Positions 1 through 30,098 of a DNA stretch of 30,098 nt are shown piece by piece. The notes under the pieces are model-generated. The model was given only the letters and a program-made list of their open reading frames with translations. It had not been told where the DNA came from and searched no databases. The stretch is taken from IMG/VR virus record IMGVR_UViG_3300023268_000003, positions 1-30,098 of that record, one strand, 5' to 3'. The position numbers were made by a program, and so were the translations under genes. The DNA is from a virus. The first letter of the stretch is position 1, and every line of letters begins with the position of its first letter.

Positions 1-174
1 TTCGGTTTGAGCTACGACGGCTCGTATCCTGCGTGCCAGCGGGTCAACATTCTCGGTGGCCTTGCAGGAATTCCGGATCAGAGAGGGTACGAGTGCACCT
101 CGCACCCCACCGCAACGACGACTGTTGCCCACCTCTGCTACTGCAACGCCCAGGGCGCCATCGAGTGCAGTTAG
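1..174 (+). CDS. C-terminal end of a cysteine-containing protein of unknown function (5' partial)
   Basis: Frame 1 is open from the window edge to a TAG at 172-174, giving 57 residues of a C-terminus. It contains five cysteines, including a CYC pair and a final ECS. It is the only apparent coding sequence on the plus strand and converges on the minus-strand endolysin gene, with a strong hairpin between them. The cysteine pattern (LCYC near the end) loosely recalls the LCFC in the N-terminal part of the collagen-like exported protein at 18267-19586, so a secreted or virion-surface protein is possible, but this is inference. Coding status rests on the open frame, the residue composition and the convergent terminator. 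No family is recognised. Confidence 0.5.
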   Translation, partial: FGLSYDGSYPACQRVNILGGLAGIPDQRGYECTSHPTATTTVAHLCYCNAQGAIECS

Positions 175-182
175 TGTAATTT

Positions 183-212
183 CCGGTAGGCCCGTTCGCC
201 CGGGCCTACCGG
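183..212. terminator. Strong hairpin between convergent genes, probable bidirectional terminator
   Basis: A perfect 12 bp inverted repeat (183-194 CCGGTAGGCCCG pairs with 201-212 CGGGCCTACCGG) leaves a 6-base loop. It begins 8 bases after the stop of the plus-strand gene and overlaps the endolysin stop codon (206-208). Neither side has a long U-tract; the minus-strand exit has only AAATTA. It may therefore work as a transcript-end stabiliser or a Rho-assisted terminator rather than a classical intrinsic one. Confidence 0.55.
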
Positions 213-811
213 CCCTCCACCCGCAACAGCCCGGCCTCGAATCTCCGCCGCACCTCGCCCAGAGAAAACCCGGTCGCCATCTGGTAGTGCGGCCGGTCTG
301 GCCCGCCCAGACTCATCGGCCAGTCTCCTCCCCACTCCACTCCTGGAGGACGAAGGGTGGCGATCATGGAATACTCCGAGCCATCCGGCAGATACTTCCC
401 TCCCTCGAATACCCCGACATCGAAGGCGAGCCCGAAGTTGTGGTTGGACTGGCCGCCTCGAGCTCGGGTCACGATCGGACCCGGTTTCTTCGTGCGCCCC
501 TGCGCGTAGATCTCGTCCTGCTCGGCGTAGGTCCGGGTGCCGGAGATCACCCGGACATCCATGCCGTGGAGAGCGCACTCCCGGAGGAATCGGCGAGCAG
601 CTCTCTGGGTGGCCGGGAGGAGTGTGGCGATTGCCTTCTCTGAGCGCGGATCCACTGCGCCGGCCTCCAAGGCGATCTTGGCGCACATCTCCTGGAAGGC
701 TGCGGCGGCGGCTAAGGTCTTCGGGCCCATCTGGCCATCGAGGGGTCCGGGGTCGAAGCCGCTGCAGCGTAAGAGGCGCTGGAAGTGGAGGACGTCAACG
801 ATGCCACTCAT
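206..811 (-). CDS. Endolysin, M15-family peptidase with N-terminal peptidoglycan-binding-like domain
   Basis: A 201-residue protein predicted to cut the peptide part of peptidoglycan at the end of infection (L-alanyl-D-glutamate/D,D-carboxypeptidase type). Residues about 8-65 resemble a helical peptidoglycan-binding domain (FDPGPLDGQMGPKT). The catalytic domain follows: SGTRTYAEQ near 90-98, then SNHNFGLAFDV with zinc ligands H124 and D131, EWGGDW with the catalytic acid E159, and PHYQ with the third ligand H175. All M15/VanY signature residues are present. There is no signal peptide, so it would depend on a holin. Its ATG overlaps the stop of the preceding gene by 4 bases, so it is translationally coupled. 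It is the last gene of the cluster, and its stop lies in the terminator hairpin. Confidence 0.92.
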   Translation of the reverse strand: MSGIVDVLHFQRLLRCSGFDPGPLDGQMGPKTLAAAAAFQEMCAKIALEAGAVDPRSEKAIATLLPATQRAARRFLRECALHGMDVRVISGTRTYAEQDEIYAQGRTKKPGPIVTRARGGQSNHNFGLAFDVGVFEGGKYLPDGSEYSMIATLRPPGVEWGGDWPMSLGGPDRPHYQMATGFSLGEVRRRFEAGLLRVEGR

Positions 812-1032
812 TGCGGACTACCCCAGGGCTCGCGGCCATGCAGTCTCTTCTCGGCCCACTTAGAAGGCATTTGGCCGATGGTGCCATCCCACCAAAGCCA
901 GCCGAGACGTAGGCACCCAAGAGGGAGGTGCACGTCTAGGAATGGACCCTTCAGGTCGAGGTGAAAACCCGCGGACAGAGCGACTTGGGGCATGAACTGG
1001 AAGTCAAACCAGCGGCGCACTCGGCCGCTCAC
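808..1032 (-). CDS. Small phage protein of unknown function
   Basis: A 74-residue protein rich in tryptophan and glycine (DVHLPLGCLRLGWLWW in the middle). It has no clear transmembrane helix or signal peptide. It overlaps both neighbours by 4 bases (ATGA junctions), which strongly suggests it is real and coupled to the nucleotidyltransferase-like gene upstream and the endolysin downstream. I do not recognise a family. Its tight coupling to the gene before it could mean they act together. Confidence 0.7.
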   Translation of the reverse strand: MSGRVRRWFDFQFMPQVALSAGFHLDLKGPFLDVHLPLGCLRLGWLWWDGTIGQMPSKWAEKRLHGREPWGSPQ

Positions 1033-1391
1033 ACCCCCACCTCACCAAGCGGCAGCCTCGGCATGATGCTGAGATCCAGCATGGCTCGACCACCCCAACA
1101 GATGTTCCAGGATCGTCGACCGTGGGGCTGGAGGGTGGGTTCGTCGAGCCCGCCCCGAGCAGCGACGTCGCCAATAACGTACCCGTGGACGGCCTCGGCA
1201 ATGACGGCGACGAGCCTCTCAGGCTCCACAGCTTCAGGTACCCACGGTACGGCGAGCAGGTCCAGATCGTTCCGCATGCTCCCGTGGACGGCGATCGCGT
1301 AGCCCAGACCCTTGGCCGCTTCCCGAATCGAGGGGAGGAGCTGGGCGTAGATGCTGACCAGAGAGCCGAAGTCGTGGTCTTTGTCGCTCAC
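1029..1391 (-). CDS. Nucleotidyltransferase-fold protein in the lysis cluster
   Basis: A 120-residue protein with the signature of the nucleotidyltransferase superfamily: a hydrophobic strand then HGSMRNDLDLL (G37-S38, metal-binding D42 and D44), and a later strand AMLDLSI that supplies the third carboxylate D105. The PHGRR-W segment before that strand is typical of short phage versions as I remember them. Such enzymes transfer a nucleotide to protein, RNA or a small molecule; the substrate here cannot be read from sequence. The spacing between GS and DxD is shorter than in the MNT/HEPN antitoxin families. It shares 4-base overlaps with both neighbours, so it is co-translated with lysis genes. 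Fold assignment is fairly confident; function is unknown. Confidence 0.75.
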   Translation of the reverse strand: MSDKDHDFGSLVSIYAQLLPSIREAAKGLGYAIAVHGSMRNDLDLLAVPWVPEAVEPERLVAVIAEAVHGYVIGDVAARGGLDEPTLQPHGRRSWNICWGGRAMLDLSIMPRLPLGEVGV

Positions 1392-2224
1392 GCTCGCGCT
1401 CCGATCGTCTCGACCACCGCTCCCTCCGGCAGGGGCGGCATGGGCTTCCAGTCGTAGTACAGGTCCGGTTCATGACCGAACCGGCAGATAACTCCACTCA
1501 GCGCGTCCCTCCCCAGGATCTTGACCGCCGCGTCTGTGGGCTCCATCCAAGCTCGATAACCCTCTCCCGGAATGGGTGATCTCTTGACCGGGATCCGAAG
1601 TAGTGGGAGCGGGTGGTTGGCCAGCCGGACGCGAAGGCCACCGCCGTTGGAACCGAGCGGCGGCATGCTCAGGATCTCGTCGAAAAGGGAGACGGAGAGT
1701 CCGTCGTACTTCGGCCGCTTCGTCCCGATCACCCGCGAGAGGATGCCGTCAGCTGGGCGAGAGCGCCACTGCGCCAGGCCGGCGCCGTTGGACGGATCGT
1801 CGATATCCTTTGCTCGAGCGCTTGGCGCGCAGACGATACCGGCCACGTTAAAGACGCGGTAAAGGGCCACGCACCGGCCGACGTTGCCCTCACAGGCCGC
1901 CGCGAGCTCGCTGTCGCCGTCCCTCAGTGCCGTGCGCCACACCACCATGATGGAGCCGAGTACGAACTCGGCGTGCGGTGCGGGCTCCAACTGTTCGCAC
2001 TGGCCAGCCCGCGAGTGGTGTCCTACCTCCAGTTGCTCACGCTCCCACTCCAGCCAGAGCCGACGGGCTTCCGCGGCATGGGCCTTGTCCCCTGCGATCG
2101 CGGCCGCCAACCGCATCAAACCGTAGTTCATGCTCCCGGAGAAGCTGAGCGGCTGGGCGGAGGACAAGGGCTTTCCGGCCGCCGCTTCGTTCAGATTCTT
2201 GAGAAGACCCACGTGGCCAGCCAT
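1388..2224 (-). CDS. Phage protein of unknown function, 278 residues
   Basis: The reading frame opens earlier, but the ATG at 2224 is the likely start: it overlaps the stop of the holin-like gene (TGATG) and opens a sensible sequence (MAGHVGLLKNLNEAA). The N-terminal half is helical with charged stretches (LWLEWEREQLE) and one hydrophobic segment (FVLGSIMVVW) that is too short for a confident membrane helix. The C-terminal half is rich in proline and arginine and may be beta-structured. I recognise no family, catalytic motif or signal peptide. It sits between the holin candidate and the nucleotidyltransferase gene and overlaps the latter by 4 bases. Confidence 0.75.
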   Translation of the reverse strand: MAGHVGLLKNLNEAAAGKPLSSAQPLSFSGSMNYGLMRLAAAIAGDKAHAAEARRLWLEWEREQLEVGHHSRAGQCEQLEPAPHAEFVLGSIMVVWRTALRDGDSELAAACEGNVGRCVALYRVFNVAGIVCAPSARAKDIDDPSNGAGLAQWRSRPADGILSRVIGTKRPKYDGLSVSLFDEILSMPPLGSNGGGLRVRLANHPLPLLRIPVKRSPIPGEGYRAWMEPTDAAVKILGRDALSGVICRFGHEPDLYYDWKPMPPLPEGAVVETIGARA

Positions 2225-2574
2225 CAGGGGAGCTTCCTTGCCGGCCGGATGGCGCCGATGATGGGAATGGACTGATCCGATCTCCGATTCCGCTTCAGGT
2301 GCTTCGTCGCTTGGTGAGTTGCGGTATTGCCCACCAGAGTGAAGAAGAGGCCCGACGCCAGGGCGCGCCACATCGCTACGTCGCCACACGTCCCATGGGC
2401 TGAGCACTCCCATAGCGCGGAGCAGATCCCGACCGCGATGATGAGCAGTCCCATCACAACCTGCTTGCCGCCTGGGGTGAGCCGGTCGTAGGCGGGCTTG
2501 ATGCCGGGGAAGGAGGCCGCGAGCGAGAGCGCCATGCCGGCGAGGCCAGGCAAGATTTGAAGGTCGACGTTCAT
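2224..2574 (-). CDS. Small multi-pass membrane protein, holin candidate
   Basis: A 116-residue protein with three hydrophobic stretches (about residues 8-24, 40-57 with VVMGLLIIAVGICSALW, and 70-86 with ALASGLFFTLVG). A basic C-terminal tail follows (TKHLKRNRRSD). Size, three-segment topology, charged tail and location in a cluster with an endolysin match class I holins, which open the inner membrane at lysis. The start at 2574 overlaps the preceding stop by 4 bases, and its stop overlaps the next ATG by 1. The protein at 3255-3704 is the alternative holin candidate, so the pair could be holin and antiholin. Function is inferred from context. Confidence 0.7.
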   Translation of the reverse strand: MNVDLQILPGLAGMALSLAASFPGIKPAYDRLTPGGKQVVMGLLIIAVGICSALWECSAHGTCGDVAMWRALASGLFFTLVGNTATHQATKHLKRNRRSDQSIPIIGAIRPARKLP

Positions 2575-2759
2575 CCCTGTGCCTCCCCGGCGGCGATTAA
2601 AGCTTCCGCCGATTCGATGTTCATGGTGGTCAGTGTCGAGAGTACGGTCTGCGTGGAGAGATCGGCGAGAGGCGCAGAGTTCCGAGCCTGAATCTCAGCG
2701 ACAACCATCTTCACTCCGGTCTCGACAAGCAACTGCACGAGCTGTTGGTTCGCCTTCAT
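2571..2759 (-). CDS. Small helical phage protein
   Basis: A 62-residue protein, probably all helical and mildly amphipathic (MKANQQLVQLLVETGVKMVV at the start). It has no membrane segment or cysteine. Four-base overlaps with both the lipoprotein gene before it and the holin candidate after it support real, coupled translation. No family is recognised; it could be a small partner of the neighbouring lysis proteins. Confidence 0.65.
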   Translation of the reverse strand: MKANQQLVQLLVETGVKMVVAEIQARNSAPLADLSTQTVLSTLTTMNIESAEALIAAGEAQG

Positions 2760-3127
2760 TGCGCATTCCCCTTCAAGGCGATCAGGTTAGCGAGCAGGCG
2801 CTCAACCTCACCGAGCTGCAGTACGAGCGCCGCCTTGTCACTCTGAGCGCCAGTCGAGATCCAGACGCCGAGCACCACTTTTGACGCCCGGAGAGCCGCC
2901 TCGACCCCTTGCCCGGCTACCCGCACCTGCTCGATCTGGGAGTTCGTCAGAATGCCGCGGGCGTGCGCCTGCCCCGCTGCGGTGAGAGTCGCGGCATAGA
3001 GGTGGTTGGCCTCAGCGAGAGCTTGAACATAGGGCGCGGCGGGGTGTGCCGAAGGCCGAGGAGTGCCGGTGCAGCTCACGGCCAGGGCGCCTATGACCAG
3101 AAGCACGAGGATGGATCGGAAGCGCAA
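2756..3127 (-). CDS. Lipoprotein of the lysis cluster, possible outer-membrane spanin-like component
   Basis: The frame is open further upstream, but the best start is TTG at 3127, placed 6 bases after a perfect AAGGAG. It gives MRFRSILVLLVIGALAVSC, a textbook lipoprotein signal with lipobox AVSC. ATG at 3163 is possible but would add a long N-region. The mature part of about 105 residues begins with a proline-rich stretch (CTGTPRPSAHPAAPY) and continues as long helices. In Gram-negative hosts the residue after the cysteine (T) would send it to the outer membrane. Position between small membrane proteins and the endolysin suggests an o-spanin-like role, although it is longer and more helical than typical Rz1 proteins. 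Superinfection exclusion is an alternative. Confidence 0.7.
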   Translation of the reverse strand: MRFRSILVLLVIGALAVSCTGTPRPSAHPAAPYVQALAEANHLYAATLTAAGQAHARGILTNSQIEQVRVAGQGVEAALRASKVVLGVWISTGAQSDKAALVLQLGEVERLLANLIALKGNAQ

Positions 3128-3138
3128 GGGCCACTCCT

Positions 3139-3258
3139 TCACGGATTGAGCTTCCGCCACCATGGGCGGATACTCCAGTTGCGGGTGATGGTGTCGAGGT
3201 ATTCGACGGCGAGCGTGGCGAGGAAGACGCCGCCGATGGTCTGCAGAAAGGCTTTCAC
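3139..3258 (-). CDS. 39-residue hydrophobic small protein
   Basis: This small gene starts at GTG 3258, overlapping the stop of the gene at 3255-3704 by 4 bases (GTGA). It ends in a TGA that overlaps the AAGGAG used by the lipoprotein gene. The product begins MKAFLQTIGGVFLATLAVEY and has one short hydrophobic segment and a tryptophan- and arginine-rich tail (RPWWRK). It resembles small inner-membrane lysis accessory proteins but matches no family I can name. Evidence is the neat fit between two genes with a coupled start and shared SD/stop; length makes coding status uncertain. Confidence 0.5.
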   Translation of the reverse strand: MKAFLQTIGGVFLATLAVEYLDTITRNWSIRPWWRKLNP

Positions 3259-3704
3259 TCGGCCTCTCCCTTCCGCCGAGCGGGCACCCTGCCGCCGCCC
3301 CAAGTTTCATCGAGAACGTCGAGGCGCTTCTCCAACATCTCGGCCTGCTGCTTCATAAGCGCGGTTTGCTGGGATGAGTTCGCCGCGATCTGTTCAAACG
3401 AGATGGCCATACTGTTGAGCACCTTTCGAAACAAGCTGACGCGGTTGCCGTCCGCGTCGGGCTCCGAGACGAAGCGGGCGACCATCTTCACCTGCTCGAC
3501 CAACGTCATCCTGAGGTCGCCATCCTCCACCAAAAGAGCCCGGTGGATCTCGCCAATGCGCTTCATGTCGCCCGGCGAGACGCCATCCTGCTTGACTTTG
3601 ATGTGCTTCCCCACCCAGCCCGCTGCGCCAGCGGCAATGAGCGCGAAAAGCTCCCCCACTTCTCGCCACGAAGGAAGCGATGTCGGCAGATTCGGATCAG
3701 GCAT
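3255..3704 (-). CDS. Single-pass membrane protein with coiled-coil domain, lysis cluster
   Basis: A 149-residue protein. After about 15 polar residues there is one hydrophobic segment (LFALIAAGAAGWVG, about 19-33), followed by a basic KHIKVK and a long helical region. The helical region is rich in glutamine, leucine and methionine (about 85-130), probably a coiled coil, ending in a basic tail. This is the layout of phage membrane proteins that pair with holins or of inner-membrane spanin subunits (one N-terminal anchor, coiled-coil ectodomain). It overlaps the zinc-ribbon-like gene upstream by 8 bases and the small GTG-initiated gene downstream by 4. Role assigned by layout and position only. 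Confidence 0.7.
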   Translation of the reverse strand: MPDPNLPTSLPSWREVGELFALIAAGAAGWVGKHIKVKQDGVSPGDMKRIGEIHRALLVEDGDLRMTLVEQVKMVARFVSEPDADGNRVSLFRKVLNSMAISFEQIAANSSQQTALMKQQAEMLEKRLDVLDETWGGGRVPARRKGEAE

Positions 3705-3936
3705 CTTTTGGGTTTCTCCAGACCACCAGATCCCTCTGGGGTCGAGCAGGTGGACGGAAGCGCCGAGGTTCAGCGCGCCGGATTGAGGGCTTACGCTCGC
3801 GAGGTGCAGGCGGGAGGCCGTGGCCGTGGACGCAGGCGAGCACCCCGGGGCGGTTGGGCCAAGGGATGCGGGGGAAGCCGCACGTCTGGCACGGCGGGAG
3901 CGTTCCGACTCGCGGGAGTTGCGGGACGGTTATCAC
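3697..3936 (-). CDS. Small basic protein with a zinc-ribbon-like cysteine/histidine set
   Basis: A 79-residue protein starting at GTG 3936, preceded by GGAG with 9 bases spacing. Residues C16-x2-C19, then C35 and H37/H39 (PCQTCGFPR, ACVHGHG) could bind one zinc. The C-terminal half is very basic and proline-rich (RERKPSIRRAEPRR). The stop overlaps the next ATG by 8 bases, supporting coupling. It is the first gene after the 211 bp non-coding stretch, so it may be the first gene of the lysis transcript. A nucleic-acid-binding role is a guess. Confidence 0.5.
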   Translation of the reverse strand: MITVPQLPRVGTLPPCQTCGFPRIPWPNRPGVLACVHGHGLPPAPRERKPSIRRAEPRRFRPPARPQRDLVVWRNPKDA

Positions 3937-3958
3937 GCCGCGAGGCTCCGGAATGGTT

Positions 3959-3964
3959 TATAAT
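3959..3964 (+). promoter_or_regulatory. Possible -10 element (TATAAT) upstream of the tRNA-like element
   Basis: A perfect TATAAT sits on the plus strand inside the only AT-rich patch of this region (about 3953-3972). A start about 7 bases downstream would lie some 20 bases before the tRNA-like element, the only plus-strand structure here. No good -35 box is found at 16-18 bases. The same patch read on the minus strand (TTGATTATAAACC) could instead serve the lysis cluster beginning at 3936. Confidence 0.25.
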
Positions 3965-3992
3965 CAATTTTCCGGTTGGCCCTCGACAGGCT

Positions 3993-4093
3993 TCGACCGC
4001 ATTCCCGGGGCCTCCAGCGGGTAATCTGGAGGCGCGATCGGATGCCCACCCCTTGTAAGGGATAGGCACCCGGTTCGATTCCGGGGGTCGGCG
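3993..4093 (+). tRNA. tRNA-Thr(UGU)-like element with aberrant, enlarged D-arm region
   Basis: The 3' half is clearly tRNA-like. An anticodon loop CTTGTAA (4052-4058, anticodon TGT) has a weak CCC/GGG stem. A 5-base variable loop AGGCA follows, then a perfect T-arm with CCCGG (4069-4073), loop TTCGATT (4074-4080) and CCGGG (4081-4085). The acceptor 3' strand GGTCGGC (4086-4092) has no partner at the usual distance. It can pair with TCGACC at 3993-3998 (6 pairs, one G-U), and GCAT 3999-4002 pairs with ATGC 4042-4045 as a D-stem. That leaves a 39-base insertion in the D loop and no bases between acceptor and D-stem. No CCA is encoded. It may be a degenerate tRNA, a tRNA 3' fragment such as a phage attachment site, or a tRNA-like RNA. 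It lies opposite to all nearby genes. Confidence 0.35.
4010..4033. other. Perfect 8 bp hairpin inside the tRNA-like element
   Basis: GCCTCCAG (4010-4017) pairs perfectly with CTGGAGGC (4026-4033) around an 8-base loop. It falls where the D loop of the tRNA-like element would be. There is no following T-run on either strand, so it is not a typical intrinsic terminator. The 211 bases between the coding sequences at 3936 and 4148 hold this hairpin, the tRNA-like arms and the AT-rich patch, and no convincing gene. Confidence 0.5.
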
Positions 4094-4147
4094 TCTTTCC
4101 GCTCACGCCCTACACCCCGATGACAGGCAGACCCGAAGCCGCAACAT

Positions 4148-4456
4148 CTAGTCGCGATCCCCATCCTCAGGCAGCTCGATCCCGATCGCTCCATCATCAA
4201 TCGCAGCCCGGATCATGGAATCGAGGAAGAGGTGCGTGGGCGTGGTGCCGTCTTCCGCCTCGGAGTTCATGGCGTGTACCACCTCAGTGGCGAAGCACGC
4301 GGCGTCTACGACTCGGGGGCCGCTCCACTCTCCGGTTGCGGGGTTATATTCGCGGCAACCGTCGTCCTCCTCGGCTGCGAACTTGAGCGTATCGATGCCA
4401 ATCCGCAGCACGATCTCATCGCCTTCTACGCTCACCCGGAGGGGTTGATTGATCAC
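4148..4456 (-). CDS. Small acidic phage protein of unknown function
   Basis: The start chosen is GTG 4456, which overlaps the preceding stop (GTGA) and has AAAGGGG 5 bases upstream; an ATG at 4492 would overlap by 40 bases. The 102-residue product is acidic, with a beta-like N-terminus (RVSVEGDEIVLRIGIDTL) and a helical C-terminus ending IELPEDGDRD. Similar short proteins are common near phage tail or lysis genes, but no function is known to me. It is the last gene before the non-coding stretch with the tRNA-like element. Confidence 0.65.
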   Translation of the reverse strand: MINQPLRVSVEGDEIVLRIGIDTLKFAAEEDDGCREYNPATGEWSGPRVVDAACFATEVVHAMNSEAEDGTTPTHLFLDSMIRAAIDDGAIGIELPEDGDRD

Positions 4457-5175
4457 GGCTTCCCCTTTACGGCCTCGACCTTGGCCAGCCACTCATAGAC
4501 CGCCTGCAACCGGCGCCGCTGCTGAGGGCGCACGGGATTGATCCATCCCGCCGCTACCCGGAGAGTCTCGAGGAGCTCAGCGGGCACCGCGACCAGCACC
4601 GGCTGCGCGGGGCAGGAAGGGCAGGCCACGGGCGGCTGACACGCCTGGCACTCCACTACAGGGGGGCACGTCACCGCTGGCGGACAGGCAGCGCATGGAG
4701 CGGGAGGCACCATGCAGACCGAGGGCAGTGCGCAGGAGGGCGTAGGCGGGCCGACGGGCGGCTCCGCTCTGTGGAGTTGCGCGAGCAGCGGATCCACCAC
4801 AGCTCCCCACCAGCTCTGCCCGTTGTACCGCAACATGCGGGCGTCCACCCAGTCCGTAGTGGTTGCGACGTATGTCCGCGACAGCCCAGCCAAGAGGCCC
4901 GCCGCCGCGAGCTCCGTCAGGTCCTCAACGCTCGTGCCTTCGGGCCCGCGCAGTGTTCCAAGGGGCCGCTGAGGAAGGCCGTACCGGGTCAGGAAGAAGT
5001 CTCCCGCCATCGGAATCTCGGGATGGAAGGTCCCGGTGATCTGTGCGCCGGTCCCATCCTTCAAGGCGACGGTCTGTCGGAGACCGGATTCATAAAGTCG
5101 GCGCCCAAGCTCCTGCGCACAAAGCTGCGAGCCCGAGAGCAGGAGAAGCAGGAGAGCGAAGTAGGAACGTTTCAT
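4453..5175 (-). CDS. Exported protein with a cysteine/proline-rich tract
   Basis: The start is ATG 5175 with GGAGG four bases upstream; the frame opens at 5220 but the earlier start lacks a site. The 240-residue product begins with a strong signal peptide (MKRSYFALLLLLLSGS, cleavage probably after LCA). There is no proper lipobox, so cleavage by signal peptidase I is expected. The mature N-terminal part (about 100 residues) looks globular (GTFHPEIPMAGDFFLTRYG). Residues about 140-190 carry nine cysteines among many prolines in motifs such as PCAACPPAVTCPP and CPSCPAQP. The C-terminus is helical and basic. It would be periplasmic in a Gram-negative host, where the cysteines could form disulfides or bind metal. 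It stands between the tail hub gene and the small gene at 4148. No family recognised. Confidence 0.75.
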   Translation of the reverse strand: MKRSYFALLLLLLSGSQLCAQELGRRLYESGLRQTVALKDGTGAQITGTFHPEIPMAGDFFLTRYGLPQRPLGTLRGPEGTSVEDLTELAAAGLLAGLSRTYVATTTDWVDARMLRYNGQSWWGAVVDPLLAQLHRAEPPVGPPTPSCALPSVCMVPPAPCAACPPAVTCPPVVECQACQPPVACPSCPAQPVLVAVPAELLETLRVAAGWINPVRPQQRRRLQAVYEWLAKVEAVKGKP

Positions 5176-5208
5176 AGAGCCTCCACTGTACCGGTGTACT
5201 ATTTCACC

Positions 5209-5214
5209 AGTATA
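5209..5214 (-). promoter_or_regulatory. Possible -10 element TATACT before the exported Cys/Pro-rich gene
   Basis: The 41-base gap between the hub gene and the exported protein gene is AT-richer than its surroundings and contains TATACT on the minus strand, 34 bases before the ATG. A quasi-palindrome GTACCGGTGTAC lies just downstream (5188-5199) and could be an operator. No convincing -35 box was seen. A separate promoter would fit an accessory gene added to a virion operon. Confidence 0.22.
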
Positions 5215-5216
5215 GC

Positions 5217-8006
5217 TCAAGCAAGCGCCCGAACAGAAACCTTTCGGCCGGTCCTGGTGACGCCCAAGACAATGAAGCTCCGACCCGGTGAACCCATGCC
5301 TAGGCGAGGTTGGGGGGGACGGTCCGCAGTCTCGTAGGTCACGCGGATCTCAGCCCCTGGTGTTACGGCTAGAGCCGAGGATCGGAACGGGATCACACGT
5401 CGAATCCGATCCGGTCGGTAGAGCGGGAGAAGTCGCGCCGCTTCGGCCATCGCGTCCGCTTCGTTTAGAAGCGGACTTTCAATTTCCAGGATGCGGGCGT
5501 TCGGGTGATCGTCCAGAATCGTGGCATCCTGAACTACGGGCGCCTCGCGCCACCGGGACTGTGCGAACTGGTACCGGGCCGGCTGCGCGGTAACGATGCT
5601 CTGAAGCTGATCCGCCGTCATTACGTTGTGGTTTTCTGCGTAGAGGACGCGGACCCCACAGACCTCAGAGGTGATCCGGTCGCTCGCGTCGTCAATCTCC
5701 TGGTAGTAGGTATCCCGACTTCCGAAGTCCCCGGCATCGGGCGTTCCCGTCGGAAGCGCCACCTGCCCCGCTTGCAGGAGATCGGAGCCTAAGGCCGGTC
5801 GGGCATACGAGGTCAGGCCTTGCAGGAGGCTGTGGAGCACGTCCTGGCACGAACTCGAGTCATCAATGACCACGCCACAGTCCGCTGCCGTCTGGCGAAT
5901 ATAGGCGGAGAGGGAAGCGGTATGAATCGCTGCCCTTGTGTACCCTGCATAGCGCAATGCCACCACTACGATCAGATCGGCGGGCGCAATCCGCGAGTAG
6001 GTCCATGCCGCTCCCCCCGAGAGGGTAATCGCCGGACCGCCGCTCTTGAGGTTCGCGCAAGATGTGCCGGTGTTCTCGCTGAAACTCCAGCCCGCAGAAA
6101 GCCACGTCTCGGTTCCGATAACCGGGAGCACCACGAGCGATTCGATCTCCGCCTGCGTCAGCACGCGGTTCGCCACCATGACCTCGTCCAGGCGACCGGT
6201 CATGAAGTTGCTCGAGACATCGGCCGAGCGTCCCACCGCGAACGAGGACGAAACCGTATTGAAGGTTCCCGAAACGGCCGTCGAGGCTACCGGCGAGCCA
6301 TCGACGTAGATCCTAAGAAGCCCACCAGAGACGTCGAGAACGCCAGCGACGTGATACCAACGGTCTTGCAGTAGCGAGTCATAGACGGCGGTGTACTGCG
6401 TCCCCGCATCGTTGATGACACTCCACCGCAGGCGGTTGTTAGCACCCGTGGTGATGCCCAGCTTTCGAAAGCCAGCACCGTTGCCCGAGCGCCACCCGCA
6501 GAAGTCCCGGTTGCTCGCCGCGGTAACACCGGTGCTCACCAAACACGCCATGGTCATGCTACCGGCCGGGCAGGTATAGGTGGCGGTGCCGACTCCGGTG
6601 CCGTCGAAACTCAAGGCGGACCCGAAGTTCGTCTCGCCCACCATGTCGGCGGAGAGCTTTCCGTTTGCTGCGGCTACGAGGTTTACAAGGCCTCGGGTCA
6701 GGTCAACGCTGTACTGCGTGGTTACGGTGAGCGCCACATGGTTCGACCGGACTGCTGGAATCGCGAGCATGGGCCCGTAAGCCGCGCCGAAGATGTTGCG
6801 GCTCGGATCAATGTTTGTAAGCGGCACGTCGAGAGCCTTGCCGATCACGACCGGCGCCTTCTGGCCGACCAAGGAGGATCCACACCACCCAGAGCTCGCC
6901 CACGTGACACCTGTTCCGAAGGTTCCGGTAACCGTTGAGCCCGACTTCGTGCCCCGAGTTACCGAGCCCGACCCCTCCGCCAGGAGCAGAAGGTCATCCA
7001 GCCCGGTCTCTGTGCCGAGCAGAGGCATCAGCATGTTTGCGTCGATCTGCGCCAGCGTGCGTGCCACAGACCAAGGCCGCAGGTAGGAAATCAGTCCCCG
7101 GAAGTTTGGACCGACCTTCAGGTGGGCCGTGTTGGTTGCCAGCGTGCCGGTGACGCCTGTCGTGGTTGCTTGGAGGACCCGGTCGACATAGACCTTCCGT
7201 GTGGACGCGGAGGAGTCCCAGACCACTGCGATGTGGTGCCACTGGAGAGGGCGGATGGTTGCGGCCGGAGTGTCCGTGAAGGCTGGCGTCTGCTCACGAA
7301 CGCCCCAGCGCAGCGCCCCGGAACCGCCGGTCCCAACGTCGAGATATCGGCCTGCGCTCCCCGTGTCTTTGGAGTGGACGACCTGGCCTGCCACCGTGGG
7401 ATCGAAACAGTAGATCCAGACCTCTTCGGTGTAGGTGCCGGTGCGGTTGAGGACATTTCCGTAGTCGACGTGTCCCGCCGAGGTGCCTGGGAACGAGAGG
7501 CACGGGGGATTGAGATCGTGCCGGTTAAGCTGCTTTCGGAAGTTTCCTAGGGCACCGTTGAGCTTGATCGTCACTCGCGATGGGGTGACCTTAGGACGCC
7601 CTACGCCGACCCCGGAGAATAGCGGTTGTGCGGTCGCGTCGTCGTAGCGGATCGGGGTGCCGTTCGCGAGACGCCCCACCAAAAGGCACCGCACCGATAA
7701 GCCATCGACGGAGACGCCCGTCTCCCAGTCGTCATAGGTACCATCGTTGTGCCATTCGAGGACACCAGCCTCGATGCCGGCGAAGCCTCCAAGCCGCTCG
7801 CCTTCGTCAATTGACATCTCGGTGTTGAGGGAGGACGTGATGCCCCTGGAGAACTCGACGTCTATAGATGCGTCTGCCGAGGTGGAGTACGTGCGGGTTG
7901 CTTTCCGCAGGATGTTGGTAGCTCCCGACTGTCGGTAGGTGATCTCCCACAGCTCGGTACGTTCGATGACGTTGAGGTCCGCCAGGAGGTCTTCGTACGC
8001 CGCCAT
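5217..8006 (-). CDS. Tail hub/tip protein with two LamG-like domains
   Basis: A 929-residue protein. The N-terminus (1-150) resembles tail-tip proteins that contact the tail tube (YEDLLADLNVIERTELWEI, then beta-rich sequence). Two concanavalin A/LamG-like domains follow at about 165-335 and 460-625. Both have the typical late motifs: WHHIAVVWD with VYVDRVL in the first, and WYHVAGVLD with IYVDGSPV and GRLDEVMVANRVLT in the second. The C-terminal 290 residues look like the phage tail hub portion that closes the tube, ending with beta strands (RSFIVLGVTRTGRKVSVRAL). LamG domains commonly bind glycans, so it probably contributes to host surface recognition. It begins 4 bases after the previous stop. 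Hub role is inferred from position and size; the LamG repeats are seen directly. Confidence 0.8.
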   Translation of the reverse strand: MAAYEDLLADLNVIERTELWEITYRQSGATNILRKATRTYSTSADASIDVEFSRGITSSLNTEMSIDEGERLGGFAGIEAGVLEWHNDGTYDDWETGVSVDGLSVRCLLVGRLANGTPIRYDDATAQPLFSGVGVGRPKVTPSRVTIKLNGALGNFRKQLNRHDLNPPCLSFPGTSAGHVDYGNVLNRTGTYTEEVWIYCFDPTVAGQVVHSKDTGSAGRYLDVGTGGSGALRWGVREQTPAFTDTPAATIRPLQWHHIAVVWDSSASTRKVYVDRVLQATTTGVTGTLATNTAHLKVGPNFRGLISYLRPWSVARTLAQIDANMLMPLLGTETGLDDLLLLAEGSGSVTRGTKSGSTVTGTFGTGVTWASSGWCGSSLVGQKAPVVIGKALDVPLTNIDPSRNIFGAAYGPMLAIPAVRSNHVALTVTTQYSVDLTRGLVNLVAAANGKLSADMVGETNFGSALSFDGTGVGTATYTCPAGSMTMACLVSTGVTAASNRDFCGWRSGNGAGFRKLGITTGANNRLRWSVINDAGTQYTAVYDSLLQDRWYHVAGVLDVSGGLLRIYVDGSPVASTAVSGTFNTVSSSFAVGRSADVSSNFMTGRLDEVMVANRVLTQAEIESLVVLPVIGTETWLSAGWSFSENTGTSCANLKSGGPAITLSGGAAWTYSRIAPADLIVVVALRYAGYTRAAIHTASLSAYIRQTAADCGVVIDDSSSCQDVLHSLLQGLTSYARPALGSDLLQAGQVALPTGTPDAGDFGSRDTYYQEIDDASDRITSEVCGVRVLYAENHNVMTADQLQSIVTAQPARYQFAQSRWREAPVVQDATILDDHPNARILEIESPLLNEADAMAEAARLLPLYRPDRIRRVIPFRSSALAVTPGAEIRVTYETADRPPQPRLGMGSPGRSFIVLGVTRTGRKVSVRALA

Positions 8007-8010
8007 GGGG

Positions 8011-9381
8011 CTAGATGTCCTCCTCGATAGTCATCGAGCAGGTGAAGCCCTGCGGGCTGGTAGCGACACCTTCAAGCTGGGGAGGCTCTTTAAGCGGACC
8101 ATAGATGTCAGTCTCGTTGATCCTTTCCACTTCGTCCGGCGCAGTGACCCAATAGGCGGATCGAGTGGTGCCCAGATACCGAGAGACATAACCCGCGACG
8201 TGATCGAGACCAGAAGCGCGCGAGAGCGCCGGCCACGTGATGTCCATTTCTCTGTAGCTCTGCCTAGCCTCCACGGCGAGGTGTCCGTTGATTCTCTCCT
8301 TTATGGACGTGTCCGGCCGGCGGAAGTGAATTCCGTGCTCGATTGAGGCGTCGGCGCCGCTCGGATCTTCAAACGCGAGAGCGTCGCCGATGACTAGACG
8401 GCCGAGGTTGAGAGTGCCGCTAAAATTAGAGAGAGCCTTAAACTCAAAGAACATCTGGTCCCAGTAGGTTCCGTTGGGGAAAATGTGGCGCAGGTAGAGG
8501 TTCTCGTAACGAGCCGGAGGCGTGAAGTACCCCATGGGCACAACCGGATCCATCCAACCGGAATCGGTCACAAAGGCGTCCGCGGTGCTGGCAAAGTCCG
8601 GACTCCACTCCACAGATTTGAACTCGACCGTGGCATTCGCCGATGCCGTCCCGGTCAATCGGAGACTGACTCCAGACGTGGGGGGCGGGGGTCCACCTGG
8701 AAGGCTGCCCGCATCCCAAAGAAACGTGATGAGTTCGCCGTCACCCGTCGTCGTGACGGTTACGGGGGCTCCGGCCTGCCGGACGACCCCACCCACCAAG
8801 ATTTCTGGAGTCACAGTTGGCGGTGTGGCGCCACCCTTTTTTCGGACACGAAAGCGCATTATTTGGAGATCGGTGCCGACCTTTAATCCGCAGTCGTCAG
8901 CAACTGGGTCGAAGGCAACTGCCAGAACAGTGTTCGCAGTGCTGACGTTTGCAGTTAGCCACGATCCAACCGGAATCTCCGGATCGACGTCTTGCGTGGC
9001 CGCAACACCCGCCGATACGTTGAGGTTTGCGCTGCCAGAGATTGATGCTGGCCTTGCCTTGCAGGTGAATGACTTGACGTCGCCACCGGGCCCCCCTGAG
9101 ATCGTCCGCACGCGCCATTTCGTGGCGAGGTAATCGGGCAAGCCCTCATAACCGGGTCCGGTGAGATCATGGTTGATGAACGCAGCGAGACGTACCGGCT
9201 GCGGCAAGATGTTGGAGTTGCACAGAAAGCATGTACTACTCCAGGTCGAAGCTGCGGCTCTCGCCACGGAGGCGACGTCCGCCGTAAGAAGCTTCTCCAG
9301 CGGGTAGTCGGGGTTCCAGTTCCCTCCAGAGAGAAGGCAGGAATCCGCCGCGTTGTACGGGACAACGAACGGTTCGGTCAT
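8011..9381 (-). CDS. Tail tip / distal tail-like protein downstream of the tape measure
   Basis: A 456-residue beta-rich protein. Its ATG overlaps the tape measure stop by 4 bases (ATGA). Position directly after the tape measure gene is where distal tail or baseplate adaptor proteins are found in siphoviruses. The N-terminal 110 residues (WNPDYPLEKLLTADVASVAR, then WRVRTISGG) resemble proteins that describe a local coordinate/binding domain, possibly a galactose-binding-like sandwich. A second beta domain with VDPEIPVGSWLTA and FRVRKKGG follows, and the C-terminal third (TSIKERINGHLAVEARQSYREMDITW) looks like a domain common in phage tail-tip proteins. Specific family not certain. Confidence 0.7.
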   Translation of the reverse strand: MTEPFVVPYNAADSCLLSGGNWNPDYPLEKLLTADVASVARAAASTWSSTCFLCNSNILPQPVRLAAFINHDLTGPGYEGLPDYLATKWRVRTISGGPGGDVKSFTCKARPASISGSANLNVSAGVAATQDVDPEIPVGSWLTANVSTANTVLAVAFDPVADDCGLKVGTDLQIMRFRVRKKGGATPPTVTPEILVGGVVRQAGAPVTVTTTGDGELITFLWDAGSLPGGPPPPTSGVSLRLTGTASANATVEFKSVEWSPDFASTADAFVTDSGWMDPVVPMGYFTPPARYENLYLRHIFPNGTYWDQMFFEFKALSNFSGTLNLGRLVIGDALAFEDPSGADASIEHGIHFRRPDTSIKERINGHLAVEARQSYREMDITWPALSRASGLDHVAGYVSRYLGTTRSAYWVTAPDEVERINETDIYGPLKEPPQLEGVATSPQGFTCSMTIEEDI

Positions 9382-12300
9382 CGCGCCCTCGCTCTCGCCC
9401 GCTTGGCATCCGCGGCGTCCTCAGCAATCACGTCAAGGTCGGCGATCTCCTTCTGTGCATCGGCGGAACGCTCGCGCCGAAGGGCGGCGACTTCCTGGCG
9501 GAGCGACCGCAGCTCCCGCACCACGTCCTCGTTCTCGCTGGAGTCGCCGCCACGCACCGGGAACGGCACCACTGGTGCCACAGGAGCTCCTGCGGAGAAG
9601 CGATCGACCGGGGCGGCAGGAGCCGAGGCGAACCGGTTGGAGCCTCCGTAGAGGTTGCCCACCCCGTTGTTCGCGTTGAGGTCGATCACCGCCTGCCGGA
9701 GGCTGATGAGATCGGCGTGGGCCTGGGCGGCTGCGTCTGTGGCGATCGTGCTCTGCCGGCGAACGAGGTCCTGCAGCGTAGCCGCCTCCACTGCCGGCGA
9801 GACCGCCAAGTTCGCGAAGTCGGCGAGCGTCTGCTGCACCAACTGGGCGAAGCCACCGGAGAGGCCCTCGCCAGCACCACCGGCAAAGTAGGACTGAGCG
9901 ACCTGAAGGAGGGTGTCCCGAATGCCCACGAGGTTTCCGAGAGCTTCCGAGTTCCCACCCTGTGCGGCGGCGAGTGTGCGCTGGTAGTCCGCAAGGGCGG
10001 TCTGGAAGCGCTCCTGAGGACCGAGGGGGGATTGCGCCCCCGTCAAGATCCTCCGGTTGGAGTCGACGAGGTTCCGGACAAGGTCGGTGAAGCTGATGGC
10101 CGCCTGTCGCTGAGCGTTTGCGAGAGCCTCGGCTTGTTCAATATTCCGCTGCGCTACATAGTCCACGAGGTCAGCGACCGACTGAGCGGCGCGGGCCGTC
10201 CCGTTCGCGACTGCGACAGCCGCGTCATGACTCGCCTGCCAAACATCCTTGTCCTTCTCCCAGAGCCCAGCCGCGATGAGTTCCGCCTTTAGGATCTCGT
10301 ATTGCAGCTCGACTTCTTGCTTCTTCAGCTCTACGATCTTTCCCTGCCACTCTGGAAGGTCCTTCAGCGGCTCGAACAGGCGGTCTTCAAGCTGGTAAGT
10401 CGCAGCGCGCTTCGCCATGTCCGCGGCATGATCGAGGGCGACCGAAGCCGCCAGCACCTCGGCGGCCGACATGCCCGACGCCTTCGCCAGCTCCACAAGG
10501 TTCTCGCGCAGCTCGGCAGTCTGGGCGTCAATCTGGGCGAACGGATCGGAAATGCCGGCGAGCTGCATCACGCCCTGTGCCCAAGACGCCTTCATCTTGT
10601 CTAGGAACTTCCCCTCCATGAAGTCGCGGAGCCAGTCAGGGATACCGGTCTCTTTCCGTCCCAACTTCTTCAGGTCGGCAAAGAACGCCATGCCGGTGGC
10701 AAGCTGGCGGGTGAAGTCCGTCCCGATCCCGGCAAGCGACTCCGCCTGATCACGAAGCGCTTTCTTTCTCTGGTCGGCAATGAGCCGCTCCCCCTCCGCG
10801 AGTTGGGCCTGGGTGAGGTGGCCCTCCTTGGCCTCCTTGTTCCAGTCGGACTGAGCCTTTTGAGACTCTCGGTAGATCCGCATGGCGTCGGAATCGTTCG
10901 CGTGCCGGAGGTCGTCGAGGTGGTCGAGAGCACCCTTGCGCGCGTCCTGCCGGCCGGAGCCACGCCCACCCGCAGGCTTGCCCGCAGCCTCGCGAGCCGC
11001 CGCATACGCATCGTTGAACATCTCGCCGAACTCGGCCCACTTGTCCAGGGCGAGCAGTTGGGCCTTGATCGCGGCGAACTCGATTTCCACCTTGAGCAGC
11101 GCATACTCGTGCGCTTGCTTGGCGTACTTCGCGGACCCTTCGAGATACTTGTAGAGGGTGTCGAAGATGGCGCCGTTGAGCTGTGCCCCTGAGATGGCCT
11201 CCGGAACCCGGTTGAGTTGATCGAGGTAGCCGGTCAAAACCGCTCGGAGCCGGTCTGCCGATTCGCCGGTCTTGCCGCTGAGACTGGCGAGCTGCTCCTG
11301 AACCAGCTCGATCTGCGCAGTGATGAGCCCGCGCGCCTCCTCGACCCCTCGATTGAAGGAGGCCAGATCCGCCAGCCGCTTGGCGGAGGAGTCGTCCACG
11401 CCGAGGAGCGAATTGCGGACCGCCTCTACTTCCCGATTGCGGGCCGCTACCAGATCGCTGACAGCGCGCACTTCCTCCAGGGCGGATTCCACGGAGAGGC
11501 GTCCGCCGCCCTTGTAGGGCAAGCCTCCAACCGGGTCCCCCGTAGGCTCGCCGTCTCCCGCCCCACGGCCACCCACGAAGGGGTCGCGGATGATGACGCC
11601 ACCGCCACGAAGGGTTTGGCTATCCGCGATCCTGGACTTCAGATCCCCGAGAGCCTTCCGGATCTCGTCGTCGATATTCAGCCCGAACTTCGTGAAGATG
11701 TCGTAGACCTGGGAGCCCACGGTGCCGAGCCGGGTGGCGACCCTGGCGAACGCCTTATCCAGCTCCCCCTGGAACTGGTCCGCCGTCTCGGCCGCTGACT
11801 TCGAGATGGCATCGCGAACCTCAGCGGGGAGACCGCCGATCCGCGACTGCTTCACGGCCTGGATCGTGGCGAACTGGAACGCCGCCTCGGCATCGTTGCC
11901 AAAGTGGCGGATCAGCCCGTCGGCGTACTGGACCCAATACTCGGTGTGCTTCCCATGGCCGGAGCGGGAGACGGTCAGATCTCCGGTCCAGCCCTGCATG
12001 ATCCCGCCGAGCCCACGGATGATTCCGGTGACGGTCTTCACCATGCCATCCGCAACGTCGCCGAGGTGCTGAATGCCGGTGGAGGCGCTCCCGAGAGACC
12101 ACGTCAAGGAGCCGGAGCCGCTGGCCCCTACCCGGAACTGTTCGAACTCCCGCTTGTGGTGATCGATCCAGTTCTTCGCCAGGAAGTACACCGCTGCGAA
12201 GATGGCCACCGTCGCTCCGATGCCCGCCAGCGCCCCAGTGCTGATTCCGCTGCTGCTCGCTCCTGCCCCCGCGGTGCTGCCGCCACCTGCAGCCGAGTCA

Positions 12301-15300
12301 AGGGCGGCCGCGCTGGCCCCCCGCGAGCCCGCAGCCGCCGTGTTCCCGTAGAGGTAGCCGTACCCTGACTGCGCCGTCTGAGCCCCACGGTAGGTGCCCC
12401 AGACCGAGCGAGCAGCGGAGATCCAGCCCGTTCCCCCGCTGCTTCCTCCTCCGGGGGAGCCACCCTCGCCGAGCACAGATTGAGCCGCCTTCGCCCGGAT
12501 CACCGCGGCGATGAACACTCTCACCCATTCTGCGATGGCCCGGACCGCCTGCTGGAGGAACGACTGCCACATGTCCTTCCACTGGACCTTGGAGCCAGTC
12601 ACCGCGGCGGCCACGTTGTCGAGGATGGAATCCCGGATCGTGGTGCCCAATTGAACCCAGGGGGCCTTCAGGTCGGCTGCGAGTAGAGCGGCTTCTTCAC
12701 GGAGGCGGCCCATGGTGTCGCGGACCGTGGCCGTCATCTCCTGCGTCCCTTCGACGTTCTGCTCTCTGAGTTTCGCGAGCAAGTCACCCTGAAAGCTCGC
12801 TGTGACGTTCGCCAACTGCTTTAACGTGGCGAGGTAACTATCCAGGAATTCCTCGTTGACCTTGAAGAGGCGCCCAGCTTCGGCATCCGCCTCGTTCATC
12901 CTGGCAAGAGCGTCCTTCGCAGCAGCAATCGAGAATGTCAGCCGGACGAGTTCCAGCCGTTGGGCGGAGGTGGCGCCGGCCCCTGCGGCCCGAGCTTTCG
13001 CCAGCGCCTCCTGTAAGGTGATCTCAAGCTTGAGCGCCTCTACGCCACGCCCTCGGGCCTGAACCTGAGCTTCGATATTGCGAAGCTCCAACTGCGCCGC
13101 GGCCACCGCGTCGAGCGCGGCCTTGCGCAACCGTTCCAGGTCTTGGCTCAGGCGCCCGGTGCTTGTAGCTGCATCGTCGCTTGCGGATGCGATCCCTTTA
13201 ACATGCTTCTGGTGTTCCTCCAGTCGGGGAGTTAGATGCGCGAGAACGTTGTCGAGGTTCTTCTCCTCTTCCGAAAGAACTCCGATCTGCTTTAGCAGGT
13301 GGTCTCTTGCGGCTTCGTCCAGACGCAAGACTTCGGGAGAAGGCCGGAAGGAAGGCGACGACGCGCCCTCTTGGCTATAGCCGGCTTGTGTGAGGAGTGC
13401 CTGCTTCTCCTGCTCAATCTGCGTCCGCCGGGCGGAAAGTGCGTCGATCCCTGCCTTCGCGGCATCGATCTGCTGCTGCTCAAGTTCACCGTACGCCTTG
13501 CGGAGTTCCCCGACCGCGCCCACTTGGTTGGCAAGGCCGATGTTGAGCTGAGTATTGTTAGCATCGGCATCGCGCAATGACTCGACGAAATGATTAAGAC
13601 CCAATAGAGCGAGAGGAACCCAGGTAATCGGGTTCACCAGCAGCGCCCGATTCAAGCCAAGGACGCTCGTCCTCGCAACCTCAGCATTCAACGCCATAGC
13701 CCGGAAGCCCAGAGCAATCGCGTTGAGCGTCTGTGCGACCCGCAGTACAGCGTACGATTCCAGGAGGATCTTTACCGCCTCAAGATGGTCAATGAGGATG
13801 AGGAGGACCGCGGAGACTGGCTCGATGAGTTTCGCGAGACCCGTAAACACATCGACGAGAACGGCCGCCACCTTCTTCCCGCGCTCGCGGAACTCCTCGG
13901 AATCCAGCGCCCGAATCGCTCGTTCCACCATCGAGCGAATCAGGTTGCCAATGTCGCCGTCGCCGAGATCCTGGAGGAGGTTCCCCCAGGACACCTTCAG
14001 GGCGGAGAGAGCTCCCGGCAGCGTGTTCCGGAAGGCAGCAGCGGATCCGCCAACCTCCACCGCGAGCTCCTGGAGAATGACGCCCTGAGCCTTGGCGATC
14101 TGACCGGTTTCCACGAAGGCCTTGATCGTCCGCTTCTGCTCCTCCGAGAAAGAAATGCCGACCTTCTTGAGCGCGGTGATTCCGGCGATCGGATCATTGA
14201 GAGCCTTTCCCACCTGGATCGCCGAGGTTTTGAGATCTCCTTCCAGCCGGGTCGAGAGGTCCAGCACCGCCTGCTGCGCCTGTGGAAAGACGTCGTGTCC
14301 GATCTTGGTGAACGTGAGCAGCAGGGACTCCGCCCCCTGGATCACCTCATCATCGATGCCAGTGAGACTGGAGAAGCCTTCGGCCATGCTCACCAACTGC
14401 GTGGCGGTGTAACCGGCAGCGCCCCCGGTAGACTTCACCCCGGCCGAGAGCTGAGCGAAGGCCTTCTCTCCTTCGCCCACTTCTTCAATCAGGCTGTGGA
14501 TCACAGACCCCACCGACACATAGGCAGCGAGCCCGGCCACGAGACCGCCGATCCCAAGGCCACCGCCGGAGGACGAAGCGTGCGCGGCCTGCCGGCTTGA
14601 AGCCTCCTGCTTCTCGATCGCCGCGGTGAGGCGTAGCCGCTCCCTGATTTCACGCTCGAGCACTACGGCTTGCTCGCTTCCGAGCTTCACCCCAGAGGCT
14701 ATTACCCGGTTGAGAATTTCCTCCTCTTGCCGCTGCTTCGCTACAGCAGCAGGCCCATGGGCGTAGGAGGCCAAGCGGCGGCTGAGCGAGGCATTGCCTT
14801 GCACCAACTCAGCCGTCGTCTTCGCTACGGAATCGTGAAGCGTTCGTTCCGAGGCCGCGAGCTTTTCGTTCTCGCTCTCCAGCCTCGCGGTAGCAGATGT
14901 CAGCTCTATCTCTACTCGGAGGTTGGCGAGGTACGCCTGCCCGAGTTTCGTTGCGGGGTCGAATCCGGCGGATACGGCGCGGTTCACGAGCTCGCGTTCA
15001 GCCCGGAGCTTTGCCGCGCCCCCTGCTTCGGCCTGCTCGGCAGCGAGTTCTTCGCGGAGTGCACCTGCGTGCCTGAGCGAGAGGTCGGTGGCGCTCTGAA
15101 GAGTCGCTCGGTACGCCTCCATCTTCCCCGAGAGGGAGGCAACCAGGCGTTCCTGATTCTGGTATTCCTTGGAAGCGTTCTTCCCGGCCGCCGCGAGTTG
15201 GCCCAATTCTTGTTGTGCGGCCGAGAGTCTCGCTTCCGTGCCAGCGATAGAGGTGGTGAGGCGGGCCGCGTCGTTCGCGAGATCTGCCAGGCTCTTCCCT

Positions 15301-15410
15301 GCTCCCCCGACAGCCGTGGCGGCACGCTTCGCGCCTGCGCCGATCACATCGAATGATGTGCCATCGGCCTTGATAACCACGGAAACGACGAACGGGGAAG
15401 AGCCGGCCAC
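9378..15410 (-). CDS. Tail tape measure protein
   Basis: A 2010-residue protein, by far the largest in the window, lying between the tail assembly chaperone pair and the tail-tip genes. It starts at GTG 15410, preceded by AGGAAGG. It is mostly helical: an N-terminal coiled coil (about 45-120, 190-270), hydrophobic segments near 283-308 (GLVAGLAAYVSVGSVIHSLI), around 530-540 and near 1050-1075 (GIGATVAIFAAVYFLAKNW), and long Ala/Glu/Gln-rich helices. Two helical stretches near 1432-1478 and 1693-1742 share a pattern (IKAQLLALDKW versus LKAELIAAGLW) and look like an internal repeat. The tape measure sets tail length and passes DNA through the membrane; 2010 residues implies about 300 nm by the usual rule. 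No peptidase or lytic domain was recognised. Confidence 0.95.
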   Translation of the reverse strand: MAGSSPFVVSVVIKADGTSFDVIGAGAKRAATAVGGAGKSLADLANDAARLTTSIAGTEARLSAAQQELGQLAAAGKNASKEYQNQERLVASLSGKMEAYRATLQSATDLSLRHAGALREELAAEQAEAGGAAKLRAERELVNRAVSAGFDPATKLGQAYLANLRVEIELTSATARLESENEKLAASERTLHDSVAKTTAELVQGNASLSRRLASYAHGPAAVAKQRQEEEILNRVIASGVKLGSEQAVVLEREIRERLRLTAAIEKQEASSRQAAHASSSGGGLGIGGLVAGLAAYVSVGSVIHSLIEEVGEGEKAFAQLSAGVKSTGGAAGYTATQLVSMAEGFSSLTGIDDEVIQGAESLLLTFTKIGHDVFPQAQQAVLDLSTRLEGDLKTSAIQVGKALNDPIAGITALKKVGISFSEEQKRTIKAFVETGQIAKAQGVILQELAVEVGGSAAAFRNTLPGALSALKVSWGNLLQDLGDGDIGNLIRSMVERAIRALDSEEFRERGKKVAAVLVDVFTGLAKLIEPVSAVLLILIDHLEAVKILLESYAVLRVAQTLNAIALGFRAMALNAEVARTSVLGLNRALLVNPITWVPLALLGLNHFVESLRDADANNTQLNIGLANQVGAVGELRKAYGELEQQQIDAAKAGIDALSARRTQIEQEKQALLTQAGYSQEGASSPSFRPSPEVLRLDEAARDHLLKQIGVLSEEEKNLDNVLAHLTPRLEEHQKHVKGIASASDDAATSTGRLSQDLERLRKAALDAVAAAQLELRNIEAQVQARGRGVEALKLEITLQEALAKARAAGAGATSAQRLELVRLTFSIAAAKDALARMNEADAEAGRLFKVNEEFLDSYLATLKQLANVTASFQGDLLAKLREQNVEGTQEMTATVRDTMGRLREEAALLAADLKAPWVQLGTTIRDSILDNVAAAVTGSKVQWKDMWQSFLQQAVRAIAEWVRVFIAAVIRAKAAQSVLGEGGSPGGGSSGGTGWISAARSVWGTYRGAQTAQSGYGYLYGNTAAAGSRGASAAALDSAAGGGSTAGAGASSSGISTGALAGIGATVAIFAAVYFLAKNWIDHHKREFEQFRVGASGSGSLTWSLGSASTGIQHLGDVADGMVKTVTGIIRGLGGIMQGWTGDLTVSRSGHGKHTEYWVQYADGLIRHFGNDAEAAFQFATIQAVKQSRIGGLPAEVRDAISKSAAETADQFQGELDKAFARVATRLGTVGSQVYDIFTKFGLNIDDEIRKALGDLKSRIADSQTLRGGGVIIRDPFVGGRGAGDGEPTGDPVGGLPYKGGGRLSVESALEEVRAVSDLVAARNREVEAVRNSLLGVDDSSAKRLADLASFNRGVEEARGLITAQIELVQEQLASLSGKTGESADRLRAVLTGYLDQLNRVPEAISGAQLNGAIFDTLYKYLEGSAKYAKQAHEYALLKVEIEFAAIKAQLLALDKWAEFGEMFNDAYAAAREAAGKPAGGRGSGRQDARKGALDHLDDLRHANDSDAMRIYRESQKAQSDWNKEAKEGHLTQAQLAEGERLIADQRKKALRDQAESLAGIGTDFTRQLATGMAFFADLKKLGRKETGIPDWLRDFMEGKFLDKMKASWAQGVMQLAGISDPFAQIDAQTAELRENLVELAKASGMSAAEVLAASVALDHAADMAKRAATYQLEDRLFEPLKDLPEWQGKIVELKKQEVELQYEILKAELIAAGLWEKDKDVWQASHDAAVAVANGTARAAQSVADLVDYVAQRNIEQAEALANAQRQAAISFTDLVRNLVDSNRRILTGAQSPLGPQERFQTALADYQRTLAAAQGGNSEALGNLVGIRDTLLQVAQSYFAGGAGEGLSGGFAQLVQQTLADFANLAVSPAVEAATLQDLVRRQSTIATDAAAQAHADLISLRQAVIDLNANNGVGNLYGGSNRFASAPAAPVDRFSAGAPVAPVVPFPVRGGDSSENEDVVRELRSLRQEVAALRRERSADAQKEIADLDVIAEDAADAKRARARAR

Positions 15411-15413
15411 GGG

Positions 15414-15830
15414 CTACGCCTTCCTCTCAGCGCTGAATTTGTTCTCCAGCTCTTCCAAAAGGTCACGCATAGGAAAAAGCACGTCGCGGGCAAACTCTGG
15501 ATCGAGACCGTTCTCGGTCGCCCAGTTGGTCACGTGGCCCCAGTCCAGAGCAATGTTGTGAACCAAGCCACCCATCCCGCCAATAGAGACGCTCCGCTGG
15601 CAGAGGCGCCAGAAGTCGCGCCAGTAAACGACGTTCTCTTTCTCCAACTTAGGCGCAGGATCATCGATGAGGCCCTCCGCCACTGCCTGCTGTTCCAGCG
15701 CAATTTCCAGCCGGGCAATGCGCTCATCCAGTCGGGAGCGCTCCGCCGCCGCCTCATTGAGGGCTTCCTCGGGTGAGAGTCGGCGACGGTCATACTTGCG
15801 CTCTAAGGACTCGCGGAGGACCGCTAGGAG
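15414..15830 (-). CDS. Tail assembly chaperone, -1 frameshift extension (gpT-like part)
   Basis: This frame has no good independent start near its 5' end. It is entered by -1 slippage at 15830-15836 near the end of the upstream chaperone gene. It then encodes 138 residues beginning LLAVLRESLERKYDRRRL, with a coiled-coil middle (ERSRLDERIARLEIALEQQ) and a helical C-terminus, and ends 3 bases before the tape measure start. The fusion would be 312 residues. In lambda and its relatives the shorter product and its frameshifted fusion coat the tape measure and recruit tail tube subunits; position here is identical. An internal GTG at 15683 could give an 89-residue product instead, but it lacks a convincing ribosome site. 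Confidence 0.8.
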   Translation of the reverse strand, partial: LLAVLRESLERKYDRRRLSPEEALNEAAAERSRLDERIARLEIALEQQAVAEGLIDDPAPKLEKENVVYWRDFWRLCQRSVSIGGMGGLVHNIALDWGHVTNWATENGLDPEFARDVLFPMRDLLEELENKFSAERKA

Positions 15831-16351
15831 TTTCCCTGGGTCTTCTCCAACTCACGGAGGTTGAAGTTCTCCTCTTCGATGATGAAGTTGAGAACAGCGG
15901 CGCGGACGGTGCGGATCTCCAGCAAGCTCCGCAGGATCTTGTGCAGTTCCTTCTTGTCCTCCGGGTGAGCCAGGGGAACGCCCGCCGTCTCCTCGAAGTC
16001 GGCATGGTCGTGCAGCACGCGCCCCACCCACGAGGATCGAACGTGGTCTTCCGCAACCTCGTCCGGGATGGGGTAATCCTTCGGCTTGCTGTGCTGCCGG
16101 CGCCACAGGTCGTCGAGGCGCTTCTGTTCCTTCTGAAGATCCTTGTTCGCGACGTAGGTAACCTGCACCTTGCCGAGGTACACGCCGCCTACCATGTGGA
16201 TCTTCATCCAGACGCCCGTCTCGACCTCGAACTCCTCCTGCTTGCGGACGTCAGCGAGGGAGGCTCGTTGAATCGTCGGGGCCTCGGGACCTGCGGGACT
16301 CTGGGGAGGCGGCTGCACCTCGACTTCATCAAGATTGCTCATCGGATCCAT
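15824..16351 (-). CDS. Tail assembly chaperone (gpG-like)
   Basis: A 175-residue, highly charged helical protein upstream of the tape measure. It begins with an unstructured Pro/Glu-rich segment (VEVQPPPQSPAGPEAP). A region with VGGVYLGKVQVTYVANKDL follows, then helices with DKKELHKILRSLLEIRTVR and EEENFNLRELEKTQGNS. The stop TAG (15824-15826) comes just 3 codons after the slippery GGA AAC pair. Acidic character, size, position and the overlapping -1 frame identify it as the short form of the chaperone that binds the tape measure. The start at 16351 (MDPMSNL) has GAAG/AAAGG upstream; the internal ATG at 16342 is possible. Confidence 0.82.
   Translation of the reverse strand: MDPMSNLDEVEVQPPPQSPAGPEAPTIQRASLADVRKQEEFEVETGVWMKIHMVGGVYLGKVQVTYVANKDLQKEQKRLDDLWRRQHSKPKDYPIPDEVAEDHVRSSWVGRVLHDHADFEETAGVPLAHPEDKKELHKILRSLLEIRTVRAAVLNFIIEEENFNLRELEKTQGNS
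15830..15836 (-). promoter_or_regulatory. Programmed -1 ribosomal frameshift site GGGAAAC
   Basis: Read on the minus strand in the zero frame, the codons are CAG GGA AAC TCC TAG, so the heptamer is G GGA AAC, a canonical X XXY YYZ slippery site close to lambda's G GGA AAG. A short hairpin (GCGG-TCCT-CCGC) begins 7 bases downstream. The -1 frame continues open for 138 codons. All expected elements are in place. Confidence 0.85.
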
Positions 16352-16373
16352 TCGCTTCTACCTTTCGTAGAAA

Positions 16374-16446
16374 GCTCCGGGCCGGTGGAGTCCTGGCGCC
16401 CCACCGACAGGCCGAAAGGTGCTTCTCCAGGAACCCGGGCCGGAGC
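16374..16446 (-). other. Long-range inverted repeat in the leader of the tail chaperone gene
   Basis: The 108-base gap between a tail-tube-like gene and the chaperone gene holds a 12 bp inverted repeat with one mismatch (16374-16385 GCTCCGGGCCGG versus 16435-16446 CCGGGCCGGAGC) that encloses a smaller stem (CGGTGG / CCACCG, starting at 16383). In the transcript this would place a GC-rich fold shortly before the chaperone start, followed by CUUUCU. It may lower read-through after the very abundant tail tube genes, as a partial terminator, or protect the tube mRNA. Confidence 0.45.
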
Positions 16447-16459
16447 AGGGTTGACTTCG

Positions 16460-16897
16460 TTAGGCGGTGGTCACAGTGACCGCACCGCTGGCCAGCATGT
16501 AGCTGTAGCTGGCCTCCATCACTTCGTTCACGGCACCGCCGAGCGGCACCTCGGAAAGGATGGCGGTCATGCTGTAGACCGGGTTCGTCGTGCTCGGAGC
16601 GTTGATCGCGCCGTTGTAGCACCACGTCACCGTAAAGCCCGTGTTGCCCATGAGCGCCCGGTGCGTGTTGTGAACGGAACCTGCGCCCGAGGCCGCGAGG
16701 TCGTCCTTGTACGTGACGTCCAGCTTCATGTCCTGCACACCCGGCAGCCGGTGACGCTGCGCAGAGGTGCCGGTCGGGTTCGACGCGAGCCACTCCTTGA
16801 TTTCCTGAGAGTGGGTGTTCTTCATGGACGTTACGTGCGACGACATGTCGACGCTGTTGACCGAGATCGAGAACTTAAAGCCGATGAACTCCGACAT
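16460..16897 (-). CDS. Tail tube-like structural protein (second copy)
   Basis: A 145-residue beta-rich protein that starts at ATG 16897 with AAAGGGAG 8 bases upstream, a strong site that suggests abundant product. It shares the segment SQEIKEW followed by RLPG about 15-20 residues later with the larger upstream protein (16915-17655), so the two are probably homologous. Position between the tube gene and the tail chaperone supports a tail tube role. The C-terminus ends in a beta-like ASGAVTVTTA. It could be the main tube subunit, with the larger one being a variant, or the reverse. Confidence 0.75.
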   Translation of the reverse strand: MSEFIGFKFSISVNSVDMSSHVTSMKNTHSQEIKEWLASNPTGTSAQRHRLPGVQDMKLDVTYKDDLAASGAGSVHNTHRALMGNTGFTVTWCYNGAINAPSTTNPVYSMTAILSEVPLGGAVNEVMEASYSYMLASGAVTVTTA

Positions 16898-16914
16898 GAT
16901 CGGGTCTCCCTTTC

Positions 16915-17655
16915 TTAGCGAACGCCTGCGGCCGACCGGATCACGAAGACGGGAGAGCCCGTTCCGCCGCCGGTATAATTAAAGCGATAGGTGGTATCGG
17001 TAATGGGGCCGGGGATGACCTTGCGCTCCTTGCCGCGAGTGGTGAGCTGGGTAAAGGTGGCGCGGGTCACCGCATCAGAGAAATCACCAGCCGCGGAACT
17101 CTCCAAGATCACGTCCTCGGTGGGCGCGGTGCCGCCGGGGAGCATCACGCTGTGGAGATGTGCGTAGAGGTTCGCGTCGGCCGCTACCTCCTCGAGCTCA
17201 AACTCCTCGCCCGGGCCACTCGGAGCTGGGCCAAAATCGAACAGCTTGCCTGGGCAGATCACCCCGTTGCTCTGATAGGTAGCGGCGAAGGGGACCACGT
17301 CGCCGGTCGGACCTCCGAAGGCGCTCTCCGCCATGACTGCGGGGAACAGGTACACCAGTGATCCGGGAGTGCGCGAGAGCCCGAAGGTCAGAATCGTGTT
17401 GCTGACGCCGAGATCCGCCTGAGCCTGGAGCCAGTTGCTTCCAAAATCCAAGTAACCGTCCACCGGCAGCTCCGCGCTCTCGGCTCCGGGAAGCCGCTTG
17501 CGCGTCAGTGGATCGGACGTGCCCGCTTCGATCGGCTTGAAGCAGATCCACTCCTTGATCTCTTGGCTCCATTTGAACGGAAGCCCCTTCGTTACGGGCG
17601 CGACGTCATAGGCGCCGATCGCCAGAAAGGCGTCGGAAAAGATCAGTTCAGCCAT
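16915..17655 (-). CDS. Major tail (tube) protein
   Basis: A 246-residue beta-rich protein with GGGGAAGG just before its ATG. The N-terminal 160 residues carry the SQEIKEW and RLPG motifs shared with the smaller protein downstream. A strand-rich stretch (GSLVYLFPAVMAESAFGGPTG) is also typical of tail tube proteins. The C-terminal 75 residues (from about 170) form an extra beta-rich domain (VTRATFTQLTTRGKERKV, then TDTTYRFNYTGGG) that may project from the tail. It overlaps the gene before it by 8 bases. It is 17 bases upstream of the second tube-like gene, so both should be produced at high level. Confidence 0.78.
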   Translation of the reverse strand: MAELIFSDAFLAIGAYDVAPVTKGLPFKWSQEIKEWICFKPIEAGTSDPLTRKRLPGAESAELPVDGYLDFGSNWLQAQADLGVSNTILTFGLSRTPGSLVYLFPAVMAESAFGGPTGDVVPFAATYQSNGVICPGKLFDFGPAPSGPGEEFELEEVAADANLYAHLHSVMLPGGTAPTEDVILESSAAGDFSDAVTRATFTQLTTRGKERKVIPGPITDTTYRFNYTGGGTGSPVFVIRSAAGVR

Positions 17656-17839
17656 TCGCCTTCCCCTTCTTTGCGGGCTTGGACGCCGGCTTTAGCGTCG
17701 CCCCTTCCTGAGGACTTGGCGCTTCGTACTTCTGGGAGCGGAGCCACTCCGCCCGAACAGCATCGACTCGGATAGCGGAGCCAGCCTTCCGGCCTCCGTA
17801 ATCCTTCGCGAGCACGATCACCTTAAGTCGGTCGCTCAT
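17648..17839 (-). CDS. Small basic protein of unknown function
   Basis: A 63-residue protein starting at ATG 17839, which overlaps the stop of the exported protein gene by 4 bases. A longer frame upstream is open but is shadowed by that gene. The N-terminus looks like a small beta barrel (LKVIVLAKDYGGRKAGSAIRV) and the C-terminus is lysine- and proline-rich (ASKPAKKGKANG). It overlaps the tail protein gene downstream by 8 bases. Small proteins of this look are common in phage head-tail regions; I know of no defined role. Confidence 0.65.
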   Translation of the reverse strand: MSDRLKVIVLAKDYGGRKAGSAIRVDAVRAEWLRSQKYEAPSPQEGATLKPASKPAKKGKANG

Positions 17840-18270
17840 TGGCCCACGTCCGGGTCTGAAGTCGAACCCGCGGCACTGGACGCTGCCGCTGCCGCCTGTT
17901 GGACGCGATAGCGGCGCACCGTCTCGAGTACGAACTGCCGCACCTGAAGATCGACGAACTGAGCCTTCGTCACAGCTACGGACTGTCCCAACTGGAGAGA
18001 GGTGCAGATCCCCGCACCCACCATGGAAGAGGTGCAAGGGGTCGGACTCTGCCAGTTGCCGAGCGCCGCGAAAGCGTCAGCGATCAGCGCAGACGGAGCT
18101 TGCAGGGCGCCCGCTCCATCGGGGTCAACCGTGGAGATCGGAAGGGAGTAGAGGACGTCGGACGTAGCCCGGCACAGGCTCGCCGTGACGAAGGCGTTGG
18201 TACACGCGCGAGTGCCCGCCCACGACGGCAGCGCCATGAGCAGCAGCGTAAAGAAGAGCAGCTTCCTCAA
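17836..18270 (-). CDS. Exported protein with N-terminal signal peptide, in the tail gene cluster
   Basis: A 144-residue protein started by TTG 18270, with AAGGAG 6 bases upstream and a TTGA overlap with the preceding stop. The N-terminus MRKLLFFTLLLMALPSWAG is a convincing Sec signal peptide (basic start, hydrophobic core, SWA cleavage motif). The mature protein has four cysteines (TRACTNAF, ASLCRA, TPCTSS, GICTSL), so two disulfides in the periplasm are possible. The C-terminus is an alanine-rich helix. Exported proteins are not expected among tail genes. It directly follows the collagen-like exported protein and may act with it. Confidence 0.72.
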   Translation of the reverse strand: MRKLLFFTLLLMALPSWAGTRACTNAFVTASLCRATSDVLYSLPISTVDPDGAGALQAPSALIADAFAALGNWQSPTPCTSSMVGAGICTSLQLGQSVAVTKAQFVDLQVRQFVLETVRRYRVQQAAAAASSAAGSTSDPDVGQ

Positions 18271-19586
18271 TTGTTGCTCCTTGCCAGCTCTACAAACCGA
18301 TCACTGGCGTAAATGAGAGAGAGGGAATCCTGAGGTCCGAGGTCGGCAGATCCAGCGAGCTCGGTAACGCCGGCCGCCTCCGCGAAGCTGCAGACGTTCG
18401 TCCCAGAGTTCACGATCCGAAGCTCTTGCCCATCGAGCGCGTTGGTCTCTGACAGGGTGACGTCACACCCGTCTGGATCGGCACAAGAACAGCGAATGAG
18501 GCTCGAGGCCGGTGTCAGAGTGGCCGAAGCCCGCGTGCCCGAGCCGTTGTCTGCAATGGAGAGGAGCGCGGATGGCGTTGCGAGCGTCGCGACTTCCAAG
18601 GCCGGGCGCCCACCATTGACCCCTATGGTGATGTGCCCAGAGGCGCCGCTCCCGCTGAGATCGATGGACCGCGACGAGCCCGAACTGATACCGATAGCGC
18701 CCATGCGGAAGAAGTACAGTTCCGCGCAACTTGGGTCAGAACAGGCATCGAACTCGTAGGCTCCCAACCGGCGAGCACCCGTCCCGGTGGAATCTGAAAT
18801 GAACAGCTCGTTCCCGTTCTGCTTCAGCGCCGGATAGGGTCCGGAGGACTGCCCCAGCTTAAGAAGACCAGGAACGAAGAGATTTCCGGAAGCGTCTACC
18901 GTTGCGGTGCTTCCCGCCAGCGTCGAGCCGCTGGTGCCGGAGAACACGGCTACTGAGCGGTCGGTGGAAGAGCCAGGGCCGGACAGGCCGCCAGGTACAT
19001 TGAGGACGGTGGTAGTTCCATCGTCGGCACACGAGATGCCTGAACCGACGCAATTCAGCTTGAGGCGCTGGGGCAGGTCTGACCCCTCATCTTGCACGGT
19101 CCTCGGAATGCCGTCCGATCCCGGGGACCCTGTCTCGCCCGTGTCACCCTTCGATCCTGTCGCTCCAGTAGCGCCCGTGGACCCGGTTGCACCCACGTCG
19201 CCGCGGGGAATCAGGAAGTTTAAGATGGCGGCACTCGACGTTCCCACGTTCACTACAGAGGCCGACGAGCCCGGCGCGCCGGTTGTCGTGGTTCCCGCGG
19301 CGACCGTGGCTGATTGGCCAGGGTCCCCCGGCTCCCCTGTCTCCCCCTGTGGTCCGACTCCGCCTGCGCCCCATGCGCCGTCGTGACAAAAGCACAGCAC
19401 CTCGAGTGAGCCGCCTCCGACGCTGCAGTCCGTAGAAGTTGCCGCGTTCGTGACCGCTACCAGCTTGGGCGAACCGTCGGTGCAGGGACCCAACTTCGCG
19501 ATCACGCGATGCGGAGGGACCGCGATGAGCTGCGCCGAGGCGGAACTCGCGACGGCGAGCAGCAGTGCCCAGCCGAAGCGCCGCAT
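18267..19586 (-). CDS. Exported collagen-like fibre protein
   Basis: A 439-residue protein. The N-terminus MRRFGWALLLAVASSASA reads as a signal peptide with an ASA cleavage motif. A cysteine-containing region follows (GPCTDG, TDCSVG, LCFCHDG). Two collagen-like Gly-X-Y stretches lie at about 79-95 (GPQGETGEPGDPG) and 127-160 (GATGSTGATGATGSKGDTG), with a beta segment between them. The C-terminal 250 residues are beta-rich and end in a fibre-head-like domain (LDGQELRIVNSGTNVC, then LGPQDSLSLIYASDRFVEL), a pattern I associate with trimeric phage fibres. It would form a trimeric fibre with a globular tip. The signal peptide is odd for a virion part: either it is secreted to the surface of the infected cell, or the N-terminus is a hydrophobic anchor. 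Confidence 0.78.
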   Translation of the reverse strand: MRRFGWALLLAVASSASAQLIAVPPHRVIAKLGPCTDGSPKLVAVTNAATSTDCSVGGGSLEVLCFCHDGAWGAGGVGPQGETGEPGDPGQSATVAAGTTTTGAPGSSASVVNVGTSSAAILNFLIPRGDVGATGSTGATGATGSKGDTGETGSPGSDGIPRTVQDEGSDLPQRLKLNCVGSGISCADDGTTTVLNVPGGLSGPGSSTDRSVAVFSGTSGSTLAGSTATVDASGNLFVPGLLKLGQSSGPYPALKQNGNELFISDSTGTGARRLGAYEFDACSDPSCAELYFFRMGAIGISSGSSRSIDLSGSGASGHITIGVNGGRPALEVATLATPSALLSIADNGSGTRASATLTPASSLIRCSCADPDGCDVTLSETNALDGQELRIVNSGTNVCSFAEAAGVTELAGSADLGPQDSLSLIYASDRFVELARSNN

Positions 19587-20405
19587 CTAGAGGAGCACCT
19601 CGGAAAGGCTCAGGACGATCAAGTTATCAGCGTCGTACACCGTCGCGAGTAGGCGCGAAACCCCTGAATCTGGCGCCGTGCTCCCGGCCCCGCTGACGCT
19701 CTGCGAGAGGTAGAGCGAACCCAGCGGCCAGCCGTGCGCAGGAATCCGAACTGCCCCTCCGACCGTCAACGAGAACGTGGTCGAATCGAGCACCTCTGAT
19801 ACGACCCCCTCACAACGAGGCTCCCCCTCGATGGCTCGTACGCGCCGCCACTGGGTACCATCGAAACCTACCCAGTCGCGAACACTGAGCCCGTGCGGCG
19901 AGGTGGTGGTGATCGAACGGGAAGTAGACCCGACGCCTGCCACGGTGACGCAATCCTCCTGGCTCAACTGAGCGGCCCGCCGGAACGGCAGGTAAACGCC
20001 CAGGACATACCAGCCCTGCTGGGCCTTATCGACCATCTCGTCCGCGCCGCTAGGCACGACGCCGTAGAACGCGAACCGGCCGCTTGTGGTCAGGGTTACG
20101 GCATCGCTCAAGGCGTCGAGGCGGGAGCAGAAACCGTCCACTACCTCGCGTCCAGAGTCTTGCTGCTGGCCAACCTGAAAAATGAGGCGACCTTCCAGCC
20201 AGCGGTGGCGTGTATCGTCCGCTCCGAAGTTCCCAGGGGTGTTGTCTTCATACTCGAAGTCGTAGGCGTAGAACTTCGACGGATCGGCCACGTTCCCGTG
20301 GGTCGGCATCGTGAAGCGCCGCCCGGGTAACTGGACGGGCCACCCGGTGAACTCACCACGGAGCATCGCGTCGATCAGCGAGTGTGCGACCTGGAAGTGG
20401 CCCAC
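19587..20405 (-). CDS. Tail terminator-like protein with C-terminal beta-domain extension
   Basis: A 272-residue protein. The first 145 residues have the size, position and features of phage tail terminator/neck proteins (helix at the start, FPVQLPGRRF-like segment, RHRWLEGRLIFQVG strand, then a GWYVLGVYLPF end). The extra C-terminal 125 residues form beta-rich modules (TTTSPHGLSVRDWVGFDG, then WPLGSLYLSQSVSGAGST) similar to small domains found on fibres and other virion surface proteins. The terminator caps the tail tube and joins it to the head. The extension probably projects at the neck. It abuts the fibre gene with no gap. Confidence 0.68.
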   Translation of the reverse strand: MGHFQVAHSLIDAMLRGEFTGWPVQLPGRRFTMPTHGNVADPSKFYAYDFEYEDNTPGNFGADDTRHRWLEGRLIFQVGQQQDSGREVVDGFCSRLDALSDAVTLTTSGRFAFYGVVPSGADEMVDKAQQGWYVLGVYLPFRRAAQLSQEDCVTVAGVGSTSRSITTTSPHGLSVRDWVGFDGTQWRRVRAIEGEPRCEGVVSEVLDSTTFSLTVGGAVRIPAHGWPLGSLYLSQSVSGAGSTAPDSGVSRLLATVYDADNLIVLSLSEVLL

Positions 20406-20866
20406 TACGCGCCCCCCGCCTTTCCGATCGCCGCCTCAACCACCGAATCCCACCGGCGGCGGAGCTCGCGCACCATGCCGCGGATCTGCCCGCGCCTCGC
20501 GTGCGACTGCTTGGAGCCGAGCATGCGCCCCTTCACCGAAACAGTGGCCCCCCCCCGAGTGAACGAATACGGCTTCGAACGCTTCCGCCCGCGATTGATC
20601 ACAGCGGCGTAGGTGGCGTTTCCCTTGCCGCCGAAGCCCACCTCGTTTGGGGCCAAACCGTCCGCTCGGACGAGTCCCAGCGAGGCAAGGAGCTGGCCCG
20701 GGTGCTTGTCCCGGCCGGACCCCACGGGAGTTCGAGGCGGAGCGGCTTCGTGCAGCACGTCCGTCGCGAGTTCCTGGGCGTTATCCAGGACTCGGGTGAG
20801 CAGCCCCCCGAGGTCCGCACCGAAGCGGCTCGCGAACTCTTCCGGGCTGGCGTAGGTCCGGCTCAT
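20405..20866 (-). CDS. HK97 gp10-like tail completion / neck protein
   Basis: A 153-residue basic protein. The central motif APPRTPVGSGRDKHPGQL, then a middle NATYAAVINRGRKRSKPY and the C-terminal MVRELRRRWDSVVEAAI are typical for the HK97 gp10 family, which completes the head-tail interface and helps tail attachment. It starts 4 bases within the preceding gene and its stop shares one base with the terminator-like gene start. Gene order (adaptor, closure, gp10, terminator) is the standard siphovirus neck order. Confidence 0.85.
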   Translation of the reverse strand: MSRTYASPEEFASRFGADLGGLLTRVLDNAQELATDVLHEAAPPRTPVGSGRDKHPGQLLASLGLVRADGLAPNEVGFGGKGNATYAAVINRGRKRSKPYSFTRGGATVSVKGRMLGSKQSHARRGQIRGMVRELRRRWDSVVEAAIGKAGGA

Positions 20867-21408
20867 GGCTTCGCCTTCACCGTGACCCGCCAGCGAGTGA
20901 CGCCTCCAGCTCCCACCGGGTCCACCGAGAGAATCAGAAGGTCGTCCAGATAGTCGCCGGGCTCCGGCTCCGCGCCCTCGCGCCAGGCCAGCACCAGCAC
21001 CTTTTCGCCAGCCCTTACCGTCCCGTCGTCGTCGAGAAGTGCCTTTCCGTTCATCCTCTGGAAGGTCGTCTCGCCGTAGGGCTGCGAGAAGGTGAGGGCC
21101 GCGCCCTCGGCCCCGTCGGACGGCAGGGGCGGCGTGAACGTGAGCGAAACCTGCCCATTGCTCGCAAACGCCCCCGCTGCCACCGTGAAGGTGCCTGTCA
21201 CATCCTCGATGCCGAACTGGGAGCCTGCCACCACGGAGCCGTCGAGGTTCGCCGCTGAGGCCACCAGCGCGGTTGCGCCTGTTGCCACGCTCCCGACCAG
21301 GCGCAAGGTGAGGCTCCGAATGTTGTTCTGCTTCCGGAGGACGGATGTAGCTCCGTCACCGAAGAAGCCGATCGCCATGGAACTGAGTTCACGGAACGCG
21401 GCGTCCAC
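20863..21408 (-). CDS. Head-closure (stopper) protein with inserted beta domain
   Basis: A 181-residue protein. The short N-terminal region (FRELSSMAIGFFGDGATSVL) and the C-terminal half (GKALLDDDGTVRAGEKVLVLAWREGAEPEPGDYL, here described by its segments DGTVRAGEKVLVLA and PEPGDYLDD) match phage head-closure proteins, which seal the portal after DNA packaging. Between them, residues about 33-110 form a beta-rich insert (GSVVAGSQFGIEDVTGTF and VSLTFTPPLPSDGAEG). The insert would decorate the neck. The gene overlaps both neighbours by 1-4 bases. Function assigned from these motifs and the neck gene order. Confidence 0.72.
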   Translation of the reverse strand: MDAAFRELSSMAIGFFGDGATSVLRKQNNIRSLTLRLVGSVATGATALVASAANLDGSVVAGSQFGIEDVTGTFTVAAGAFASNGQVSLTFTPPLPSDGAEGAALTFSQPYGETTFQRMNGKALLDDDGTVRAGEKVLVLAWREGAEPEPGDYLDDLLILSVDPVGAGGVTRWRVTVKAKP

Positions 21409-22208
21409 TAGACGACCCCTCCGCGACCGAGTCGCCAGCGATCAAGGAAGGCTTTCGTCGAGGGGAGGAGCTCCTCTGCCGTTTGGGTGGCGAAGTAGCT
21501 CACTGAGAAGCCTTCCGCCTCCATGCTTGCCACGCCTCCAGCAACGTTGCGGCGCTTGAACCGGGTCAGCACCTCGAGGAATACATGGTCCGCAAAGGCG
21601 TCGGGCAGTTCCCAGGCGGTCCTCGCGGTCCACGAAGCAGACCCATCCACGACCGAGTCCCCAGCGTCAGGCCACGTAGGTTCGGCCTCAGCGCTGGTGC
21701 CCGCAGACGTACACTCGAATCTCACGCTGGAAGGGGACGAACTCCGCGCCCACTCCCCACGCGCGTACGTGGCGTCGGGCTCCCAGGTGGACACCTGGCC
21801 GGGCAAGAGAAACCCCGCACGGTAGGAGGCGGTGAAGTTGGATGCGCCATCTTGAAGCGCTCCGGCTCCGTAGAAAGCCCAACCGCAAGCCCGGAACACC
21901 TCTCCATTGCCCGCCGTTAGGGTGACGTCGGTCACGGCATCCTCCCCATGAACCAGCGCCAAGCTCTCCGGCTCCACGGGATACATGGAGAGGTACAGGC
22001 GAGAGCGCCCGTTCCCCGCCAGCGTCTCTAGATACTCCTGCCGCCCGAGAGGAAAGCCGAGGTAGGTGGTGATGGCAGAGGACGCGCTGCCGATGAAGTC
22101 CCCCAGCAGCGCATCGCTCGCGGAATCCGTCACTCCAAGCCGCAGCTTCACCCGATCGAGGGTGATCAGGTTCGAAGCCGCTGCCGGAGTGAGGACAGAG
22201 ATCGCCAT
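21408..22208 (-). CDS. Head-tail adaptor with carbohydrate-binding-like insertion
   Basis: A 266-residue protein. The N-terminus (LITLDRVKLRLGVTDSASDALL, then FIGSASSAITTYLGFPLGRQ) is typical for the connector protein that docks on the portal (HK97 gp6 type). The C-terminus (WELPDAFADHVFLEVLTRFKRR) is the second helical part of that fold. Residues about 140-195 hold an inserted beta module (WEPDATYARGEW, then FECTSAGTSAEAEPTWP and DGSASWTA) resembling small chitin- or glycan-binding modules that recur in phage structural proteins. The adaptor is usually about 100-200 residues, so the insert explains the added length. It begins 5 bases after the previous stop. Confidence 0.8.
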   Translation of the reverse strand: MAISVLTPAAASNLITLDRVKLRLGVTDSASDALLGDFIGSASSAITTYLGFPLGRQEYLETLAGNGRSRLYLSMYPVEPESLALVHGEDAVTDVTLTAGNGEVFRACGWAFYGAGALQDGASNFTASYRAGFLLPGQVSTWEPDATYARGEWARSSSPSSVRFECTSAGTSAEAEPTWPDAGDSVVDGSASWTARTAWELPDAFADHVFLEVLTRFKRRNVAGGVASMEAEGFSVSYFATQTAEELLPSTKAFLDRWRLGRGGVV

Positions 22209-22213
22209 AAGGA

Positions 22214-22666
22214 CTAGACCGTCACGACCTCGTCCACGATGGTGGCCGGAGTGCCAGGAGCGTTGTAGGCGCCGACGCCGTAGACGTCGACCGTGATCAG
22301 AGAGGCGGCCGTGGCGTCGGTCAGGGAGACGCGGAAGTATTTGAAGCTGTTATTGATGTCGAGCCGGTCGGCGCGCAGGTTGATGACCACCACCTTCCCG
22401 TCATCGGTGCCCGCCTTGGTGAGCTGCGTGATCGAGGACCCGCTCACGTCCTTCACTCCGGTGCCGCTGCTGTCGGTGGCCTGCTGCACCTTCACGTCCA
22501 CGGTGGCGCTCGCGCCGAGCACGCCCACGCCAACCTTGATGTAGTAGGCGACGTAGTCGGCGGCAGAGATCCAGCCGGTGGTCACGGTGCCGGCGGCCTG
22601 AGAGACTGGGGCGATCGTCGCCAGCAGAGGGAACTGATCACTGGGCTTGAAGTTGGTCGCGATCAT
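22214..22666 (-). CDS. Probable capsid decoration or minor head protein
   Basis: A 150-residue beta-rich, Ala/Val/Thr-rich protein (YYIKVGVGVLGASATVDVKV, then FKYFRVSLTDATAA). It begins immediately after the capsid gene stop, with GGAGG 9 bases before the ATG, and is followed by the head-tail adaptor. This is the usual slot for decoration proteins or minor head proteins. The repeated strand pattern suggests a beta sandwich. No firm family match. Confidence 0.65.
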   Translation of the reverse strand: MIATNFKPSDQFPLLATIAPVSQAAGTVTTGWISAADYVAYYIKVGVGVLGASATVDVKVQQATDSSGTGVKDVSGSSITQLTKAGTDDGKVVVINLRADRLDINNSFKYFRVSLTDATAASLITVDVYGVGAYNAPGTPATIVDEVVTV

Positions 22667-24043
22667 TTAGCGCGCCTCCAGGGTGACGAAGTGCGACTTG
22701 GTGGTGCTGCCCTTGCCGGTGGGCGGCTGGATGGGGGCGCTCAGGAGGGGCTGACCGGCGAGACGCACCGTCCACCGGAAGGCGGTGAGGCCATAGTCGA
22801 ACCAGAGATGCATCGACTCCGCGAACTGGACGCCTCCCGCCCGCATGGCGGAATACATGCCGGCGAGGTCGACGAACTGGATGTCGCCAAGGTTCCCAAG
22901 CGTGGGGCTGTGCTCGGTCCACTGAACCGGCAGGCCGAGGATGTTGCCGGACGGCGCGTCCTTGAAACCGGAAGCAGCGGGCGTCCAGATAGGGACCTGC
23001 CCGATGGTCAGCTCCATGAGCTGCGGCAGGATGTCGGAGTTGGCGAACACCATGGGCTGGGCGCCCGGGCCGCGATAGAGCCGCGCGAACAGCTTGCCGA
23101 GATTCTTGGTGGTGATGGTGGCGGCCGCCTGGCCAGATTCCTTGCTTACCGTCACGAGGGCCGGGGAGGACATCCAGCCCTTGGGCTTGCCGACGCCGTC
23201 ACCCCACATGAATGCCTCGGAGCCCACCCACTCGATCGCACGTCCGGCACCCCGAGTCAGCCGCGCGTTCAGCCGGGGCGCGTCCGCCATCAGTTCGTCC
23301 GTGGCCGCGACGAAGGCGTAGAGCTCGTTGAGCTCCACGCGTCCACCCTTTGTGGCCAGCTTGGAGGCCGTCATCTGCTGAGCCTCCACCCGCCACACCG
23401 CCTGAATGCCGGTGCTTCCCCAGGGCGTCGACTCGTCTTTCCCCATCTCGATCGAGTTGGAGGTCGTCGGCTCCATGCTCAGGAGAGACATGATGTCCGT
23501 GCCGCTGAACGCCACCTCGAAGATTTCCTCCCGGAACTGGGGGGGAACCTCCCAGCCGCCCGTGTCGGAGTTCGTCTCCTGGTGATAGTTGGAGGGCGTG
23601 GTGGCGTTGATGTCGCCGTGCTGGAGGTAGCCCGCCGCGATTCGGTCGAGGCGCTGGTCAGTCCCTCCGGTCCGCGTCACCGCTCGCCGAACCGACATCG
23701 CCATCTCCGCGAGGTTGCGGAACCCGGCGGTGGGGTCGATGTTCGGCTCCACGGTAGCGGGCCCATGAGCAGACGCTTCGGCAGGAGCCTGGGGGAGTGC
23801 CGGAGCGCTGCGCTCCGCCTCGCGCAGCCGGTTGATCGCGTGGATCTGCGCATCGAGCTGGGCGATCTCTCCGACCGCGGTGGCGGTCCCGGCGGCGACA
23901 TCGGCAGCCGTGGCCAGCATCGCCAGCCCCTTGGCGACGTCCTCGCTGGACGCGTCAGCTTTCGAGACGAGGGTTTCGGCCTCCGTCACGAGCTGGGCTC
24001 GCCGGGCCAGGAGGGCGTGAAGAGGAGTGTTGCTGGGCGGCAT
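22667..24043 (-). CDS. Major capsid protein, HK97 fold
   Basis: A 458-residue protein. ATG 24043 is chosen because GGGAG lies 6 bases upstream; the frame extends to 24130 but that part would run through the leader hairpin. The first 90 residues are a coiled-coil scaffolding (delta) domain (LLARRAQLVTEAETLVSK). It would be removed by the S49 protease. The remainder is typical for HK97 capsids: GGWEVPPQFREEIFEVAF near the start of the mature part, FVAATDELMAD, GNILGLPVQWTEHSP and YSAMRAGGVQFAESMHLWFD. It assembles the icosahedral head. Protease, portal and terminase genes upstream confirm the module. Confidence 0.93.
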   Translation of the reverse strand: MPPSNTPLHALLARRAQLVTEAETLVSKADASSEDVAKGLAMLATAADVAAGTATAVGEIAQLDAQIHAINRLREAERSAPALPQAPAEASAHGPATVEPNIDPTAGFRNLAEMAMSVRRAVTRTGGTDQRLDRIAAGYLQHGDINATTPSNYHQETNSDTGGWEVPPQFREEIFEVAFSGTDIMSLLSMEPTTSNSIEMGKDESTPWGSTGIQAVWRVEAQQMTASKLATKGGRVELNELYAFVAATDELMADAPRLNARLTRGAGRAIEWVGSEAFMWGDGVGKPKGWMSSPALVTVSKESGQAAATITTKNLGKLFARLYRGPGAQPMVFANSDILPQLMELTIGQVPIWTPAASGFKDAPSGNILGLPVQWTEHSPTLGNLGDIQFVDLAGMYSAMRAGGVQFAESMHLWFDYGLTAFRWTVRLAGQPLLSAPIQPPTGKGSTTKSHFVTLEAR

Positions 24044-24070
24044 TCCGTTCTCCCGGCGCCAGCCCGGCAC

Positions 24071-24133
24071 AAAAGCGAAAACGCGTGCCCGCTGGACGCC
24101 ACGTTTTGAGTTGTGGTGTCCGGCAGGCACGCG
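24071..24133 (-). terminator. Terminator/attenuator-like hairpin in the capsid gene leader
   Basis: On the minus strand, arms CGCGTGCCTGCCGGAC (24133-24118) and GTCCAGCGGGCACGCG (24097-24082) pair with 15 of 16 positions (one G-U, one C-A mismatch), and CCAC/GTGG extends the stem inward around a 10-base loop. TTTTCGCTTTT follows directly (24081-24071). This has the form of an intrinsic terminator, yet it stands only 38 bases before the capsid ATG in the direction of transcription. It could act as an attenuator, or as a stable 5' end for capsid mRNA. Confidence 0.6.
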
Positions 24134-24233
24134 CCTCGATGGAGTCGCGTAACTCTGCGTCGCCGTCAGAAGTGATCGATCAATGGACCGACCTCTGTCA
24201 TGGGGCCTACAAAACTAGGATACGAAAGGGAGG

Positions 24234-24255
24234 GGCGGGATGGAAGTCTCCCGCC
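24234..24255 (-). terminator. Small hairpin just after the ribbon-helix-helix gene
   Basis: GGCGGGA (24234-24240) pairs with TCCCGCC (24249-24255) around an 8-base loop, 7 bases after the stop of the small gene. The minus-strand exit reads CCTCCCTTTCG, which has only three consecutive T. It may be a weak terminator or a mRNA end. Together with the larger hairpin it gives the 219-base capsid leader two stem-loops; no gene is seen in the leader. Confidence 0.35.
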
Positions 24256-24262
24256 ATAACAT

Positions 24263-24448
24263 TCACGATCTGTCGATGGGGAGGTTTCGGACGAGGCGGC
24301 GGATCACTGCGGACCTGGAAGGCTCTTTAATTCCAGCCTCTCTCCACCGGGCGACCTCCTGATCGATGGAGCGCAGGGTGGCCTCATCCAAGGTCACCGT
24401 TGTGCGGACAAGGCCGCCACCAGTAGTGCCCTTGCCGCGAACGTTCAC
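24263..24448 (-). CDS. Ribbon-helix-helix DNA-binding-like protein
   Basis: A 61-residue protein starting at GTG 24448, overlapping the previous stop by 4 bases. Residues about 14-55 form a ribbon-helix-helix pattern: a strand VRTTVTLDEAT, then a helix LRSIDQEVARWREAG, a turn EPSRSAV and a second helix IRRLVRN. Such proteins (CopG/Arc type) bind DNA as dimers and often repress their own promoter; some are antitoxins. It lies directly before the structured capsid leader, so regulation of late genes is conceivable. No toxin-like partner is evident; the small protein at 24445 is the only candidate. Confidence 0.75.
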   Translation of the reverse strand: MNVRGKGTTGGGLVRTTVTLDEATLRSIDQEVARWREAGIKEPSRSAVIRRLVRNLPIDRS

Positions 24449-24645
24449 GCCCGCAACATCCCGGAGCGGGAGCTGGAAAAGATGGCCTCGGCGATCTCCC
24501 CAAGATCGTCTCGCCGAAGAACAGAAGAGAGCCGATACACTTTAGCCCCGAAGCCGCCGACAGGATCAAGCACGGGCACTTCGATGGCCAAAGTACGTGC
24601 GTCGACGTCTACAGTACAACCGCCAGGAATCAGGATGGCCTTCAT
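24445..24645 (-). CDS. Small phage protein of unknown function
   Basis: A 66-residue protein with a beta-like N-terminus (MKAILIPGGCTVDVDARTLA) and a helical end (RDDLGEIAEAIFSSSRSG). The ATG is preceded by TAGGG at short spacing, and the stop overlaps the start of the ribbon-helix-helix gene by 4 bases, so both are co-translated. No family recognised. The pairing with a ribbon-helix-helix protein leaves open a two-gene regulatory unit. Confidence 0.62.
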   Translation of the reverse strand: MKAILIPGGCTVDVDARTLAIEVPVLDPVGGFGAKVYRLSSVLRRDDLGEIAEAIFSSSRSGMLRA

Positions 24646-24650
24646 GAACC

Positions 24651-24935
24651 CTACCCGCGCATGGCGGGATGAAGGTCCAGGTTCCCCATCACCGCCCGCT
24701 CCGCTGCCGTAGCCGCCAACTCCTCGTGCCGTGCTCCGCCCATATTGGCGTTGCAGCAGAAGCCGGTCAGAGCGGCCAGGAACAGGCTCCGGTATCGCTC
24801 CTGCTCCTCCTTGGTCGGTGGCTTTACCGCGATCGGCACCTCAACCACCCCCGCCTCAGCCTCGGGGGAGGAGGGCTTCTCATTGAGTTCCCCGGCTTCA
24901 CTCTTGGACATGACGTTCCTTGGTGTGGTCTTCAT
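24651..24935 (-). CDS. Small phage protein downstream of the head protease
   Basis: A 94-residue protein with GGGAG 5 bases before its ATG. The first 45 residues are acidic and proline-rich (SPEAEAGVVEVPIAVKPPTKE) and likely disordered. The rest is helical with a Cys-Cys pair (LTGFCCNANMGG, ELAATAAERAVM). The helical part resembles small proteins seen between protease and capsid genes in phages, but I cannot name a function. Confidence 0.65.
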   Translation of the reverse strand: MKTTPRNVMSKSEAGELNEKPSSPEAEAGVVEVPIAVKPPTKEEQERYRSLFLAALTGFCCNANMGGARHEELAATAAERAVMGNLDLHPAMRG

Positions 24936-24956
24936 GCTTCTCCCTTCGCGTGATGG

Positions 24957-25994
24957 TTAAGCTGTTCTGCGGGCACGAGCGAGCGCTAGGCGAGCCTTTG
25001 CCCTGGTTTGGATGAGTAGGTCCACTGCGTCGATCGGAGGAACCGCCGCTTCGTCGCCTTGCAGCTCACCGCCCTCAGCGGACACTCGCGGCGTCAACTC
25101 TTCGGCCCGCGCTCCGCCCGGCCGCCCCTTTCTCTTCACTAGCCGATCGATGGCGTCCTGCAGCGTTCCGACGCGATCCGCCATCCCCAAAGCGACGGCG
25201 GCTCGCGCAGTGTAGACGCGCCCCATACCCCACTCCTCGGTCTTGACCAGCGCAGGCTTAACTCCCCGACCTCGCGCTACGCACGCGACAAAGACGTTGT
25301 AGTAGTCATCGACCATGCTTTGCATGTATGTCAGGGTGTCGTCGCTGAGAGCCTCGTAGGGATTCCCCTCGGCCTTGTTTCCACCCTTGGGTGCAGTGAT
25401 GTAGGTTCGCTCCATGCCAGCCATCTCGGCAGCCTTCGCAAGGTTGTCGTGGCAGGTGATGATTCCGATACCGGCAAGCTGGCTTGATGGCGAAGCGTAG
25501 ATTTCGTCCACCTGGCTGAGGAGACAGTAAGCAGCTGACGCAGCGAAGGTGTTCACCACTCCAAAAATCGGCTTTGTGCCTCTTGCCTTAAAGATGAGGT
25601 CGGCGGTCTCCTCGAGCATCGCTACACTACCGCCGGGGCTATCTACGTCGAATAGAATTCCTGACACGTTAGGATCCGACATCGCCTGGATGAATGCCGT
25701 GGAGATGGACTCGTACGACGACCCCCCGCTAATTTCTGTCATGAGGTCCATCTTGGGCGACAGGGGGCCTGCGATCGGAATGACGGCGATACTTCCGGGT
25801 GCCACCGCGGAGGGTGAAGCAGGGGCGCGGTTCACGGCATCCAGCCGCGCGGCGATCTCCTCCGCCGAAAGATGGTTACCTGCTGCCCTAAACTGCACTA
25901 CCTCCTCGATCTGGCGAAGAACCGAGGGGAGGATGGCCCAGGGGGTTTCCTGGATGAAGCGAAGGACTCGGCGGGGCGGAGGCTTCTCAGCCAT
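24957..25994 (-). CDS. Head maturation protease, S49 (SppA-like) family
   Basis: A 345-residue protein. It contains the S49 family signature: VIPIAGPLSP, then GILFDVDSPGGSV, the catalytic serine S153 in NTFAASAAYC, LAGIGIITCHDN and the lysine region APKGGNKAEGNP (K203/K207 as candidate catalytic base). After about residue 285 a low-complexity C-terminal tail follows. It processes the portal, capsid delta domain and itself during procapsid maturation. It starts 8 bases inside the portal gene end, and lies between portal and capsid genes, the usual place. Confidence 0.93.
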   Translation of the reverse strand: MAEKPPPRRVLRFIQETPWAILPSVLRQIEEVVQFRAAGNHLSAEEIAARLDAVNRAPASPSAVAPGSIAVIPIAGPLSPKMDLMTEISGGSSYESISTAFIQAMSDPNVSGILFDVDSPGGSVAMLEETADLIFKARGTKPIFGVVNTFAASAAYCLLSQVDEIYASPSSQLAGIGIITCHDNLAKAAEMAGMERTYITAPKGGNKAEGNPYEALSDDTLTYMQSMVDDYYNVFVACVARGRGVKPALVKTEEWGMGRVYTARAAVALGMADRVGTLQDAIDRLVKRKGRPGGARAEELTPRVSAEGGELQGDEAAVPPIDAVDLLIQTRAKARLALARARRTA

Positions 25995-27603
25995 GGATCG
26001 TCTCCTCTATCGCCAGTTCGGCGAGCGCTACCAGTTCATTCACGGCCACGGTCGGCCACGCCTCCATCACCGCCACCCCCTCGGCCAGCAGCTTGTCGGC
26101 GTGCCGCTCGCAGTAGGCTTTGGCTACAGCAGGTTCAAGCTGAAGCGACTCCGAGACGAAGCCCGAGAACTCGCCGTAGAACTCCAGCACACGAGCCGCC
26201 CAAGGGGTCTCCCCTCGCTTCTCCACTTTGCCGAGAACTGACGCGATCTCCTTCCGCACTACTCGCTCCGCCGTCTGCTTGGCGATCAAGTAGGCGCGCC
26301 GGTGAAGCCTTGCTCTCGCTGCCCTCTTCTTCGACGGAGCGGGGGGTGCGATCCGCTTCGGCCCTGAAGCAGGCGGCGAGGAGGGTTCGCCCGTGGTCCG
26401 CTCCATATTCAACGGCGTCAGCGGCTCATCCAGGCCCGGAAGTGGCTGGCGGTTCTCAGTGAGGCGCACCTCGTTCCGCGTCAAGATCCCATTCGTCACC
26501 CAGACTGCTTGTGCATTTGCGCGCTCGAGAGAGTTGCCGCGCAGCAGTCCGTCGAAAAGGTGCTCCGCGTAGATGTCATCTTCATTCGGAAAGAGGTCAC
26601 GCTGGAGGCAGCCCTCCCACCGCACGGCGAAGGGCCGGAAAGAATAGTCCACAGCACCCTGGTTTCGCACCTCAGCCGAAGCGTATGTCGCCGTCGAGGC
26701 CATGGGCGAGAAGAAGTCCACTGGCAAGTGGAAGATGCGGGCCCAGTCGTGCACCTGGGCGTCGAGAGACTCATTCAATTGGGCGTCCTTCGCATTGTGC
26801 GAAGTCTCTTTGACCTTGGCGCCCTCTGGCGCGATCTGGAGGCGATGAGCGTTTCGGAGCCCGCCCATGCGCGCCTCCGACTGCTCCTTCAGCCGATCGT
26901 AGGCGCCCGGCGTGAGGGCGTTCGGCATCTCCAGCCAGACCGACGGGTTCGCTCCCTGCCCGAAGTACAGCGCCCCGAACTTCTGCGTGGCGATCCACAT
27001 GCCGATGGCTTCGCGAGCCAGCCCCAGAATATTTGCCGGCATGAAGGTATGAATCGCGAACCCCTCCAGGCGGAATACCTCGTCTTGCAAGAGCGTACGC
27101 TCGGGCCTACCAGGCTCCCGCACCTTAAACCGGAGCTTCATGCTCCCCTCGACCTGTTCCGTGGAGACAATCCAGTCCGGGTGCAAGGGAATGAGCTGTA
27201 TCTCCCCAGTCTGCGGTATGATCCGGATCTCCGACATGCCGCGCCCCCAGTAGACCGCGAAGACGGTCATCAGCTCCCGCCACTGCTGACCGGTCTGCCA
27301 GGGGTTCGGACGCTTCCTCAGCACGTTCCAGAGGTAGTGATCCTTCGCTCGCTCCTTGGCTCCCTTCGGATTTGCCGCGGAAGGAGGGAGGTCCCGGTAG
27401 AGCACCAGCGGCAGGGTGCTCAGGGTGCCGCCGTAGATAATCCCCCCAAGTAGGCAGCAGGACACTTGCATCGCAAGGTCGGGGGTGACCGTGATCCCAG
27501 TCGAGCTCTGGTAGACGCCGCCGTTGCTGCTCCACCACCTCTCAGACATCACCGAGGCGGGATCCGGACCGGCCGACAGGATGGCGCGATCTAGGAAGCT
27601 CAC
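25987..27603 (-). CDS. Portal protein, HK97 family
   Basis: A 538-residue protein forming the dodecameric channel at one capsid vertex. Typical segments are present in order: TGITVTPDLAMQVSCCL near the N-terminus, LRKRPNPWQTGQQWRELM, WGRGMSEIRI, VKETSHNAKDAQLNESLD, the HLPVDFF segment and LTRNEVRLTENRQPLPGLD. After about residue 410 there is a basic linker (PSKKRAARARLHRRA) and a helical C-terminal extension of about 110 residues, longer than the minimal family. The start overlaps the membrane protein gene by 4 bases. Length and motifs leave little doubt. Confidence 0.95.
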   Translation of the reverse strand: MSFLDRAILSAGPDPASVMSERWWSSNGGVYQSSTGITVTPDLAMQVSCCLLGGIIYGGTLSTLPLVLYRDLPPSAANPKGAKERAKDHYLWNVLRKRPNPWQTGQQWRELMTVFAVYWGRGMSEIRIIPQTGEIQLIPLHPDWIVSTEQVEGSMKLRFKVREPGRPERTLLQDEVFRLEGFAIHTFMPANILGLAREAIGMWIATQKFGALYFGQGANPSVWLEMPNALTPGAYDRLKEQSEARMGGLRNAHRLQIAPEGAKVKETSHNAKDAQLNESLDAQVHDWARIFHLPVDFFSPMASTATYASAEVRNQGAVDYSFRPFAVRWEGCLQRDLFPNEDDIYAEHLFDGLLRGNSLERANAQAVWVTNGILTRNEVRLTENRQPLPGLDEPLTPLNMERTTGEPSSPPASGPKRIAPPAPSKKRAARARLHRRAYLIAKQTAERVVRKEIASVLGKVEKRGETPWAARVLEFYGEFSGFVSESLQLEPAVAKAYCERHADKLLAEGVAVMEAWPTVAVNELVALAELAIEETIHG

Positions 27604-27851
27604 CTAGGCCGCGATCCTTCAGGCGGAGTCGGGGGTGTCCGCCGTGGCCAGACCATCAAGAGCGTGAGCCCTCCCGCCACAATGAGCGAAACACCAGCCG
27701 CGAACGGGTAGGGTGCGAGGGCGAGGTAGACGCCGAGCGCGAGGACGATGATCGCCACCTCTTTGGGCCCGATCTCTTTTCCCGCAGCAACGGCCAGCTT
27801 CCGCAGCGAAGTTGACGCGGAGTACCACCAACGCGCAAGGCGATTCGGCAT
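27600..27851 (-). CDS. Small two-helix membrane protein between terminase and portal
   Basis: An 83-residue protein. Two hydrophobic stretches (VAIIVLALGVYLALAPY and AAGVSLIVAGGLTLLMVW, about 32-68) are separated by a short turn, a helical hairpin. The N-terminus is basic (MPNRLARWWYSASTSLRK) and the C-terminus proline-rich. The ATG has no clear ribosome site, but the stop overlaps the portal start by 4 bases. Small membrane proteins in this slot are common in phages; function is unknown. A holin role is possible but less likely than for the genes near the endolysin. Confidence 0.65.
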   Translation of the reverse strand: MPNRLARWWYSASTSLRKLAVAAGKEIGPKEVAIIVLALGVYLALAPYPFAAGVSLIVAGGLTLLMVWPRRTPPTPPEGSRPR

Positions 27852-27872
27852 GGCGTATAGTGTACCAGAGTC

Positions 27873-29633
27873 TTAGAGCGCTAGCACACCGGGACCGTCG
27901 TATTGCTGCACTGGAGTGTCAGCGCCGACGATGAGGCGGCTATGAGACTCAAGGAGAGCCGTAACAAAGTCGATCTTGTTCTCCGGCCGTTCCTTCCTGG
28001 GATACACGTTGTCCTTGAAGTCTCGCCGGGCTACCACGTTCGCCATCTGCCAGGAGGCTAGTGGGTCTCCGTTGTGCCGGATCCTCCCCGACTGCATCCG
28101 CCCTTCCAGGTCCTTCAGCGCCGGCGAGAAGTTCCCCACATTGGGAGGGACCTTGATGCACTCGATGCCCTTCGCCATGAGGTGCCCTACGAGCTGGTGC
28201 GCCTGCCACGGATCGTGCGCCACGGCTACGACCTGGAAGAGCTCATTGGCCCGCAGGACCTCCGCCTCGATGCGGTCCATGTCGATGGTGTTGCCGTCTG
28301 TCAGGGTTAGCCACGGCGGCTTGCCGTCCGGCCGGGGTGACGCCCAGTTGAGGTAGTGCCCCGTGACGGTGCTCGCCCGCTCCTCCACAAGATCCCTGGG
28401 CAGGTAGTGAGTGCCGAAGACGGTAAGCGGCTGGCCGTCGGGTAGCTCCGGGAACTCGTACACCACCTCGGCCAGGTCGATCTCGGAGGCGAGGTCCAAC
28501 CCAATGACGCACTTCTGCCCCGCGAACCGGGGATCCGGATCTCCCGCGGCGTCGAAAAGCTGCAGCGTCGTGTCCTCGCAAGCCTTCCACCGTTCCATTG
28601 AGAAGTAGGCCAGCGAGGCATTGATCCAGATGTTAAGGTGCTTCGTCTTGAAGTTGTTCAGGGCTGCGGCCGACTGGCGGGCCTTCCGGACCTTGTCCTC
28701 GATGTAGTCCCGGAAGACCGACACCCCGAGATTGGGATTCGCCATCGCCCATTGCTCGGGCTGGTCCCAGCGCTCCGGATCGTCGGCGGTGAAGATGATC
28801 CCGAACGTGGAGTCGTCGTGGAAACCGTCCGTCTCGAGGATGTTGACGATGTACCCTCGCACCTCGTAGCAGATCCCGGCCTGATTCCCGCCGGCGGTGG
28901 TGATCGCCATCATGAGCGGCTGCTCGCGGGAGCCCATCGCGGTCTCAAGTACGTCCCACAGGGCACGGTTCTTGTGGGCGTGGAGCTCGTCCACCGGGAC
29001 GAAGTGAGGGTTCAGGCCATCGAGGGAGTCGTAATCCGAAGAGAGCGCCACGAAATTTGAGGCGGTCGAGTCCTGCACTAGGGCATGGGTCGACACCTCC
29101 ACTCCGAAGCGCTCCCGGTAGCGCCGCGTCCGGAGCGCCATCTGCCGAGCCACCCCGAAGACGATCCGGGCCTGCCCTCTTGTGGTCGCCGCGCTGTAGA
29201 TCTCCGCGCCTTCCTCGCCGTCGACGGCGAGCATGTAGAGCGCGATGGCTGCCGCCAGGGTGGACTTCGCGTTCTTCCGGGCAACCTCGATGTAGGCCAG
29301 CTTGAACCGCCGCACCCACGAGCCGTCCTCCGTCTGCTTCTGCCATCCGAAGAGGTTGCAGACGATGAAGATCTGCCAGGGCTGGAGGACGATGAGCTCG
29401 CGGAGCTTCGCCCACTTCCCCTTGATGTGCGGGAGGAGCTCGATGAAGCGGCAGGCTCTAGAGGCTTCCTCCGGGTTGAAGCGGAGCCCTCGCTTCGGTC
29501 CATGTTCAAGATCGTGAAGGTGACGAGCGCAGGCCGCTACCACTTTCCGGCCCGCTACGAGCTTGCCGGTTACAACATCTTGAGCATAGCGCTCGGCGAT
29601 CCGGGGGAAGTCTTTGGCTAGAACCTGTCCCAC
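27873..29633 (-). CDS. Terminase large subunit
   Basis: A 586-residue packaging motor. The ATPase half has a Walker A-like VARKNAKST (118-125) and a Walker B with FVPVDELHAH (D215, E216). The nuclease half has GLDLAS (D380 as first metal-binding acid), AHDPWQ, and a late acidic motif in NKIDFVTALLES. It cuts concatemeric DNA and pumps it into the procapsid through the portal. Size and motifs fit the Terminase_1 family found with HK97-type heads. GTG at 29633 is the likely start, overlapping the small subunit end by 16 bases; the ribosome site is weak, so coupling is likely. Confidence 0.95.
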   Translation of the reverse strand: MGQVLAKDFPRIAERYAQDVVTGKLVAGRKVVAACARHLHDLEHGPKRGLRFNPEEASRACRFIELLPHIKGKWAKLRELIVLQPWQIFIVCNLFGWQKQTEDGSWVRRFKLAYIEVARKNAKSTLAAAIALYMLAVDGEEGAEIYSAATTRGQARIVFGVARQMALRTRRYRERFGVEVSTHALVQDSTASNFVALSSDYDSLDGLNPHFVPVDELHAHKNRALWDVLETAMGSREQPLMMAITTAGGNQAGICYEVRGYIVNILETDGFHDDSTFGIIFTADDPERWDQPEQWAMANPNLGVSVFRDYIEDKVRKARQSAAALNNFKTKHLNIWINASLAYFSMERWKACEDTTLQLFDAAGDPDPRFAGQKCVIGLDLASEIDLAEVVYEFPELPDGQPLTVFGTHYLPRDLVEERASTVTGHYLNWASPRPDGKPPWLTLTDGNTIDMDRIEAEVLRANELFQVVAVAHDPWQAHQLVGHLMAKGIECIKVPPNVGNFSPALKDLEGRMQSGRIRHNGDPLASWQMANVVARRDFKDNVYPRKERPENKIDFVTALLESHSRLIVGADTPVQQYDGPGVLAL

Positions 29634-30098
29634 TCATCACCAGCGCCCTTCTTCTTGGGTGGGCCTGAGACCTTTCTGCGGCTGGAAGGAGTGAGGCCGA
29701 ACTCGCGGGCGAAGTTGACAACCTGAAGCCGAGCCTGATGCGCGATCGAGACCTCTGGGCGCTGCTGCGTGTATGTCGATCCGTCCTCTTTCGTGAAGCT
29801 CATTGTGAGCCCCTCGACCGCGATCACCGCGGCGGCCGCACGCCAGGTGGCGAGAGCGTCAGCCCACGCGGCGAGAGCGATTCGATCCACCTTCGCCATG
29901 ACGTGGTGCAACGCCGGGTCTGCTACCAGGAGCGCCCACTCTTCGCGTGCAATTACGCCAAGCCACGCGGGACACTCGGGCACGCCCGACTCTGGAATGA
30001 ACTCCTCCTCAGGGGCAGGCTCCCTGTCCTTGCGGAAGGTGCCCGCCAGCAGCTTCGCCTCCTTGGGCTTGGAGGGTCGCCCAGCCCGCGACCGGTTG
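29618..30098 (-). CDS. Terminase small subunit, P27 family (5' end outside window)
   Basis: The frame is open through the right edge, so the start lies beyond it. The visible 159 residues begin with a basic segment (RAGRPSKPKEAKLLAGTFR), the classic N-terminus of P27-type small terminase subunits. VPECPAWLGVIAREEWALL follows, then helices, and REFGLTPSSRRKVSG, the family's C-terminal signature. It recognises phage DNA and guides the large subunit. An internal GTG at 29983 starts only a shorter frame and is not the real start. The gene overlaps the large subunit by 16 bases. Confidence 0.88.
   Translation of the reverse strand, partial: NRSRAGRPSKPKEAKLLAGTFRKDREPAPEEEFIPESGVPECPAWLGVIAREEWALLVADPALHHVMAKVDRIALAAWADALATWRAAAAVIAVEGLTMSFTKEDGSTYTQQRPEVSIAHQARLQVVNFAREFGLTPSSRRKVSGPPKKKGAGDEWDRF

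Follow-up and report, generated by a model that had tools for sequence, protein, structure and literature searches.

A predicted exported pair of tail-fibre-type proteins in a phage tail operon that may dock on virions at lysis

Introduction

Tailed-phage assembly is taught as an entirely cytoplasmic process. Among phage proteins that do carry signal peptides (SPs), T5 Llp, phi80 Cor and TP-J34 Ltp are superinfection exclusion proteins that are exported by way of their SPs and act at the cell envelope; they are small lipoproteins, are not made of fibre modules and are encoded outside the tail operon. Gp40 of phage PBR31 resembles tail-associated hydrolases and has an SP; it is a single enzyme, and its authors read it as lysis-related (PMC10975493). 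Outside phages, Pantoea stewartii WceF is a tailspike-like protein that is exported from the cell (PMC7949094). For Agrobacterium phage Milano, a disulfide network is reported in a contractile tail (PMC10811340), and the target proteins of phage DGRs are stated to lack SPs (PMC6199706). The open-access literature gave us no account of tail fibres with SPs as a class, which is weak as evidence of absence.

Export would raise the problem of how a fibre gets onto the virus particle. Tail-fibre proteins with SPs turned out to be common in IMG/VR. If fibres and spikes with SPs are widespread, then either virions are completed outside the cytoplasm or receptor-binding fibres are exported for another purpose, and either outcome would alter the way in which receptor-binding proteins are identified and made. 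Here, we describe a pair of such genes in a 30,098-base IMG/VR stretch, which we call the window.

Results

The phage genes of the window, and all of its features given below, lie on the minus strand. Read along that strand, they begin with terminase, portal, protease, capsid, a decoration-type protein, connectors and a putative tail terminator (19587-20405). These are followed by a collagen-like protein of 439 aa (COL; 18267-19586, ATG start), a small partner of 144 aa (17836-18270, TTG start), a 63-aa ORF, the major tail protein (16915-17655; PHROG 9522), a second tail-tube-like protein and two small genes. The last part holds the tape measure (2010 aa; PHROG 27166), tail genes that include one with a LamG domain in two stretches (5217-8006; PF13385), a cysteine-rich gene of 240 aa (4453-5175) and the lysis region. 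The initial annotation had drawn both genes of the pair correctly, leaving the strand unstated, and had placed them between tail terminator and tail tube genes. The downstream flank is borne out by the major tail protein; the terminator, 19587-20405, gave no family match, and its label comes from position.

We looked for SPs with our own rule-based scan, which scores a basic n-region, a hydrophobic h-region and the -3/-1 rule. The scan called signal peptidase (SPase) I sites in 3 of the 34 called window genes, with predicted cleavage between MRRFGWALLLAVASSASA and Q in COL (SP at aa 1-18, 19533-19586), between MRKLLFFTLLLMALPSWA and G in the small protein (aa 1-18, 18217-18270) and between MKRSYFALLLLLLSGSQLCA and Q in 4453-5175. 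Neither COL nor its partner has a lipobox (SPase II site), and both are of the SPase I type by the scan. As background, ten related phage and prophage stretches gave 2 calls in 190 genes, one a lipoprotein and the other a false call on a capsid protein (3/34 against 2/190, binomial P about 0.005). When residues 2-30 were shuffled, COL's score was reached in 440 of 5000 trials and the small protein's in 64 of 5000. Because the composition of the N-terminus alone is SP-like, we treat the scores as modest evidence and conservation as the stronger argument.

The third exported gene, 4453-5175, was absent from the initial annotation. It comes after the LamG-containing tail gene, had no match in Pfam and PHROG family searches, and could belong to the module of the COL pair or stand apart from it. 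The scan also made one lipoprotein call among the 34 genes (2756-3127). The predicted lipoprotein lies near a membrane protein and an endolysin (PHROG 2649), with which it makes up the lysis region; this spanin-like placement suggests a diderm host.

The TTG of the small protein overlaps the TGA of COL at ATTGA and is preceded by a good Shine-Dalgarno sequence (AAGGAG-caacaa-TTG), so that translational coupling of the two genes, as first proposed, is plausible. COL shares fibre modules with annotated phage tail fibres. Its collagen-like G-X-Y region (about aa 70-160, 19107-19379) matches PF01391 at aa 129-159 (E=1.8e-5) and contains a module, ATVAAGTTTTGAPG...LNFLIPRGD, with matches in many phage fibres. 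A further fibre module, VQDEGSDLPQR..LN(C)VGSGIS(C), follows at about aa 161-201 (18984-19106); in most relatives the positions of its two cysteines are F and T/V or A. The C-terminus, about aa 360-439 (18270-18509), is beta-rich in a low-confidence model. COL's PHROG matches are mostly to tail-fibre families, which supports its description as a collagen-like fibre, with the qualification that the PF01391 score of 24.8 bits falls just under the curated cut-off of 27.2.

The N-terminal domain of COL resembled only one other protein, described below; it had no Pfam or PHROG family match, and we identified no virion-attachment domain in COL. The small protein is an orphan in family searches, and Pfam and PHROG searches found no enzyme domain in either protein. 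COL has 12 cysteines and its partner 4, in keeping with the cysteines first noted in both. The AlphaFold2 models (pLDDT 33 for COL, 52 for the small protein) are too poor to be of use in a fold search. COL also matched PDB entries for kinesin light chain; these matches are confined to the collagen-like stretch and are not meaningful.

A scan with the DEGSDLPQR module of COL retrieved a distant phage, IMGVR_UViG_3300003267_000033 (L149), in which the pair recurs in the same order within the neck/tail operon. The COL homologue (ORF 2928-4310) is 38.7% identical over 212 aa (E=1e-26); part of this match falls in the collagen-like stretch. Directly behind it, the small-protein homologue (4312-4737) is 42% identical over 79 aa (pairwise E=4e-12). 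Its SP was called by the scan, and its cleavage site aligns with that of the window protein. The N-terminus of the COL homologue, MMKMRQGVIRTVVLVPLLLESATICA before Q, reads as an SP by eye and was missed by the scan because of a glutamate. Cysteines 54, 65, 186, 366 and 399 of COL and C23 and C33 of the small protein are retained. In L149, the pair sits between a neck protein (PHROG 169) and the tail terminator (PHROG 179), and a tail protein and the tape measure come later; the pair thus precedes the terminator there and follows the putative terminator in the window. By the gene order of both phages, COL is encoded in the tail operon. Aligned by hhalign as single sequences, the neck/tail genes of the window and L149 gave no signal, being too diverged to align. 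The Sec SPs first proposed for both proteins are supported by the scan and by SP-type N-termini in both L149 homologues, and the search for the same pair in other phages found it in one.

L149 is the sole relative of the pair that we found. Searches of IMG/VR with the major tail protein, the small protein or the COL C-terminus yielded no relatives of the window, and a genome-contig search with COL gave collagen-type matches only. In relatives traced by capsid protein (L026, L028, L029, L042 and prophages L054-L060), the position that the fibre occupies in the window holds none. A profile of the small protein run against 398 Pseudomonadota and 284 Myxococcota genomes had one match, to an apparent membrane transporter, which we judged to be chance. 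We found no SP-less orthologue of COL, and no SP-less relative of its N-domain with which to compare cysteines. Modules of the COL type also occur elsewhere beside exported-type genes. A Manatee Spring siphophage (L148, MW202637; 1726-7055) has several consecutive exported-type proteins, two of them lipoprotein-like by eye, and one shares COL's DEG module, with cysteines. In IMGVR_UViG_3300005937_000009 (L074, 4059-8301), three consecutive genes bear SPs, and the first of them contains COL's EEGSDLPQR module.

Three other families, D1, D2 and D3, contain fibre-type proteins with and without SPs; we use them as analogues of COL that lie outside its family. D1 comprises proteins with a tailspike head-binding domain that matches the solved virion spikes in PDB 7eeq, 9vyg and 9vyh. 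An SP precedes the domain in 31 of 54 D1 loci from IMG/VR, a count that leaves out L140 and treats L113 as SP-less because its weak SP call was unconvincing. In the proteins with SPs, the cleavage site coincides exactly with the start Met of their SP-less orthologues. The latter mostly begin M-AGT or similar and the former read ...A↓AGT, where the arrow marks the junction, so signal peptidase would yield the same N-terminus that Met removal yields in the SP-less proteins. The residue before AGT (-1) is A, G or S in 28 of 29 SP-bearing proteins, and residue -3 is small in all 29.

The gene occupies the same slot whether or not an SP is present: it lies behind the head-closure gene (PHROG 578), after two large genes that we take from their position to be ejection proteins, and it usually precedes the same small gene. 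Mean identity within the head-binding domain is 70% in SP-bearing and 68% in SP-less proteins, higher than in the rest of the protein; the SP stretch itself reaches only 34%. No second D1 protein was present in any of the 41 loci (41/41) where the search found the domain. The initial annotation had set the pair apart from virion proteins on the ground that these normally have no SP. In that form the contrast is not supported: in the better-sampled families, SP-bearing proteins are slot-for-slot orthologues of SP-less virion spikes and fibres; because they keep the virion-binding domain and the slot, an SP is no argument against a role in the virion.

A pair of cysteines, in two alignment columns, is present in 25 of 29 SP-bearing D1 proteins and in none of 21 SP-less ones, always both or neither. 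On the D1 tree, SP state changes at least three to four times and the cysteine pair five times, with too few supported independent contrasts for a test. By our own count, which ignores relatedness, further exported fibre-type genes accompany 14 of 31 SP-bearing and 0 of 22 SP-less loci. Exported esterase-type proteins similar to PBR31 gp40 adjoin exported fibres in two loci (L105 9616-10515, SASA; L080 6368-7300, by eye).

In D2, the junction has the same form: FAWA↓GLETVTHI in L083 against M↓GLEVATYI in PaP3 orf12, which has a full-length match to PDB 9nxk, 'Tail fibers protein'. D3 comprises Bradyrhizobium and Rhizobium fibres. The inducible Bradyrhizobium phage ppBdUSDA122-1, reached through its capsid protein, ends its tail operon with two adjacent SP-bearing genes, one of which carries a Phage Tail Collar domain and is annotated as a tail fiber protein. 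A scan with the ppBdUSDA122-1 fibre gave 22 loci, and the fibre ORF has an SP-type N-terminus in 13 (12 by the scan, L068 by eye). All seven SP-bearing D3 fibres have exactly two cysteines in their first 130 residues, against none in the three SP-less ones. SP-less Rhizobium phage fibres (L183, L184, L185) have a tail-fibre assembly gene behind them and the SP-bearing fibre of the Bradyrhizobium phage (L063) has none adjoining, in small numbers. We rejected the rule that cysteine-rich fibres always have SPs, as some SP-less fibres are also cysteine-rich.

Discussion

The genes themselves, the SP-type N-termini, the conservation of the pair and of its place, and in other families the exact junctions between SP and start Met and the SP-linked cysteine pairs, are all present in the sequences we compared. 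We infer from them the actual export, cleavage, disulfide formation, trimerisation and docking. In our favoured model, COL and its partner, both of the tail-fibre type, are expressed late, carry cleavable Sec SPs and would cross the inner membrane during virion production. In the periplasm, COL would trimerise and both proteins would form disulfides, at a time when heads and tails are being put together in the cytoplasm. With the fibre exported and the virion cytoplasmic, a meeting is possible only at or after lysis, which would bring mature fibres and virions together; COL would then dock as an accessory fibre, and the small protein may serve as its partner or adaptor. The pair would be one case among a larger group of exported tail fibres, each an otherwise ordinary fibre with an SP added in front, precisely where its start codon used to be.

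We take export and oxidative folding to be the most economical interpretation, since the SPs appear cleavable, cysteines are paired and the two are coupled; on the sequence evidence, we regard export with disulfides, taken by itself, as highly probable. To the full statement, in which an exported, disulfide-bonded pair docks on virions at lysis, we give close to an even chance. For the COL pair, the mechanism is argued by analogy, from its SPs, fibre modules, conserved cysteines and tail-operon position, and it supposes that what is seen in the better-sampled families also applies to the pair in the window. Of the roles first offered, which were to coat the infected cell, block other phages or attach to released virions, the last fits best, if attachment is taken to mean incorporation into the virion.

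A different purpose for export would be that of a decoy: receptor-binding fibres, secreted late, could fill the receptors that the infected cell and debris expose, which would spare progeny from loss and keep rivals from adsorbing, as with T5 Llp but using tail fibres. Export is the supported part of this idea, the proteins are of the fibre type with presumed receptor-binding C-termini, and the virion could be served by further tail tip genes of the window phage that lack SPs. Position in a late operon fits decoys and docking equally. The D1 proteins weigh against it: those with SPs strongly conserve the head-binding domain and hold the slot of the virion fibre, and a decoy would not need the domain. 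For the same reason, we judge a virion role to be likelier than a pure decoy, which we consider unlikely though worth keeping in mind.

Cleavage is predicted only, and shuffled N-termini often still score as SPs, so the hydrophobic segments might instead be unprocessed anchors on proteins that remain cytoplasmic and join virions as full-length chains. We think this improbable, as 28-29 of 29 D1 proteins obey the cleavage rules precisely where the mature chain begins, despite 34% identity in the SP, and cysteine pairs accompany the SP. Still less probable is that the pair are exported proteins that modify the envelope or cell surface to help lysis or release: some neighbours in phages with SP-bearing fibres are exported esterases (such as L105 9616-10515, SASA), and the SP-bearing esterase gp40 of Xanthomonas phage PBR31 has a lysis role suggested by its authors (PMC10975493), but neither window protein has an enzyme domain and the window has a separate lysis region. 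An artefact of wrong start codons or chance hydrophobic N-termini, for which the small protein's TTG and the SP-like composition after shuffling might speak, is very improbable given the good Shine-Dalgarno sequence, the stop/start overlap, the SP-type N-termini in both L149 homologues and the excess over related phages (3/34 against 2/190 genes).

Beyond this locus, some fibres of tailed phages may mature outside the cytoplasm, by way of Sec and periplasmic disulfides, with docking on completed virions delayed until lysis; gain or loss of an SP precisely at the start codon would switch a fibre between cytoplasmic and exported modes. We put this forward tentatively, at somewhat less than even likelihood. 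The proposal of a new kind of phage module is partly supported, in that a conserved, predicted exported pair lies in the tail operon, a type of which we found no description.

COL is closest to the collagen-like phage tail fibres (PHROG 819, 1806, 4120; PF01391), with which it shares G-X-Y repeats, fibre modules and a place in the tail operon, and to which it adds an N-terminal SP and 12 cysteines. The tailspike head-binding proteins (7eeq, 9vyg/9vyh; Pam1- and PBR31-type podophages) have an SP ahead of the domain in about half of the IMG/VR relatives fetched; they are not homologous to COL, and the cultured members examined lack the SP. The ppBdUSDA122-1 proteins WAX24263 and WAX24264 come from a phage with a cultured host and resemble the pair in being adjacent, SP-bearing and fibre-type, with cysteine pairs and a position in the tail region, but they stand at the end of the tail operon and are collar-type, without collagen. 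Llp, Cor and Ltp are likewise phage proteins with SPs, whereas the COL pair is fibre-type, of the SPase I type and within the tail operon. PBR31 gp40, with its similarity to tail-associated hydrolases, also has an SP, and differs as a single enzyme that its authors link to lysis. WceF is unlike the pair in being a bacterial gene product with a Tat signal and an enzyme acting on biofilm glycan (PMC7949094). Finally, the contractile tail reported for phage Milano (PMC10811340) has in common with the state proposed for the COL pair that disulfides occur in a phage tail.
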